A stretch of 64,000 nucleotides of DNA from Candidatus Epulonipiscium sp. (GTDB lineage: Bacteria; Bacillota; Clostridia; Lachnospirales; Defluviitaleaceae), in the NCBI GenBank assembly GCA_012519205.1, contig JAAYQR010000017.1, positions 1 to 64,000 on the forward strand. The letters run 5' to 3'. The notes beneath the pieces were generated by a model, which was not told the DNA's origin, made no database searches, and saw only the letters and a program-made list of their open reading frames with translations. The translations under genes were made by a program, and so were the position numbers. Below, piece by piece: positions 1 through 64,000 of this stretch (the first letter of the stretch is position 1; each line of letters starts with the position of its first letter).

Positions 1-16
1 CATCTGATATCTAACT

Positions 17-135
17 TTTCGGTAGTGATTCGTCTATGGGAAACACCCATACCCATACCGAACATGACGGTTAAGCCATAAACGGCCGATGGTACTTGGT
101 GGGAGACTACCTGGGAGAGTAGGTGGCTGCCAAAT
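17..135 (+). rRNA. rrf: 5S ribosomal RNA
   Basis: The stretch has the conserved 5S core: an ACCCATACCCATACCGAACA-type loop B/C, then GATGGTACTTGG and GGGAGA, then GGGAGAGTAGG near the 3' end. The two ends (TTTCGGTAG and CTGCCAAAT) pair with one mismatch to form helix I. The ends are placed by this pairing and could be off by a few bases. A tRNA-Gly follows 4 bases later, so this is the tail of a rRNA operon whose 16S and 23S genes lie upstream of the window. Confidence 0.93.
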
Positions 136-139
136 TTAT

Positions 140-210
140 GCGGGTGTAGTTCAATGGTAGAACACCAGCCTTCCAAGCTGGGTACGTGGGTTCGATTCCC
201 ATCACCCGCT
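140..210 (+). tRNA. tRNA-Gly (anticodon TCC)
   Basis: A full cloverleaf can be folded by eye. The acceptor stem GCGGGTG pairs with CACCCGC and the discriminator is T. The anticodon stem CCAGC/GCTGG encloses CTTCCAA with anticodon TCC. The T arm contains GGTTCGATTCC. The 3' CCA is not encoded. It lies directly behind the 5S gene and is probably co-transcribed with the rRNA operon. Confidence 0.96.
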
Positions 211-224
211 TACAATTCAATTAA

Positions 225-262
225 AATAAAGGACTTCCAAATTTTTTGGGAGTCTTTTATTT
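225..262 (+). terminator. Rho-independent terminator of the rRNA/tRNA operon
   Basis: The arms AATAAAGGACTTCC and GGGAGTCTTTTATT pair over 14 positions with two G-U pairs. They enclose an A/T loop and are followed by a T-rich tract. The hairpin sits 15 bases after tRNA-Gly. Confidence 0.8.
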
Positions 263-349
263 TAATTAGGAAATATATTAATCATTAATGAATAAATAAC
301 CATGTTTATCCGATAAATATAATAAGGAGCAAAATTATAGGGGGTAAAT

Positions 350-1963
350 ATGATAAGGATAATGTTAGTTGATAAGGAAGGTTATAACAGGAAGAAGCTA
401 TCACAAATAATCGTCTCAGCTAAATTAGGCTTTAATATGTCAAAAGAGGCTGCTTCGGGGAAAGAAGCCTTGGATATATTAGAAAAAAACAATATTGATT
501 TGATTATTTCTGATATAAGGCTTCCGGATATCAACGGTTATCAGTTGTTTCAACTCGTAAAGGAAAACTATCCTAGAACTAAAATGATTTTATACTCTTC
601 TTATAATGAATATGAATATGTTCAAAAAGCTTTAGAAGAAGGGTTAATTGATTATGTCTTTAAGCCTGTAAAGGAACAAGAATTAAAAAGAAGTCTTATT
701 AGGGCAAAAAGAGTTTTTGATGAACTTTTTAAGCAATATGAAGAACAAAGCAGAATATTAACTAAGCTCGATGAATCACTTCCTGTTTTCCAAGATAGAT
801 TCTTAATAAATCTTATGCACGGCCATTTAGACAAGGAAGGGGAGATACAAGGTACCTTTGAGTATTTTAATATTATGATAATACCTGGATATACGGTAAT
901 GGTATTAAAAATTGATTATTATGATAAACTTTCTTTAATAATGGAAGAGAAAGATAAACATGTACTTATTTTTTCTATTTTATATAATGTACAGTCTATC
1001 TTAGAAGAGTGCAAAAATGGGGTTGCTTTTATTAATAGGCATGATGAAATAACAGTATTACTGGGAAATCGGTTGTCAATAGACCAATCCATTGAGATAG
1101 GAGAAAATATCAGAAAAATAGTGGAAACTAAGCAAAAGATAACTGTTACTGTAGGAATAGGAAAAATGTATAGCGAAGCTAGAAAAATCAATATTTCCTA
1201 TAAACAGGCTAAAGCTGCTATTAGATATAATTTTTATTTGGGGTGTAATTCGGTTATCCATATTAATTATGTAGAGCCTAATAATAAAATCACATACGAA
1301 TACCCTTTAAAAAAAGAAGAGTTGCTCGTTTATGAAACTGTAATTGGAAATGAAAAAAGGGCCATAGAGCTTTCAAAAGAATTATATGGAGTTCTAAGAA
1401 ATAGTCAACCTCTTCCTGAGAAATTACTACCCAAAATTATATTGGATATCCTTGTATCCATAAACCGTTATGCTAGCGAACAAGGTATTAATATGGAAAG
1501 GTTTTTCGCGAGACATTTTTCTATGAGGGAAATAATTAAAAGAGAGGATTTAGATGAAGGGTTTTCATATTTTATTGATATCTTAACATCCATATGTAAA
1601 CATATCAATAAAGAAAGAAAAGTGAAAGAGGAACATATAATAACTAAAGCACAGGAGTATGTAAGTAAACATCTAGCAGAGAATATATCCCTAAATAAGG
1701 TGGCAGCTAGGGTTCAAACAACACCAGAAAATTTAAGTGTTTTATTTGCAAAGAAAGGACATCGTTCTTTTTACGACTATTGTACAAAACTTCGAATTGA
1801 TTATGCTAAGGAACTCATGGTAAAAACAGATTTTGATGATAATTTGATAGCTGTTAAAATAGGATATAATGACAAGAATTATTATAGAAAGATATTTGAA
1901 CAAATGGAAAGAATAACTCCTGATGACTTTCGAAATCAGATAGCCTTTAAGAAAGAAAGTTGA
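350..1963 (+). CDS. Orphan response regulator with AraC-type DNA-binding domain (YesN-like)
   Basis: A 537-residue regulator. Residues 1-125 form a receiver domain with phospho-acceptor Asp55 (IISDIRLPDINGYQ) and the conserved Lys in FKPVKE. A long middle part follows, and the last ~100 residues carry two helix-turn-helix motifs of the AraC/XylS type (NISLNKVAARV; NLIAVKIGYNDKNYYRKIF). This is the YesN-type layout, usually paired with a sensor kinase for sugar uptake control, but no kinase or transporter is adjacent. The acidic pocket reads VDKE, so one of the two usual Mg-binding acidic residues is Lys9 and phosphorylation may be altered. The ATG at 350 follows a GGGGG SD. The gene stands alone between two terminators; target unknown. 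glgB downstream is a possible but unproven target. Confidence 0.85.
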   Translation: MIRIMLVDKEGYNRKKLSQIIVSAKLGFNMSKEAASGKEALDILEKNNIDLIISDIRLPDINGYQLFQLVKENYPRTKMILYSSYNEYEYVQKALEEGLIDYVFKPVKEQELKRSLIRAKRVFDELFKQYEEQSRILTKLDESLPVFQDRFLINLMHGHLDKEGEIQGTFEYFNIMIIPGYTVMVLKIDYYDKLSLIMEEKDKHVLIFSILYNVQSILEECKNGVAFINRHDEITVLLGNRLSIDQSIEIGENIRKIVETKQKITVTVGIGKMYSEARKINISYKQAKAAIRYNFYLGCNSVIHINYVEPNNKITYEYPLKKEELLVYETVIGNEKRAIELSKELYGVLRNSQPLPEKLLPKIILDILVSINRYASEQGINMERFFARHFSMREIIKREDLDEGFSYFIDILTSICKHINKERKVKEEHIITKAQEYVSKHLAENISLNKVAARVQTTPENLSVLFAKKGHRSFYDYCTKLRIDYAKELMVKTDFDDNLIAVKIGYNDKNYYRKIFEQMERITPDDFRNQIAFKKES

Positions 1964-1985
1964 TATCAAATATTATTAAACAACT

Positions 1986-2013
1986 TAAAAACTGAGGAAA
2001 CTCAGTTTTTTTG
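1986..2013 (+). terminator. Rho-independent terminator after the response regulator
   Basis: The perfect stem ACTGAG/CTCAGT has a GAAA tetraloop, is flanked by A residues on the left and is followed by a run of seven T residues. It lies 23 bases after the stop codon. Confidence 0.85.
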
Positions 2014-2124
2014 GAGGATTTATAGATCAAAACAATATACAATAAAGGTTTAATATGATATGATTATTTTTAAATGATTTAATTGTGAATATAAATTGGA
2101 AAGCCATAAGCGACATGGTGTTTA

Positions 2125-2153
2125 TTGTATATTAAAGAGAATTATGGTAAAAT
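2125..2153 (+). promoter_or_regulatory. Probable sigma-A promoter of glgB
   Basis: TTGTAT and TAAAAT are separated by exactly 17 bases. Transcription would begin near 2160, giving a leader of about 65 nt that includes the RBS hairpin at 2191-2227. Judged by eye only. Confidence 0.5.
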
Positions 2154-2190
2154 GAATAAGGATATATTGAACATTAAAAATATATTGAAA

Positions 2191-2227
2191 GGGGGAACCG
2201 CAGTCTTAGACTGTGGTATAGATAATG
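2191..2227 (+). promoter_or_regulatory. Unusual glgB ribosome-binding site: SD separated from ATG by a hairpin
   Basis: The only good SD (AAAGGGGG, ending at 2195) is 29 nt upstream of the ATG at 2225, too far for normal initiation. Between them, CCGCAGTC (2198-2205) pairs with GACTGTGG (2209-2216) around a TTA loop, 8 bp with one G-U. Folding this stem leaves about 10 nt between SD and ATG, a normal spacing. An in-frame TAG at 2219-2221 excludes a more upstream start, and the protein already begins at the expected N-terminal domain, so a later start is unlikely. Confidence 0.6.
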
Positions 2228-4438
2228 AAAACAACGGTAAATAGGATAGAATTATATGAAATTATAAATTCAGAGCATAGAAACCCGCATAATATTTTAG
2301 GAATCCATGAGGTTGTAATTGATGGGAAAAAGGTTACGGTTATACGGGCATTCGTTCCCCAGGCATACAAGATAGAAATTATAAACGGGAAAAGCCTAGA
2401 TACAAAACACAATATGATTAAGGTCCATGAGGATGGGTTTTTCGAAGCTACTATAGATACAAAGGCAGATAAATTTAAGTACAAATTACATATTACGGAT
2501 TATGAAGGAAACTCATGGATTTCTTATGATCCCTATTCATTTGAGCCTATTCTATCTGATTTAGATAAATATCTTTTTGGACAAGGTACTCACTACAAAA
2601 TATATGAAAAATTAGGAGCCCATCCTATGGAGATAAATGGGGTCAGCGGAACATTATTTGCCCTTTGGGCACCCAATGCAAAAAGAGTGAGTGTTATTGG
2701 GGATTTTAATGGTTGGGATGGCAGAAGGCATCCAATGCGATGTTTAGAAAACAGTGGTATATGGGAATTGTTTATTCCGGGGGTAATTCATGGGGATATC
2801 TATAAATATGAAATCAAGACAAGGGAAGATTATGTTATAAAGAAAACAGACCCTTATGGTAACTACGCAGAAATCCGCCCTAATACCGCCTCGATAGTTT
2901 ATGACATAAATAACTTTACTTGGAATGATAAAGCGTGGATGGATAAAAGAAGGAAAACAAATCCATTGAACCAACCTATATCTATATATGAAGTTCATTT
3001 GGGTTCTTGGATGAGGGTGATAGAAGAAGGCAATAGGTATTTAACTTATAGAGAGCTTGCTCATAAGCTGGTTGATTACGTAAAAGAAATGGGATATACC
3101 CATATTGAGCTTATGCCAGTCGCAGAGCATCCCTTTGATGGCTCCTGGGGATATCAGGTAACGGGATATTATGCCCCAACTAGTAGATTTGGTACTCCAG
3201 AAGATTTTATGTATTTTGTGGATTATTGTCATATTAATGGTATTGGTGTTTTATTAGATTGGGTTCCTGCCCATTTTCCTAAGGATGCCCATGGCTTGGC
3301 TAAATTTGACGGTACTGCCCTTTACGAACATTCAGATCCAAAACAGGGAGAACATCCTGATTGGGGCACCCTGATTTTTAATTTCGGCCGTTATGAAGTT
3401 AAATTATTTTTGATTGCAAATGCTCTCTTTTGGCTTGAAAAATATCATATAGACGGATTAAGGGTAGATGCTGTGGCTTCTATGCTTTATTTGGATTATG
3501 GCAAAACTGATGGTAACTGGATTCCAAATCAATTTGGCGGTCGTGAAAACTTGGAGGCAGTAGAATTTTTTAAGCATCTCAATTCGATTATTTATAAGGA
3601 TTATCCAGGTATTATGATGATTGCAGAAGAATCTACAGCTTGGGCTAATGTATCAAGGCCTACCGATATAGGGGGATTGGGTTTTGGATTGAAGTGGAAT
3701 ATGGGATGGATGAATGATTTTCTAAGATATGTTTCTAAGGATCCCATCCATAGAAAACACCATCACAATGATTTAACTTTTGGACTTATATATGCATATA
3801 CTGAGAATTTTATTTTGGTTCTTTCTCATGATGAGGTAGTTCACGGTAAGGGCTCTATGATTAATAAAATGCCTGGGGATTATTGGCAAAAGTTTGCTAA
3901 TCTCAGAGTATCCTATGGATTCATGTATGGCCATCCAGGGAAAAAACTCCTATTTATGGGTGGGGAATTTGCCCAATTTGAAGAATGGAGTGAGGATAAA
4001 AGCCTTGATTGGCATTTGCTCCAATTCGATAAGCATAAAGAAATGCAAGAATACATCAAGGACTTAAACAACTTATATAATAAAGAGAGTGCTTTTTGGG
4101 AATATGATTTTAGTAGTGATGGTTTCGAATGGATCAATGGATTTGATGCCAATGCCAGTATGGTTTCATTTATTAGAAAAGGGAAAAATACTAAAGATAC
4201 TCTGGTTTTTGTATGTAACTTTACCCCCGTACCTCATTATAAACATAGAATAGGTGTGCCTCAGAAAGGGAAATATAAAGAGATTTTTAATAGCGATTTT
4301 TCTAAATATGGGGGAAGTAATGTATTAAATAAAGAAAACATGGTATCAGATGTTAGGGAATGGGATGGAAGGGAACACAGTATCGAACTAAGGGTTCCCC
4401 CTTTAGGAATGACTATTTTAAAGAAAATAGAAGATTAA
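2225..4438 (+). CDS. glgB: 1,4-alpha-glucan branching enzyme (GH13)
   Basis: A 737-residue branching enzyme that makes alpha-1,6 branches in glycogen. The N-terminal N1 region ([10 protein letters not shown]) and a CBM48 domain ([20 protein letters not shown]) precede the GH13 barrel. The catalytic residues are visible: Asp nucleophile in [11 protein letters not shown], Glu acid/base in MIAEESTAW, and transition-state Asp in [11 protein letters not shown]. The C-terminal beta domain ends near PPLGMTILK. The length fits the long form with both N-terminal modules. No other glg gene (glgC, A, D, P) is adjacent, so it forms a single-gene unit. It has its own promoter at 2125-2153 and an unusual hairpin-spanned RBS. 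Assignment is firm. Confidence 0.97.
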
Positions 4439-4445
4439 TATTTTT

Positions 4446-4483
4446 AAATAAAAAAGCTGTTCACCTATTTAGGTGAACAGCTT
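4446..4483 (-). terminator. Terminator between convergent glgB and the DUF1294 gene
   Basis: AAGCTGTTCACCT and AGGTGAACAGCTT form a perfect 13-bp stem with loop ATTT. The A-rich flank on the left becomes a T run on the minus strand, so it works best for the minus-strand gene. It probably also ends glgB, although the plus side has only a weak T tract. Confidence 0.8.
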
Positions 4484-4494
4484 ATACAATTAAG

Positions 4495-4755
4495 CTAGTA
4501 TGCAGTATAAATATATATGATGATGCTTAATTGAACAATTCCCAATAGGGGGACTAGTATATTAAACTTTAATTTTTTAGTCTTATGATTGAAGGTATAC
4601 ATGGCGATAAATGCCCCCAAGGGCCCAAAGAGTGACGAAAAAATAAGGGTTTTTTCTGAAATCCTCCATTCTTTTTTTTCAGCTTTAGTTTTATCTATTC
4701 CAAATATAATGTAAGATATAAAATTGGTTATCAATAAGGCAATAAAAAAATCCAT
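4495..4755 (-). CDS. DUF1294 family small membrane protein
   Basis: An 86-residue protein with three hydrophobic segments and the DUF1294 signature: DKTKAEKKEWRISEKTL, then GPLGAFIAMYTFNHKTKK. The family is widespread in bacteria and its function is unknown; it is an inner-membrane protein. An AAAGGGGA SD precedes the ATG on the minus strand. It is a single gene, convergent with glgB and divergent from the next gene. Confidence 0.85.
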   Translation of the reverse strand: MDFFIALLITNFISYIIFGIDKTKAEKKEWRISEKTLIFSSLFGPLGAFIAMYTFNHKTKKLKFNILVPLLGIVQLSIIIYIYTAY

Positions 4756-4781
4756 TTTTAATCCCCTTTATTTGATATTTT

Positions 4782-4810
4782 TTGACAAGGTTCTTATTCT
4801 AATGTAATTA
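4782..4810 (+). promoter_or_regulatory. Probable promoter for the unknown gene at 4883
   Basis: TTGACA (4782-4787) lies 17 bases before TAATTA (4805-4810). The -35 is a perfect match and the -10 is weak. Transcription would start around 4817, about 65 bases before the proposed start codon. Confidence 0.45.
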
Positions 4811-4882
4811 TACATACTTGTTTTTTATATTACAACATATTTATGATACAATAGTGAAAAACGATTAGAAAGAGGGGTCGAA

Positions 4883-5605
4883 ATAACTATAGATAAAAAA
4901 TGGTGTGAAGAAATAAAAGAAGAGGAAGTAGGTATAAACATCCATAATGAAGGTTCCTTACATAGTCAGATTAAACGCTGGTATTCAAAAGAAAATGATA
5001 GATTTGAGGTAAAGGTAGAAAATTATATAATTGATATAATGAGGGGTAGAAAATTAATTGAGATTCAAACAGCAAACTTTGGAGCGATTAAAAATAAAAT
5101 TAAAAACCTATGTACAAATTACCCTGTAAGGCTGGTTTACCCAATATATGAAGAAAAATGGATTTTAACTGTAGATGAAAATGGAAGAATATTAAGGAAA
5201 AGAAAATCGCCTAAAAAAGGAACCATATTTGATTTGTTCAATGAATTAATCCGCTGCCCCTGGTTGATTAACGAAAAAAATTTTTCCCTAGAAGTTTTAT
5301 TTATTAAAGCAGAGGAAATAAGATGTCAAGATGGAAAAGGAAGCTGGAGAAGAAAGGGATTAAGTATTAAGGATAGGAAGCTATTAGATGTAAATCATTC
5401 CATCATTTTTAATAATAAAGAGGATTTTTTACCTCTTATCCACAAAGATATTCCACAACCTTTTACCAATAGAATGTTTTCGCAGTATCTAGATATTACT
5501 ATTTCACAAGCCACTAGAGCAACTTATTGTTTTAAGAAAATGAAATGTATAAAAGAAGTAGGTAAAAAGGGAAATGCTATACTTTATAGTAAAGACCCCT
5601 TCTAA
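4883..5605 (+). CDS. Unknown protein, possible PD-(D/E)xQ nuclease-like fold with C-terminal winged helix
   Basis: I do not recognise this as a named family with certainty. The first in-frame ATG is at 5039, but the frame is open back to 4847 and the extra ~50 codons look conserved-domain-like (SLHSQIKRWYS, then FEVKVENYIIDIMRG). The best SD is AGAGGGG at 4871-4877. In frame behind it are only ATA codons (4883, 4889); no ATG, GTG or TTG exists between 4847 and 5039. An ATA start or a small sequence error is therefore likely. The segment YIIDIMRGRKLIEIQT resembles the D...ExQ core of CoiA-like nucleases (inference). The last ~50 residues look like a winged helix. The stop codon lies inside a 52-bp palindrome shared with argH. 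The alternative is the shorter 188-residue form from 5039. Confidence 0.6.
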   Translation: MTIDKKWCEEIKEEEVGINIHNEGSLHSQIKRWYSKENDRFEVKVENYIIDIMRGRKLIEIQTANFGAIKNKIKNLCTNYPVRLVYPIYEEKWILTVDENGRILRKRKSPKKGTIFDLFNELIRCPWLINEKNFSLEVLFIKAEEIRCQDGKGSWRRKGLSIKDRKLLDVNHSIIFNNKEDFLPLIHKDIPQPFTNRMFSQYLDITISQATRATYCFKKMKCIKEVGKKGNAILYSKDPF

Positions 5606-5634
5606 GATATCTTAGAAGGGGTCTTTACTATAAA
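5583..5634. terminator. 52-bp perfect palindrome serving as shared terminator and coding the ends of two convergent genes
   Basis: The two 26-base arms (5583-5608 and 5609-5634) are exact reverse complements with no spacer, centred on GATATC. The core is AAAGACCCCTTCTAAGAT and its complement. The TAA of the plus-strand gene (5603-5605) and of argH (5612-5614) both lie inside. Both proteins consequently end in YSKDPF. It should act as a bidirectional terminator, though the T tracts (TCTTTACTAT) are broken. Confidence 0.9.
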
Positions 5635-6997
5635 TGAATTTTTGAGCTTTATCTATATGTTTAAGCATCATTTCCCTAGAAGGTCCTCCGATAATATTTC
5701 GTTTGTTTACACATTCCTCTAAGGAAATGGCTTCAAATATATCTTTGTCAAAAACAGGGGAAATATTTTTATATTCTTCTAGACTCAGTTTTTCTAGGGC
5801 AGTTTTATTTTGGATGCAATATAAGACTAGTTTACCGACAACTTCATGGGCATCCCTAAAAGGTAGTCCTTTTTTAACAAGGTAATCGGCAGCATCCGTA
5901 GCATTTGTGAAGCCGCCACCGGCAGCACTATACATATTGTCTTTTAATATAGTCATGGTTTTTATCATAGATGTAAAGACGGGAAGGCACATTTTTATAG
6001 TATCAATAGCATCAAAAACCGCTTCCTTGTCTTCCTGCATATCTTTATTATATGCTAAAGGAAGAGATTTCATAGTAGTAAGAAGGCCCACTAGATTTCC
6101 GTATACCCGTCCTGTCTTGCCGCGGACCAATTCGGCAATATCAGGATTTTTCTTTTGGGGCATAATGCTGCTACCGGTAGAATAGGCATCATCTAACTCA
6201 ATAAAATGGAATTCATGAGAACTCCAAAGGATGATTTCCTCAGAAAAACGACTAAGATGCATCATTATTAAGGAAATCCCATTTAATAATTCGACGCAAA
6301 AGTCTCTATCTGAAACCCCATCTAAACTATTGTATGTAACATCAGCAAACCCCAGTTCTTTTGCAACAAAGTATCTGTCAAGGGGGTAAGTAGTTGCCGC
6401 TAGAGCTCCGGAACCTAGGGGCAGGATATTTGTTCTATTATAAGTATCGTCTAGCCTTTCGTAATCTCTTTTTAACATTTCGAAATAAGCCATCAGATGA
6501 TGGGCTAGGGTAATGGGCTGGGCCCTTTGAAGATGGGTATATCCCGGCATAATGGTTTCAATATGTATTGTAGCTATATCAACTAAAACCTTTTGGAGAT
6601 TTAAAATCATATTTTGAATCTCTTTTATTTCATCCTTTACATACATTCGCATATCCAAGGCAACTTGATCATTTCTACTTCTCCCGGTATGAAGTTTTTT
6701 CCCGATGTCCCCAATCCTTGATATAAGGATTTTTTCTATGTTCATATGAATATCTTCAGCTTCAATATCAAACTCTATTTTTCCATCTTCAATATCCTTA
6801 AGTATGTTTTTTAATTCGGATTTGATTATTTCTGAATCCCCTAGGGGAATGACGTTTTGTTTTCCAAGCATAGAAACATGGGCTATGCTTCCTAGGATAT
6901 CTTGTTTATATAACCTTTGATCAAAGGAAATGGAGGAGTTAAAGTCATCTGTCATCGTATTGGTTGCCTTATTAAACCTGCCGCCCCATAATTTCAT
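5612..6997 (-). CDS. argH: Argininosuccinate lyase
   Basis: A 461-residue member of the fumarase/aspartase superfamily. It cleaves argininosuccinate to arginine and fumarate, the last step of arginine synthesis. The signature loop [12 protein letters not shown] with the catalytic Ser is present, as are [10 protein letters not shown] and the substrate-binding [10 protein letters not shown]. Length is normal. The SD (AAAAGGATG) precedes the ATG at a usual distance. It is 33 bases behind argG on the same strand, so argG-argH form one operon transcribed from the promoter at 8273-8301. Its C-terminal codons lie in the palindromic terminator. Confidence 0.98.
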
Positions 6998-7030
6998 TTT
7001 GTCACATCCTTTTATCTAGAGTATTAAAGA

Positions 7031-8236
7031 TTAAATGTTTTTTTGTTTCATCATAGCCCTTACCTTGGAAGGAAGTCCATATAGGTTAATGAATCCTTCT
7101 GCATCTTTATGATCGTATAATTCGCCGGTAGTGAAGCTTGCAATAGATTCATTGTATAAGGAGTAGGGTGAGGTTGTTCCAGCAGGAATAATATTTCCTT
7201 TATATAGTTTTAATTTAACCTTGCCTGTTACCGTTTCCTGTGTAGAATCTACAAATGCAGCCAGTGCTTCGCGAAGGGGTGTAAACCATTCCCCGCTATA
7301 AACAAGGTCTGCATATTTTAATGCCACCTGTTGCTTGTAAGCGTAGGTTTGATGATCTAAACATAGATGTTCTAGCTCTTCGTGGGCGGCATATAGAATC
7401 ACTCCACCGGGGGTTTCATACACGCCCCTTGATTTCATCCCAACTACGCGGTTTTCCACGATATCGGATACACCAATACCATTTTTTCCACCAATTTTAT
7501 TAAGTTTAAACATCATATCAATAGGTGATAAGGTTTCCCCATTTAGTTTTACAGGAATCCCCTTTTCAAAGTCTAATTCTAGATAGGTAGGTTCATCAGG
7601 AGCCTGCTCCGGGGAAACGCCTAACTTGAGCAATTTATCGTAATCAGGCTCATGGTTCGGGTCTTCAAGCTCTAGACCTTCATGGCTTAGATGCCACATA
7701 TTTTTATCACGGCTATAGCTTTCTTCCCTTGTCATTGGAACCTCTATGCCTCTTTTTTCAAGGTATTCTATTTCATCTTCTCGGGATTGGATATCCCATA
7801 TTCTCCAAGGAGCAATGATTTTAAGTTGAGGAGCTAATGCTTTTATTGCTAGCTCAAAACGAACCTGGTCATTCCCTTTACCTGTGCAGCCATGGCAAAT
7901 AGCTTCAGCTCCTTCTTCTAGTGCAATTTCAACGAATCTTTTTGCAATAAGGGGTCTTGCTATAGAAGTACCAAGATAGTATTTGGATTCATATACAGCC
8001 CCTGCTTTAACCATTGGGAAAACAAAGTCTTCCATAAATTCTTCTTTTACATCTTCAATATAGAGTTTGCTTGCCCCATTTTTTAAAGCCTTTTCTTCCA
8101 TGCCGTCTAATTCTTTTCCTTGACCTACATCTACGCATACGGCGATTACTTCATAATCATAATTTTCTTTTAACCAATGTAGGATAACAGTTGTATCTAA
8201 TCCACCGGAATATGCAAGAATAACTTTTTTACTCAT
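7031..8236 (-). CDS. argG: Argininosuccinate synthase
   Basis: A 401-residue enzyme that joins citrulline and aspartate using ATP. The N-terminal PP-loop AYSGGLDTT binds [19 protein letters not shown] and [15 protein letters not shown] are typical of the family. AGGAGG lies before the ATG. It is the first gene of the leftward argGH operon, divergent from argJB, and the intergenic region carries mirrored promoters overlapped by ARG-box-like sites. Arginine repression by ArgR is inferred. Confidence 0.98.
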
Positions 8237-8266
8237 AACAAAGCCTCCTATTTAATTAATGAATTT

Positions 8267-8301
8267 TTAATAATTATACACATTTTATATGATTTATGCA
8301 A
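8267..8301 (-). promoter_or_regulatory. argGH promoter with ARG-box-like operator
   Basis: On the minus strand, TTGCAT (8296-8301) and TATAAT (8273-8278) are 17 bases apart. The sequence TGTATAATTATTAA (8267-8280 read on the minus strand) overlaps the -10 and matches a palindromic ARG-box core TGAATAATTATTCA at 12 of 14 positions. The arrangement is the mirror image of the argJB promoter. Confidence 0.7.
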
Positions 8302-8319
8302 GAGTATTTTAAAAAATAC

Positions 8320-8354
8320 TTGCATAAACTTTCAGTGTAATGTATAATTATTAA
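8320..8354 (+). promoter_or_regulatory. argJB promoter with ARG-box-like operator
   Basis: TTGCAT (8320-8325), a 17-base spacer and TATAAT (8343-8348) form a sigma-A promoter. TGTATAATTATTAA (8341-8354) covers the -10 and is an exact inverted copy of 8267-8280, with centres 74 bp apart. Between the two -35 elements lies a further imperfect inverted repeat (TTATGCAAG ... CTTGCATAA). Confidence 0.7.
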
Positions 8355-8401
8355 CATCATATTTGAAAAATGCATAACAAATTTTCTAAGGAGTGGTGAT
8401 T

Positions 8402-9622
8402 ATGCAAATAATTGATGGAGGAGTTACAAGCCCTAAAGGATTTAAGGCCGCAGGGAATTATATAGGAGTAAAAAAGAAGCGGAAGGATTTGTCAATAGTA
8501 TATAGTGAACTTCCTGCAAAAGGAGCGGCTACTTTTACAACTAATGTAGTAAAAGCTGCCCCCGTAATCTGGAATCAAAGGATTATTAATAGTAAGGGAA
8601 ACATACAAGCCATAGTTGTTAATAGTGGCAATGCTAATGCCTGCACAGGGGAACAAGGAATGATAGATACTAATTCTATGGCACAAACCACAGCAAACTG
8701 TCTAAACTTAAAAAAGGAAGAGGTTTTAGTTGCTTCAACTGGGGTCATCGGTGTGCCCCTACCGATGGATATTATTCATCCCGGGATTGAAAAAACAGTA
8801 ACTATGTTAGCTTCATCTAGGGAAGCTTCTATGGAGGCCGCAGAGGCTATTATGACTACTGATACATTTTCAAAGGAAATCGCGGTAACTTTTAGTCTAG
8901 GGGATAAAATAGTCACTATTGCAGGCATGGCTAAAGGCTCGGGAATGATTCATCCTAATATGGCAACAATGCTTTCTTTTATAACTATGGATTTAAATAT
9001 TTCTGGGGAGCTTTTGCAAAAGGCCCTAAGTGAAAGTATTGTAGATTCTTATAATATGATTTCCGTCGACGGAGATACCAGTACCAATGATATGGTTTTA
9101 GTCTTAGCTAATGGAGCCGCAGGAAATGACATTATAGATAAGGAAAACAGGGAGTATGAAATTTTTAAGAAAGTCTTTAATTATGTTAATACTTACTTAG
9201 CACAGCAGATAGTAAGGGATGGTGAAGGAGCGGGAAAATTTTTAGAGGTAAGTGTAAAGGGAGCAAAAACTAAAGAGGATGCCCGTATTCTTTCAAAATC
9301 AATTATAACTTCTAATCTAGTAAAAACCGCATTCTTTGGGGAAGATGCCAACTGGGGAAGGATTCTTTGTGCCATGGGCTATTCAGGGGTCAAATTCGAC
9401 ACCGGCAAGGTAACTATTCAGTTTGTTTCAGAAGGTGGAGATATTACATTAATTAAAGAGGGTATACCTTTGAAATTCAATGAAGAATTGGCTTTTGAAA
9501 TTCTGCATGAAAAGGATATTAAAATTATAGCCTTCCTAGGAGAAGGCAACCAAGAAGCCACTGCTTGGGGATGTGATTTAAGTTATGAATATGTTCGCAT
9601 TAATGGAGATTATAGAACGTAG
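8402..9622 (+). CDS. argJ: Bifunctional ornithine acetyltransferase / N-acetylglutamate synthase
   Basis: ArgJ moves the acetyl group from N-acetylornithine to glutamate, giving the cyclic arginine pathway. The precursor cleaves itself before the conserved Thr in GSGMIHPNMATMLSF, which is present. The C-terminus shows FFGEDANWGRILCAMGYSG. I chose ATG 8402 (406 residues) because AAGGAG (8388-8393) is then 8 bases away; the GTG codons at 8393 and 8396 overlap or crowd the SD. It is followed 12 bases later by argB. argC, the usual partner, is not in the window. Controlled by the ARG-box promoter just upstream. Confidence 0.96.
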   Translation: MQIIDGGVTSPKGFKAAGNYIGVKKKRKDLSIVYSELPAKGAATFTTNVVKAAPVIWNQRIINSKGNIQAIVVNSGNANACTGEQGMIDTNSMAQTTANCLNLKKEEVLVASTGVIGVPLPMDIIHPGIEKTVTMLASSREASMEAAEAIMTTDTFSKEIAVTFSLGDKIVTIAGMAKGSGMIHPNMATMLSFITMDLNISGELLQKALSESIVDSYNMISVDGDTSTNDMVLVLANGAAGNDIIDKENREYEIFKKVFNYVNTYLAQQIVRDGEGAGKFLEVSVKGAKTKEDARILSKSIITSNLVKTAFFGEDANWGRILCAMGYSGVKFDTGKVTIQFVSEGGDITLIKEGIPLKFNEELAFEILHEKDIKIIAFLGEGNQEATAWGCDLSYEYVRINGDYRT

Positions 9623-9634
9623 GAAGGTGCTAAA

Positions 9635-10495
9635 ATGAAAGAATGTATTGAAAAGGCAAAGGTATTGATAGAGGCTCTGCCCTATATAAAAGAGTTTTAT
9701 GGTAAAACAGTTGTTATCAAATATGGCGGCAGTGCAATGATTGATGAAAAAATAAAAGAGACAGTGATGCAAGATATCATTTTAATGAAGCTCGTAGGAA
9801 TAAACCCAGTAATCGTTCATGGAGGTGGGCCAGAAATAAATAATGCCCTAAAACAAATGGGCAAGCAATCCGAGTTTATAAATGGTCTTAGGATTACGGA
9901 TAAGGAAACCATGGAAATAGTAGAAATGGTTTTATCAGGGAAAGTTAATAAAAATATAGTAAGCCATATCCAAAATCAGGGGATTAATGCTGTGGGGATT
10001 AGTGGTAAAGATGGGGCTACTTTAGAGTCTGAAAAAAGATTAGTTGATGATAAAGATGTGGGATTTGTAGGGGAAATTATTAATGTTAATACGAAGCTTA
10101 TAACAACCTTAATACAGACAGACTTTATACCTGTAATCGCCCCAATTGGAATTGATAAAGAAGGAAATTCCTATAATATCAATGCCGATTATGCGGCAGT
10201 AGCTGTGGCAGGAGCCTTAAAAGCGCAAAAACTTGTATTTTTAACAGATGTAGAAGGAGTATTAAAGGATGTATCGGATAGTTCTAGTATTATATCTAGC
10301 CTCCTTGTAAGGGATGTAGATGAATATATTAAAGATGGCATCATCTCAGGGGGAATGATTCCTAAGGTGGAATGTTGTGTGGAAGGAGTAAAGAAAGGAG
10401 TAAAAACAGTACATATACTAGATGGCCGGGTTCAGCATTGTCTTCTTCTTGAAGTTTTCACCCAAAGAGGGGTAGGGACCATGATAGAGGAATAA
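9635..10495 (+). CDS. argB: Acetylglutamate kinase
   Basis: A 286-residue amino-acid kinase that phosphorylates N-acetylglutamate. The N-terminal KYGGSAM phosphate-binding motif, VHGGGPEIN, and the late SGGMIPKVECC motif are characteristic. The SD GGAAGG lies upstream of the ATG. It is the second gene of the argJB unit and is followed by a strong palindromic terminator. Length fits the family. Confidence 0.97.
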   Translation: MKECIEKAKVLIEALPYIKEFYGKTVVIKYGGSAMIDEKIKETVMQDIILMKLVGINPVIVHGGGPEINNALKQMGKQSEFINGLRITDKETMEIVEMVLSGKVNKNIVSHIQNQGINAVGISGKDGATLESEKRLVDDKDVGFVGEIINVNTKLITTLIQTDFIPVIAPIGIDKEGNSYNINADYAAVAVAGALKAQKLVFLTDVEGVLKDVSDSSSIISSLLVRDVDEYIKDGIISGGMIPKVECCVEGVKKGVKTVHILDGRVQHCLLLEVFTQRGVGTMIEE

Positions 10496-10511
10496 CCCAA
10501 TCCTACTTTTA

Positions 10512-10543
10512 TTAAAAAAGGACGAATATTCGTCCTTTTTTAA
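10512..10543. terminator. Bidirectional palindromic terminator between argB and a small minus-strand gene
   Basis: A 32-bp perfect palindrome with core AAAAAAGGACGAAT and its complement, A-rich on the left and T-rich on the right, so it can work both ways. The stop codon of the minus-strand small gene (10540-10542) is inside the right arm. Confidence 0.85.
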
Positions 10544-10713
10544 GTTTCATTTTTAGATGACAAGAAGCAGTTCATTTTAGTAAAATCGTCAGGGGTATCT
10601 TGAGGTGTGTTAGTTTTACTTGAATTATCCTTGGATGTTAGTTTGTCTCGAACTTGTTTGTTGCTGTTTATTGTTTTGTTAATATTTTCAGGAAAAAACT
10701 TCATCTCAGGCAT
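10540..10713 (-). CDS. Small hypothetical protein (57 residues)
   Basis: A possible small gene. It starts MPEMKFFPENINKTI and is rich in Lys, Asn, Ser and Thr, hydrophilic, with no membrane segment and one Cys (MNCFLSS). In its favour are a GGAGG SD 5 bases before the chosen ATG at 10713, a position in its own intergenic space convergent with argB, and its stop codon inside a bidirectional terminator. An ATG at 10737 lies upstream of this SD and is less likely. I recognise no family, and the low-complexity composition means it could be spurious. Confidence 0.5.
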   Translation of the reverse strand: MPEMKFFPENINKTINSNKQVRDKLTSKDNSSKTNTPQDTPDDFTKMNCFLSSKNET

Positions 10714-10823
10714 AAAAATCCTCCACATATTATACAATGGTTTATTTTCAGTTGATGTATTATAATATATCCATATGTAGAGAAAATATTAGAAAGAATT
10801 TTATTATTAAGAGGAGCCCATAA

Positions 10824-11744
10824 ATGAAAACAAGAGAAAAAGAAATCAAAAGAGCTTCATGGATTGGAATTATCGGTAACGGTATATTGGCGGTATTAAA
10901 AATATCATTTGGCCTTGTAGGGGGAAGTATGGCATTAGTGGGGGATGGGATTGACTCCTCCACAGATGTTGTTACTAGTTTTATAATATTATTTGCCGCA
11001 AAGATAATGTCAAAGCCACCGGATAGGGAACACCCCTATGGACATCATAGGGCAGAGACCATCGCAACTACTATACTTGCATTTGTGATATTTTTTGCGG
11101 GGGCACAATTATTTATTAGCAGTGTATCTAATATGTTGGTTAAAAAAGAAACGGATATACCTTCAAGTATTTCAATATATATAGTGGTAATATCCATTAT
11201 TGGTAAAATGTTTTTAGCATTTTATCAGAAAAAGGCTGGGGTAAAGACCCAAAGTTCAATGCTTATTGCCAATGGCAAGAATATGCGCAATGATATCATT
11301 ATTTCCAGTGGTGTACTTATTGGATTGGTATTTACATTTATACTTGGATTGCCTATTTTTGACTCTATCGCTGCGTTTATCATAAGTTTATGGATTATAA
11401 AAGCATCCTACGATATTGTTATAGAAACAAATATGGAGCTAATGGATGGTGTGCAGGACACGACCATATATCAAGATATATTTAAAGCCATTGAATATAT
11501 AAAAGAAGCCTATAATCCTCATCGAACAAGGGTAAGGAAACTATCTAATCTTTATATTATCGATACGGATATTGAAGTAGATGGGAACCTTAATGTATCA
11601 GAAGCTCATAAGATTGCCATGGCCGTAGAAAAAAGCATAAAAGAAAACGTACAGGATGTTTATGATGTCATAGTCCACGTGGAACCCTTAGGAAATGTGG
11701 AGCATAATGAAAGTTTTGGGCTAACGGAAGATATGTTAGACTAA
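10824..11744 (+). CDS. Cation diffusion facilitator family transporter
   Basis: A 306-residue CDF exporter with about six membrane segments and a cytoplasmic C-terminal domain (from about residue 205, with VRKLSNLYIIDTDIEVDG and IVHVEP). TM2 carries DGIDSSTDVVTSF and the loop after it HPYGHHRAET. In TM5 the usual His-x3-Asp of zinc transporters reads N-M-R-N-D (NGKNMRNDIIISSG), so the metal is probably not simply zinc; manganese or iron is possible (inference). The SD AAGAGGAG precedes the ATG. A single gene; no metal regulator is adjacent. Confidence 0.9.
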   Translation: MKTREKEIKRASWIGIIGNGILAVLKISFGLVGGSMALVGDGIDSSTDVVTSFIILFAAKIMSKPPDREHPYGHHRAETIATTILAFVIFFAGAQLFISSVSNMLVKKETDIPSSISIYIVVISIIGKMFLAFYQKKAGVKTQSSMLIANGKNMRNDIIISSGVLIGLVFTFILGLPIFDSIAAFIISLWIIKASYDIVIETNMELMDGVQDTTIYQDIFKAIEYIKEAYNPHRTRVRKLSNLYIIDTDIEVDGNLNVSEAHKIAMAVEKSIKENVQDVYDVIVHVEPLGNVEHNESFGLTEDMLD

Positions 11745-11776
11745 AACGGGAGGATAAGGAAATATTACATATAAAA

Positions 11777-11824
11777 CACAATTATAATTCTTATAGAATA
11801 TAATACCATGAGATTATAATTGTG
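11777..11824 (+). repeat. Inverted repeat in the leader of the GH18 gene
   Basis: CACAATTATAAT (11777-11788) and ATTATAATTGTG (11813-11824) are exact reverse complements separated by 24 bases. The right arm abuts the GGGAG SD of the following gene, so a folded mRNA could affect its translation, or the repeat could be a regulator site. Nothing more is shown by the sequence. Confidence 0.55.
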
Positions 11825-11838
11825 GGAGTTGATTATAT

Positions 11839-13350
11839 ATGTTAAGATTTCCCAAGACCATTTATACAGTAAGACCTGGGGATTCACTTTACCAAATTGC
11901 GAGAATGTACGGCCTTAGTGTGCAGGAAATAATAAATATAAATGGAATTGTAGGAAACACCATTTATCCAGGACAAAGATTAATAATCCCCATAGGGATT
12001 TATAGTGTACAGTCAGGGGATAGCCTTTATAAGTTGGCACAAAAATTTAATACAACCATAGAAAGTTTTATGGTTTTAAATAATCTAACCAGTACTTTCC
12101 TTAGGATAGGCCAAAGATTACAGGTTCCGCAATACTCTGAAGCCACCATAAATGTGGATATGGCAAATATAAGAAAAGGACCAGGAACCAATTTTCCTAT
12201 TATAACAGTCATGGTAAGGGGAGCAAAATTGCCTGTCAGTAATTCTAGTGGCAACTGGTATGAAGTAGAATTATTCGATGGCACGAGGGGATGGATATCA
12301 AAAAGCATTGTTGAATTTAATGTTTATGGTTCCAATTTACCTATAACAACCATCTTAGGTTTTTATACCCTAGAAGAAGGGCCTACTCTGCCTAGTTCCT
12401 ATGAATCTTTTATTAATAATACGGGAGAAATATCGGAACTTGGATTATTTATGTTTAGGATAGATGCTAATAACCCGACAGAAATTGAAAAGTTTGGGGA
12501 ATTTACTAATGAGTATGCAGAAAACTTAGTTAGAATTGCCCATGAAAACAATATTAAAATACTTCCAGTAATTCATAATTTACTTTATAGAAGGGGAGAT
12601 GTGACTGTATCTAAGGATACAGTAAAAGCAATGGTTGCAACTCCACAAACTAGAGCAGCATTTATACAAAATGTTGTCGAATTAATTGAGGGCTATGGTT
12701 TTGATGGAGTAAATATGGATATCGAGGATGTGTATTTAGAGGATAGTACAAGATTGTCTGCATTTTATACAGAATTGGGGCGGGCATTACATCAAAGAGG
12801 CTATTTTCTTTCTGCCTCCGTGCCTTCAAGAGTAAGTGATAGGCCATTTAATCCATTCTCCGATCCTTTTCAGTATGCCCCTATTGGAGCAGCTGTGGAC
12901 GAATTTGTTGTTATGCTATATAATGAACACGGCTGGCCAGGTAGTGGACCCGGGCCCGTTGTCTCAATAGGATGGATGGATAGAGTCCTAAAATATACCA
13001 TGACAAAAATGCCAAGGGATAAAACAGTGGCGGCTGTATCTGTATTCGGTTTTGATTTTAACCTTACAACAGGAAGGAATACCTATGTTACCCACTCGAT
13101 GGCTGTAAATAGGGCAAGGCAGTACAATGCAGAGATAATATTTGATGAGGCAACCCAAACCCCTATGTACTCATATACCGATGCCCAGGGGAACAAACAT
13201 GAAGTTTGGTTTGAAGATGATAGAAGTATTAAGGCTAAGGTTCAAAGGGCCTGGGATTTAGGAATCAAAGGCATAGCCCTTTGGAGACTGGGAATGGAAG
13301 ATCCAAAAATGTGGACCATGTTAAGAAATGAAGTTGTAGTCAGAAAATAA
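11839..13350 (+). CDS. LysM-LysM-SH3 glycoside hydrolase family 18 (spore cortex-lytic type)
   Basis: A 503-residue enzyme. Two LysM repeats (about residues 8-52 and 55-98; TVRPGDSLYQIARMYG, SVQSGDSLYKLAQKFN) bind peptidoglycan, followed by a bacterial SH3 segment (NIRKGPGTNFP ... GTRGWIS, to about residue 155). The rest is a GH18 barrel with the catalytic FDGVNMDIEDV (DxxDxDxE). This layout resembles SleL/YaaH spore enzymes, which cleave cortex muramic-delta-lactam peptidoglycan during germination. No signal peptide is present, which also fits SleL-type proteins. SD GGGAG, ATG at 11839. A single gene ended by a palindromic terminator. Confidence 0.9.
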   Translation: MLRFPKTIYTVRPGDSLYQIARMYGLSVQEIININGIVGNTIYPGQRLIIPIGIYSVQSGDSLYKLAQKFNTTIESFMVLNNLTSTFLRIGQRLQVPQYSEATINVDMANIRKGPGTNFPIITVMVRGAKLPVSNSSGNWYEVELFDGTRGWISKSIVEFNVYGSNLPITTILGFYTLEEGPTLPSSYESFINNTGEISELGLFMFRIDANNPTEIEKFGEFTNEYAENLVRIAHENNIKILPVIHNLLYRRGDVTVSKDTVKAMVATPQTRAAFIQNVVELIEGYGFDGVNMDIEDVYLEDSTRLSAFYTELGRALHQRGYFLSASVPSRVSDRPFNPFSDPFQYAPIGAAVDEFVVMLYNEHGWPGSGPGPVVSIGWMDRVLKYTMTKMPRDKTVAAVSVFGFDFNLTTGRNTYVTHSMAVNRARQYNAEIIFDEATQTPMYSYTDAQGNKHEVWFEDDRSIKAKVQRAWDLGIKGIALWRLGMEDPKMWTMLRNEVVVRK

Positions 13351-13363
13351 ATATTATCATAAA

Positions 13364-13395
13364 ACTAAAAGCCGCTTAATTAAGCGGCTTTTAGT
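13364..13395. terminator. Bidirectional 32-bp palindromic terminator
   Basis: ACTAAAAGCCGCTTAA and its exact complement lie side by side without a loop, centred on TTAATTAA. The minus-strand gene's TAA (13391-13393) is inside the right arm. It ends the GH18 gene on one side and the unknown gene on the other. Confidence 0.87.
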
Positions 13396-14827
13396 GATGG
13401 TGACAATTGCAATTATGTTCTTCATCGAAAAAACCATAGTTATCCATTAAATCTCCAATTTTAATTAAAAGTAGTGCTTTTCTTTCCATGGTAGAACACA
13501 TTCGAATAGAGGATACTAGGTAATTCATAAACTCTTCTTCATCCATAGCAACGGGAAGGATACTTAAAAAATGCTGCATTCTTGCCTTTCTAAGGGGATT
13601 GGGCATGACGGAAAGATTTTTATTTATGAAATCTTCTAATTTTGTTATGTAGGAATTAAGGTTTTTATTCTCTGTAATAGAGGAATTTGCTTTTTTTTCG
13701 TAGCTAAAAAGATCCGATAAATCCAAATGCATATAGTACAAAATTAACTCGTAGTTTTCAAGCTGACCTAGTAATTCGGAGCCAAAGTCTAAGTCATTGT
13801 CGTATTTACTAAGGAATCCTATGATTTTATCATAATTATCTTGTGACTTTTTTTCAAGAGCCTCTAAATGTTGAGTTAATAATTCCGGTAGTGTTTCTAG
13901 CAATATTTCCCTTTCTTGTGGATTTGTTGACCAATCAAGGACGGAATGTACAGATAAGTAGAAGTCTTTATAAGCCACATGTTTAGCATAGAACCCTTCC
14001 ATACGAATATTTTCTAACATCATTAAAATAGATAGGCAATTATAAATATCAAAGGTTAAAGATAATAAATGCATCATATTTGATAAATTAGTCCCAATAT
14101 CTTCAGTTTCATCCCAAAGTTTTTGTAACTGGTTCTCTGTAAGGGAAAACATGTCTTTATTTATAATGTCATTTATAGAGGATGCAACCCCGGGTAAAAA
14201 GTCCTCATAACCCTCTACACTAGAGCCTATGAACTGCTGTTTGAGTATAGAGAAAAAATACTCTAAAGATTCGTCAGAATAATCCAGTTCAATAAGCTTT
14301 ATAGATTTTGTAATATAATCAAAGTAATTATCCTTTGTCATTCTGAGGGGAATATGTTTGATAATTTCTTTTATTTTAGTGTTTTTATCTATCTTGTTGC
14401 TCTTAAATACAAAATCGTGGCATTCCTGAAAAAACTGGTTGTAATCTAAATCAAAAAGTTCCTCTTTTTTAAACTGCTTAAGTTGATATGCTTCTTCTAT
14501 TAGGAAAGAAAGGGTATTAAATTCTATGGTATATCCATATGCAATCCTAAACAATTGTGAAATAAGATTTTTATACCTAAGTAAATCCTTAGTCCTATCC
14601 ACCTTTTGCCCACTGTTTTCTTCCAAAACATCATTTAGATTTAGAAGGGTGTCCTTTAGATATTCAATCATTTCCCCCAGTTCTTTATGGGTATCATCTA
14701 TGGTTAAAAATAGTGGATTATGATATAATTCTAAGATTGATTTGAAAGATTTAAGAAAAGTTAGGGGTATATTGATTTCCAAAGAATTATTTAATTCGAA
14801 TTCTAATAAATTAATTGGGTTGCTCAA
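13391..14827 (-). CDS. Unknown protein, mostly helical, with Cys/His-rich C-terminal tail
   Basis: I do not recognise this family. About 478 residues, acidic and Leu/Asp/Glu-rich, probably all-helical, with no signal peptide or clear membrane segment. Two stretches look similar in role: DYFDYITKSIKLIEL near the middle and EEFMNYLVSSIRMCS near the end, suggesting an internal duplication. The tail ends CNCHHH, a possible metal site. The start is chosen as TTG 14827 because AAAGGAGAA lies 5-8 bases before it; the ATG at 14857 is upstream of this SD. A single gene. A spore- or envelope-related role would be guesswork from neighbours. Confidence 0.75.
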   Translation of the reverse strand: MSNPINLLEFELNNSLEINIPLTFLKSFKSILELYHNPLFLTIDDTHKELGEMIEYLKDTLLNLNDVLEENSGQKVDRTKDLLRYKNLISQLFRIAYGYTIEFNTLSFLIEEAYQLKQFKKEELFDLDYNQFFQECHDFVFKSNKIDKNTKIKEIIKHIPLRMTKDNYFDYITKSIKLIELDYSDESLEYFFSILKQQFIGSSVEGYEDFLPGVASSINDIINKDMFSLTENQLQKLWDETEDIGTNLSNMMHLLSLTFDIYNCLSILMMLENIRMEGFYAKHVAYKDFYLSVHSVLDWSTNPQEREILLETLPELLTQHLEALEKKSQDNYDKIIGFLSKYDNDLDFGSELLGQLENYELILYYMHLDLSDLFSYEKKANSSITENKNLNSYITKLEDFINKNLSVMPNPLRKARMQHFLSILPVAMDEEEFMNYLVSSIRMCSTMERKALLLIKIGDLMDNYGFFDEEHNCNCHHH

Positions 14828-15009
14828 AAAAATTCTCCTTTCAATAAAAGAATACAAAACTTGACTCTTATTTTAGCATAGAATCTAATGAAGATATAGC
14901 CCTAACCAAAAATGTTTTTGGCTCTATGGGGGTATCCCCAAGCTTGTTTTGGTTTAGCTTTTATTATAGGATTAAATAGACTTTATGATTATTTAAGGTG
15001 GGATTACAG

Positions 15010-15861
15010 ATGATACAAATAATAATTGCAATGTTAATATGGGGAAGTATAGGGGTCTTTATTCAATATATTCATTTGCCTTCGATAGAAACTGCTTTTT
15101 TAAGGGCAGTCATAGCATCGGCATTTTTATTTGTATATACAGTTTATAGTAAAAAAGCACGGCTACATAAAATCAAAGAAAATATTATCCCTTTAGTAGT
15201 TGCAGGAATTGCGATGGGATTTAATTGGATTTTTTTATTTCAAGCTTATCATTATACAAGCATTGCCAACTCGACCATGAGTTATTATTTTGCTCCTATC
15301 ATCATTATACTTTTATCCCCCCTAATATTAAAAGAAAGGCTTACAATCCTAAAAATAATATCAAGCTTAGGAGCATTGATAGGTTTATTTATCATTATGT
15401 ATTATTCATCGGGAAATACGGTAGAAGGGACTAATGATAAATTGGGGATTATGTATGGCCTTTTAGCTGCTGCTCTATATGCTACGGTTGTATTATTAAG
15501 TAAGTACACAAAAGATGTATCAGGTATTGAAATGACCTTAATTGAAATAGCTTCAGCTGCAGTTGTTCTACTTCCCTTCGTATTGATGAGAAATGAACTC
15601 CATATCAAAGACATGACCAGTGGCATATTTGTTTTAATTATAGGGATAGTTCATACAGGAATTGCCTACGTCATATACTTTACTGGGGTTAGGCAAATTA
15701 ATGCCCAAGGGGCAGCCATCCTAAGTTATATAGACCCCTTATCTGCGATAGTTTTTAGCATAGCATTGTTAGGGGAACCACTTAAATTGCCGCAAATAGC
15801 AGGAGGCATACTAATCTTCGGATTTACACTTATAGGACAAATATCCAGATCAAAAAAGTAG
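15010..15861 (+). CDS. EamA/DMT family transporter
   Basis: A 283-residue membrane protein with ten hydrophobic segments in two EamA repeats (first repeat IIAMLIWGSIGVFIQYI; second GIMYGLLAAALYATVVLLSK). The family exports amino acids or other metabolites; the substrate cannot be told. The ATG at 15010 is chosen because AAGGTGGG (14995-15002) is 7 bases upstream; the GTG at 14998 lies within the SD. A single gene upstream of argD, separated from it by a terminator and the argD promoter. Confidence 0.9.
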   Translation: MIQIIIAMLIWGSIGVFIQYIHLPSIETAFLRAVIASAFLFVYTVYSKKARLHKIKENIIPLVVAGIAMGFNWIFLFQAYHYTSIANSTMSYYFAPIIIILLSPLILKERLTILKIISSLGALIGLFIIMYYSSGNTVEGTNDKLGIMYGLLAAALYATVVLLSKYTKDVSGIEMTLIEIASAAVVLLPFVLMRNELHIKDMTSGIFVLIIGIVHTGIAYVIYFTGVRQINAQGAAILSYIDPLSAIVFSIALLGEPLKLPQIAGGILIFGFTLIGQISRSKK

Positions 15862-15886
15862 GGAATTTATTTCCCTGCTTTTCTTG
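15853..15886 (+). terminator. Terminator after the EamA transporter
   Basis: AAAAGTAGGGAA pairs with TTCCCTGCTTTT (one G-U) around a short T/A loop and is followed by TTTTCTT. The TAG stop codon lies inside the left arm. Confidence 0.7.
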
Positions 15887-15952
15887 TGGCCACTGATTTA
15901 AAATGGTAGAAATTATAATAAGGCTTAAGATATAAGAGGCTTACTTAGACTC

Positions 15953-16041
15953 TTTTATAATTATACATGGTATTAATATTCAAATGAATAATTACCCTAT
16001 AATCATTGCATAAAATATCATTTAGATGTATAATTATAAAA
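15953..16041 (+). promoter_or_regulatory. argD operon promoter with mirrored ARG-box-like sites
   Basis: TTGCAT (16006-16011), 17 bases, then TATAAT (16029-16034), the same design as the argGH and argJB promoters. ATGTATAATTATAAAA (16026-16041) overlaps the -10, and its exact inverted copy is at 15953-15968, with centres 73 bp apart. A third partial ARG box (TGAATAATTACCCT, 15985-15998) lies between. Repression by ArgR, perhaps with looping, is inferred. Confidence 0.7.
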
Positions 16042-16076
16042 ATAAGAATAAGTAAAAAGATTAGGGGGAGATAGGT

Positions 16077-17267
16077 ATGTTACAGGATAAATGGGTAGAA
16101 CGAGGGAAAAATGTGATTATGAATACTTATAACCGTTTTCCGATTACATTAACTGAAGGTAAGGGAGTCTATGCAAAGGATACGAATGGAAAAAGATATT
16201 TGGATTTCGTATCCGGAATAGCTGTTAATGCATTAGGATATGGAAATAAAGCCATGGGTGAAGCTTTAGCCAGCCAAGTTAACAAGATGATGCATTGCTC
16301 TAACCTTTATTGGAATATCCCTGGAATTGAAGCAGCTGAGATGTTAATTAATAATAGTGTTTTTGATAAAGTATTTTTTTGCAATAGTGGAGCTGAAGCT
16401 ATAGAAGGTTCACTAAAGTTGGCAAGAAAATATGGAAGAAAGGTCCGTGGAGAAGGGTGCTATGAGATTATAACTATGAAGCAATCCTTTCATGGGAGGA
16501 CTTTAGGAGCTATTACTGCCACAGGTCAGCCAAAATACCAAAAAGACTTAAACCCTCTTTTAGACGGTGTTTTATATGCTCAGTACAATGACTTCGAATC
16601 TATAAAAGAACTAGTAAGTGATAAAACCTGTGCAATACTCCTTGAACCGATTCAAGGGGAAGGGGGAATATACCCAGCCCAAAAAGAATTTTTAGCAAAA
16701 ATAAGAAAGCTTTGTGATGAAACGGATATTCTCCTTATGTACGATGAGGTTCAGTGTGGTATAGGGCGTACAGGTCACTTATTTGCTTATGAAGCCTATG
16801 ATATAGCTCCTGATGTAATAGCTTTAGCCAAAGGTTTAGGAGGGGGATTTCCTATAGGAGCTATGATGAGCGTTAAAAAATGTTCTGATACATTTATTCC
16901 TGGAGATCATGCTTCAACCTTCGGGGGGAATCATATGGCTACAACTGCGGCAAAGGTAGTTTTAGATACTTTATTAAATGACAATTTATTAGCGAATGTT
17001 AAAAAACAAGGGAATTACCTTAAGGAACAACTTAATATTTTAAAGGAAAAATATGATGTTGTTAAAGATATAAGAGGAATTGGGTTAATGCAGGGCATAG
17101 AACTATCCATTCCTATAGGAAATCTTATTAAGGCCTGTATGGATAAAGGTCTATTACTTGTCGGGGCTGGTCCCAATGTTATTAGATTTGTTCCACCCCT
17201 GATTATAGAAGAAGAGGATATAAAAAAAGCAATACTCATATTAGAAGAGGCTATAAGGGAGGTATAG
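16077..17267 (+). CDS. argD: Acetylornithine aminotransferase
   Basis: A 396-residue class III PLP aminotransferase that makes N-acetylornithine from the semialdehyde. The PLP Lys is in ALAKGLGGGFPIGAM; FCNSGAEAIEGSLKLAR and DEVQCGIGRTGHLFA are typical. SD GGGGGAG before the ATG. First gene of the argD-carA-carB-argF operon; carA begins 2 bases after its stop, so they are tightly coupled. Confidence 0.95.
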   Translation: MLQDKWVERGKNVIMNTYNRFPITLTEGKGVYAKDTNGKRYLDFVSGIAVNALGYGNKAMGEALASQVNKMMHCSNLYWNIPGIEAAEMLINNSVFDKVFFCNSGAEAIEGSLKLARKYGRKVRGEGCYEIITMKQSFHGRTLGAITATGQPKYQKDLNPLLDGVLYAQYNDFESIKELVSDKTCAILLEPIQGEGGIYPAQKEFLAKIRKLCDETDILLMYDEVQCGIGRTGHLFAYEAYDIAPDVIALAKGLGGGFPIGAMMSVKKCSDTFIPGDHASTFGGNHMATTAAKVVLDTLLNDNLLANVKKQGNYLKEQLNILKEKYDVVKDIRGIGLMQGIELSIPIGNLIKACMDKGLLLVGAGPNVIRFVPPLIIEEEDIKKAILILEEAIREV

Positions 17268-17268
17268 T

Positions 17269-18348
17269 ATGAAGGCAAACATACTATTAGAAGATGGAAC
17301 AATCCTTACCGGTCAGGCATTTGGTGATAATAAAACTGTATTTGGGGAGATTGTTTTTAATACATCTATGACAGGATATCAAGAAACTCTCACAGATCCT
17401 TCTTATGCAGGGCAGATTTTAGTTATGGCATATCCCTTAATAGGCAATTATGGAGTGAATATAGAGGATGTAGAATCAGATAGGATACAGGTAGGAGGCT
17501 TAATTGTTAAAGAATACTCTAGGTATGAAAGTAATTGGAAGAGTCAAGGGAAGTTGTCTAATTATCTAAAAAATCATGGGGTATTTGCTATCTCAGGTAT
17601 TGATACAAGGATGCTGACCAAAAAAATCAGAAATCAAGGAGTTATGAAATGTGTTTTAACAACTAAAGAAATTACGCAAGATTTAAAAGGACAATTAGAA
17701 AAATACACCCCCCCAAACAATCTAGTAGCCAATATTTCAACAAAGGAAATAAAAGAAGTAAAAGGAGAGGGAAAACATATAGGAATAGTGGACCTAGGGC
17801 TAAAAAAGGGGATGGTCAAACAAGTACAAAACATGGGATGTTCGGTTACTATTTTTCCTTGGGATATTACTTATACGAAATTACTTTCCTATAATCTCGA
17901 TGCACTCTTATTTTCAAATGGTCCGGGCAACCCTAAAGATATAAAAAATACAATTTATACTGCAGAAAAGCTAATAGGAAAGTTGCCATTATTTGGCATA
18001 TGCCTAGGTAATCAAGTCCTAGCTTTAGCACTAGGGGGAGATACCTATAAAATGAAATTCGGGCATAGGGGGGCAAACTACCCTGTGCTGGATTTGAGGA
18101 CCAACAAGGTTATGATTACTTCTCAAAGCCATGGCTATACCGTAAGTGATAAGGACAATAAGGAATTAGAAATCACCCATATTAACGTTAATGATTTTAC
18201 TGTAGAAGGTTTTTGTAATAACAAGTTAAATATTCATGCAGTGCAGTTCCAGCCAGAAGCGGGTCCGGGGCCCAATGATGCCAGTATACTCTTTAGAGAA
18301 TGGATAAATTTACTCGATAAGGGGGAAGAAGATGCCCAAGAATATTGA
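17269..18348 (+). CDS. carA: Carbamoyl-phosphate synthase small subunit (glutaminase), with an altered active site
   Basis: A 359-residue small subunit. An N-terminal CPSase domain ([20 protein letters not shown]) is followed by a class I glutamine amidotransferase domain with the nucleophile Cys in [13 protein letters not shown]. The catalytic triad motif, normally FHPEA, here reads [13 protein letters not shown]: the expected His is Gln (codon CAG near 18253). If real, glutamine hydrolysis should be poor and the enzyme may use ammonia. The ATG is 2 bases after argD and the end overlaps carB by 17 bases, so all are co-translated. Its place in the arg operon suggests the arginine-dedicated enzyme. 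Confidence 0.93.
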
Positions 18349-21300
18349 ACTTAAAAAAGTAATGGTAATTGGTTCAGGTCCAATTATAATAGGTCAGGCT
18401 GCAGAATTTGATTACGCAGGAACCCAGGCCTGTAAGGCATTAAAAGAAGAAAACATAAAGGTTATATTAGTAAATAGTAATCCCGCCACAATTATGACCG
18501 ATGAGAATATGGCAGATAAAGTATATATACAACCTTTAGATGTAGAAGCATTTTCTTATATAATAAAAAAAGAAAGACCGGATGGACTTCTTCCTACATT
18601 AGGCGGTCAGACAGGATTAAATCTTGCGGTGGAACTAAAAGAGGCAGGAATATTGGATCAATACAGTGTAAAATTATTGGGGACTTCCTTAGAAGCAATT
18701 CAAAACGCAGAGGATAGGAAGAAGTTCAAAAAATTAATGACAAAAATCAATGAGCCTATTCCTAAAAGCAAGATTGTATCTTCTATGGAAGAAGGGATTG
18801 AATTTGCTAAGGAAATAGGATTCCCTATTATTGTAAGACCTGCATATACCCTAGGTGGAACCGGTGGTGGAATCGCCAATACTATAGAGGAACTAGAAAA
18901 AATACTTCATAGCGGCTTGATTTATAGTAGAATTCATCAGGTGCTCTTAGAACAAAGCGTTGCTGGTTGGAAGGAAATCGAATACGAAGTTTTGAGGGAT
19001 AGCAATGATACTTGTATTATTATATGTAATATGGAAAATCTTGATCCCGTAGGGATACACACAGGAGATAGTATTGTTGTTGCCCCTTCTCAGACCCTAA
19101 GAAAAGAAGAAGTATATATGCTTAAAAATTCTGCTATCAAAATAATAAGGGCCCTTAAAATAGAGGGAGGATGTAATGTGCAATTTGCTCTTAATCCCCT
19201 TAGCATGGAATATGTAGTCATAGAAGTTAATCCTAGGGTAAGTCGTTCTTCGGCTCTAGCTTCTAAGGCTTCTGGATATCCTATTGCAAAGATCTCTGCA
19301 AAGATAGCTATTGGGCTACATCTTCATGAGATACCAAATTATGTTACAGGTAAAACCAAGGCCTCTTTTGAACCTGCCATGGATTATATAGTAACTAAGA
19401 TTCCAAAATGGCCCTTTGATAAATTTGGATATGCCGATAGATTGTTGGGAACCCAAATGAAAGCAACAGGGGAAGTTATGGCCATTGATAGGAATTTTGA
19501 AAGTTCGTTTTTAAAAGCAGTGATTTCCCTTGAAGGAAAAGGTACGGGTCTAAGAAAAAAAGGTTTAAGTTCAAAAACCGACTTTGAAATTCTAAACAAA
19601 CTCAGCATAGCTGACGATCAGAGGATTTTTGTAGTGGCTGAAGCCTTAAGAAGAGATATGGGTATAGATATTGTTTACAATATTACTAAGATTGATAAAT
19701 GGTTTTTATATAAGATAAATCATATAGTCGAAATTGAAAAAAGACTTCAAAATGAACCTTTTACTGTAGAGTTATTAAAAGAAGCAGAAGAAATGGGTTT
19801 TACCGATATCGAGATTCAGGATTTATCCAAACAGCCTCTTTCCATGTTGGATACCTTAAGAAGAGCCCACAATATGTATCCGGTTTATAAAATGGTAGAC
19901 ACTTGTGGAGGGGAATTTGAATCTAATACCCCTTACTATTATTCCACCTACGAACAGGAAGACGAAAATATAATAAGCAAAAAAGAAAAAATTATTGTTA
20001 TAGGTTCGGGGCCCATTAGAATAGGACAGGGTATCGAATTTGACTATTGTTCCGTTCATGCAGTTTGGGGAATAGAAGAGGCAGGATATCAATCAATAAT
20101 TATTAACAATAATCCAGAAACCGTAAGTACAGATTTTGATACGGCAGGGAAACTTTATTTTGAACCCCTATTTATCGAGGATGTATATAACGTTATAAGA
20201 AAAGAAATGCCAAAGGGTGTTATTGTTCAATTTGGGGGGCAAACAGCAATCAATCTAGCCCCCAAATTATTAAAACGGGGGGTACAAATACTAGGTACTT
20301 CTGTAGACTCTATTGACGTGGCAGAAGATAGAAAATTATTTGAACAGCTACTTCGGGAACTAGATATTCCTCAACCTAAGGGCTATGCTGTAATCAATAT
20401 GGAAGAAGCAATAAAAGTAGCAAAAAAGATTGGATATCCCGTGTTAGTAAGGCCTTCCTATGTTATTGGAGGAAGGGCAATGCAGGTGGTATATTCCGAA
20501 AGCGAGTTAAGAGGATATGTAAAAGAAGCAGCCTCCCTCTCAACGGAACACCCTATTTTAATAGATGAATATATAGAAGGAAAAGAAGTAGAAGTTGATG
20601 CGATTTCTGATAGAGAAGATATATTAATACCGGGTATTATGGAACATGTTGAAAGAACGGGGGTTCATTCAGGGGATAGCATTTGTGTCTACCCACCTCA
20701 GAATCTTTCACAAAATATAATCAAGATCATAACCCAATATACTAAAAAAATAGCTAAGGCATTGCAAGTAATAGGACTTATGAACATTCAGTTTGTCGTA
20801 AAAGATGAAAAAGTATATGTAATAGAAGTTAATCCGAGGGCCTCAAGGACTGTACCCATCTTAAGCAAGGCAACAAAAATCCCTATGGTAAATGTTGCAG
20901 TAAAAGTTATCTTAGGAGAAAGATTAAAGGAACTTGGATTTGGAGTAGGATTATATAAAAATAATAATCTTGTAGCTGTAAAGGCTCCTGTATTTTCATT
21001 TCAAAAACTCAATAATGTTGATGTGGCCTTAACTCCAGAGATGAAGTCCACAGGTGAAGTTTTGGGAGTAGATTCTAGTTATGAAAAGGCCTTGATAAAG
21101 GCATTCAAAGGGGCAGGTTATACCTTCCCAGATGGGGGGAATGTATTCGTATCTCTAAATGAGAAGGATAAAAAAGAGGCATTTGAAATTTTAGAAACCT
21201 TAAAAGGATTGGGATTTGAGCTTGCAGGAAGTGAAGGGACAGCAAGGTATTTCTCAGAGAAAGGGTTAAAAATAAAAGTCCTTTCACTGAATAAATTTGA

Positions 21301-21526
21301 TGAAATTTATAATGCAATGAAAAACAAAACTATAACTATGGTCATTAACACACCTACATTAGGTAAAAATCCAAATAAAAATGGATTCAAGATTAGAAAT
21401 GCTGCCCAACAAATAAATATCCCTTGTTTTACATCCTTAGATACGGTAGGAGCATATATTAAGGCTTATAAAACATATAATGAAAAACAGTTCCTAACAT
21501 ATGAAACAATGAATTATTACATATAA
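18332..21526 (+). CDS. carB: Carbamoyl-phosphate synthase large subunit
   Basis: A 1064-residue enzyme with two ATP-grasp halves, each beginning with a similar motif ([20 protein letters not shown] near residue 12; [19 protein letters not shown] near residue 556), followed by a C-terminal MGS-like allosteric domain ([20 protein letters not shown]). Full length for the family. It overlaps carA by 17 bases and is followed 16 bases later by argF. It makes carbamoyl phosphate, which ArgF uses next. Confidence 0.98.
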
Positions 21527-21542
21527 AGATAGGAGGATTTCT

Positions 21543-22484
21543 ATGGGAATGAACTTAAGAGGGAGAAGTCTTTTAACCCTAAAGGACCTTACCCCTGCAG
21601 AAATAAAATATTTATTAGATTTAGCAGAGGATTTAAAAAGAAAAAAACGAATGGGCATACAAGGAAATCTTTTAAAAGGTAAAAATATTGCCCTCATTTT
21701 TGAAAAGCCTTCTACACGAACAAGATGTGCTTTTACAATAGGTTGTATTGATGAAGGGGCCCATCCTGAATATTTAGGAAAAGATGATATTCAATTAGGC
21801 CATAAGGAATCTGTAGAAGATACGGCAAGGGTATTGGGTAGACTGTTTGATGGAATACAGTTTAGAGGATTTGAACAAAAAACTGTGGAAAAACTTGCAA
21901 AATACAGTGGAGTACCAGTTTGGAATGGTTTAACCGATAGGTATCATCCTACACAAATTCTTGCGGATTTTTTAACTGTTAAAGAGAAATTTGGATATTT
22001 AAAAGGAATTCGTTTTGTATATGTTGGAGATGGGAGAAATAATATGGGAAACAGTTTAATGATAGGCGCATCTAAAATGGGTATGGATTTTGTCATAGCC
22101 GCACCAAAAAGCCTATGGCCTGAAGAGTTGCTTATTGAAGAATGCAAAGACTTTGCAAAGGAATCTGGAGGTAAAATCACCATTACAGAAGATGTTGATT
22201 TTGCTGTATTAGGGGCCGATGTTATTTATACCGATGTTTGGTGTTCCATGGGTGAAGAAGAAAAGGGAAAGGAACGCATTGAGCTATTAAAGCCTTACCA
22301 AGTCAATGGGACATTGATGAATAAAACTAAAAAAGAAGAAACATTATTTATGCATTGTCTTCCAGCAGTTAAAGGTAATGAGGTAACTGAAGAAGTGTTT
22401 GAGGGAAAGGCTTCAGTAGTTTTTGATGAAGCGGAAAATAGAATGCACACCATTAAAGCGGTTATGGTTGCCACATTGGCTTAG
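21543..22484 (+). CDS. argF: Ornithine carbamoyltransferase
   Basis: A 313-residue enzyme that joins carbamoyl phosphate to ornithine, giving citrulline. The carbamoyl phosphate motif [12 protein letters not shown] and the ornithine-binding [10 protein letters not shown] are both present. SD AGGAGG precedes the ATG. Last gene of the argD-carAB-argF operon. I see no strong terminator after it; the next unit begins with its own promoter. The anabolic form is inferred from context; argF and argI/arcB forms cannot be separated by sequence alone. Confidence 0.97.
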
Positions 22485-22514
22485 CATAATTGGAAAATTA
22501 TAATTAATAATACA

Positions 22515-22543
22515 TTGACGAATTTTATGTTTTTAGATATAAT
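22515..22543 (+). promoter_or_regulatory. Promoter of serC-serA
   Basis: TTGACG (22515-22520) and TATAAT (22538-22543) are separated by exactly 17 bases. The leader would be about 65 nt, too short for a T-box or known serine riboswitch, and I see none. Confidence 0.7.
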
Positions 22544-22613
22544 TTTTAGAAAAGATTGTTAGCAAAATATCAAGTAATTTTGTAAAAACATCTTCAATAT
22601 TAGGAGGGGTAAA

Positions 22614-23696
22614 ATGAATAGAGTGTTTAATTTTTCAGCAGGGCCTTCAATGTTGCCTTTAGAAGCTTTAAAAAGGGCACAGGAGGAATTGGTTTGTTAT
22701 AAAGATGCAGGAATGTCAGTAATGGAAATGAGCCACCGTTCAAAAGCTTATGAAGCTATTATTAATGAAGCTGAAGCGGTACTTAGGGATATTATGAACA
22801 TTCCTCAAAATTACAAGGTTCTGTTCTTGCAGGGGGGAGCTTCTAGTCAATTTGCCATGGTTCCCCTAAATCTTTTTAGGAAGAGTAAAAAAGCAGATTA
22901 TGTAAATACAGGGATGTGGTCTAAGAAAGCTATAGCTGAAGCAAAAAGATATGGAACTATAAATGTAGTTGCAACTTCTGAAGATTCAACCTTTAATTAT
23001 ATTCCAGAGTTAGATAAAAATACTTTTTCACTGGATGCAGATTATTTTTACATAACAACCAATAATACAATTTATGGAACAAGGTATACTGACTTACCTG
23101 ATACAGGAAATATTCCTTTGGTTGCAGATATGTCATCAAATATTTTATCAGAAGTATACGATATAAATAAATTTGGAATAATTTTTGCAGGAGCACAAAA
23201 GAACATGGGACCTGCAGGTCTTACTGTTGTTATTATTCGTGAGGATTTAATTGGTCATGCTATGGATATTACTCCTACCATGTTCAATTATCAAACCCAT
23301 GCGGATAATGCTTCAATGTTTAATACACCGCCTACATATAGTATTTATATTGCAAAACTGGTTTTTGAGTGGGTTAAAGCAATGGGCGGCGTATCAGCTA
23401 TGGAAAAAATAAATGAAGAAAAAGCTGGACTTATTTATGAGTTACTAGATAATTCTAACTTTTACAGAGGAACAGTTGTTCCTAAGGACCGCTCCTTAAT
23501 GAATATACCTTTTGTAACCCATTCCGATGAATTAGATGCAAAATTTGTAAAAGAGGCTACTAAAAAAGGTTTAGTTAATTTAAAAGGTCATAGAAGTGTT
23601 GGAGGAATGCGTGCAAGTATTTATAATGCTATGCCCATAGAAGGAGTTAAGGCTTTAGTTGATTTTATGAAAACATTTGAAATGGAAAATCGATAG
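22614..23696 (+). CDS. serC: Phosphoserine aminotransferase
   Basis: A 360-residue class V aminotransferase with the hallmark N-terminus NFSAGPSMLP. The PLP Lys lies in FAGAQKNMGPAGL, and the C-terminal GHRSVGGMRASIYNA binds the phosphate. It converts 3-phosphohydroxypyruvate to phosphoserine. SD AGGAGG before the ATG. It is co-transcribed with serA, which supplies its substrate and begins 10 bases after its stop. Confidence 0.97.
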   Translation: MNRVFNFSAGPSMLPLEALKRAQEELVCYKDAGMSVMEMSHRSKAYEAIINEAEAVLRDIMNIPQNYKVLFLQGGASSQFAMVPLNLFRKSKKADYVNTGMWSKKAIAEAKRYGTINVVATSEDSTFNYIPELDKNTFSLDADYFYITTNNTIYGTRYTDLPDTGNIPLVADMSSNILSEVYDINKFGIIFAGAQKNMGPAGLTVVIIREDLIGHAMDITPTMFNYQTHADNASMFNTPPTYSIYIAKLVFEWVKAMGGVSAMEKINEEKAGLIYELLDNSNFYRGTVVPKDRSLMNIPFVTHSDELDAKFVKEATKKGLVNLKGHRSVGGMRASIYNAMPIEGVKALVDFMKTFEMENR

Positions 23697-23706
23697 GGGG
23701 AGCAAG

Positions 23707-24870
23707 ATGTTTAAAATAAAGACTTTAAATAATATAGCAGAAGTGGGGTTAGAACTGTTACCTAAGGATACCTATGAAGTTTCTACCGAGGGTAATAACC
23801 CTGATGGGATTTTAGTTAGAAGTGCTAAAATGCATGATATGGAATTACCTGCTTCACTTAAAGCAATAGCAAGGGCAGGGGCAGGGGTTAATAATATTCC
23901 TGTGGATATTTGCTCAGAAAAAGGCATAGTTGTATTTAATACTCCAGGAGCTAACGCCAATGGAGTTAAGGAATTAGCATTAGCGGGGCTTCTTATTTCA
24001 TCTAGGAAGATTGTTGATGGGATTAATTGGACCAAAAGTTTAAAGGGCAAAAACGATGAAGTACCCAAGTTAGTGGAAAAGGGCAAGGGAGGATTTGCAG
24101 GTCCCGAATTATTAGGTAAAAAGTTAGGAGTAATAGGTTTAGGAGCTATTGGGGTATTAGTAGCCAATGCGGCAAAATCCCTGGGAATGGATGTGCAAGG
24201 ATATGACCCATATATTTCTATAGATGCAGCATGGGGGTTATCTAGGTCAGTCCATAGAGCTTGCAGTCTTGATACTTTACTCTCTGAGTGTGATTACATT
24301 ACAATTCATGTACCTTTAATGGATGCAACAAAATATATGCTTAATAAAGAAACTTTTGCTCTTATGAAAAGGGGAGTAAGACTCTTAAATTTCTCTAGAG
24401 GAGAATTGGTTAATAATGCTGATTTAAAAGAAGCTATTAAGGAAGGTATAGTATCTTGCTATGTTACGGATTTCCCATCAGAAGATTTGATAGACATAGA
24501 GAATATTATCACTATTCCTCACCTAGGAGCTTCCACTCCAGAATCTGAAGATAACTGCGCAATTATGGCGGCGAAACAGATGAAAAATTATCTAGAACAT
24601 GGAAACATTAAAAATTCGGTTAATTTCCCAGATTGTGAAATGCCCCGATCAACTAATAATCGTACGGTTGTAGCCCATAAAAATGTTCCCAATATGGTAG
24701 GACAGGTGACTACTACCCTTGCAAATGCTGGGGTAAATATTATGGACATGATGAATAAGAGTAAAAAAGATTGGGCGTATACTATGATTGATTCTGATAA
24801 AAAGGTATCAGATGAAATTGTAGAAAAATTAAAAGCAATAAATGGAATTCTTTCTGTTAGAACATTATAA
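23707..24870 (+). CDS. serA: D-3-phosphoglycerate dehydrogenase, short form with ACT domain
   Basis: A 387-residue NAD-dependent dehydrogenase, the first step of serine synthesis. The Rossmann motif is GVIGLGAIGVLVANAA. The catalytic Arg and His regions are NFSRGELVNN and IPHLGASTPES. Residues after about 315 form an ACT domain (VGQVTTTLANAGVNIMDM), which suggests feedback by serine or another amino acid. I chose ATG 23707 because GGGGGAG lies 6 bases before it; an earlier in-frame ATG at 23677 lies within serC. Second gene of serCA, followed by a terminator. Confidence 0.95.
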   Translation: MFKIKTLNNIAEVGLELLPKDTYEVSTEGNNPDGILVRSAKMHDMELPASLKAIARAGAGVNNIPVDICSEKGIVVFNTPGANANGVKELALAGLLISSRKIVDGINWTKSLKGKNDEVPKLVEKGKGGFAGPELLGKKLGVIGLGAIGVLVANAAKSLGMDVQGYDPYISIDAAWGLSRSVHRACSLDTLLSECDYITIHVPLMDATKYMLNKETFALMKRGVRLLNFSRGELVNNADLKEAIKEGIVSCYVTDFPSEDLIDIENIITIPHLGASTPESEDNCAIMAAKQMKNYLEHGNIKNSVNFPDCEMPRSTNNRTVVAHKNVPNMVGQVTTTLANAGVNIMDMMNKSKKDWAYTMIDSDKKVSDEIVEKLKAINGILSVRTL

Positions 24871-24888
24871 AATATAATAGTAACTATA

Positions 24889-24929
24889 AAAAACAGCAGA
24901 ATTGATAGGGTATTCAATCTGCTGTTTTT
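24889..24929 (+). terminator. Terminator after serA
   Basis: AAAAACAGCAGA pairs perfectly with TCTGCTGTTTTT around a loop of 17 bases that can pair a little further (TTGA/TTCAA). It is followed by T and A residues. Confidence 0.8.
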
Positions 24930-24955
24930 AAAAAGTAATATTAGGAGGTTAATAA

Positions 24956-25741
24956 ATGGAAAATGAAAAAACAGGCTTTTTTTCGAAGATTTTAAAGAGT
25001 ATAACTGACTTTAAAATGTATCCTTTAATAATTAAGGAATCTGTTGGAAGGGCTATAGGTTATTTGGTACTTCTTTCCCTAATTATTGGTCTACTAGGAT
25101 GTATTAAACCTATTTACTTAACAAATAAAGTTATCGATATGGCTGTAAAAACCTTTGAATCAGAAATACCTTATTTCAATCTAAGCAATGGGGAATTAAC
25201 CGTAGAGGATGAAATGCCTATGGTCTTTGAACAAGGCAGTCAGATTATAATAATTGATACTACAAATCAAATTGATAAAGGGATACTTAATGATTATTAT
25301 CAAGGATTTATTCTGTACAAAAACAGTATGATTAACAAACAAGGGCCTCAATATCAGGAGATAAAGTATACAGATTTGGGGAATTTAGAATTTGATAGAG
25401 ATTCTATAAAGGCTTTTATGCCTAAATTAAAGTATATAATCATTCCTATTATTATTGTTTTTGTAATACTAGGAGCTGTATTGGGGAAATTATTTAGTTC
25501 TCTTATAGTAAGCATATTAGGGCTTATAGTAAATGCAATAAGCAAAGGAAATCTTAAATATGATGGTATTTATAAGATAGGAATTTATTCCCTGACCCTA
25601 CCTTCAATCATAAAACTAGTTATAAAACAAATCCCAATCCGTATACCATTCTTTGGGATGATGTTTTTCTTCGCTTATTATGCAATAATTATCATATATA
25701 TCTATAAAGCAATCATAGAAGTAAAGACAGAAAGTCTTTAA
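24956..25741 (+). CDS. DUF1189 family membrane protein
   Basis: A 261-residue protein. The start SKILKSITDFKMYPLIIKES, one membrane segment near residue 40, an extracytoplasmic part of about 110 residues and three or four further segments match DUF1189. The function of the family is unknown; it is common in Bacillota membranes. SD AGGAGG before the ATG. A single gene, convergent with the regulator that follows, their stop codons being 2 bases apart. Confidence 0.85.
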   Translation: MENEKTGFFSKILKSITDFKMYPLIIKESVGRAIGYLVLLSLIIGLLGCIKPIYLTNKVIDMAVKTFESEIPYFNLSNGELTVEDEMPMVFEQGSQIIIIDTTNQIDKGILNDYYQGFILYKNSMINKQGPQYQEIKYTDLGNLEFDRDSIKAFMPKLKYIIIPIIIVFVILGAVLGKLFSSLIVSILGLIVNAISKGNLKYDGIYKIGIYSLTLPSIIKLVIKQIPIRIPFFGMMFFFAYYAIIIIYIYKAIIEVKTESL

Positions 25742-25750
25742 TATTAAAGA
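25735..25750. repeat. Short palindrome holding both stop codons of convergent genes
   Basis: TCTTTAATATTAAAGA is a perfect 16-bp palindrome. It contains the TAA of the DUF1189 gene (25739-25741) and of the minus-strand regulator (25744-25746). It is too AT-rich to be a strong terminator by itself. Confidence 0.5.
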
Positions 25751-27198
25751 AGAGGTGTAATAGAAGCCGGTACATTTATCATATTTTCTATTACATCTTT
25801 TATTTTTTTGACTCCTTTTTCAATCTGTTCCTCATCCACAGCCGCAAAACTAATTCTTATGGAGGAAAATGAATCCTGTGTAATGGAAAATAAAGAACCG
25901 GGAGTAAGAATAACATCTCTTGATAGTAACAAGTCACATAGGGAACTTACAGAGATTTCTTCCTTGAATTTAACCCATATACTTAATCCACCTTGGGGAG
26001 GAGTATAAGTCATATAATCCTTTAGGTAATTATCCAAAGAGTTAGTTAGGGTGTTATATCTTTTTTCATAAATATCGCATATTTTTCCAATATGTTTTTT
26101 CCATAGTTCTTTTCTAAGGTATAAATCAAAAACCCTTTGGATAAAACTAGAGGTTGAAATATCGGTTGTATGTTTAGCGGATAGGATATAATCTAATAGT
26201 GTTTTAGGAACAACCAAAAAACCCAAACGTAACCCCGGCATTAGGATTTTCGAAAAACTTTTAATATAGATAACCCGATTTCTATGGTCCAAAGCCTTTA
26301 GGGGGATATTAGGCTGTTTTGAGTAATTTAAATCACTTAAATAATCGTCCTCGATGATATAGATATTATATTTTTCAGCCAAATCTAGGATAATTCGTTT
26401 CTTTTTTAATGAATAAGAATATCCTGTAGGATTTTGATAATAAGGCATTATATATATAAATTTAGGGTGATAAAGTTTTAGATAGTCTTCTAGGATAGAA
26501 GTATCCATTCCATCGGATTCTAAAGGCACCTCTACTATCCGCGCTCCACGACTTTGAAAAGCAGCAATAGCCCCATGATAAGTTGGTTTTTCAACAAATA
26601 AGGTATCTCCAAATTGTAGCAATGCCTTAGAGAGTATATCTATACCTTGTTGTGCCCCTGAAATTATTTGGATTTTATCTTGGGTAGCGTGTATTCCATA
26701 GTTCTCCAGATAATCCCCTATAGCTTCCCGGAGTCTATCATATCCTTGACTTTCTTGGTAACTAAATGCATCTCCCCTATCCCTATCAAGGACTTCATTT
26801 AACACTAATTTAAAATCATCCACGGGAAACATATCGGTGGTAGGAGAAATACTAGCAAAATTAATAGTATTTTTAGTCATAGTAATCTGTTTTAATTGAA
26901 TATCCTTATTGGGTTCTTGAATAATAGGAGAGGATAATGCCTCTAAAGGAAGGGGAGAAACATAAGTGCCGCTCCCCATCTGGGCATATACTATTCCCTT
27001 GTTTTCTAAATATTTATATGCATTAACCACGGTTACATTATTAATTTTAAGCTGTGATGCAAGCTTACGGATAGTAGGAAGTTTCATATTGGGCTTTAAG
27101 ATGCCATTTTGAATAAATTCATATAAAGCATCCCCTAGTTGTTGATAAAGAGGGGTCTTTCTATTTTTATCTAACTGTATCGATACAAAATGATTCAT
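25744..27198 (-). CDS. pdxR: MocR-family GntR/aminotransferase regulator, probably PdxR
   Basis: A 484-residue regulator. Residues 1-75 are a GntR winged helix (TPLYQQLGDALYEFIQNGIL; TIRKLASQLKINNVTVVNAYK). The remainder is a PLP-dependent class I aminotransferase fold, with the PLP Lys probably in YIKSFSKILMPGLRLG. MocR proteins sense PLP; those beside pdxS/pdxST activate vitamin B6 synthesis, so PdxR is the likely role (inference from context). I chose ATG 27198 because GGGAGG is 9-10 bases upstream; an ATG at 27222 precedes this SD. It is divergent from pdxS. The palindrome TGTATCGATACA occurs both in the intergenic region and inside this gene's 5' end. Confidence 0.88.
   Translation of the reverse strand: MNHFVSIQLDKNRKTPLYQQLGDALYEFIQNGILKPNMKLPTIRKLASQLKINNVTVVNAYKYLENKGIVYAQMGSGTYVSPLPLEALSSPIIQEPNKDIQLKQITMTKNTINFASISPTTDMFPVDDFKLVLNEVLDRDRGDAFSYQESQGYDRLREAIGDYLENYGIHATQDKIQIISGAQQGIDILSKALLQFGDTLFVEKPTYHGAIAAFQSRGARIVEVPLESDGMDTSILEDYLKLYHPKFIYIMPYYQNPTGYSYSLKKKRIILDLAEKYNIYIIEDDYLSDLNYSKQPNIPLKALDHRNRVIYIKSFSKILMPGLRLGFLVVPKTLLDYILSAKHTTDISTSSFIQRVFDLYLRKELWKKHIGKICDIYEKRYNTLTNSLDNYLKDYMTYTPPQGGLSIWVKFKEEISVSSLCDLLLSRDVILTPGSLFSITQDSFSSIRISFAAVDEEQIEKGVKKIKDVIENMINVPASITPLL
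27176..27187. promoter_or_regulatory. Candidate operator inside the 5' end of the MocR gene
   Basis: Perfect palindrome TGTATCGATACA, identical to the copy at 27292-27303, with centres 116 bp apart (about 11 helical turns). It lies within the first codons of the regulator gene, encoding part of FVSIQL. Proposed as a binding site for the regulator itself. Confidence 0.5.
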
Positions 27199-27291
27199 TT
27201 TATAAAATCCTCCCTTAGTCATTGATTTAACCTATTATATAAGTATAATGATTATAATGTAAAGATACTCTTTTATGTAAGGATGCTAAAG

Positions 27292-27303
27292 TGTATCGAT
27301 ACA
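27292..27303. promoter_or_regulatory. Candidate operator in the pdxR-pdxS intergenic region
   Basis: Perfect palindrome TGTATCGATACA, 57 bases before the pdxS start. It is the second copy of the motif at 27176-27187. The position fits control of pdxS and of the divergent regulator. Confidence 0.55.
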
Positions 27304-27359
27304 ATATTTTATCATACTAAATATCAAATGTCTATTTCCAAGACATAGGAGGAGAAAAA

Positions 27360-28231
27360 ATGAATACACAATGTGAAACAAAAAACGACCTAGCCCAAAT
27401 GTTAAAGGGCGGAGTAATAATGGATGTAATCAATAAGGAACAGGCTCTTATTGCACAGGAAGCGGGGGCAGTGGCAGTTATGGCCCTAGAACGAGTTCCA
27501 GCAGATATTAGAAAACAGGGTGGCGTAGCAAGAATGTCAGATCCCAAGCTCATAAAGGAAATTAAAGGAGCAGTAGATATACCAGTTATGGCTAAATGCA
27601 GAATAGGACATATTGTAGAGGCGCAAATTTTAGAGGCCTTAGAGATTGATTATATAGATGAGAGCGAGGTCCTAACTCCCGCAGATAATCAATATCATAT
27701 AGATAAAAAACTTTCCAGACCCCTTTCGTATGTGGTGCAAGGAATTTAGGGGAAGCCTTAAGAAGAATAGGAGAAGGCGCTCTGATGATTAGGACTAAAG
27801 GAGAAGCAGGAACGGGAGATGTAGTTCAGGCAGTAAAGCATATGAGAACTATGATGTCTCAAATAAGAAAACTTAAAACTATGGCAAGGGAAGAAAGAAT
27901 GACCTTTGCAAAGGAATTAGGTGCACCCTATCACTTGATTGAACAGGTAGCGGAATTAGGAAGCCTTCCTGTGGTTAACTTTGCAGCTGGAGGAGTAGCA
28001 ACCCCTGCAGACGCGGCGCTTATGATGCAGTTAGGAAGCGATGGTGTATTTGTAGGTTCTGGGATATTTAAATCAGGGGACCCAGCAAAAAGGGCAAAAG
28101 CCATTGTGAAAGCAGTAAAACATTTTAATGAACCCCAAATATTAGCTAAGGTATCAGAGGATTTAGGAGAAGCCATGGTTGGAATCAATTGTGACGAAAT
28201 AGATATATCATACGAAAAAAGGGGATGGTAA
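27360..28231 (+). pseudogene. pdxS: Pyridoxal 5'-phosphate synthase lyase subunit, split by a frameshift
   Basis: PdxS makes PLP from ribose 5-phosphate, glyceraldehyde 3-phosphate and ammonia. The first frame (27360-27749) contains MKGGVIMDV-type residues ([15 protein letters not shown]), [10 protein letters not shown] and the catalytic Lys in MAKCRIGH, then loses homology after YHIDKK. The second frame, -1, continues [15 protein letters not shown] (from 27722) and [16 protein letters not shown] to 28231. Adding one A to the run of six at 27705-27710 restores a single frame of 290 residues with correct spacing ([14 protein letters not shown]). It is therefore either a one-base sequencing error or a recent mutation. 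The glutaminase partner pdxT is not adjacent; a terminator follows. AGGAGG lies before the ATG. Confidence 0.93.
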
Positions 28232-28260
28232 AGTAAGACCTAATGCATCCTGTAAATATT

Positions 28261-28292
28261 AATAAAACATCCTTTCAAAGGATGTTTTTATT
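28261..28292 (+). terminator. Terminator after pdxS
   Basis: AATAAAACATCCTTT and AAAGGATGTTTTTATT pair around a single C in the middle (in practice a 3-5 base loop), ending in a T run. Confidence 0.85.
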
Positions 28293-28403
28293 ATGTAATA
28301 TTATTGATTTATTATTAAAGTAGTGTACAATTCATTATATATTAATCTTAAAGATTATAGACGGTTGGGCTTTCAATCACTTCTTATGAAAGGGAGGCAA
28401 TGT

Positions 28404-28952
28404 ATGAAGGAGTTATCCCTGCATATCTTGGATATTGTAGAAAATAGCATTAGGGCAGAGGCGACAAGTATTAATGTAAAGATTGAAGAGGATATCCATA
28501 ATAATAGATTTATATTTCTTGTTGAGGATAATGGTAAAGGGATGGATGAAGAGTTTGTAAAAGTAGTAAAAAATCCTTTTAAAACTACTCGGACAACAAG
28601 GAAAGTAGGCCTTGGAATTTCTCTTTTAGAGGAGGCCTGTAAAAGATGCAATGGTAATCTCGAAATAATAAGTTCCAAGGGAGGGGGGACAAAAATTAGG
28701 GCGGTAATGATGTATAATCATATAGATAGAGCGCCTTTAGGGGATATTACCAGTACTATAACGAATCTAATTATGTCTAATCCAGATGTGGAATTTGTCT
28801 ATGAGCATAAGTACAATGATGAATTATTTTTAATTGATACCAAGGAGATAAAAAACATTTTAGACGGAGTTCCTATTAGCGATATATCTATTATTCTTTG
28901 GCTTAAAGATTACATAAATCAGGGTTTGATAGAAATTAGACGAAGACCATAA
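28404..28952 (+). CDS. Histidine-kinase-like ATPase domain protein upstream of rnf
   Basis: A 182-residue protein made almost entirely of a GHKL ATPase domain. The N box is ILDIVENSIRAEA, G1 is VEDNGKGMDEE and G2 is KVGLGISLLEEAC. No His phosphoacceptor or sensor domain is present. Such stand-alone ATPase proteins lie near electron-transfer operons in Clostridia, and a regulatory or anti-sigma-like role is possible (inference). I chose ATG 28404 because AAAGGGAGG is 6 bases upstream; the frame is open to 28323 without a good SD. It precedes the rnf operon by 230 bases, which contain a probable promoter, so co-transcription is uncertain. Confidence 0.82.
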   Translation: MKELSLHILDIVENSIRAEATSINVKIEEDIHNNRFIFLVEDNGKGMDEEFVKVVKNPFKTTRTTRKVGLGISLLEEACKRCNGNLEIISSKGGGTKIRAVMMYNHIDRAPLGDITSTITNLIMSNPDVEFVYEHKYNDELFLIDTKEIKNILDGVPISDISIILWLKDYINQGLIEIRRRP

Positions 28953-29101
28953 ATTATAGAAGAAATTTATAAGATTATTCTACTTGCTAGAAGGTTGAAA
29001 GGGAATGCATACTGCATACAAAACAAATCTTCTTAGAGGGTTGGGGAATGCAGAAAGGTGGTAAATAATGTAGAAATCCATTGTGCATTTTTTATCATTT
29101 C

Positions 29102-29130
29102 TTGAGGAAAAAGTGGCAATGTATTATGAT
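29102..29130 (+). promoter_or_regulatory. Probable promoter of the rnf operon
   Basis: TTGAGG (29102-29107) and TATGAT (29125-29130) are 17 bases apart, 53 bases before rnfC. Upstream at 29008-29021 a direct repeat (GCATAC, T, GCATAC) may be a regulator site; AATGCA/TGCATT at 29048-29090 could form a weak terminator for the ATPase gene. Confidence 0.5.
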
Positions 29131-29182
29131 AGATTTATGACTTTAGGTCTTGGACTATCTTTAAATAAGAAGGGGGAAAATT

Positions 29183-30508
29183 ATGCGTTTGCTTACATTT
29201 AAAAGGGGCGTCCATCCTCCCCATGGGAAGCATTTTACGGAAAACAAACCTATAGAATATCTTCTTCCTAAGGGAAATTTGGTGTTTCCTATGATTCAAC
29301 ATATAGGTGCACCCTGTGAGCCTCTAGTTAAAAAAGGGGATAGGGTCTTGGTAGGACAAAAAATAGGGGGAGCTACGGCCTTTGTTTCATCGCCGATTCA
29401 TAGTTCAGTATCGGGTACCGTTAAAGATGTTACTCCAATGCCTCATCCTAATGGAAATAAAGTATTATCGGTTATAGTAGAAAACGATGGCTTGTATGAA
29501 GAACATGAATCCATCGGTCCTAGGGGAGATTATAAAAATTTCACAAAGGAACAAATCCTTGAGATTATCAAAGAATCAGGTATTGTAGGTATGGGTGGGG
29601 CGGGGTTTCCTACCCACATTAAATTATCTCCACCACCAGAAAAACATATAGATGCTATTATTATTAACGGTGCAGAATGCGAGCCCTATCTAACTTCAGA
29701 TCATAGGGTTATGCTAGAGGAGACTGATAGAGTAATAGAAGGTTTAAAAATCATTCTGCAGCTTTTTCCTGGAGCCAAGGGATATATTGGAATAGAAAAT
29801 AATAAGATGGACGCAGTAAAAGCCCTTACAAAGGCAGCTCAAGGAATAGGAAATATAGAGATAAAACTCCTTAAAACCAAGTACCCACAGGGGGCAGAGA
29901 AACAAATAATATATGCTATTACAGGAAGAGAGGTACCCTCTGGGGGATTGCCGGCAGATGTTGGATGTATCGTTCATAATATAGATACCACCGTGGCAAT
30001 CCAAAGGGCAATTGTCCGTGGGCGTCCTTTGATGAGAAGGATTGTAACTGTAACTGGAAAAGCTATAAAGGAACCTAAAAATTTCAAGGTTAGGATAGGG
30101 ACTACATATAGGGAGCTTATAGAGGCAGCCGGTGATTTTTCCTTAGAACCTGTAAAGATAATATCTGGAGGTCCTATGATGGGATTAGCCCTCTCTTCAT
30201 TGGATGTTCCGATAGTAAAAGGCTCTTCTGCGATTTTATGCTTATCCAAGGAAGAGGCTGAACTACCAGAAGAGCAAAATTGCATTCGGTGTGGTAAATG
30301 TATATCCGTTTGTCCAATCAATCTAATGCCTTTACTCCTCAATCAATATGCTTTAAATCATGAATATGATAAGTTTGAAAAAATACATGGAATGGATTGT
30401 ATGGAATGTGGGACTTGTACTTTTGCATGTCCTTCCAAAAGGCATTTGGTTCAATCGGTTCGTACAGCAAAAAGAGAGATATTAAATAATAGGAGAAAAA
30501 ACGCATAA
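29183..30508 (+). CDS. rnfC: Rnf complex subunit C
   Basis: A 441-residue peripheral subunit of the ferredoxin:NAD+ oxidoreductase. It has a barrel-sandwich/SLBB N-terminus, an NADH/FMN-binding region (GIVGMGGAGFPTHIKL, INGAECEPYLTSDHR) and two 4Fe-4S motifs (CIRCGKCISVCP near 367 and CMECGTCTFACP near 408). It probably holds the NAD site. SD AAGGGGG before the ATG. First gene of rnfCDGEAB, the standard clostridial order; the complex couples ferredoxin oxidation to Na+ or H+ export. Confidence 0.97.
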   Translation: MRLLTFKRGVHPPHGKHFTENKPIEYLLPKGNLVFPMIQHIGAPCEPLVKKGDRVLVGQKIGGATAFVSSPIHSSVSGTVKDVTPMPHPNGNKVLSVIVENDGLYEEHESIGPRGDYKNFTKEQILEIIKESGIVGMGGAGFPTHIKLSPPPEKHIDAIIINGAECEPYLTSDHRVMLEETDRVIEGLKIILQLFPGAKGYIGIENNKMDAVKALTKAAQGIGNIEIKLLKTKYPQGAEKQIIYAITGREVPSGGLPADVGCIVHNIDTTVAIQRAIVRGRPLMRRIVTVTGKAIKEPKNFKVRIGTTYRELIEAAGDFSLEPVKIISGGPMMGLALSSLDVPIVKGSSAILCLSKEEAELPEEQNCIRCGKCISVCPINLMPLLLNQYALNHEYDKFEKIHGMDCMECGTCTFACPSKRHLVQSVRTAKREILNNRRKNA

Positions 30509-30521
30509 AGGGGGAGATTTA

Positions 30522-31451
30522 ATGTCTATGGACGTATATACAGTATCCTCATCTCCTCACATTTCCTCTAAAAATTCTATAAAGAGTATAATGAGGGATG
30601 TTTTAATTGCATTACTTCCTGGGGCAATGATGGGGATTTGGTTTTTTAAACTAGGAGCTTTTATTACTATTGTTTTATCAATAGCATCTTGTGTTGGAGT
30701 AGAAGCCCTATGGCAAAAGCTCACAAAACAAAAAATTACAATAAATGATTATAGTGCGGCAGTTACAGGATTACTCCTTGCAATGAACCTGCCTCCTACA
30801 GTTCCTTTTTGGATACCTATTATAGGGGGAACCTTTGCTATTATCATTGCAAAGCAGCTATTTGGTGGATTAGGTCAAAACTTTATTAATCCCGCCCTAG
30901 CAGCAAGGGCATTTTTACTTACTTCTTGGGCAGGACATATGACAAACTGGACTATAGACGGAATAAGCACAGCTACTCCTTTAGGGATTTTAAAAGAAGG
31001 GGGGGCACTACCGCCCATAATAGATGTAATTATAGGCCATGTTGGAGGGTCTATTGGAGAAACCTCGGCTATTGCTCTTTTGATTGGAGCAGGATATTTG
31101 CTTTACAAAAAGGTGATTTCCATAAGGATTCCAGCAACCTTCATTGGAACCGTACTTATACTTACATTTATTTTGGGTAGAGATGCAATGTTTGACCCCA
31201 ATGCCGTATACGAAATTCTTACGGGGGGGCTTATCCTAGGAGCATTTTTTATGGCTACGGATTATTCATCTTCTCCTGTTACCCAAAGAGGACAATATAT
31301 AATGGGAATAGGTTGTGGAATCATTACAACAGTGATACGTCTTTATGGAGGATATCCGGAAGGGGTGTCCTATGCAATACTTATTATGAATTTAGCTGTT
31401 CCGCTTATTGATAAATATACAATGCCTCGAGTTTTTGGGGAGGTGAAATAA
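30522..31451 (+). CDS. rnfD: Rnf complex subunit D
   Basis: A 309-residue integral membrane subunit with many hydrophobic segments. DGISTATPL near residue 147 fits the S-x-A-T site whose Thr carries covalent FMN. MATDYSSSPVTQRGQ is conserved in the NqrB/RnfD family. SD GGGGGAG. The last base of its stop codon overlaps the first base of the rnfG ATG, so the two are translationally coupled. Confidence 0.96.
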   Translation: MSMDVYTVSSSPHISSKNSIKSIMRDVLIALLPGAMMGIWFFKLGAFITIVLSIASCVGVEALWQKLTKQKITINDYSAAVTGLLLAMNLPPTVPFWIPIIGGTFAIIIAKQLFGGLGQNFINPALAARAFLLTSWAGHMTNWTIDGISTATPLGILKEGGALPPIIDVIIGHVGGSIGETSAIALLIGAGYLLYKKVISIRIPATFIGTVLILTFILGRDAMFDPNAVYEILTGGLILGAFFMATDYSSSPVTQRGQYIMGIGCGIITTVIRLYGGYPEGVSYAILIMNLAVPLIDKYTMPRVFGEVK

Positions 31452-32035
31452 TGAAAGAGATAATGAAGCTTGGATTAATATTATTTGCTATTACAGCTTT
31501 TTCTGCTATGCTTCTTGGTTTCGCCCATGAAATTACTAAAGAACCTATAGAAAATCAGGTCCGCCTTGCTAGAGAAAAAGCTATGAATGAAACTCTCTCC
31601 CAGGCAGATAGATTTGAAGAAGTGATGGTTGAATTGCCCAAGGGCTCCAAAATTTCAGAAATTAATGCGGGATATAAGGGGGATTTATTAGAGGGTTTTG
31701 TAGTAAAGGTATCCCCAAAAGGTTTTGGAGGTCCTATTGAAATAATGGTAGGGGTTTCTAAGGACGGGATTGTGCAAGGAATTAAAATGCTAAAACATTC
31801 GGAAACTCCAGGCTTAGGTGCTAATGCAGAGGATGATTCTTTTACCTCTCAATATAAGGATACATCTGGTGAACTTACAGTAACTAAGACGATACCTAAT
31901 AAAGATAATGAAATACAAGCCCTTACGGGGGCAACTATCACATCAAGAGCTATTACAGATGGGGTAAATGAAGTCCTTATATTTCTGCAACACCATGGGG
32001 GAACGGATGAAGAAATAACTTTTGATTTTAATTAG
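31451..32035 (+). CDS. rnfG: Rnf complex subunit G (covalent FMN)
   Basis: A 194-residue subunit with one N-terminal membrane segment (LGLILFAITAFSAMLLGFA) and an extracytoplasmic FMN-binding domain. LTGATITSRAI holds the Thr that receives FMN, an attachment normally made by ApbE, which is not in the window. GLGANAEDDSFTSQY is also typical. Starts at the overlap with rnfD; SD GGGGAGG. Confidence 0.96.
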   Translation: MKEIMKLGLILFAITAFSAMLLGFAHEITKEPIENQVRLAREKAMNETLSQADRFEEVMVELPKGSKISEINAGYKGDLLEGFVVKVSPKGFGGPIEIMVGVSKDGIVQGIKMLKHSETPGLGANAEDDSFTSQYKDTSGELTVTKTIPNKDNEIQALTGATITSRAITDGVNEVLIFLQHHGGTDEEITFDFN

Positions 32036-32046
32036 GGGGAATAAAG

Positions 32047-32652
32047 TTGAAAAAGTTAGTAGAAAGAATTACAAATGGAATTATAGTGGAGAATCCGACA
32101 TTTGTTCAAGTAATCGGAATGTGTCCTACCTTAGCTGTTACAACAGGAGCAAAAAATGGCATAGGGATGGGACTAGCTACCACTGCTGTATTGGTCGGTT
32201 CCAATTTATTTATATCATTATTGCGCAAATTTATACCATCTAAAATTCGAATACCTGCATACGTTGTAATCATTGCCAGTTTGGTAACCCTCGTAGAATT
32301 CATCCTACAGGCATTTGTACGTAGTTTGTATAGCCAATTAGGCTTGTTTATTCCCTTGATTGTAGTGAATTGTATCATTTTAGCTAGGGCAGAAGCTTAT
32401 GCATCTAAAAACAAACTATTGCCATCCATAGCAGATGGATTAGGAATGGGATTGGGATTTACCCTTGCTTTAGCTATCTTAGGCTCCGTCAGGGAGATTT
32501 TAGGGGCAGGAAAAATATTTGATTTTCCTATTATGCCGTCATCGTATCAACCGGCGGTGATTATGATTTTGGCTCCTGGTGCATTTTTTACTTTAGGCAT
32601 CCTTATGGCCACTTTAAATCATTTTAGGAATAAAAAGGTAAAGGATGCATAG
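32047..32652 (+). CDS. rnfE: Rnf complex subunit E
   Basis: A 201-residue membrane protein with six hydrophobic segments of the RnfA/RnfE/NqrDE type ([40 protein letters not shown]). The start is TTG 32047, placed by the AGGGGGA SD 7 bases upstream; a TTG start is notable but clear here. Forms with RnfA the pseudo-symmetric membrane pair that binds a 2Fe-2S cluster. Confidence 0.95.
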
Positions 32653-32663
32653 GAGGGGAACAA

Positions 32664-33236
32664 ATGAACTTATTTATTTTATTTCTGAGTGCTATTTTAG
32701 TTAATAATTTCGTATTATCAAGGTTTTTGGGTATATGTCCGTTCCTTGGAGTGTCAAAAAAAGCAGAAACAGCTCTAGGAATGGGTATAGCTGTAACCTT
32801 TGTAATGACCTTAGCTTCCATGTTTTCTTATATGGTGTATCACTGGATGCTGATTCCTTTGCAAATTGAATATTTATATACTATAGCATTTATTTTAGTG
32901 ATAGCTTCCCTAGTTCAATTTGTAGAGATGGTTATTCAAAAAACAAGCCCAACACTTTATCAGGCGTTGGGAGTGTACCTTCCCTTGATTACAACAAACT
33001 GTGCAGTTTTAGGGGTAGCAGTAATCAATATGAACGAAGGATACAATTTAATTGAAAGTATTATAAACGGTGTGGGGGCTGCCCTAGGATTCACCTTAGC
33101 TATTGTACTTTTCGCAGGAATAAGGGAAAGAATAGAAAACAATAAAATTTTAGCTGCATTCCAAGGGTTTCCCATAGCTCTTATCACAGCGGGACTAATG
33201 TCAATAGCATTTTTAGGTTTTCAGGGACTACTTTAA
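32664..33236 (+). CDS. rnfA: Rnf complex subunit A
   Basis: A 190-residue membrane protein homologous to RnfE, with [20 protein letters not shown] and [15 protein letters not shown]; the Cys residues in these two motifs are the expected cluster ligands. SD AGGAGGGG before the ATG. Lies between rnfE and rnfB, 11 and 14 bases from each. Confidence 0.96.
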
Positions 33237-33250
33237 TAAGGAGGGGAAAA

Positions 33251-34099
33251 ATGGATATAACAAATATTCTTTATCCTATTATCAGTATAGGTGGGTTGGG
33301 AATAGTATTTGGGGCGGGACTTGGATTTGCTTCTAAAAAATTTGCCGTGGAAGTTGATGAAAGGATTCCGCAAGTTCGCGATTTACTCCCAGGAGCTAAC
33401 TGTGGGGGCTGTGGTTTTGCCGGATGTGATGCCTTTGCAAAAGCAGTGGTGGGTGGAAGTGCTAATCCTGCTGCCTGCCCGGTTAATAATAGTGAATCTA
33501 TAGAAAAAATTGCCTCCTATATGGGGCTTATGGTAGAGCAGACTGAAAGAAAAGTTGCCTTTGTAAAATGTAAGGGAACCTGTGATAAGGCTAAAGATAA
33601 ATACGAATATCACGGAATTATGGATTGTAGGGATGCAGCCCTTGTTCCCGGGGGTGGTGCTAAGGCTTGTAGCTATGGCTGTCTCGGACTTGGAAGCTGT
33701 AAAAAGGTTTGTTCATTTGGAGCTATTAAAATTGAAAATGGAATTGCAGTAATTGACGAAGAAAAATGTACTGCCTGCGGGAAATGCGTAGATGCTTGTC
33801 CTAAAGCAATTATTGAATTGATACCGGTTAAAAATAAGGTAAGAGTAGTATGTAATTCACAGGATAAAGGTAAGGAAGCGAAGGAAAACTGTTCAGTGGG
33901 ATGTATTGGATGCAGACTTTGTGTTAAAGCCTGTGAATATGATGCCATTGAGTTTCAAGACAATCTTGCCCATATAAAATATGATAAATGCACGGAATGT
34001 ATGGCCTGCGTTAAGAAATGTCCTACAAAAGTCATCCTTGGAGAAGTGTTAGATGAAGGGATTTCTAATAAAGATAATTATTCTACAGAGGCAATTTAA
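33251..34099 (+). CDS. rnfB: Rnf complex subunit B (multi-cluster ferredoxin-interacting)
   Basis: A 282-residue subunit with one N-terminal membrane helix, then a 4Fe-4S motif (CGGCGFAGCDAF ... CPV), a linker with further Cys residues (CKGTCDKAK, CSYGCLGLGSCKKVC), and ferredoxin-like motifs CTACGKCVDACP, CIGCRLCVKACEYDAI and CTECMACVKKCP. It is thought to receive electrons from ferredoxin. SD AAGGAGGGG. Last gene of the operon, followed by a terminator. Confidence 0.96.
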   Translation: MDITNILYPIISIGGLGIVFGAGLGFASKKFAVEVDERIPQVRDLLPGANCGGCGFAGCDAFAKAVVGGSANPAACPVNNSESIEKIASYMGLMVEQTERKVAFVKCKGTCDKAKDKYEYHGIMDCRDAALVPGGGAKACSYGCLGLGSCKKVCSFGAIKIENGIAVIDEEKCTACGKCVDACPKAIIELIPVKNKVRVVCNSQDKGKEAKENCSVGCIGCRLCVKACEYDAIEFQDNLAHIKYDKCTECMACVKKCPTKVILGEVLDEGISNKDNYSTEAI

Positions 34100-34161
34100 T
34101 ATAGGTATGGATAGAACCCTGTTCTAAATTAAAAAATAAAATTAAATGGTATATCTTATAT

Positions 34162-34198
34162 AAAAAAAATGCACAATTTGCTTTGGTGCATTTTTTTA
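34162..34198 (+). terminator. Terminator of the rnf operon
   Basis: AAAAAAATGCAC pairs with GTGCATTTTTTT around an 11-base loop. The stem closely resembles the terminator after mgsA (42063-42090). Confidence 0.85.
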
Positions 34199-34258
34199 TG
34201 AAAAGATTAATAAGTTGTGTTAAAATATAGGACAAATACAATTTGAGGAGGGTATCTA

Positions 34259-34519
34259 GTGAATGGAACAAGGGGAAAGAATAATTGGGCACTTTTTTTA
34301 TTTTTGTTAGGAGGAATTGTTATAGGAGGTTTTATCGGTCATTATATTGGACAGATTCCCTATATGGAATGGATTAGATATGGTAAAGAATTTGGATTTC
34401 AAAACCCTTTGGTTTTAGATTTGGAATTATTATATATTGAATTCAGCATCAAAATACAAATTACTATAGGAAGTATAATAGGAATTATAGGGGCTATACT
34501 TATATATAGGAAAATATAG
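34259..34519 (+). CDS. DUF4321 family small membrane protein
   Basis: An 86-residue protein with two membrane helices (FLLGGIVIGGFIGHYIG near the N-terminus and ITIGSIIGIIGAILIY at the end) joined by NPLVLDLELLYIEFSIKIQ. It fits DUF4321, a small family of unknown function usually found just upstream of maf/radC/mreB in Clostridia, as here. The start is GTG 34259, 8 bases behind GGAGGG. Confidence 0.8.
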   Translation: MNGTRGKNNWALFLFLLGGIVIGGFIGHYIGQIPYMEWIRYGKEFGFQNPLVLDLELLYIEFSIKIQITIGSIIGIIGAILIYRKI

Positions 34520-34550
34520 CAAATTACTAATTGCATTAGGCGGTGTATGT

Positions 34551-35162
34551 ATGGACAAGATTATTTTAGCCTCAAGTTCTCCAAGGAGAAGGATGCTTCT
34601 TAGACAAATAGGAATCCCTTTTGATATTATCGTTGGCAGTGCCGAAGAAAAGATGGAACCCTCTACCCTGCCATGGGACTTGGTGATTGAATTATCCAGA
34701 CAAAAGGCAGAAGATGTAGCTAGAGGTTTGGGAAAAGGTTATTTAGTCATAGGGGCAGATACCATTGTGGTTCATAGGAACAAGATTCTTGGAAAACCTA
34801 AAGACATGGACGATGCATATTCTATGATTTCTGTTCTTCAGGGGGATATGCATGAAGTGTATACAGGTATTACCCTAATTAAAACCTCAGACAATATCAT
34901 AAAATCTGGCTTCGAAAAAACGGAAGTACATATGAGGGAGTTATCACCAGAGATTATAAATGCTTATATAGATACTAAGGAACCTATGGATAAGGCAGGT
35001 TCCTATGGCATACAGGGGATAGGAACCCTACTTATAGATAAAATACATGGGGATTATAATAATGTAGTGGGTCTTCCTTTAAAGCTGCTTGCTGCATTAT
35101 TAGGAGAAATAGACATTGAACTATTTAATTATATTACTTTTAAAAGTCAGGAGTGTGAGTAA
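34551..35162 (+). CDS. maf: Maf family nucleoside triphosphate pyrophosphatase
   Basis: A 203-residue protein with the Maf signature ILASSSPRRRMLLRQIG and the catalytic region VIGADTIVVHRNKILGKP. Maf enzymes hydrolyse non-standard dTTP/UTP-type nucleotides and can affect septum formation. SD AGGCGG is fair. Its stop codon (TAA, 35160-35162) shares a base with the ATG of radC, so they are coupled. Confidence 0.94.
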   Translation: MDKIILASSSPRRRMLLRQIGIPFDIIVGSAEEKMEPSTLPWDLVIELSRQKAEDVARGLGKGYLVIGADTIVVHRNKILGKPKDMDDAYSMISVLQGDMHEVYTGITLIKTSDNIIKSGFEKTEVHMRELSPEIINAYIDTKEPMDKAGSYGIQGIGTLLIDKIHGDYNNVVGLPLKLLAALLGEIDIELFNYITFKSQECE

Positions 35163-35866
35163 TGACCACTATAAATTGCTCCCATATGTCTATGAAGGAA
35201 CTCCCAGAACTGGAAAGACCCTATGAAAAGTTAGAACATTTCGGACCACAGGTCCTATCTGAGGCAGAATTATTAGCAATAGTTTTTAGAACTGGTGCAA
35301 GAAATGTAAGGGTGGTGGAATTAGCACAAAGATTACTAGCTTTGGAAAAAGAAGAAGGATTATATGGATTGTACCAATACTCTCTTGATGAATTAATGAG
35401 TATAAATGGGATTGGAAGGGTTAAAGCAATCCAAATAAAAGCAGTCCTAGAATTATCTAAAAGAATATCCAAACATCAAAACTTATTAAAGCATAGGATT
35501 AATTCTCCAAGTAGTATTGCATCCGTTTATATGGAAGAAATGAGATATCTAAAACAGGAGCATTTTAAGATAGCACTTTTAGATACAAAAAACCAGATTG
35601 TTTCAGATAGAGACATTACTAAAGGAAGTATTAATTCTTCCATAGTTCACCCAAGGGAAGTATTCAAATATGCAATCAAAAAAAGTGCCACAGCAATTAT
35701 AATGCTGCACAATCATCCCAGTGGAGACCCTTCTCCAAGTAAAGAAGATATACAAGTAACTAAAAGAATGATAGAATGTGGAGAATTAATCGGTATTCAT
35801 ATACTAGATCACATTATAATAGGTGATGGAAGTTATATAAGCTTAAAAGAACGAGGTATCATATGA
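35162..35866 (+). CDS. radC: RadC/YsxA family JAMM-motif protein
   Basis: A 234-residue protein. An N-terminal helix-hairpin-helix part (DELMSINGIGRVKAIQIKA) is followed by a C-terminal JAMM/MPN domain with MLHNHPSGDPSPSKED, a metal-binding H-x-H...S...D set. Its real role is unsettled despite the radC name. It overlaps maf by one base and precedes mreB, the order conserved in Bacillota. Confidence 0.94.
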   Translation: MTTINCSHMSMKELPELERPYEKLEHFGPQVLSEAELLAIVFRTGARNVRVVELAQRLLALEKEEGLYGLYQYSLDELMSINGIGRVKAIQIKAVLELSKRISKHQNLLKHRINSPSSIASVYMEEMRYLKQEHFKIALLDTKNQIVSDRDITKGSINSSIVHPREVFKYAIKKSATAIIMLHNHPSGDPSPSKEDIQVTKRMIECGELIGIHILDHIIIGDGSYISLKERGII

Positions 35867-35873
35867 AAGCCCT

Positions 35874-35910
35874 AGGACTAAAACCTTATTTAGAGTTATA
35901 GTCCTTTTTA
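35874..35910 (+). terminator. Terminator after radC
   Basis: AGGACTA (35874-35880) pairs with TAGTCCT (35899-35905) around an 18-base loop and is followed by a T run. The stem is only 7 bp. Confidence 0.6.
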
Positions 35911-35922
35911 TATAGATTTTTG

Positions 35923-35951
35923 TTGAAAAAAACAATAAAAAAGGGTATGAT
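35923..35951 (+). promoter_or_regulatory. mreB upstream promoter P1
   Basis: TTGAAA (35923-35928), 17 bases, TATGAT (35946-35951). About 175 bases before mreB. Confidence 0.5.
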
Positions 35952-35961
35952 GTTACTAGTG

Positions 35962-35990
35962 TTTACATACAAAAAAATCAAACTTATAAA
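35962..35990 (+). promoter_or_regulatory. mreB downstream promoter P2
   Basis: TTTACA (35962-35967), 17 bases, TATAAA (35985-35990). It would leave a leader of about 130 nt before mreB, in which I see no strong structure. Confidence 0.5.
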
Positions 35991-36125
35991 GAATTTACTT
36001 ATATTTTAATGGATTACATAAATATGGGCTATACTATATAGAAGTTAGAAGTTTTAAATACTTAAGGCAAACTTCGGTGGGGATAATCGTATATAATCTA
36101 GAATAGTTATTTGGGAGGAAAAATT

Positions 36126-37145
36126 ATGTTTTTTTCAAGAGACATGGGCATAGATTTGGGAACTGCAAATACATTGGTATTTTTAAAAGGTAAAGGAATT
36201 ATCGTTAGTGAGCCATCAGTTGTTGCTGTTAACACGAGGACCAATGAGGTATTATCTGTAGGTGATGAGGCAAAACAGATGATAGGAAGAACACCGGGGA
36301 GCATCGTAGCAACAAGACCTTTAAAAGATGGGGTTATAGCAGATTTTGCTACAACGGAAGCAATGCTTAAATATTTCATTCAAAAGGCATATAGAAGAGG
36401 ACTTTTTACTTCCAAGCCACGGGTTATTGTTTGTGTTCCCTCAGGGGTTACAGCGGTGGAAATGAGAGCCGTTTATGAAGCTGCCAAGAACGCAGGTGCT
36501 AAGGAGGCCCATCTTATAGAAGAGCCAATGGCTGCTGCTATAGGTGCAGGTCTTCCAGTAGAAGAACCTACCGGAAGTATGGTGGTTGATATTGGAGGGG
36601 GTACTAGTGAGGTAGCCATCATTTCCCTTGGCGGCATTGTGACTAGTAAGTCCCTAAGGGTAGCCGGGGATGAATTAGACGAATATATCGTAAATTACAT
36701 CAAAAAAGAGTACAACCTTATGATTGGAGAGAGGACAGCAGAAGAAATCAAGGTAACGATAGGCTCTGCTTTTCGGAAACTTGAAGAAGAAAGTAAGGAA
36801 GTAAGGGGAAGGGATTTAGTGACAGGACTTCCTAAAACTATGAACATTACATCCACCGAAATCATGGATGCTATAAGAGAACCTGTTAATGCCATTGTAG
36901 ATGCCATAAAATATACTTTAGAAAAAACCCCACCGGAATTGGCAGCTGATATAATGGAGTCAGGCATAATGTTAACAGGAGGAGGGGCATTGTTATCGGG
37001 ATTGGATAAGCTCATAACTGAGGAAACAGGTATGCCTGTTAACATAGCTTCTGAACCTTTAAATTGCGTTGCTTTGGGAACAGGACTTGCCTTGGAGCAT
37101 ATAGAGACTCTAAGAAATGTATTAATATCTCCTAAAAAGATTTAA
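36126..37145 (+). CDS. mreB: Rod shape-determining protein MreB
   Basis: A 339-residue actin homologue. Phosphate 1 motif [14 protein letters not shown], phosphate 2 [19 protein letters not shown] and adenosine motif [16 protein letters not shown] are present. It forms filaments under the membrane that guide wall synthesis. I chose ATG 36126, 5-10 bases after GGGAGG; a TTG at 36111 lies upstream of that SD. First gene of mreBCD-min, with two tandem promoters upstream. Confidence 0.97.
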
Positions 37146-37174
37146 AAATAATTATTTGATAGGAGAGGTTTTTT

Positions 37175-38032
37175 TTGAAGCACTCATTTAAGATTCCTAA
37201 TAAGTATTTACTTTTATTTTTAACTATTTTACTAGTTCTAGTACTGGTTGCTACCTTTGGGAAAAGAAATAATATTTCTTTTATCGAAAAAGGACTAGGT
37301 TATGTGGTCATTCCTGTTCAAAAGTCGTTCAGTAGTGTCGGGGACTGGGTAATAGATCAAATAGGCTTTGTTAAGAATATAAAAGATTTAGAAAAACAAA
37401 ATACCAAGCTTCTTAAAAAAGTAGATGAATTGTCCTATGAAAATAAAATATTGCAGCAGTATAAAGATGAAAATAATCGATTAAGAAACTTGCTAAAGCT
37501 AGATAAAAAATATGCTGATTATCCGAAAATCGGGGCAGAAATAATCGGTAAGGATCCGGGAAATTGGTACAATGTTTTTTTAATTGATAAGGGCAGTAAT
37601 CAGGGATTAGAAGTAGATATGGTAGTACTTTCCGGAAATGGATTGGCAGGTCATATTATTGAAACTGCGCCTAATTATTCTAAGGTTTTATCTGCTATTG
37701 ACGATAGAAATGCGGTTAGCTCAAAAGTTTTAAGAACAGGGGATTTAGGGGTTGTTAAAGGAGATATAACCTTAATGAACGATGGGCTTTGCAAGATGGA
37801 ATATATCGATGCTGAGGCAGATATTATAAAGGGTGATGAAATTGTCACTTCAAATTTGAGTGATATATACCCTCCTGGTATTATGATAGGAATTGTCAAA
37901 GAAATTGAAATAGAAAGCCATGGATTAACAAAATATGCATTAATTGAGCCTGTAGTGGATTTTCGACATTTGGAGGAAGTCTTGGTAATTAACAAAAAGT
38001 GGAATAAAAAAGATGGAGAATCAAAGGAGTAG
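37175..38032 (+). CDS. mreC: Rod shape-determining protein MreC
   Basis: A 285-residue protein with one membrane helix near residues 9-27, a coiled coil (about residues 70-112, DLEKQNTKLLKKVDELSYEN), and an extracellular beta domain with DKGSNQGLEVDMVVLSGNGL and DDRNAVSS. It links MreB to wall enzymes. The start is TTG 37175, 6 bases after TAGGAGAGG. 29 bases after mreB, 5 bases before mreD. Confidence 0.95.
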   Translation: MKHSFKIPNKYLLLFLTILLVLVLVATFGKRNNISFIEKGLGYVVIPVQKSFSSVGDWVIDQIGFVKNIKDLEKQNTKLLKKVDELSYENKILQQYKDENNRLRNLLKLDKKYADYPKIGAEIIGKDPGNWYNVFLIDKGSNQGLEVDMVVLSGNGLAGHIIETAPNYSKVLSAIDDRNAVSSKVLRTGDLGVVKGDITLMNDGLCKMEYIDAEADIIKGDEIVTSNLSDIYPPGIMIGIVKEIEIESHGLTKYALIEPVVDFRHLEEVLVINKKWNKKDGESKE

Positions 38033-38037
38033 TATAT

Positions 38038-38556
38038 GTGCGCCGAATATTTGCTATAAGTATCATTTTAATAATCACCAATATATTGCAATCTACTTAT
38101 TTTCAGGCCCTGAAAATAAGAGGTGTTATTCCTAATTTTTACATAATGATTATTGTTTCTTTTGCACTTCTTAGGGGAAGTAAAGAGGGGGCAATTGTAG
38201 GACTTTTTGCGGGATTATTGCAAGATGTATACTTTGGAACAGCTATTGGATTTTTTGCCTTAATTGGAATGTATATTGGATATTTTTGTGGAAAGATAAA
38301 TAAGGATTTCTATCCAGAAAGCTTTTTATTACCCCTTGTTTTAACTATCTTTAGTACTTTTTTTTATGATTTATCAGTCTATGTATTTACTTATCTAGTG
38401 AGGGGGAAAATCAACTTTATATTTTTCTTTAATAATATTATGCTACCCGGTGTGGTATATACAGGAATTATCTCATTATTTGTATACCAAGGTATTTATT
38501 ATTTAAATGAAAAACTAGAAATAAAAGAAAAAAAGTATCGAAAATTCTTTGGATAG
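38038..38556 (+). CDS. mreD: Rod shape-determining protein MreD
   Basis: A 172-residue membrane protein with about five hydrophobic segments. GSKEGAIVGLFAGLLQDVYFG is the family-typical region. It begins with GTG 38038; its SD AAAGGAGTAG overlaps the mreC stop codon, so coupling is likely. No PBP2 gene lies between mreD and minC, where many Clostridia have one. Confidence 0.92.
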   Translation: MRRIFAISIILIITNILQSTYFQALKIRGVIPNFYIMIIVSFALLRGSKEGAIVGLFAGLLQDVYFGTAIGFFALIGMYIGYFCGKINKDFYPESFLLPLVLTIFSTFFYDLSVYVFTYLVRGKINFIFFFNNIMLPGVVYTGIISLFVYQGIYYLNEKLEIKEKKYRKFFG

Positions 38557-38586
38557 GCATACTCGGGGCTAAAGGGGGAATTAGGT

Positions 38587-39273
38587 ATGAATCATGAAAA
38601 CTGTGTAATTTTCAAAGGGACAAAGGATGGATTGGTTATTTTATTAAGCCCTGATATAGATTTTGATATCTTAAAAAAAGTTCTAAGAAAGAAGACCGAG
38701 GAAGCAAAAAAATTCTTTAAGGATGCGAAGGTTAGTATTACCTTTAAGGGACGTATCTTAAATGAAGATGAAGAATATAAATTATTACAAATTATTTCAG
38801 AAGAAACCCAATTGAACATAAGTTATATTCACGAGGAAAACATTGGTGCAAAGAAATCAGGGGATAGACCTGATGATTTCCCGCTAAATAGGATTGAAAA
38901 TGGAAGAATGGAAGTAGATAAAACCCAATACTATAAGGGAACAATCCGCTCCGGACAGTCAATAGAATTTCCGGGAAGTGTGGTAGTCATTGGGGATGTG
39001 AATCCCGGCGGGGAAATAATTGCTAAAGGAAATATCATTATCCTAGGTTTCCTCAAAGGAATCGTTCATGCCGGTTGTGATGGCAGTAGTAAAGCCTTTG
39101 TTGCTGCTTTAGGAATGAGACCTATGCAACTTCGAATAGGCGGTATAATTACAAGGGCTCCAGACCAAGAAGATTATAAGGAAGGCCTAAAACTATTTCC
39201 ACAAATCGCCCATTTACATAATGAAAACATTTATATTGAACCAATAGATCATAAGCTCCTAGAAAACTTGTAA
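38587..39273 (+). CDS. minC: Septum site-determining protein MinC
   Basis: A 228-residue FtsZ inhibitor. The N-terminal domain (to about residue 105) is followed by a C-terminal right-handed beta-helix with repeating Gly turns (TIRSGQSIEFPGSVVVIGD, GGEIIAKGNIIILGFLKG, HAGCDGSSKAFVAAL). It works with MinD. SD AAGGGGGAATTAGGT before the ATG. A weak hairpin and a possible promoter separate it from minD. Confidence 0.94.
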   Translation: MNHENCVIFKGTKDGLVILLSPDIDFDILKKVLRKKTEEAKKFFKDAKVSITFKGRILNEDEEYKLLQIISEETQLNISYIHEENIGAKKSGDRPDDFPLNRIENGRMEVDKTQYYKGTIRSGQSIEFPGSVVVIGDVNPGGEIIAKGNIIILGFLKGIVHAGCDGSSKAFVAALGMRPMQLRIGGIITRAPDQEDYKEGLKLFPQIAHLHNENIYIEPIDHKLLENL

Positions 39274-39325
39274 TAATTAATAGTTTCATGATAAATTTTG
39301 TAGAAATAAAAATGATGCATTTTTA

Positions 39326-39354
39326 TTAAACTTCTGTTAGAATATGAATATATA
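39326..39354 (+). promoter_or_regulatory. Possible minD promoter
   Basis: TTAAAC (39326-39331), 17 bases, TATATA (39349-39354). Just upstream is an AT-rich hairpin (AATAAAAATG, ATG loop, CATTTTTATT; 39305-39327). Both calls are weak. Confidence 0.3.
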
Positions 39355-39385
39355 GATTATGCTTTGCCAGCAAGGGGGAAATTGC

Positions 39386-40183
39386 ATGAGTCAGGTTATT
39401 GTTATTACATCGGGAAAAGGGGGCGTTGGTAAGACTACTACAACGGCCAATATTGGAACTGGGCTCGCACTAAAAGGTAATAAGGTAGTGCTACTAGATG
39501 CAGATATTGGTCTTAGGAATTTAGACGTTGTCATGGGACTAGAAAATAGAATAGTCTATGATTTAATTGATGTTGTGGAAGGTCACTGCCGGGTTAAACA
39601 GGCTTTGATTAAGGACAAGCGTTACCCTACATTATATTTGCTTCCAGCAGCTCAAACTAGGGATAAAAACGCTATCAGTCCGGAACAGATGCAGAAGTTA
39701 TGTGATCAACTTCGGGAAGAATTTGATTACATAATTATTGATTGTCCTGCAGGTATTGAACAAGGGTTTAAAAATGCCATAGCTGGGGCTGATCGAGCTA
39801 TTGTTGTTACAACACCGGAGGTATCAGCAGTTAGGGATGCAGACCGTATCATTGGTTTATTAGAGGCAAGCGAACTAAGAAATCCTACCCTTATTCTAAA
39901 TCGTATTCGTATGAATATGGTAAAAAGGGGAGACATGATGGCGATGGATGATGTGGTTGACATATTAGCTGTTGATTTATTAGGGGTTATACCAGATGAT
40001 GAAAATATTGTGGTTTCAACCAATAGAGGAGAACCAGCAGTAACAGATTCATCTTCTTTAGCGGGACAAGCCTTTAGGAATGCAGTTGAACGCATTATGG
40101 GAAATAATGTACCATTGATGGATTTAGATATCAATGAAGGATTTATGGGTAAGATAAAAAAATTATTCGGAATAGGTAATTAA
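39386..40183 (+). CDS. minD: Septum site-determining ATPase MinD
   Basis: A 265-residue ParA-type ATPase with deviant Walker A SGKGGVGKTTTTAN, switch regions DADIGLRNLDVVMGLENR and IIDCPAGIEQGF, and a C-terminal amphipathic membrane-binding helix (GFMGKIKKLFGI). I chose ATG 39386 because AAGGGGG lies 9 bases upstream; an in-frame ATG at 39359 is upstream of that SD. 15 bases before minE. Confidence 0.97.
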   Translation: MSQVIVITSGKGGVGKTTTTANIGTGLALKGNKVVLLDADIGLRNLDVVMGLENRIVYDLIDVVEGHCRVKQALIKDKRYPTLYLLPAAQTRDKNAISPEQMQKLCDQLREEFDYIIIDCPAGIEQGFKNAIAGADRAIVVTTPEVSAVRDADRIIGLLEASELRNPTLILNRIRMNMVKRGDMMAMDDVVDILAVDLLGVIPDDENIVVSTNRGEPAVTDSSSLAGQAFRNAVERIMGNNVPLMDLDINEGFMGKIKKLFGIGN

Positions 40184-40198
40184 AGGATGTGAATTACC

Positions 40199-40480
40199 AT
40201 GGAAATTTTAAAATTTTTCAGTAGAAAACCAAGTTCGGGGAGCGTTGCGAAAGATAGATTAAAATTACTATTGATTCATGATCGTATTAACTGTTCCACC
40301 GAGCTTCTAGAAATGATGAAATCCGATATTATCAAAGTTATATCAAACTATATGGATATAGACGAGACAGACTTAGATATAGGGATTGATCAAACAAAAT
40401 TAGAAGAAAATGATGGTACTGTCCCAGTTTTATATGCGAATATTCCAATAAAAAACATAAGTAAAGCAGGAAGTCGATGA
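40199..40480 (+). CDS. minE: Cell division topological specificity factor MinE
   Basis: A 93-residue protein. The amphipathic N-terminus (MEILKFFSRK), the MinD-contact helix (AKDRLKLLLIHDRINCS) and the topological domain (DLDIGIDQTKLEENDGTVPVLYANIPI) fit MinE. With MinC and MinD this implies an oscillating Min system, unlike Bacillus which uses DivIVA/MinJ. SD AAGGATGTG. Its stop codon touches a 28-bp palindrome. Confidence 0.94.
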   Translation: MEILKFFSRKPSSGSVAKDRLKLLLIHDRINCSTELLEMMKSDIIKVISNYMDIDETDLDIGIDQTKLEENDGTVPVLYANIPIKNISKAGSR

Positions 40481-40507
40481 TTAAGCAGGATATATATCCT
40501 GCTTAAT
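40480..40507. repeat. 28-bp perfect palindrome between minE and rodA
   Basis: ATTAAGCAGGATAT and its exact complement, centred on ATAT. It could fold into a terminator-like hairpin but has only TTAATTC after it, so attenuation or RNA processing is as likely as termination. Confidence 0.7.
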
Positions 40508-40529
40508 TCATTATGAAAGGTGATTAGAA

Positions 40530-41657
40530 ATGATTTCCAAGGAACAATTAAAACGTTTTGATATAGGGTTAGTTCTTCTAGTAACAGCCTTAGTAGGGAT
40601 AGGGGTTGTTGCAATTAGCAGTGCTCTTCATGTAAATTCTGGAGCTGACCCTGAGTATGTCCATAAACAAATAATGTTCTATTTAATTGGCCTTATATTA
40701 ATGCTTGTTACAGCACTTATTGACTATCATATTTTAGGTGAACTATATATACTGGCATATGTAGTAGGATTGGGACTTTTGTTATCGGTTCTTGTTCTAG
40801 GAGATGATGCTAAAGGAGCAGTTCGTTGGCTTGAAATCGGGCCCATTCGTCTTCAACCATCTGAGTTTGCAAAAATAATTATAATTTTATTTATGGCAAA
40901 ATTATTTGATAAAAGAATAGATAAAATGAACACCTTTTTAACAGTAATAATGGCTTTTATTTTTTTAGTAGTACCTGTTTATCTTATACAAAAACAGCCT
41001 GATTTATCTACTAGTATTGTTTTTGTAGTTATATTTTTGGTATTATTATATGTAGGGGGCATCAGCTATAAATATATTTTAGGGGCTCTTCTTATAGGAA
41101 TTCCCATTTTGACAATAGCTTTTTTATACATTATTAAAACTCCAGACCAAAAACTTATAAAATATTATCAAAGAGATCGCATTATTTCAATGATTAACAA
41201 TGAGGAACAAAGCTCTGATAACACTTTTCAAACAGAACAGTCAGTTCACGCCATTGGCTCTGGTCAGCTTTATGGCAAGGGTTTGTATAAAGGGACATTA
41301 AATCAATTAAGTTATTTACCTGAGCCTCATACTGATTTTATTTTTTCTGTTATCGGTGAAGAATTTGGATTTATTGGATGTATTTCAGTAATAGGATTAA
41401 TACTTTTGATAATTATACGGGGGATTTGGATTGCCAAAGATGCAAAGGATGCCCTGGGAAAGTTATTAATTGTAGGTGTTATTACAATGATTGGATTTCA
41501 GACTTTTGTGAACGTAGGAGTTGTTACAGCACTTCTTCCTAATACAGGAATCCCTCTCCCTTTTCTTAGCGCTGGAGGAAGTTCTTTATGGGCGAACATG
41601 ATAGGTGTAGGACTGATATTAAATGTTGGCATGAGAAGAGAAAAGTCTTTTTTTTAG
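40530..41657 (+). CDS. rodA: Rod shape SEDS-family glycan polymerase RodA
   Basis: A 375-residue SEDS protein with about ten membrane segments. [38 protein letters not shown] and [13 protein letters not shown] are family hallmarks, and Asp in the KQPDLSTS segment is the expected catalytic residue. It polymerises lipid II during elongation together with a PBP2, which is not in this window. Placed after the min genes; SD GAAAGGTG. Preceded by a palindrome that may reduce read-through from minE. RodA is preferred over FtsW because of the mre context. Confidence 0.92.
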
Positions 41658-41668
41658 GAGGAAAGTAT

Positions 41669-42064
41669 ATGAACATAGGATTGGTAGCTCATGATGCAAA
41701 GAAGAAGTTGATGGAAAACTTAGCCATAGCATATCGCTATATATTAATTAAACATAACCTTTATGCCACAGGTACCACAGGGAGATTAATAGAAGAAGCA
41801 GCTAATTTGACTGTTCATAAATATCTTGCAGGGCATTTAGGGGGAGAACAACAATTAGGAACCCAGATTGCCCATAACCAGATTGACATGGTTATATTCC
41901 TGAGGGATCCTGTATCACAAAAACATCATGAACCAGATATAGCTGCCCTAATGAGATTATGCGATATCCATAATATTCCGGTTGCAACTAATTTGGCCAC
42001 TGCGGAACTTCTTATAAAAGCTTTGGAACGAGGGGATTTAGAGTGGAGAGATGCTATGAGATAA
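41669..42064 (+). CDS. mgsA: Methylglyoxal synthase
   Basis: A 131-residue enzyme that turns dihydroxyacetone phosphate into methylglyoxal and phosphate. [11 protein letters not shown] binds phosphate, HLGGEQQLG and the catalytic Asp in [17 protein letters not shown] are conserved. I chose ATG 41669, 7 bases after TAGGAGG; the frame is open into rodA but that region is not homologous. It lies 11 bases after rodA and is followed by a terminator. Confidence 0.96.
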
Positions 42065-42090
42065 AAATGCACATTTTGGTGCATTTTTTG
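42063..42090 (+). terminator. Terminator after mgsA
   Basis: AAAAATGCAC pairs with GTGCATTTTTT around ATTTTG. The stop codon TAA is at the left edge. The stem is almost the same as the rnf terminator. Confidence 0.85.
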
Positions 42091-42196
42091 CATTTTAATA
42101 AATACAGCCGAATCCTCATAAAAACAATGCCCTAGTAATATAATTAATTGTATCCATAGACTATTGTATTGATAAAATTAATATGGGAGGGGCATT

Positions 42197-43116
42197 ATGG
42201 AAAAAAGGAGAAGGAATTTACATGGCTCTACAAGAAGATATCGAAATCAAAAGGTCAATACGAAGGAAGTAATATTAAACTTAATGTTAAAACAACTAGG
42301 AATTAGTGTTTTTGTATTTCTATTTATTTTAGTTTTAAAGTTCACCCCATTAGAATTTACAAATTCACTCACACAAAATATTGGTGAAGTTATATATTAT
42401 AATATGACATGGGATGAAGCAATAACCACGGTAAAAAACACAGTTGGTAATATTCCTTTAGTAAAAGATTGGGTTGAAGAGGATAAAACTCAAAATAGCA
42501 GTGATAAAGATAGGATGGAAGATTGTTTAATAGAAGAACCTAATATGCCAAAGGATCAAATCCTAGATATAGAACAAAATGGTGGTGAATTAGAAGATAT
42601 AAATCTTAATAAGGATGAAGAAATTTTTATATTAGAGCCTGAATTGGGGGAGCCTATGGAATTGGTGATTCCATAGGATTTAGAGCAGGTATTGGATTAT
42701 ATGAAGAGCCATGGATAAATCCTGTTGAAGGGAATATTACTTCTGCCTACGGAAATAGAACCAATCCTGTCTTAGATAAGAAAGAGTTCCATGATGGCAT
42801 TGATATTGGCACGGAGAAAAATAAAGACATAGTAGCAGTTAAAAGTGGAAGAGTATCAAAACGAGAATTATCTTATACTTATGGAAATGTTGTGGAATAT
42901 GAAGTACAAGGGGGATATACAATCAAATATGCCCACTGTAATGAAATTCTTGTAAAAGAAGGAGATTTGGTTGAACAAGGCCAAATAATTGCAACTGTTG
43001 GAAATACAGGATTATCAACAGGACCCCATTTGCACTATAGTATTTTTAGAAATGGTCTAAGTATTGATCCTATTAGTTATGTAGATTTACCCATATTGGA
43101 GGAAGCCATGGAATAA
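42197..43116 (+). pseudogene. M23 peptidase-domain membrane protein at the SpoIVFA position, split by a frameshift
   Basis: The first frame (42197-42676) gives a basic N-terminus, one membrane helix (residues ~35-52) and an acidic linker. The second, -1 frame runs to 43116 and holds an M23 fold with FHDGIDIG and GPHLHYSIF, so the H...D and HxH metal ligands are present. One extra G in the GGGGG at 42646-42650 would restore a single 306-residue frame (ELGGAYGIGDS). In Bacillus the gene at this place (after minD, before rplU) is spoIVFA, a regulator of the SpoIVFB protease. The SpoIVFA identity is inference from position and layout; SpoIIQ-like is the alternative. spoIVFB itself is absent here. 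SD GGGAGGGG before the ATG. Confidence 0.8.
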
Positions 43117-43165
43117 TCAAATCATGAATAAAATTACTTACTTATGATTTGATTATTTTTTTTTG
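43112..43165 (+). terminator. Terminator after the M23 gene
   Basis: AATAATCAAATCAT (43112-43125) pairs exactly with ATGATTTGATTATT (43144-43157), followed by a long T run. The gene's TAA (43114-43116) is inside the left arm. Confidence 0.85.
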
Positions 43166-43282
43166 TTAAGGTAATATATAAATTGCACATTTGAATGGTA
43201 AAGGGCCAAGTCATTCATATATTAGATGTTGAATTTGCAATAAGTTTTTAATTAAACGAATTGTAGTTATGGAGGAAAAACA

Positions 43283-45130
43283 ATGGTAAAGTTAAGGGTA
43301 GAAGATAAAATATTAACACAGGTAGAAAAGCCCGCTAGATACATCGGAAATGAAGTAAATACTATTATAAAGAATCCTAAAGAAATAGATATAAGATTTG
43401 CATTTTGTTTTCCTGATGTTTATGAGGTTGGTATGTCCCATCTTGGAATGCAGATATTATATTATTTTTTAAATGAAAGAATAGATACATACTGTGAAAG
43501 GGTTTTTGCTCCCTGGGTAGATATGGAGCAAAAAATGAGGGAAAATAATATTAAATTATTTTCATTAGAATCCCAAAATGAAATTGCCGATTTTGATTTT
43601 TTGGGCTTCACCCTGCAATATGAAATGTGTTATACAAATGTGATTAATCTAATTGATTTATCAGGTATACCTATATGGAGCAAGGACAGAACAGATGCTC
43701 ATCCCATTGTTTGTGCAGGAGGACCTTGTGCATACAATCCAGAACCTTTGGCAGAAATTGTAGACTTTTTCTATATTGGGGAAGGAGAGGCTTCACTAGG
43801 ACAAGTATTGAACCTTTATAAAGAACATAAAAAACAGGGCGGTTCAAGAAGGGACTTCCTAGAAAAACTGCTGGATGTTGAAGGAATATATGTACCTTGT
43901 TTTTATGATGTTGATTATAACGAAGATGGTACAATCAAAAGTTTCACTCCTAACCATAAAAGGGCAAAGACAAAGATAAAAAAACAAATAGTTAAGGATT
44001 TAAATAATTCCTTTTATCCTTCTAAGGCAATAATTCCTTGGATTCAAACAGTTCATGATAGAGTAGTTTTGGAAGTTTTTAGAGGATGTATCAGGGGATG
44101 TAGGTTTTGTCATGCAGGAATTGTCTATCGTCCTGTTAGAGAAAAATCAAGAGATGTGCTTATGAAACAAGCTATGATGCTGTTAGAAAGTACAGGCTAT
44201 GATGAAATATCATTGTCTTCCTTAAGTACCAGCGATTATTCAGAATTGGAGAGTTTTTCAGAGGAATTACTTGGAACCTGTAGGGAGGCCAAGGTAAATA
44301 TCTCCCTTCCCTCCCTCAGGATTGACGAGTTTTCCTTAGATTTGATGGGAAGGATACAGGAAATACGGAAAAGCAGTTTAACTTTTGCCCCAGAGGCAGG
44401 GACACAAAGACTAAGAGATGTCATAAATAAAGGAATAAATGAACAAGATATTATGGAGGGTTCAAGAAGGGCTTTTGAAGGTGGATGGGATAGGGTAAAA
44501 TTATATTTTATGATTGGACTCCCAACAGAGGAAGAAGAAGATATTTTGGGAATAGCTAAATTATCAGAAAAAATAGTGGATATATTTTATAGTATCCCTA
44601 AGGAAGAAAGAAAAAAGGCCGTGAAAGTTGTTGTAAGTTCTTCTTGTTTTGTACCAAAACCCTTTACGCCTTTTCAATGGGAGCCACAAAATAGTTATCA
44701 AGAATTTATGGATAAACAATATGCTTTAAAAGGAAAAATAAAAAGAAGACAGATTCAATATAATTATCACGATGCTATAATCAGTGCCCTAGAAGGAACA
44801 ATTGCAAGAGGAGATAGGCGAGTAGGGAAACTACTCTATTCTGCCTGGAAATTTGGAGCAAAATTTGACGGGTGGACTGAATTATTTAATATGGACCATT
44901 GGAATAAGGCTTTTGAAGAAACTGGGATAGAGCCTTGGTTTTATGCCAATAGAAGAAGAAGTTACGATGAAATTCTTCCCTGGGATCATATTTTTGTTGG
45001 AGTAACAAAGACATTTTTAAAGAAAGAACATGAAAGAGCCTTAAACGGGAAAAGAACCCCTAACTGTAGGCAAAAGTGTGAAGATTGTGGGGCAAAAGGA
45101 TTTGGGGGAGGAGTTTGTTATGAAGGTTAG
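43283..45130 (+). CDS. TIGR03960 family radical SAM protein
   Basis: A 615-residue protein. The N-terminal ~200 residues resemble a B12-binding-like domain (FCFPDVYEVGMSHLGMQILY; VCAGGPCAYNPEPLAE). The radical SAM core has CIRGCRFC (CxxxCxxC). It ends with a Cys cluster (CRQKCEDCGAKGFGGGVC). The family always travels with TIGR03936 (next gene) beside rng/rplU; a joint role in RNA modification has been suggested, but the substrate is unknown. SD GGAGG. The end overlaps the next gene by 11 bases. Confidence 0.92.
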   Translation: MVKLRVEDKILTQVEKPARYIGNEVNTIIKNPKEIDIRFAFCFPDVYEVGMSHLGMQILYYFLNERIDTYCERVFAPWVDMEQKMRENNIKLFSLESQNEIADFDFLGFTLQYEMCYTNVINLIDLSGIPIWSKDRTDAHPIVCAGGPCAYNPEPLAEIVDFFYIGEGEASLGQVLNLYKEHKKQGGSRRDFLEKLLDVEGIYVPCFYDVDYNEDGTIKSFTPNHKRAKTKIKKQIVKDLNNSFYPSKAIIPWIQTVHDRVVLEVFRGCIRGCRFCHAGIVYRPVREKSRDVLMKQAMMLLESTGYDEISLSSLSTSDYSELESFSEELLGTCREAKVNISLPSLRIDEFSLDLMGRIQEIRKSSLTFAPEAGTQRLRDVINKGINEQDIMEGSRRAFEGGWDRVKLYFMIGLPTEEEEDILGIAKLSEKIVDIFYSIPKEERKKAVKVVVSSSCFVPKPFTPFQWEPQNSYQEFMDKQYALKGKIKRRQIQYNYHDAIISALEGTIARGDRRVGKLLYSAWKFGAKFDGWTELFNMDHWNKAFEETGIEPWFYANRRRSYDEILPWDHIFVGVTKTFLKKEHERALNGKRTPNCRQKCEDCGAKGFGGGVCYEG

Positions 45131-45821
45131 AATTAAGTTTACAAAGTCTGGAAACACGAAATTTGTGGGTCATCTTGACTTAATTAGACTATTTCAAAGA
45201 TGTATAAAAAGAGCTAAACTTCCTATAAAATATTCAAAGGGATACAATCCTCACCAGCTTATGTATATTGCCCTTCCCCTACCTATAGGGGCAACTAGTG
45301 AAAGTGAATATATGGATTTAGATTTAAATGAAGACTGTAATATGGAAAACATACAAATTAAGCACAGTCTTAACAAAGTTCTCCCTGTAGGTCTTAAGAT
45401 AGAAGATGTCGTTCATCTTGGGGAAGGTGATAAAATAGGCATGGCAGCAGTTGACTCTGCCAGCTATAAAATATTTATCAATAAAAAAGATGTTCCAGAT
45501 GATTTTATAAAAAAGGGGGAAAGCTTTTTTTCTCAAAAAGAAATATGGGTTATAAAGAAAGGGAAAAAGAAGGTTAGAGAAATAAACATCAAGCATATGA
45601 TTCAGCATTATTCCATGGAAGAAAGAGATAAGCAATGGACTCTTGACTTACAATTGGCAACAGGAAGCAGGATAAATCTAAAACCTGAAACTGTGCTTAA
45701 AAAACTTTATGAAGAAAACCAATGGAAGTTTAGGGAATATACAATGCAAATCCATAGAACAGAAATATTTTCAGAAATGGAAAACCAATTTATTCCCTTA
45801 CTAAATTTAAAGATGGAGTGA
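45120..45821 (+). CDS. TIGR03936 / DUF2344 family protein
   Basis: A 233-residue protein with the family start VRIKFTKSGNTKFVGHLDLI and YSKGYNPHQLMYIALPLPIG. It is the partner of the preceding radical SAM protein; in some bacteria the two are fused. I chose ATG 45120, which has GGGGGAGGAG 6-8 bases upstream and overlaps the radical SAM gene by 11 bases; the in-frame ATG at 45078 lacks an SD. Function unknown, probably RNA-related. Confidence 0.9.
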   Translation: MKVRIKFTKSGNTKFVGHLDLIRLFQRCIKRAKLPIKYSKGYNPHQLMYIALPLPIGATSESEYMDLDLNEDCNMENIQIKHSLNKVLPVGLKIEDVVHLGEGDKIGMAAVDSASYKIFINKKDVPDDFIKKGESFFSQKEIWVIKKGKKKVREINIKHMIQHYSMEERDKQWTLDLQLATGSRINLKPETVLKKLYEENQWKFREYTMQIHRTEIFSEMENQFIPLLNLKME

Positions 45822-45829
45822 ATAGCCAT

Positions 45830-47260
45830 ATGGCCACTGATATTATCGTAGATGCAGGTGTTAATCAAATTCGTGTAGGATTGGTAGAAAATCAAAAACT
45901 AGTTGAATTGTATATTGATGATGAAAATAGACATAAAACAGTAGGGAATATATATAGAGGAGTTATTAAGAGGATTCTTCCAGGACTTGAGGCTGCTTTC
46001 GTGGATATAGGTCATAAAAAAAATGCATATCTTGATTTAAGGAAATTACAACAAAACCTAAACAATTCTACTTTAAATATAAAGCAAGGGGAGCATATTA
46101 CTGTTCAGGTAGAAAAAGAAGCAATGGGTATGAAAGGCCCTAAAGTTACATCCAATATTAATATTACAGGAAAGTATATGGTACTTATACCTAGGGAAAA
46201 TTCCATCGGAATATCTAGAAAAATAGAGGATAATACAGAAAGGGAACGTCTAAAAGCTATATTTGAGCAGCATAAAATAGAAAATTGCGGTATCATCATA
46301 AGAACTGATAGTGTGGGTAAAAGTGAAGAAGAATTGATTAAGGAACTAAACTTCTTAAAGCTTAGATGGGCAGAAATAGAAAAAAAGGAAACGTACATAT
46401 TAGCGCCGTCCCTTTTGTATGGAGAAATATCCCTTCCTCTAAAGGCCTGTAGGGATTTATTAACCTCACAAATTAGGAAATATATTGTTAATGATAGGGA
46501 TATCTATGAAGATGTAATAAAATTCATTGGTGCGATATCTCCCCATTTAAAAGACAAAATTCAATACAAAGAGGAATCTAATCTTTTTCAGCACCTTATG
46601 ATAGAAAGTCAAATTGAAAAAGCCTTAAATCGCCATGTATGGTTAAAAAGCGGAGGTATGATTATAATTGACACCACCGAAGCGATGACAGTTATCGATG
46701 TAAATACAGCAAAATATGTAGGTAAAAAAGATATGGAAAAAACCATTTTGAAAACTAATATAGAGGCTTCCATAGAAATTGCAAAGCAGCTAAGACTTAG
46801 AAATATTGGTGGAATAATAATTATCGACTACATTGATATGAAAGACAAGGCAGATAAGAATGCAGTTATTAATGTTCTTGAACAGGAGCTAAAAAATGAT
46901 AGGGTAAAGGCATCTGTATTAGGCATAACGAACTTAGGACTTGTAGAAATGACAAGAAAAAAAACAGGGCCATCTCTTACATCTTTATTATTTAATAAAT
47001 GCCCGCTTTGTGAGGGCAAGGGGATGACACATTCTCTTAAATATATCGGAGATAAAATCCAAAAGGAAATAGACTTTATATTTACTCAAACAATATATAG
47101 TAGGATTACTATAGAAGCAAACCAACAGGTGATAAAATGGTTTAGCTCAAAGGATACATCCTATAAGTCTTTAACTGAAAAAAAATACGGCAAAAAATTA
47201 GAGTTTATAGAAAATAACAATCTTACAAACGAAAAATACAATATTATAAAGGAAAAATAA
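45830..47260 (+). CDS. rng: Ribonuclease E/G family endoribonuclease
   Basis: A 476-residue protein without the long C-terminal scaffold of RNase E, so the RNase G type. It has an S1-like domain (NIYRGVIKRILPGLEAAFVDIG), catalytic Asp residues in IIIDTTEAMTVIDVNT and GGIIIIDYIDM, and a Zn-link motif CPLCEGKG. It probably acts in rRNA processing and mRNA decay. I prefer ATG 45830 (SD GGAG at 45815-45818, rather distant); GTG 45818 would give four more residues. Last gene before the rplU promoter. Confidence 0.95.
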   Translation: MATDIIVDAGVNQIRVGLVENQKLVELYIDDENRHKTVGNIYRGVIKRILPGLEAAFVDIGHKKNAYLDLRKLQQNLNNSTLNIKQGEHITVQVEKEAMGMKGPKVTSNINITGKYMVLIPRENSIGISRKIEDNTERERLKAIFEQHKIENCGIIIRTDSVGKSEEELIKELNFLKLRWAEIEKKETYILAPSLLYGEISLPLKACRDLLTSQIRKYIVNDRDIYEDVIKFIGAISPHLKDKIQYKEESNLFQHLMIESQIEKALNRHVWLKSGGMIIIDTTEAMTVIDVNTAKYVGKKDMEKTILKTNIEASIEIAKQLRLRNIGGIIIIDYIDMKDKADKNAVINVLEQELKNDRVKASVLGITNLGLVEMTRKKTGPSLTSLLFNKCPLCEGKGMTHSLKYIGDKIQKEIDFIFTQTIYSRITIEANQQVIKWFSSKDTSYKSLTEKKYGKKLEFIENNNLTNEKYNIIKEK

Positions 47261-47278
47261 AGGGATTTTGCAAAAACC

Positions 47279-47307
47279 TTGACAATTAGAAGGAGCTATG
47301 ATACCAT
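47279..47307 (+). promoter_or_regulatory. rplU operon promoter
   Basis: TTGACA (47279-47284), 17 bases, TACCAT (47302-47307). It places transcription start just before the L21 leader. Confidence 0.65.
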
Positions 47308-47309
47308 TA

Positions 47310-47394
47310 GTCGGTATGTAGCCGCACGAAGAGGTCGAAACTTCTAGACTTGAAGTACCGTATTCGGCGAGTATCGGTTTAAGGAGGTGTACGA
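47310..47394 (+). ncRNA. Ribosomal protein L21 leader (Bacillota L21 autoregulatory element)
   Basis: The 5' UTR of rplU can fold into a structure with CGGTA/TACCG and GCCG/CGGC pairing around an inner hairpin GAAG...CTTC containing AGGTCGAAA. It ends at the AAGGAGG SD of rplU. It fits the known L21 leader that lets L21 control its own operon. The fold is by eye; a covariance search would settle it. Confidence 0.75.
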
Positions 47395-47706
47395 ATGTAC
47401 GCAATTATTGAAACAGGTGGTAAGCAATATAGGGTCCAAGAAGGAGATATTATTTCTGTTGAAAAACTAGGAATAGCTGATGGTGGGCAAATTACATTTG
47501 ATAAGGTTCTCGCTGTATCTAAAGATGATTCCCTTTCCGTAGGAACCCCTTTTGTAAATAATGCAAGTGTTTCTGCTTCTGTTATAGAAGAAGGAAAAGG
47601 TAAAAAGATCATTGTTTACAAATACAAACCTAAAAAAGGTTACCACAAGAAGCATGGTCATAGACAACCATATACGAAGATTAAAATTGAAGCCATTAAT
47701 GCATAA
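47395..47706 (+). CDS. rplU: 50S ribosomal protein L21
   Basis: A 103-residue ribosomal protein; start [18 protein letters not shown] and end YKKKHG-type tail ([19 protein letters not shown]) are unmistakable. AAGGAGG SD. First gene of rplU-prp-rpmA; likely controlled by its own leader. Confidence 0.98.
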
Positions 47707-47708
47707 TC

Positions 47709-48044
47709 ATGATTAAAGTTAATTTTTATTTAAATGATGACAAGCAGTTGGTTGGTTTTAGAATAAGCGGTCACGCATCATATGGTGAATATGGAAAAGA
47801 TATAGTATGCGCTGCTGTTAGTGCATTGGCTATCAATACAGTAAATTCAATAAAACAATTTACAAGGGATTCCATAGAGGTACAAAGTGATGATGAAGGC
47901 GGATTTTTAAATGTGGTTTTACTTAAAAGTCCTAGTGATAAAACCTTATTATTGTTTAATTCATTAGAATTTGGATTAACGAATATTAAAAAAAGATATG
48001 ATAAGAACATTCAGATTTCATATAGGGAGGTGTACTTATGTTAG
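47709..48044 (+). CDS. prp: Ribosomal-processing cysteine protease Prp
   Basis: A 111-residue protease with the catalytic pair His in [13 protein letters not shown] and Cys in [11 protein letters not shown]. Prp removes the N-terminal extension of ribosomal protein L27, which is encoded next and carries this extension. Its ATG is 3 bases after the rplU stop and its end overlaps rpmA by 7 bases. Confidence 0.95.
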
Positions 48045-48316
48045 AAATGAACCTTCAGTTTTTTGCAAGCAAAAAGGGAGTAGGATCTTCTAAAAACGGT
48101 CGTGATTCCGAATCTAAAAGGTTAGGAGCAAAACGAGCAGACGGACAATTCGTTAAAGCCGGTAATATATTATATAGACAAAGAGGAACAAGAATCCATC
48201 CGGGCAATAATGTTGGCAGAGGTAAGGATGATACATTATTTGCTTTAGTTGATGGAAATGTTAAATTCGAAAGAAAAGGCAGAGACAAAAAACAGGTTTC
48301 TGTATATCCTGCTTAA
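48038..48316 (+). CDS. rpmA: 50S ribosomal protein L27, with cleavable N-terminal extension
   Basis: A 92-residue protein. The N-terminus [10 protein letters not shown] is the Prp cleavage extension; mature L27 would start at [34 protein letters not shown] is the conserved body. SD GGGAGG; overlaps prp. Followed by a strong terminator. The spo0B gene found after rpmA in Bacillus is absent. Confidence 0.98.
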
Positions 48317-48336
48317 TTGTAAAAACATATATTTGT

Positions 48337-48370
48337 AAGGTTTCAAATGAATTCATTTGAAACCTTTTTT
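48337..48370 (+). terminator. Terminator of rplU-prp-rpmA
   Basis: AAGGTTTCAAATGAA and its exact complement form a 30-bp perfect palindrome followed by six T residues. Confidence 0.9.
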
Positions 48371-48465
48371 AGTATATAATATTATTTGTACATAATTGTT
48401 ATAATAGTAGATTCCGTGGCGAATAATAAAAAAGTAGAGAAGGATTTTAATAAGAAGGTGATAAA

Positions 48466-49746
48466 ATGTTTGTTGATAAAACAAAAATATTTATACAATC
48501 AGGAAGAGGCGGACATGGGGCAGTATCCTTTAGGAGAGAAAAGTATGTGCCTAATGGAGGGCCAGATGGAGGCGATGGCGGAAAAGGTGGGGATATTATC
48601 TTTGAAGTCGATTCAGGTATGGGTACACTTATGGATTTCCAACACAAAAGACATTATAAAGCACAGCCTGGTGAAGACGGAGGGAAAAAAAGATGCCATG
48701 GTAAAGATGGAAAAGATTTAATTATAAAAGTACCCCCGGGAACCATTATAAGGGAAGCCGAAAGTGGTAAAATTATGGCGGATTTGACTGGAGAAACAAA
48801 AAAGAGGATATTACTTAAAGGCGGTAAAGGGGGCAAAGGTAATCAGCATTTTGCTACTTCTACAAGGCAGGCTCCAAGATATGCTGAAAGTGGGCAAGAA
48901 GGAAGAGAATACTGGGTTATTTTAGAACTAAAGGTTATTGCAGATGTTGGGTTAATAGGGTTTCCTAATGTTGGGAAGTCTACACTTTTATCTGTTATCA
49001 CTAATGCTCAGCCCAAAATTGCAAATTATCATTTTACTACCCTAAATCCAAACCTAGGTGTTGTAGACAATCCGTATGGAAGGGATTTTGTAATAGCAGA
49101 TATACCGGGACTTATAGAAGGAGCCCATGAAGGAGTAGGTCTTGGATATGACTTTTTAAAGCATATTGAAAGAACAAAAGTTCTAGTACATGTGGTGGAT
49201 GCAGCAGGGTTAGAAGAACGTAACCCGATAGAAGATATCGAAAAAATTAATTATGAATTAAAGGCTTATAATGAAGAACTAGCTGGACGACCCCAGATTA
49301 TTGCTGCAAATAAGATAGATATCCCAGGGAGCGAGGAAAATATATCTTTGCTAAAAGAAACTTTTGAGCCTATGGGTTTCAAGGTAATCCCCATTTCTGC
49401 TGCTGCACAAAAAGGCCTAAAACCATTAATGATAGAAGTAAGTAAATTACTAGAAAAAATAGATGCCGAACCTTTAAAGTTTGAAGAAGACTTTGAACTA
49501 TTTGAGGAACCTAAAGAAACTAACGAACCATTTACCATTAATAAATCAAGTGATAATTATTATATTGTAGAAGGAACCGGAGTAGAAAAAATGATAGGAT
49601 ATACCAATCTTGAATCAGAAAAGGGACTTGCCTTTTTTCAAAAATATCTTAGGGAACGAGGAATTATTGATGCCTTAGTGGAAAGTGGTATACAAGAAGG
49701 GGATTATGTAAGAATCTATGATTTGGAATTTGAATACTACAAATAG
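48466..49746 (+). CDS. obgE: GTPase ObgE/CgtA
   Basis: A 426-residue GTPase. It has a glycine-rich Obg fold (residues 1-157; GGPDGGDGGKGGDIIFE), a G domain with GFPNVGKSTLLS, DIPGLIEGAHEG and NKID, and a C-terminal OCT domain (from about residue 350). It acts in 50S assembly and stress control. SD GAAGGTG before ATG 48466. Confidence 0.97.
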   Translation: MFVDKTKIFIQSGRGGHGAVSFRREKYVPNGGPDGGDGGKGGDIIFEVDSGMGTLMDFQHKRHYKAQPGEDGGKKRCHGKDGKDLIIKVPPGTIIREAESGKIMADLTGETKKRILLKGGKGGKGNQHFATSTRQAPRYAESGQEGREYWVILELKVIADVGLIGFPNVGKSTLLSVITNAQPKIANYHFTTLNPNLGVVDNPYGRDFVIADIPGLIEGAHEGVGLGYDFLKHIERTKVLVHVVDAAGLEERNPIEDIEKINYELKAYNEELAGRPQIIAANKIDIPGSEENISLLKETFEPMGFKVIPISAAAQKGLKPLMIEVSKLLEKIDAEPLKFEEDFELFEEPKETNEPFTINKSSDNYYIVEGTGVEKMIGYTNLESEKGLAFFQKYLRERGIIDALVESGIQEGDYVRIYDLEFEYYK

Positions 49747-49794
49747 TGATATGTTCATGCTAACCATTAGATGGAATTTAAGGAGGGAAAATGT

Positions 49795-50088
49795 ATGATT
49801 ACCAGTAAACAAAGGGCATACCTTAGAAGCTTAGCCAATAATATAGAACCTATTTTTCAAATTGGTAAGGGTGGGGTAACTCCTGATTTGACCAAGGGGA
49901 TAGATGAGGCCTTAGAAAAGAGAGAGCTTATTAAGATAAATGTTTTAAATAATTGTATGATGTTACCTAGGGAGGTTTGTGATATACTCCATGAAAGAAC
50001 CCGCTCTGAACCTATTCAGGTAATAGGTAAAAAGATTGTTCTGTATCGAAAATCTAAAGAAAATCCATCAATTGAGTTGCCTAAATAA
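49795..50088 (+). CDS. yhbY: YhbY family CRM-domain RNA-binding protein
   Basis: A 97-residue protein with the CRM motif [20 protein letters not shown] and start [17 protein letters not shown]. It binds pre-50S particles. ATG 49795 is chosen with AAGGAGGG 8 bases before; the frame is open to 49771. It lies between obgE and nadD, as in many Clostridia. Confidence 0.93.
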
Positions 50089-50120
50089 CGGTAGATGAAA
50101 TTTATGGGAGGATTATATAT

Positions 50121-50756
50121 ATGAGAAATATAGTTGATGAAGCCAAAACCCCTAAATCTTTAGCAATTATGGGGGGGACATTTGATCCCATTCATTATGG
50201 TCATTTGGTTACTGCAGAGGCAGTCAGATATCAATATAATATTGAGCAGGTTTTTTTTATGCCTACAGGGCAACCGCCCCACAAATCAGATAAAAAAGTA
50301 ACCCATAGTGAGCATAGGTATCTAATGAGTGTATTAGCCACCGCAGCTAATCCCCATTTTAATGTTTCTAGAATAGAAATTGATAGAACAGGTCCAACGT
50401 ACACGATTGATACTATTAGGGATTTGAAAAGGGATTATGGGGAAGATATAGAATTATTTTTTATTACCGGTACAGATGCTCTCCTGCATATTTTCTCATG
50501 GAAAGATGCAGAAGAACTACTAAAATTATGTACCTTTGTAGCTGTTAATCGTCCGGAATACAATATAGAAGAACTTATCCAAAGGATAGAAATTATAAAA
50601 AAATATTATGAGTCTAAGATTCATTTTTTAGAGGTACCTGCTTTGGCAATTTCTTCGACAGATATTAGAAATAGGGTTCAAAAAGGAATGCCTATTAAAT
50701 ATTTAGTACCTGAATCGGTTGAAAACTATATATACAAGTTTAAATTATATGTGTAA
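50121..50756 (+). CDS. nadD: Nicotinate-nucleotide adenylyltransferase
   Basis: A 211-residue nucleotidyltransferase that makes deamido-NAD. [12 protein letters not shown] (HxGH) and [13 protein letters not shown] are the catalytic motifs. SD GGGAGG. Followed 12 bases later by yqeK, a conserved pair. Confidence 0.96.
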
Positions 50757-50768
50757 AAGGATGCAATT

Positions 50769-51350
50769 ATGATGAATTATGATACCATAAGACAAAAACT
50801 CCAATCGGCACTTAGCCCTAAAAGATACAAACACACCTTAGGAGTAGTACAAGTTTCGCAAGAATTAGGGAGTATTTATGGGATGGATAAAGAAAAGATA
50901 TTTTTATCAGCTTTACTCCATGATTGTGCAAAGGATATGCCAGTAAACACCAAAGCAAGATTATGCAAGGAGTATCATATCCCTCTGGATTCATTTATGA
51001 GGGATGATATTGAATTATGTCATAGTTTTTTAGGTGCAGAAATAGCAAAAAGAGAATACAATATATTAGATAGAGAAATATTAGATGCCATAAGATATCA
51101 TACGACGGGGAGAGCCCATATGACAAAACTAGAGAAAATAATCTATCTAGCAGATTATATAGAACCCAATCGTGAAAATTTTGAAGGGTTGGAAACCGTG
51201 AGAAGGCTATCTTATGAGAATTTAGATAAGGCAGTGATATTTGCTCTTATAAATACGATTGAGTACATTAAGAATAATAAAAAAACATTACATCCCTTAA
51301 CCCTACAGGCATTAGATTACTTAACTTCAAAAAAGGAGGAGAAAAATTGA
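50769..51350 (+). CDS. yqeK: HD-domain diadenosine tetraphosphate hydrolase YqeK
   Basis: A 193-residue HD-domain protein with RYKHTLGV, LLHDCAKDM and H...D positions (ELCHSFLGAEIA, RYHTTGR). YqeK enzymes cleave Ap4A into two ADP. SD AAAGGATG. Its TGA stop (51348-51350) overlaps the TTG start of rsfS. Confidence 0.94.
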   Translation: MMNYDTIRQKLQSALSPKRYKHTLGVVQVSQELGSIYGMDKEKIFLSALLHDCAKDMPVNTKARLCKEYHIPLDSFMRDDIELCHSFLGAEIAKREYNILDREILDAIRYHTTGRAHMTKLEKIIYLADYIEPNRENFEGLETVRRLSYENLDKAVIFALINTIEYIKNNKKTLHPLTLQALDYLTSKKEEKN

Positions 51351-51709
51351 GTTTAAATGAAATGATTAGCATCGCCTATAGAGCTTTGGACGACAAAAAA
51401 GCAGAGGATATAAAGATTTTAGATATTCGAGATATAACAGTTATTGCAGATTATTTCGTTATTGCCTCAGGTAGGAATGCAATTCAGGTTCAAGCCATGG
51501 CAGAGGCAGTAGAAGAAGAATTACTTAAACATAAATATCAATTGGTCCACAGGGAAGGTTACCATTCAGCAGGCTGGATTTTAATTGATTTTGGTTCGGT
51601 AGTCATTCATATATTTGATAATGAGGTAAGGGATTTTTATTGTTTAGAAAGATTATGGGGAGATGCTAAGACTATCTCTAAAGAAGAGTTAAAATCTAAT
51701 ATTAAGTAA
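51347..51709 (+). CDS. rsfS: Ribosome silencing factor RsfS
   Basis: A 120-residue protein that binds L14 and blocks subunit joining in starvation. It shows DITVIADYFVIASGRNAIQV, REGYHSAGWILIDFGSVVIHIF and YCLERLWGDA. The TTG start at 51347 overlaps the yqeK stop (TTGA) and has GGAGGAG 6 bases before. The stop codon is in a palindromic terminator shared with dacF. Confidence 0.95.
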   Translation: MSLNEMISIAYRALDDKKAEDIKILDIRDITVIADYFVIASGRNAIQVQAMAEAVEEELLKHKYQLVHREGYHSAGWILIDFGSVVIHIFDNEVRDFYCLERLWGDAKTISKEELKSNIK

Positions 51710-51747
51710 ACGATAAAACGGGCGAATTTTCGCCCGTTTTATCGTTT
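51708..51747. terminator. Bidirectional terminator holding both stop codons of rsfS and dacF
   Basis: Two exact 19-base arms (AAACGATAAAACGGGCGAA and its complement) around TT. Two of the three bases of the rsfS stop (51707-51709) and the whole dacF stop (51739-51741) lie in the arms. Confidence 0.9.
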
Positions 51748-53118
51748 GTGCAAGGACTTAGAAAGGCGGAGCTTATTTTTGGGTAGGTAGTACATGCGCT
51801 TTCTATTTTTAGAGGAATAAATCAAAATCAAAATAAAAAATAACACAAACAAAATTAACACTGTAGCAGCTATCATAATAAATATTCTAATATATTTATT
51901 AGGACTGCTGTGAGGGGTTATTATTTCTTTAACTTGACTTGTGGAAACAGGCTGGGCTTTTTCTATGTTTTCACTTGAAATAAGACTTACGGTACCTAGA
52001 ACTTTATTTTCAAACACAAGGTCCAAATCCCCAATTTCCTCATTTTTATTAATAGGTAGATTTACCTTTTTGGGAGGGGAGATTTTTTTAATTATATCTT
52101 CTTTTGAGGCCTCTTTTGGAAGCACACAAAAAACTTCAGATTGGGCATACACCTCAACATTTTCTTGATGTTCGTTTTCATCGTCATCAAAATAGATAAT
52201 GGGAAAAGTACCCATTGAGGTGCCCTGTTCTATTATAGGGATTAATTTAAAATGATTGAATCCATAATCTAGTAATGTTACTGTATCATCATACATGGCC
52301 TGTTTTTCAGATTTTAGAATAACTGAAATAAGTTCCATATCGCCTCTTTTTGCATAGGTTACAAGGGTATGCATTGCCTCGTCGGTAAAACCAGTCTTAC
52401 CACCTTCACAACCATCATAGTAGGAATTGGGATAAGCCCTTTGGTTAAACAATCTATGTTGATGGGCTAAAGGCCGTGGCTCCTCGACTAAATTGGTTGG
52501 GGGAATCGTATATGTAATGGTTCCTATAATCTCCCTAAAATCGTCATACTTAAGACATTCTCTAGCAATTAAGGCCATATCATAAGCAGTAGTATAATGA
52601 TTTTCATCATGTAATCCATGAGGATTAACAAAATTCGTATTTATAGCCCCTATTTCTTTGGCCCTTCTAGTCATATGCTCACTAAAACCATCAATAGAAC
52701 CATCTATATGTTCTGCTATAGCATTAGATACTTCATTAGCGGACATAAGTACCATCCCATACAAAGCATTTCTTAAAGAAATTTGTTCTCCTTCTCTCAT
52801 TCCTATATGGCTACTTCTCCACTCAATGCTATAAACAGCATCTTTTGAAAAAGTGATAGTATCTTCTAAATTTCCGTTCTCGATAGCCAACAATGTAGTC
52901 ATAATTTTGGTGATGCTAGCAGGAAATTGCTTTTTGTAAATATTTTTTTCGTATATTATAAATCCGGTCTTTGCATCCATTAAAATTGCAGACTCAGATT
53001 GAATAACTGGCTTATTTTGGGCAAAAATTTCAGATGGGGTGCAAATCGTGGATATAACCAAGGAGGTTGATAGCACCAAAATACCCCATGCCCTGCTTAA
53101 AAAACGGGAAATGTGCAT
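51739..53118 (-). CDS. dacF: D-alanyl-D-alanine carboxypeptidase, sporulation DacF type
   Basis: A 459-residue S11 peptidase. A signal peptide (hydrophobic residues ~12-33) precedes the penicillin-binding fold with the Ser/Lys in PASITKIM, SAN in LMSANEVSNA and KTG in GGKTGFT. A beta domain and then a C-terminal membrane helix (FIMIAATVLILFVLFFILI) with a basic end follow. It trims wall or cortex pentapeptides. DacF-like naming rests on family similarity; DacA/DacB are possible. No SD is obvious beyond GAGAGGAG before the ATG. It reads against its neighbours. Confidence 0.87.
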   Translation of the reverse strand: MHISRFLSRAWGILVLSTSLVISTICTPSEIFAQNKPVIQSESAILMDAKTGFIIYEKNIYKKQFPASITKIMTTLLAIENGNLEDTITFSKDAVYSIEWRSSHIGMREGEQISLRNALYGMVLMSANEVSNAIAEHIDGSIDGFSEHMTRRAKEIGAINTNFVNPHGLHDENHYTTAYDMALIARECLKYDDFREIIGTITYTIPPTNLVEEPRPLAHQHRLFNQRAYPNSYYDGCEGGKTGFTDEAMHTLVTYAKRGDMELISVILKSEKQAMYDDTVTLLDYGFNHFKLIPIIEQGTSMGTFPIIYFDDDENEHQENVEVYAQSEVFCVLPKEASKEDIIKKISPPKKVNLPINKNEEIGDLDLVFENKVLGTVSLISSENIEKAQPVSTSQVKEIITPHSSPNKYIRIFIMIAATVLILFVLFFILILIYSSKNRKRMYYLPKNKLRLSKSLHKR

Positions 53119-53172
53119 TATGAAACTCCTCTCTATTTAAAGTACTGTTTAAGTATATCAAAAAAATCAAAA

Positions 53173-53201
53173 TTGGTAAAGAAATGATGATTATCTATTA
53201 T
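53173..53201 (+). promoter_or_regulatory. Possible comEA promoter
   Basis: TTGGTA (53173-53178), 17 bases, TATTAT (53196-53201); an overlapping TATAAT at 53199 has a 20-base spacing. About 20 bases before comEA. Confidence 0.4.
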
Positions 53202-53224
53202 AATAAAAAAGGAGAAATAAGCAA

Positions 53225-53926
53225 ATGAAAAGACAAGCTTTACTTTATGCATGCATTATAATAGTATTTATAATATGTGGAATTTTATACATTAATAATC
53301 GATTATCCTTAATAGATTCCCCAATAAATGAACTAAATTCCTTAGAATACGAGATAGAAGCCGATATTCAGGCTCCTATAGAAGCAGATACTAGTAAATT
53401 AAATCAAGAAAAAATTAAAGAAGAAGTTATTAAGGAAGAGCCTATTAAAGAACAGCCTATTAAAGAAGAAATACTTATGGCAGTTTATATATGCGGAGCA
53501 GTAAATAATCCCGATGTTTATACCCTGAAAGAAGGGAGCCGTATTAAGGATGTAATCGATATGGCAGGCGGGGCCCTAGAGGATGCAGATTTAAACTATT
53601 TAAATCTAGCAGAAAAAGTTATCGATACACAAAAAATTTATGTACCAAAAATAGGAGAAGAAATTGACAAATCCCTCTTAAAAGTGGAAAATAGAGAGGA
53701 GCAGGTTTCTACAATAAATACTAGTAGCAGTGGATTAATAAATATTAATACTGCATCAGCAAGAGAACTTCAAACACTTTCAGGAATAGGTTCTGTAATA
53801 GCTCAAAATATCATTGAGTATAGGCAGTCCAATGGTTCTTTTAGGACGATTGAAGAAATTAAAAACGTATCAAGAATAGGTGATAAGACCTTTGAAAAAA
53901 TAAGAAATAATATTACAGTACAATAG
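53225..53926 (+). CDS. comEA: ComEA family DNA-binding competence protein
   Basis: A 233-residue protein with an N-terminal membrane helix (residues 6-23), a charged linker with a 5-residue repeat (IKEEP), an SLBB domain (VYICGAVNNPDVYTLKEG) and a C-terminal double helix-hairpin-helix domain (INTASARELQTLSGIGSVIA). ComEA binds DNA outside the membrane and passes it to ComEC, encoded 3 kb downstream. SD AAGGAG. Confidence 0.92.
   Translation: MKRQALLYACIIIVFIICGILYINNRLSLIDSPINELNSLEYEIEADIQAPIEADTSKLNQEKIKEEVIKEEPIKEQPIKEEILMAVYICGAVNNPDVYTLKEGSRIKDVIDMAGGALEDADLNYLNLAEKVIDTQKIYVPKIGEEIDKSLLKVENREEQVSTINTSSSGLININTASARELQTLSGIGSVIAQNIIEYRQSNGSFRTIEEIKNVSRIGDKTFEKIRNNITVQ
53414..53473 (+). 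repeat. Four tandem 15-bp units in comEA
   Basis: Four units of the form ATTAAAGAAGAGCCT, with 2-4 differences each, encode IKEEV, IKEEP, IKEQP, IKEEI in the linker between membrane helix and SLBB domain. Copy number may vary between strains. Confidence 0.8.
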
Positions 53927-53935
53927 GAGGATATA

Positions 53936-54622
53936 ATGAAAAATAAAGTTCTAGTTGTTGACGATGAGAAATTAATTGTAAAAGGGATTAAATTTAGTTT
54001 GGAGCAGGAAAACTTACTTGTGGATGCAGCCTATGACGGAGAAGAAGCCTTAGAAATGGCGAAAAAAGATAGGTATGACTTAATTATATTAGATGTCATG
54101 CTTCCTAAAATTGATGGGCTAAATGTTTGTCAACAAATAAGAGAATTTTCTGACGTACCTATAATTATGCTTACTGCAAAAGGTGAAGATATGGATAAAA
54201 TTATGGGGTTGGAATATGGGGCCGATGATTACCTTACAAAGCCTTTTAACATATTGGAATTGAAGGCGAGAATAAAAGCAATTTTAAGAAGGGTGACTCA
54301 GAATGAAAATGTAACGGATAAGAAAAAGATAAAAACCAATGGACTTGAAATGGAAATAAGTAGTAGGAGGGTTTTTGTTGATGAAAAAGAAGTAAACCTA
54401 ACTGCAAAGGAATTTGATATGTTAGAATTATTTGCCTCAAATCCTGGAAAAGTATATAGCCGAGAAAGTCTCTTGGAAACAATTTGGGGGTATGATTATC
54501 CAGGGGATGTGAGAACTGTGGATGTACATGTTAGACGCCTAAGAGAAAAAATTGAAGCAAACCCAAGTCAGCCTGAATTTATCCATACAAAATGGGGAGT
54601 TGGTTATTATTTTAAGGATTGA
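53936..54622 (+). CDS. OmpR-family response regulator
   Basis: A 228-residue regulator. The receiver has VDDEKLIVKG, the phospho-acceptor Asp in LIILDVMLPKIDG, and KPFNILELKARI; the C-terminal OmpR winged helix has LTAKEFDMLELFASNPGKVYSR and VDVHVRRLREKIE. It pairs with the kinase encoded next. SD AGGAGG, 9 bases after comEA. The regulon is unknown. Confidence 0.94.
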   Translation: MKNKVLVVDDEKLIVKGIKFSLEQENLLVDAAYDGEEALEMAKKDRYDLIILDVMLPKIDGLNVCQQIREFSDVPIIMLTAKGEDMDKIMGLEYGADDYLTKPFNILELKARIKAILRRVTQNENVTDKKKIKTNGLEMEISSRRVFVDEKEVNLTAKEFDMLELFASNPGKVYSRESLLETIWGYDYPGDVRTVDVHVRRLREKIEANPSQPEFIHTKWGVGYYFKD

Positions 54623-56039
54623 GACAAAACAATTTCACAGTTTACGGTGGAAGATATTACTAACTTTTATGCTCATTAGCTTTATACCATTGATGGCATT
54701 TTCTACGACCCTATATAAGAGATTAGAAAATAACTATATTGAAGAGCGAAAGGCAGAATTACTCAGGCAGGCAAATGTAACCGCAGGACATATTGCTATA
54801 GGAAAATACTTACTAGATGATAGTAAAAGGGAATTGTTTGTATATGAGATTGAGCAAACCAGCAAAGAAATCAAGGCCCGAATTATTGTGGTTGATGGGA
54901 ATAGTTTTGAGGCCTATGATTCTAATAAGACAGAACAAACAGAAGAAAAGAAAAAGACCCATGTATATAAGGAAATACTTAAAGCTCTTCAAGGAAAGGA
55001 TACCGCTGAAAAGCACGAAGATAATTTAGTATATGCTGCTGCATCCATTATAGATAGCAACCAAATAATAGGTGCAGTAATGATATCTGCTCCAATTGAC
55101 GATATGGTGAGTAAAACCTTAGATACCATAAAAAGGCAGCTGTATCTTTTAACTATACTCACCAGTATGATAATTGGTATTTTAAGTTTTTTTGCTTCAG
55201 GGGTAATTACTAATCCTTTAAAAAGAATGTTAAAAGTAATTCAAAAAATTACAGAGGGACATCTTGAACAAAAAGTCGAAATAAAAGGTAGAGATGAACT
55301 AGCAGAACTTGGAAATGCATTTAACCATATGTCTAGTCAGCTTTTGAAGGTAGATCAGTCAAGGCAGGAATTTGTTTCAAATGTATCCCATGAATTAAAG
55401 ACCCCTTTAAGTTCTATTAAGGTCTTAGGAGAGTCTTTATTATTTCAAGAGGAAGTTCCAAACGAGATGTATAAAGAATTTTTTATAGATATTAATTCAG
55501 AAGTGGATAGATTAACTGCAATTATAAATGATCTTTTATTACTGGTTAGGTTAGATCGAAAAGAAGTGCCCATGACAGTTCAAAATACTAATTTAAATAA
55601 ACTCATTCAAGAAATTTTAAAACGTCTTCACCCCCTAGCAAACAAAAAAAATATAGAATTAATATATGAGAGTTTTAGGGATGTGTATGCAGAAGTAGAT
55701 GAAATGAAACTTACCTTAGCTATTTCTAATTTAGTTGAAAATGGTATTAAATATACTGAAGAAGCTGGAACTGTAAGGGTAACTGTAGATGCAGACCATC
55801 AAAATTCATTTATCAAGGTTATCGATACAGGAATAGGTATTCCAGAAGAAGAAAAAGATAAAATATTTGATCGTTTCTATAGAGTAGATAAGACAAGGGA
55901 TAGAGAAACGGGGGGAACTGGATTGGGATTGTCGATTACCTATCGAACTGTTTTATTACACCATGGAAGTATTAAGGTAACGAATAATGAGAGTGAAGGT
56001 TCAGAATTTACTATAAGATTGCCACTTAAGCAAAGTTAA
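54600..56039 (+). CDS. Membrane sensor histidine kinase
   Basis: About 480 residues. Two membrane helices (LLTFMLISFIPLMAFSTTLY and LTILTSMIIGILSFFASGVI) flank an extracellular sensor of about 140 residues. A HAMP domain, HisKA with FVSNVSHELKTPLSSIK and HATPase with NLVENGIKYTE, DTGIGIPEEEKDKIFDRFY and GTGLGLSI follow. It should phosphorylate the regulator encoded upstream. The start is uncertain: the frame overlaps the regulator gene, and near its stop no ATG, GTG or TTG fits an SD. TTG 54600 or a non-standard ATT at 54618 are candidates. Confidence 0.88.
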   Translation: MVIILRIETKQFHSLRWKILLTFMLISFIPLMAFSTTLYKRLENNYIEERKAELLRQANVTAGHIAIGKYLLDDSKRELFVYEIEQTSKEIKARIIVVDGNSFEAYDSNKTEQTEEKKKTHVYKEILKALQGKDTAEKHEDNLVYAAASIIDSNQIIGAVMISAPIDDMVSKTLDTIKRQLYLLTILTSMIIGILSFFASGVITNPLKRMLKVIQKITEGHLEQKVEIKGRDELAELGNAFNHMSSQLLKVDQSRQEFVSNVSHELKTPLSSIKVLGESLLFQEEVPNEMYKEFFIDINSEVDRLTAIINDLLLLVRLDRKEVPMTVQNTNLNKLIQEILKRLHPLANKKNIELIYESFRDVYAEVDEMKLTLAISNLVENGIKYTEEAGTVRVTVDADHQNSFIKVIDTGIGIPEEEKDKIFDRFYRVDKTRDRETGGTGLGLSITYRTVLLHHGSIKVTNNESEGSEFTIRLPLKQS

Positions 56040-56156
56040 TAATTTTGTAACAACTATTTGCTATGATTGTAAAGATTATATTATATAATATCCCATACCA
56101 TATAGACTGATTCTATTACAGTTAATAATAAGTGTATATCTATCGGAGGTGATAGG

Positions 56157-57104
56157 ATGAGATCCAAAAATAAAACCGCATTAATTTTCATATTTATTTT
56201 TTCACTTATCTTACTTATTTCATTAGTAAGCTGTAAAATGTCAAACAATAAACAAGATAAAAATAAGGATACGCAAGTAATCTTATATTTTATTGATGGG
56301 GATAAATCACAATTAAAAGAAGAAAAACGGTTGGTCAATTTAGAAAGCAAAGAAGACTTAATAAAATACTCTGTTGAGGAGCTTAAAAAAATGCCTAAAA
56401 CCGTGGGGCTTCAACCTTCTATTCCACAGGACATTAAAATCAATACGATGGTATTAGAGGGCAACACATTAAAAGTTGATATCTCGTCGCAATATAAAGA
56501 TTTATCAGCACAAAAACAAGTATTGCTTAGGGCATCCTTGGTGAAAAGCCTTACAGAATTTGATTTTGTGGACTTATTAGAAATTATGATTGAAGGTGAG
56601 CCTCTTCTTGGTGCAGATGGTAAGGCTATAGGTCCTATGTCAAAGGAAGATATAGTTCTTGAACCGTCCAATGCTATAACTAAGGCTAGCTTACAAAATG
56701 TTAAATTATATTTTTCTAGCAATAACGCAGAAAAATTAGTTCCCGAAGAAAGACAAATAGAAATAAATCCTAATATTTCATTGGAAAAATACATTGTGGA
56801 GCAATTGATTTTAGGACCTAATAATAAGGAATTAATCATGACAGTTCCACCAGAAACAACTATAAAGGATATCGAAACTAAGGATGGAATTTGTTATGTG
56901 GATTTAAGCAATGAATTTAGAACGAAACATTGGGGAGGCTCTACAGGGGAAACTATGACTATTTATTCTATTGTAAATTCCCTTACAGAGTTACCTAATG
57001 TTAAAAAAGTACAATTTTTAATAGAAGGGGAAAAACAACAAGAATTTAAGGGGCATTATGATTTTAGCGGTCTATTTGATAGAGATGAAAATTTAATTAG
57101 ATAA
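56157..57104 (+). CDS. GerMN-domain lipoprotein
   Basis: A 315-residue protein with a lipoprotein signal (hydrophobic stretch ending LVSC) and two GerMN domains (about residues 40-165 and 180-300; the second with WGGSTGETMTIYSIVNSL). GerM proteins act in sporulation and germination; two GerMN domains are the usual GerM form. SD GGAGGTGATAGG before the ATG. It follows the two-component pair by about 115 bases. Confidence 0.88.
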   Translation: MRSKNKTALIFIFIFSLILLISLVSCKMSNNKQDKNKDTQVILYFIDGDKSQLKEEKRLVNLESKEDLIKYSVEELKKMPKTVGLQPSIPQDIKINTMVLEGNTLKVDISSQYKDLSAQKQVLLRASLVKSLTEFDFVDLLEIMIEGEPLLGADGKAIGPMSKEDIVLEPSNAITKASLQNVKLYFSSNNAEKLVPEERQIEINPNISLEKYIVEQLILGPNNKELIMTVPPETTIKDIETKDGICYVDLSNEFRTKHWGGSTGETMTIYSIVNSLTELPNVKKVQFLIEGEKQQEFKGHYDFSGLFDRDENLIR

Positions 57105-57124
57105 TGAATTAAGTGGAGGACAAA

Positions 57125-59575
57125 ATGAAGCGTCCGCTTATCTGGATATTTTTAATGTACTTATTAGGTATTTTAGGGGGATGGTACTGCTTAAATTTAA
57201 GCAGCACTATCCTTTTTTTTAGTTTTATTTTTGTTATTGTAATAATACTATACAAAAAAACAAAGTGGAACGGAATATTGGTATTCCCCTTATTTTTGTT
57301 GTTTGGATATATACAAATAGAGCTGAGCTTTATTCCTAAGGATGTTATTTTAGAAGAAGCAATAAATAAAAACAGCAGTATGAATGTTAAGGTGAAAGGC
57401 GTTATCGAGGATATCAAGGATACAGGGGACGGTCAAATAAGCTGCATTATAAAATCCAGTGAAATCCTTTGTAAAAATAAAATCCATGTAAAACCAATTA
57501 AAATAAAACTTTATACAAAACTAAATAGTAAAATAGAATATGGCAATATAGTTCAAGTGGATGGAAAAATAATGGCTTTTGAACCTCTTAGGAATCCTGG
57601 TGGATGGAATGAAGTCCTTTATATGAAAACTCAAGGAATAGATTATAAAATGTTTGGGGACTTGATATCTATAAAACCTGATAGGAAAAATTTTAGGAGT
57701 TATTTGCAGCAACTTAGGGGTAGGTTTTTTCAAGTGTACGATAAATTATTACCATTTGAACAATCTTCCATAATAAAAGCAATGATTATTGGGGAAAAAA
57801 GCACCTTAGGCAAGGAACAAAAATTAATATATCAGCAGGCAGGCATATCTCATATATTGGCGATATCGGGTCTACATATTTCTATTATTGCTTTGTTTTT
57901 ATGGTGGATATTTAAAGCCCTTAGGGCACCAGCTATTGTTAGTACAATTTCTATTGTATCTTTCCTATGGATATACTGTGTTTTTACAGGGTTTGGGGTT
58001 TCCACCGTAAGGGCGGTATTAATGATTACCCTAACTTTATCTAGCAAAATCATACGGAGAAGTTATGATGTACATACCTCTATAGTCCTAGCTGCATTTA
58101 TAATTCTTATAAAGCAACCCCTATATCTATGGAATGCGGGTTTTCAACTATCCTTTGCGGCGGTATTGGGACTAATTTTCCTTGGCCCCTTATTCAATAG
58201 GATATTTTGGATACCTGAAAAAATCCGTAAGATTTTATCTCCTTCCATGGGGGCAGGACTTGCAACTTTACCTATAGTAGCGTATCATTTTTATTATATT
58301 TCACTAATAGGATTTATTCTTAATCTGATTATAGTTCCTCTATCTACCTTTGTGGTAGGCTTTGGTTTTTTAGGGGGGGTTGTTGGCCTTTTTTGGATTC
58401 AGGGAGCCCGTTTTATCATAGGAATAGTTTATTATATACTTTGTTTTTATGAATATATAGCCAAATTATTTATAAGGATTCCCCATTCGAATTTAATAAC
58501 AGGAGCCACTAGCCTATGGCAGATTTTTGTGTATTATACGACTATTTTTGTACCCATATTGTATTTTTACTATAAAAGAGAGTACAATCTAAACAAAAAG
58601 ATATTAGGTCGTTTCGGTATAATTTGTCTTTTGTTATGGGGTACATTCTTATTTAAGAATAATAAGTTTGAAGTTGTTTTTTTAGATGTAGGCCAAGGAG
58701 ATTCGGCAGTAATCCATACCGAAAACAACAAGAACCTATTAATAGATGGGGGAGATAAAGGGTGTCAGAAAGTTATTCTACCCTATTTACATTATAAGGG
58801 TATAACCAGTTTAGATGGGGTGTTTTTATCCCATCCCGATAAGGATCATTTAGCAGGACTTGTAGATATCTTAGATTACATAGATATTAAAAAAATATAT
58901 GTATCCGTAGAAAACGATGGTAAAGATAAAATGTATCACCAATTTATATCAAAGGCAAAAAGCCTTGATATACCTTGTTATTTCCTAAAAAAAGGAGAAG
59001 AAATTTCAATTGATAAGATTCATTTAATTTGTCTGTACCCTCAAGATAATCACATGAAGAAAGATGGTGGGGGATGGAATAAGGTATCGATGGTTTTTCA
59101 AATACAATACGGGACCCATACATTTTTATTTACTGGAGATATTGAAAAAGAGCAGGAAAATAATATATTAAGACTTTATAAACCTATACAAACAGATTTT
59201 CTAAAGGTTCCCCATCATGGTTCCAAAACTTCTTCTACTGAGGACTTTATCCGTTGGTGTAATCCCCAAAATGCCATCATTAGCTGTTCCAAAAATAATA
59301 GATATAGTCACCCTCATAAAGAAGTAATAGAAAGACTATCTAAAAATAATATAAACACCATAACCACATCGAATAATGGTGCGGTTATGATAACATCCAA
59401 TGGAAAAGAGTACGCAATAAATACTATGATACAAAATAGGGGTAATGTATATGAAGCAGCTAAAAGAAGAATTGAAAAAAGATATTTTTCGTTCATCATA
59501 TTTATTTTATGGGGAGGAGCAGTTCTTAAAAAAGTATTATCTAGAAAGGATAATGGAAAAACTAGTTCCCTGTGA
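57125..59575 (+). CDS. comEC: DNA internalization channel ComEC/Rec2
   Basis: An 816-residue protein with N-terminal membrane helices and OB-like DUF4131 region, the ComEC channel domain (MIIGEKSTLGKEQKLIYQQAGISH is cut here as GISHILAISGLHISIIA), and a C-terminal metallo-beta-lactamase domain (LDVGQGDSAVIHTENN, SHPDKDHLAG, KVPHHGSKTSS). It takes up single-stranded DNA. ATG 57125 is chosen (GGAGG 5 bases upstream); GTG 57113 precedes that SD. The last ~45 residues overlap holA in another frame by 125 bases and look like a read-through tail: one extra A at 59433-59436 would give a TAG stop within the holA SD. Confidence 0.92.
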   Translation: MKRPLIWIFLMYLLGILGGWYCLNLSSTILFFSFIFVIVIILYKKTKWNGILVFPLFLLFGYIQIELSFIPKDVILEEAINKNSSMNVKVKGVIEDIKDTGDGQISCIIKSSEILCKNKIHVKPIKIKLYTKLNSKIEYGNIVQVDGKIMAFEPLRNPGGWNEVLYMKTQGIDYKMFGDLISIKPDRKNFRSYLQQLRGRFFQVYDKLLPFEQSSIIKAMIIGEKSTLGKEQKLIYQQAGISHILAISGLHISIIALFLWWIFKALRAPAIVSTISIVSFLWIYCVFTGFGVSTVRAVLMITLTLSSKIIRRSYDVHTSIVLAAFIILIKQPLYLWNAGFQLSFAAVLGLIFLGPLFNRIFWIPEKIRKILSPSMGAGLATLPIVAYHFYYISLIGFILNLIIVPLSTFVVGFGFLGGVVGLFWIQGARFIIGIVYYILCFYEYIAKLFIRIPHSNLITGATSLWQIFVYYTTIFVPILYFYYKREYNLNKKILGRFGIICLLLWGTFLFKNNKFEVVFLDVGQGDSAVIHTENNKNLLIDGGDKGCQKVILPYLHYKGITSLDGVFLSHPDKDHLAGLVDILDYIDIKKIYVSVENDGKDKMYHQFISKAKSLDIPCYFLKKGEEISIDKIHLICLYPQDNHMKKDGGGWNKVSMVFQIQYGTHTFLFTGDIEKEQENNILRLYKPIQTDFLKVPHHGSKTSSTEDFIRWCNPQNAIISCSKNNRYSHPHKEVIERLSKNNINTITTSNNGAVMITSNGKEYAINTMIQNRGNVYEAAKRRIEKRYFSFIIFILWGGAVLKKVLSRKDNGKTSSL

Positions 59576-60443
59576 GAATCGATTGATGAATATGGTAACT
59601 TTCGAGGGAAAATCAGTTGCAGCCCATCAAATTATAGAAACTGCGCAGGTTCTTCCATTTATGGGTGAAAAGCGGCTTGTTATTGTTGAGGATTCGGGAT
59701 TATTCATTTCGGGGCGTAAAAGTGATGCGGAACTTATCAATACCTTTATAGAAAACATACCACCTACAACCTGTCTTATATTTCTAGAAAATGAAGTGGA
59801 TAAAAGAAATAAGCTATACAAAACCATGAACAGCATGAAAGTAGCCATTGAGTTTAAAACTCTTAAGGAAGAAGAACTGCTTATATGGATAAAGAGGGAG
59901 TTTAAAAAAGATAAAAGGGCAATCGACAATAAGACGGCTTTATACATGATTCGTACAGTTGGAACCTCTATGGGGGAGATATTAAATGAGATTGAGAAAT
60001 TAATTGCCTATACGGATGAAAATGCCGATATAACCTCTAAGGATATAGATAATATATGTACTAAATCTCTAGAGGCTCATATTTTTGACCTTCTTAAAGC
60101 AATGGGTTATAAGAAGGCAGATGAGGCCCTTAGGATATATTCAAATCTCATTCTACTTAAGGAGCCCCCAATTAGAATCCTGGCTATGATAACAAGACAG
60201 ATAAGATTAATTCTACAGGTAAAATATCTTTATGAACGGGGGACAAGTCCAAGGAACATCGCCCAAGAATTAAAACAGCCGTATTTTGTGGTAAATGACT
60301 GTTTAAAACAGTCACAGTTTTTTACAATATCCACGTTAAAGCAGGCAATAAAAGATTGTTTAGAAACTGATATAGCATCAAAAACAGGCAAGATGGAACC
60401 ACAGTTAGCAATTGAAATATTTCTTATGAAATATAGCAAATAA
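59451..60443 (+). CDS. holA: DNA polymerase III delta subunit
   Basis: A 330-residue clamp-loader subunit (YqeN type). The start SYLFYGEEQFLKKYYLERI, the middle LPFMGEKRLVIVEDSGLF and FDLLKAMGYKKADEALRIY, and RILAMITRQIRLILQVKYL are typical. ATG 59451 has AGGGG 8 bases upstream; ATG 59445 is also in frame but too close. It overlaps comEC as called. Followed by a terminator shared with rpsT. Confidence 0.94.
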   Translation: MKQLKEELKKDIFRSSYLFYGEEQFLKKYYLERIMEKLVPCENRLMNMVTFEGKSVAAHQIIETAQVLPFMGEKRLVIVEDSGLFISGRKSDAELINTFIENIPPTTCLIFLENEVDKRNKLYKTMNSMKVAIEFKTLKEEELLIWIKREFKKDKRAIDNKTALYMIRTVGTSMGEILNEIEKLIAYTDENADITSKDIDNICTKSLEAHIFDLLKAMGYKKADEALRIYSNLILLKEPPIRILAMITRQIRLILQVKYLYERGTSPRNIAQELKQPYFVVNDCLKQSQFFTISTLKQAIKDCLETDIASKTGKMEPQLAIEIFLMKYSK

Positions 60444-60471
60444 AAACCACCCTAAAGGGTGGTTTTTATTT
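60438..60471. terminator. Bidirectional terminator holding the stop codons of holA and rpsT
   Basis: Two exact 16-base arms (AAATAAAAACCACCCT and its complement) around AA. The holA TAA (60441-60443) is in the left arm and two bases of the rpsT TAA (60470-60472) in the right arm. Confidence 0.9.
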
Positions 60472-60736
60472 ATGCGCCAATTTTATTTACTATCTTAGCT
60501 AAGCTTGATTTCTTTCTAGCAGCAGCATTCTTATGGAATACACCTTTAGAAACAGCTTTATCAATTTCAGTAGCAGCTTTCGCTAAAGCAATTTTAGCTT
60601 CTTCAAGATTATTATTTTCGGCGGTTAAAACAACTTTCTTTATAGCTGTTTTAACTTTTGATTTAATAATACGATTTCTTAAAGTTTTTGTTTGGATAAC
60701 TTTTATTCTTTTCTTTGAAGATTTTATATTTGCCAT
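60470..60736 (-). CDS. rpsT: 30S ribosomal protein S20
   Basis: An 88-residue basic protein: MANIKSSKKRIKVIQTK start, then SKVKTAIKKV and AVSKGVFHKNAAARKKSSLAK. SD GAGGAGGTGAC before the ATG. It reads opposite to its neighbours, as in Bacillus. Its promoter is at 60826-60854, giving an ~80 nt leader; autoregulation by S20 is possible. Confidence 0.97.
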   Translation of the reverse strand: MANIKSSKKRIKVIQTKTLRNRIIKSKVKTAIKKVVLTAENNNLEEAKIALAKAATEIDKAVSKGVFHKNAAARKKSSLAKIVNKIGA

Positions 60737-60825
60737 CTTGTCACCTCCTCAGGATTCGTGATTAGACGAGACACATCTTTTATTTGGGGAATAATAGACG
60801 AATCATTTAAAGTCAAACATAATAT

Positions 60826-60854
60826 ATTTTAATCTATAAAAGGAAATAAGTCAA
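60826..60854 (-). promoter_or_regulatory. rpsT promoter
   Basis: On the minus strand, TTGACT (60849-60854), 17 bases, TAAAAT (60826-60831). A second TTGACT at 60811-60816 has a poorer -10. Confidence 0.6.
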
Positions 60855-60917
60855 TGAATATAAGAAAAAATACTGGAAAAAATACTTTTATGCACTTTAA
60901 CAATAGGAGATGATAAT

Positions 60918-61916
60918 ATGGGAAAAGAAGGAACTAAGTTTAGCGTTCGGACGGACCTAGCAATAGAAACTAGGGAAATGGTCAAAAAAGAAGAAAATGT
61001 AGAAGTTCCTGGGGTAAAGGTAACTGTGGAGGAGCAAAAAGAAAAGGAAATAACTGTGACATGGGTGGAAATTATGAACGAAGAGGGAGAAAAACAAATG
61101 GGTAAGCCCATGGGGAATTATATTACTGTTGAAAGCCCCCTTATGAAAGAAAATGATGTGGAAGCCCATGAAGAAATCATTAGGACATTGGCGAAACAAT
61201 TGGTAAAAATAAAAGAATTAGATGAAGATACGGTTATATTGATAGTAGGATTAGGAAATTGGAATGTAACCCCTGACGCCCTAGGACCTAAGGTAGTTTC
61301 TAAGGTATTTGTGACAAGACATTTACTTTCACAGGTGCCGGAGCAAATTGATGAATCAGTTCGTCCAATAAGCGCTATTTCTCCTGGTGTAATGGGAATT
61401 ACGGGGATAGAAACCAGTGAAATTATTGAAGGAGTAGTCAAAAAAGTAAAGCCCGATTTGGTTGTGGCTATTGATGCCTTAGCATCAAGAAAGGCAAGCC
61501 GGGTCAATGCAACGATACAGATAGCAGATACCGGAGTGCACCCAGGTTCAGGGGTAGGCAATAGGCGAAAAGGTTTAAATGAAGAAACCTTAGGGGTTCC
61601 GGTTATTGCCATTGGGGTTCCTACAGTTGTGGATGCAGCAACCTTAGTAAATGATACAATAGACCATTTAATTGAAGCCATGTTAAAAGAGGCTAATCCC
61701 AATATGGGTTTTTATAAAATGCTAGAGGATTTAAATGAACAAGAAAAATACCAATTAATAAAAGAAGTCTTAAATCCCTATGTAGGAGATTTGTTCGTAA
61801 CTCCTAAAGAAATTGATTCAGTGATTGATAGACTGGCATATATCATTTCTAATGGTATAAATATTGCTTTTCACCCTGGAATTGATTTAAAAGATATTAA
61901 TAGATATACGTATTAA
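60918..61916 (+). CDS. gpr: Germination protease GPR
   Basis: A 332-residue protease that degrades small acid-soluble spore proteins during germination. It shows VRTDLAIETREM near the N-terminus, where the propeptide is removed (after Glu in TDLAIE, about residue 17), then ETSEIIEGVVKKVKPDLVVAIDALASR and NTGVHPG-like TGVHPGSGVGNRRK. SD AGGAGATG. It is followed by spoIIP and lepA, the conserved order. It marks a true spore former. A forespore sigma promoter is expected, but I could not find one with correct spacing. Confidence 0.97.
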   Translation: MGKEGTKFSVRTDLAIETREMVKKEENVEVPGVKVTVEEQKEKEITVTWVEIMNEEGEKQMGKPMGNYITVESPLMKENDVEAHEEIIRTLAKQLVKIKELDEDTVILIVGLGNWNVTPDALGPKVVSKVFVTRHLLSQVPEQIDESVRPISAISPGVMGITGIETSEIIEGVVKKVKPDLVVAIDALASRKASRVNATIQIADTGVHPGSGVGNRRKGLNEETLGVPVIAIGVPTVVDAATLVNDTIDHLIEAMLKEANPNMGFYKMLEDLNEQEKYQLIKEVLNPYVGDLFVTPKEIDSVIDRLAYIISNGINIAFHPGIDLKDINRYTY

Positions 61917-61990
61917 AATCATAATGTATGCCCTACAATAATAAAATATATATATACAATTTCTAAAGATAATTATTGGGGGGCAATATT

Positions 61991-63298
61991 TTGATAAGAA
62001 TTCATACGGTTAATATCAAAAAAATAAAGTCAGGAACAATATTCATTATAATTTTAGCTTTTTCAGTCTTTTTTATATCTAAATTACTGCAGATTGCTAG
62101 TAGGGATATTTCAATTGATTTTGAAGATAAAATCGGTGGAGTTCCGCGATACATTAAAGAACAATCTTATAATCCTCAGATTTATAAAAAGATAATCGAC
62201 CAAACTATTCCGTATGTTGATGAGTATTCAAATAATGGACAGACTGTAGATGGTTTAGCTACGAATATAATGATTCTTTTTACAGGTATAAACTCAAATA
62301 AGTTAAACACTATTTTTGAAGGAATTATCCCTGCATCAAAAAGCCTATATCTAAACTCATTGCAATATGCACAAAATGTAATAGAGGTAGAAGGACATTT
62401 TGAGGATTACTTGAAAAATGAGGATAAAGGAATATATCAAAATGAAGAAGATTTTTATGATGGTGGCATGGAAGAAGCAGATACATTTGAGGATCCCTTT
62501 AGTAATTCTAAAATCATATACACAGAGGAACAACTCAAAGATATTGATTTTCTATACAGAAATATTTATAATTTCCAAGGGAATTTAAGATTAACCTATA
62601 AGGAAATACCGGCAGCAAAACTTATTAAAAAGGATATGACCTTAAAGAAAAAGGACTCCAAACCCCAAATATTAATATTTCATACCCATTCTCAGGAAAA
62701 TTTTATAGATAGCAATCCTAAGAATTTAAACGAGGGAGTTATAGGTTTAGGTGATGAATTAGCAAAAATTCTCCAAAGAGAATATGGGGTTGGGGTATTA
62801 CATCATAAGGGGCAATACGATGTAATGAATGGGAAATTAATGAGGGATGGAAGTTATGAAAGGGTGGAGCCTGCCATAAGAAAAATTTTAAAACAAAACC
62901 CTTCCATTGAGGTGCTTATTGACTTGCATAGGGATGGGGTACTAGAGCATGTGAGATTAGCTACCACAATAGATGGAAAACCCACAGCAAAGATTATGTT
63001 TGTAAATGGTGCTTGCAAAATTATGAAAGATGGTCGGCTTACAGAAGTTACAAGTCTCCCAAATCCATATAGAGAAGAAAATCTTGCGTTTAGTTTGCAG
63101 ATGCAGCTTAAGGGCAATGAACTTTATCCTGATTTACTAAGAAAAATATATATAAAGCCCTATAGGTATACCCTTCATATGCTTCCTAAATCCTTAATCA
63201 TAGAAGTAGGTGCCAACACCAATACCCTAGAGGAAGCAAAGAACTCAATGAAGCCCCTAGCAGAAATTTTAGCAAAGGTTTTGGAACTGCAAAATTAG
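61991..63298 (+). CDS. spoIIP: Stage II sporulation protein P
   Basis: A 435-residue protein with an N-terminal membrane helix (TIFIIILAFSVFFISKLL) and a C-terminal amidase/endopeptidase domain with FHTHSQENFIDS, DLHRDGV and IIEVGANTNTLEEAKNSM. With SpoIID and SpoIIM it drives engulfment. The start is TTG 61991, 8 bases after GGGGGG; a TTG at 61976 lies before that SD. 74 bases after gpr. Confidence 0.93.
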   Translation: MIRIHTVNIKKIKSGTIFIIILAFSVFFISKLLQIASRDISIDFEDKIGGVPRYIKEQSYNPQIYKKIIDQTIPYVDEYSNNGQTVDGLATNIMILFTGINSNKLNTIFEGIIPASKSLYLNSLQYAQNVIEVEGHFEDYLKNEDKGIYQNEEDFYDGGMEEADTFEDPFSNSKIIYTEEQLKDIDFLYRNIYNFQGNLRLTYKEIPAAKLIKKDMTLKKKDSKPQILIFHTHSQENFIDSNPKNLNEGVIGLGDELAKILQREYGVGVLHHKGQYDVMNGKLMRDGSYERVEPAIRKILKQNPSIEVLIDLHRDGVLEHVRLATTIDGKPTAKIMFVNGACKIMKDGRLTEVTSLPNPYREENLAFSLQMQLKGNELYPDLLRKIYIKPYRYTLHMLPKSLIIEVGANTNTLEEAKNSMKPLAEILAKVLELQN

Positions 63299-63304
63299 AA
63301 GGTA

Positions 63305-63333
63305 TTGAGCCATGACCTGGCCTATGTTATAAT
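63305..63333 (+). promoter_or_regulatory. lepA promoter
   Basis: TTGAGC (63305-63310), 17 bases, TATAAT (63328-63333). The leader of ~80 nt contains a hairpin at 63360-63388. Confidence 0.6.
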
Positions 63334-63359
63334 ATGTTGATGTATAAAAACAAGCATTA

Positions 63360-63388
63360 AAGCCAACTGTAAATCGGTTGGTTTTCTT
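63360..63388 (+). terminator. Hairpin with T-rich tail between spoIIP and lepA
   Basis: CCAACTG (63363-63369) pairs with CGGTTGG (63375-63381, one G-U) followed by TTTTCTT. It could end spoIIP transcripts or attenuate transcription from the lepA promoter just upstream. Confidence 0.55.
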
Positions 63389-63418
63389 AAGATACTATAT
63401 TAAGGAGGAACACCCAAG

Positions 63419-64000
63419 ATGTCCCTTTCAAAACAAAAGAGAACTAGAAACTTTTGCATTATTGCCCATATAGATCATGGGAAATCAACTTTAGCAGATA
63501 GGATTATTCAAAAAACCGGCTTACTTACGGAACGGGAAATGCAGGCACAAGTCCTAGACAATATGGATTTGGAAAGAGAAAGAGGAATCACCATTAAGTC
63601 CCAAGCTGTTAGATTAATATATAAAGGCGAGGACAATGAAGAGTATATATTTAATTTAATCGATACCCCGGGGCATGTGGATTTTAATTATGAAGTATCC
63701 AGGAGCCTTGCAGCTTGTGAGGGAGCAATTCTAGTAGTAGATGCAGCCCAAGGTATAGAGGCGCAGACCTTAGCAAATGTGTATTTAGCTTTAGAGCATA
63801 ATCTAGAGATTATACCAGTAATTAATAAAATCGACTTACCCAGTGCGAACCCTCCTAATGCAATCAAAGAAATAGAGGATATAATAGGTATACCTGCAGA
63901 AGATGCGCCACTTATATCTGCAAAAGCAGGTATAAACATAGAACAGGTTCTAGAAAAAATAGTTCAAGGGGTGCCGAGTCCAAAGGGGGATTTTGATACT
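63419..64000 (+). CDS. lepA: Elongation factor 4 (LepA), 5' part only
   Basis: A translational GTPase cut by the window end, with ~194 residues visible. G1 is [14 protein letters not shown], switch II is [12 protein letters not shown], and [10 protein letters not shown] is G4; the order is that of LepA. AAGGAGG lies 8-9 bases before ATG 63419. It back-translocates stalled ribosomes. Confidence 0.97.

Follow-up and report, generated by a model that had tools for sequence, protein, structure and literature searches.

A candidate auxiliary ArgR operator upstream of the argD promoter in Defluviitaleaceae

ARG boxes at the argD promoter

The window, that is, the whole 64-kb stretch of DNA analyzed here, carries an operon that begins with argD, named from its context, and continues with ORFs whose translations read as carA, carB, and argF (Table 1). 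The nearest gene to the left, encoding an EamA-family transporter, lies on the same strand, and no leftward ORF of at least 80 aa is listed between that gene and argD, in line with the preliminary description of this promoter as one lacking a divergent gene. Upstream of argD, TTTTATAATTATACAT at 15953-15968 is the exact reverse complement of ATGTATAATTATAAAA at 16026-16041, which spans the TATAAT of the putative argD promoter; the two 16-mers have the box centres given in Table 1 and are separated by 73 bp, whether measured between their starts or their centres. An exact inverted repeat of at least 16 bp occurred in none of 300 dinucleotide-preserving shuffles of the 215-bp intergenic stretch (longest, 15 bp). 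The coordinates and the shuffles thus bear out what had been described earlier, an element over the argD -10 with an exact inverted copy 73 bp upstream, and the spacing said to be that of the divergent argG/argJ promoters is nearly so (73 versus 74 bp) but not exactly.

The 16-mer core, TATAATTATA, is a perfect palindrome, and the upstream copy read in the direct sense still matches at 12 of 16 positions. By its fit to the consensus, the whole 16-mer belongs to the ARG boxes, putative operators of ArgR, and its palindrome is imperfect, so the word "inverted" alone carries little meaning and it is position that counts. An ArgR is encoded in the genome under study (G000), with PF01316 and PF02863 in one 153-aa ORF on contig C10. 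ARG boxes were scored as the number of matches over 14 consensus positions, using a consensus that agrees in outline with the forms quoted in the accessible text of PMC4865122, and this consensus discriminates weakly in an AT-rich genome. Searches with the element itself were no more selective: at up to three mismatches the 16-mer has 13 sites in the window against a shuffle mean of 8.9, with 10 of 100 shuffles reaching 13, so that enrichment is unclear, and the core pattern at up to one mismatch gives counts of 41/37 across the whole genome against 45/34 for a control pattern, that is, no enrichment and a search that does not discriminate. For this reason, we place weight on exactness, position, and conservation.

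Scored in this way, the paired design described earlier is present, but it is better put as up to four boxes, at 0, -20, -42, and -73 relative to the main box. The sites at -20 and -73 both read as imperfect palindromes of TGNAT-like half-sites, with one half-site G missing at -73. The main and -20 boxes together cover the -10 and -35 of argD, the -73 box lies outside the promoter, and all the boxes fall on roughly the same face of the DNA. Scanning 15830-16100 for consensus promoters yielded none, because the -35 TTGCAT matches TTGACA at only three of six positions.

Table 1. Positions of the argD promoter boxes, neighbouring genes, and comparison boxes in the 64-kb window
Feature	Position	Strand	Remarks
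Main ARG box over argD -10	16025..16042	+	Centre 16033.5; holds 16-mer 16026-16041; in 8/8 family argD promoters
ARG-box-like site at -20	16005..16022	+	Overlaps -35 TTGCAT; consensus 12/14
Weak ARG-box-like site at -42	15983..16000	+	Left half good, right half degenerate; 11/14, shuffle p 0.03
Candidate auxiliary ARG box at -73	15952..15969	-	Centre 15960.5; holds 16-mer 15953-15968; consensus 13/14
Putative argD promoter, TTGCAT-17-TATAAT	16006..16034	+	-35 at 16006-16011, -10 at 16029-16034
argD, class III aminotransferase	16077..17267	+	First gene of the operon; ORF, PF00202; name from context
carA, carB, argF ORFs after argD	17269..22484	+	Putative names, read from translations
EamA-family transporter	14998..15861	+	Codirectional neighbour; nearest gene left of argD
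ARG box over argG -10	8266..8281	-	Divergent pair, for comparison
ARG box over argJ -10	8340..8355	+	Divergent pair, for comparison; 74 bp from argG box

Conservation of the upstream box in the family

Among 31 argD loci, close named relatives account for five, with 73-75% identity, namely Defluviitalea phaphyphila and MAGs labelled Epulonipiscium, the remaining 26 being distant. In the NCBI taxonomy, D. phaphyphila belongs to Clostridia, Lachnospirales, Defluviitaleaceae, and we took Defluviitaleaceae as the family of the window. The family sample comprises eight genomes (G000-G007) of four genera and hence few independent observations. Seven of the eight argD upstream regions came from a first locus search, and that of G005 came from a second locus (L066), because the main argD locus of this genome is cut at a contig start.

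Mapping the boxes onto these promoters, we found the main box over the -10 and the TTGCAT-17-TATAAT promoter in all eight genomes, together with a -20 site that scores 12/14 in the genome under study and 13/14 in the other seven. The upstream site scores 13/14 in every one of the eight and keeps its distance, lying at -73 in G000, G001, and G002, at -75 in G004, and at -72 in G003, G005, G006, and G007, with a shuffle p of 0.0005-0.0045 per genome (2,000 shuffles each, eight genomes). A second putative site for the same protein thus lies at a conserved, helically phased distance of 72-75 bp in 8/8 argD promoters. The -42 site is less regular, scoring 11-13/14 in six genomes and 8/14 in the remaining two, a score that shuffles equal there. 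Ranked by a position weight matrix trained on ten argG/argJ(C) boxes, whose core is common to all by construction, the upstream site comes second in six of the eight promoters (G000, G001, G002, G003, G005, and G007) and lower in G004 and G006; the looser 14-position count was then used.

Cross-genus identity was computed over 14 bp in 17 pairs from seven genomes, omitting G005 because its promoter stretch matches that of G003. The main box reaches 98%, the -20 box 90%, and the -42 box 54%. The upstream box, anchored at its best site within seven positions, reaches 79%, compared with 33% in its left flank and 34% in its right. When the same procedure was slid along the seven promoters, every third window between -150 and -21 was read; these gave 24-59%, with 53-54% at the edges of the peak, and none of the other windows read showed a peak comparable to that of the upstream box.

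The exact inverted copy itself is not conserved, matching at 16/16 positions only in the genome under study and at 10-15/16 in the other seven. Judged from these alignments, what is conserved upstream of argD appears to be a near-palindromic ARG box, not an exact inverted copy. The neighbouring gene is codirectional with argD in 8/8 genomes but differs in kind: an EamA transporter gene in G000, a hydrolase-like gene in G003, G005, G006, and G007, and an HD-domain-like gene in G001, G002, and G004, the last two labels being putative and based on reading of the translations. The earlier proposal that the upstream copy is kept for regulation and not for a second promoter is supported by its presence in all eight genomes at -72 to -75, between flanks that are not conserved, with no leftward -35 and with the leftward TATAAT missing from four of the eight; absence of the copy from close relatives, which would have spoken against it, was looked for in the sequences, and the box was present in each.

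Divergent and non-divergent arg promoters

Divergent argG/argJ(C) regions were read in five family genomes; in G007, argG sits at a contig end and the region is unreadable, and no match to argG was found in G002 and G004, which are 91% and 85% complete. We extended the comparison by searching 392 genomes of the order for pairs of exact cores, allowing a spacing of 58-88 bp. Such pairs occur in 13 of the 392 genomes, the control columns having no match, and 16 of 17 distinct places have a spacing of 71-74 bp beside argG/argC, argG/argJ, or argD, with gene names assigned by reading and the contexts of L129-L131 taken from coordinates. Two of these 16 places duplicate each other on a G007 contig that seems to be mirrored, and another (G293) lies between argG and a contig end. 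The mirrored contig (G007:C11; L005, L062, L108, and L109), 22 kb long, carries the argD and argJ ends twice in opposite, mirror-like orientation and is probably an assembly artefact.

In the class, a search of 391 genomes, some shared with the order sample, yielded four matches: the genome under study, two with a spacing of 73 bp at argG/argC, and one with a spacing of 63 bp at argB/argC. The last, in G420 (L135) of another order, has its divergent boxes about one helical turn closer than the usual 73 bp. A search at a fixed spacing of 73 bp with at most two mismatches matched 12 of 246 genomes, and a control pattern matched 2. From this search we did not count L136 and L137, which are divergent argG/argC regions, L138, flanked by argG on one side, with a leftward non-arg ORF at a distance of about 250 bp and an upstream box of poor quality, or L141-L143, which are chance-like.

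The spacings of the lineages (74, 73, 73, 73, 71, 73, 73, and 63 bp) cluster by helical phase, with a resultant of 0.89 and p of about 0.0004, a value that treats the eight as independent, which is not fully true. The seventeenth place of the order search, a 60-bp pair of exact cores in G295 located inside a 735-aa ORF, was dropped from this test as background. Most of the phase signal comes from the near-constant spacing, and periods of 10, 10.5, and 11 do not differ in fit. Part of the 71-74 bp spacing at divergent promoters could stem from the way promoters pack.

The pairing does not hold as a general design. In G002 and G004, where no argG was found, argJ follows a codirectional neighbour and has the 0 and -20 boxes, but an upstream box is absent (best scores 9/14 and 7/14, respectively). 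Likewise, argC and a transporter gene of the genome under study have 0/-20 pairs, with scores between -76 and -70 of at most 8/14 and 9/14; argC has a 12/14 site at -97. The absence of the box at argJ in two genomes, at argC, and at the transporter gene indicates that the auxiliary box is optional and that ArgR control does not depend on it. From the sequences compared, argD appears to have retained an auxiliary box and argJ without a divergent partner not to have done so. The gene read as argC (L079, G000:C27:65436; 318 aa, putative name) lies on a different contig from argJ and argB and has a 14/14 ARG box 20 bp upstream of its -10, over the likely -35. The transporter site (L078, G000:C23:34244) is a fully palindromic ARG box, TTGTATAATTATACAA, before a gene for a solute-binding protein of a putative amino-acid ABC transporter.

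Possible roles of the upstream box

The -73 site is real and conserved and is most likely an auxiliary ArgR operator in an upstream position. We consider it probable that argD-carAB-argF is controlled by ArgR through a tandem operator at 0/-20 together with the -73 box, with hexamers bridging the two. The main operator would consist of the boxes over the -10 and -35 of argD, and the auxiliary box would lie about seven helical turns upstream, perhaps aided by the weak -42 box. Arginine-bound ArgR hexamers would grip the main pair while touching the -73 box, the 73 bp between the boxes would be bent or looped, and the bridge would raise occupancy of the promoter pair. A 73-bp DNA loop is short, which speaks against this reading. 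From the arrangement of the boxes, which bridging or looping would fit, we infer ArgR binding, a bridge, and stronger or sharper repression, and by analogy with known ArgR systems the protein on the 0/-20 pair could reach the -73 box. A role of the box as a roadblock against transcription coming from the left seems less likely, since ArgR reportedly performs poorly as a roadblock in E. coli (PMC6640053, accessible part).

A stricter form of bridging seems less likely than not: a fixed bridge of seven turns, with four DNA-binding domains on -20/0 and two on the box 73 bp away, would be a geometry common to divergent argG-argC/J promoters across several families, kept one-sided at argD purely for repression. 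Somewhat unlikely, in our judgement, is that the -73 box serves as a separate ArgR site, where a second hexamer on -73, with -42, would act locally without a loop, by cooperative bending or by crowding the alpha subunits of polymerase. In the six family promoters with a -42 site of 11-13/14, its distance to the upstream box is 30-33 bp, close to the centre-to-centre spacing of 29 bp computed for B. subtilis argC from the available description (18-bp boxes with 11 bp between them), and some relatives have further sites near -62. However, the -42 site is poorly conserved and the -73 site well, so that the latter seems independent of the former, and what is held constant, at 72-75 bp, is its distance to the main box.

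A leftward promoter, either relic or cryptic, in which the upstream element would be the -10 for an antisense RNA or for a divergent gene since lost, is very improbable. The copy is exact in the genome under study, TATAAT included, its spacing is nearly that of divergent argG/argJ, and the leftward TATAAT is retained in four of the eight genomes, with TATATT, one base away, in G002; yet the remaining three read CATAAA, AATATT, and CATAAA, and the ARG pattern persists where the leftward -10 is lost. A leftward TTGCAT or TTGACA at 16-18 bp is found in none of the eight (best match, 4/6), against TTGCAT-17-TATAAT in all ten promoters of the five divergent argG/argJ(C) regions. We therefore set this reading aside as unlikely: the leftward -35 is not conserved, and only half of the genomes keep TATAAT. 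The argD region thus has neither the leftward -35 and -10 nor the leftward gene of a divergent arg promoter, and a leftward transcript starting at the upstream box would run antisense to the EamA gene. Least probable of all is an origin by chance or as a by-product of the upstream gene's end, a terminator T-tract or stop codon resembling an ARG box, for even though the box overlaps a putative T-tract of the upstream terminator at L002, L003, L005, and L007 and the upstream stop codon at L004 and L006, the by-product is disfavoured by the three different kinds of upstream gene and by the sole terminator-like site found here, which lies away from the box at 15860-15876, and chance by the shuffles and by the sliding control, with its peak restricted to -72 to -75.

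Bridging by ArgR at argD would have its nearest known case in the AhrC model for B. subtilis argC, in which, according to the accessible text of PMC3293853, one AhrC hexamer touches three ARG boxes; the argCo1 and argCo2 sites are described in the part of PMC9245794 available. As at argD, an ArgR-family hexamer acts there, on argCJBD-carAB-argF, through a promoter box and further boxes. In those descriptions, one box covers the -10/-35, its immediate upstream neighbour is set off by 11 bp, and a distant one lies downstream inside argC. At argD, by contrast, 20 bp separate the centres of the two promoter boxes, the distant box lies on the upstream side (-73), and argD is the first gene of the operon. 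The 0/-20 pair in turn resembles the tandem boxes of E. coli carAB P2, artJ, and artP, which the available portions of PMC6245113 and PMC6640053 place about two turns apart over promoter elements, as 18-bp boxes with 3 bp between them. On two such boxes one arginine-bound hexamer, sitting on one face of the DNA, represses (PMC6245113, accessible text), with four of its six subunits engaged (PMC7248756, likewise in part); repression from two adjacent boxes speaks against the bridge proposed for argD. Unlike argD, these tandem operators have no upstream auxiliary box described in the accessible text of PMC6245113 and PMC6640053. We found no description of an argD-type layout in the literature searched, which covered few subscription papers and parts of the others, and we do not claim its absence from print.

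An upstream auxiliary operator probably extends the known control by ArgR/AhrC through multiple boxes. A symmetric pair of ARG boxes can exist for either of two reasons, to serve a promoter on each side or to form a single repressor bridge, and the argD promoter tells these apart because only the bridge seems to apply there. Moreover, a single family offers a natural contrast between argD with an auxiliary box and argJ that lacks both the divergent partner and the box, so that the function of the hexamer's spare DNA-binding domains becomes accessible to small-scale tests.

The divergent argG/argC and argG/argJ promoters of this and other families share with argD boxes over the -10s at 71-74 bp, but there both boxes lie on promoter-like sequence with a gene on each side, compared with one only at argD. 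Between their -35s, we also observed strong conservation of a palindrome-like stretch around TGCAAGTATTTTTTAAAATA...CTTGCA (8290-8335 in the window; L111-L114), present in 5/5 divergent family regions and in looser form in other families. Its appearance is not that of an ARG box, and it could represent a shared UP element or the target of a different regulator.
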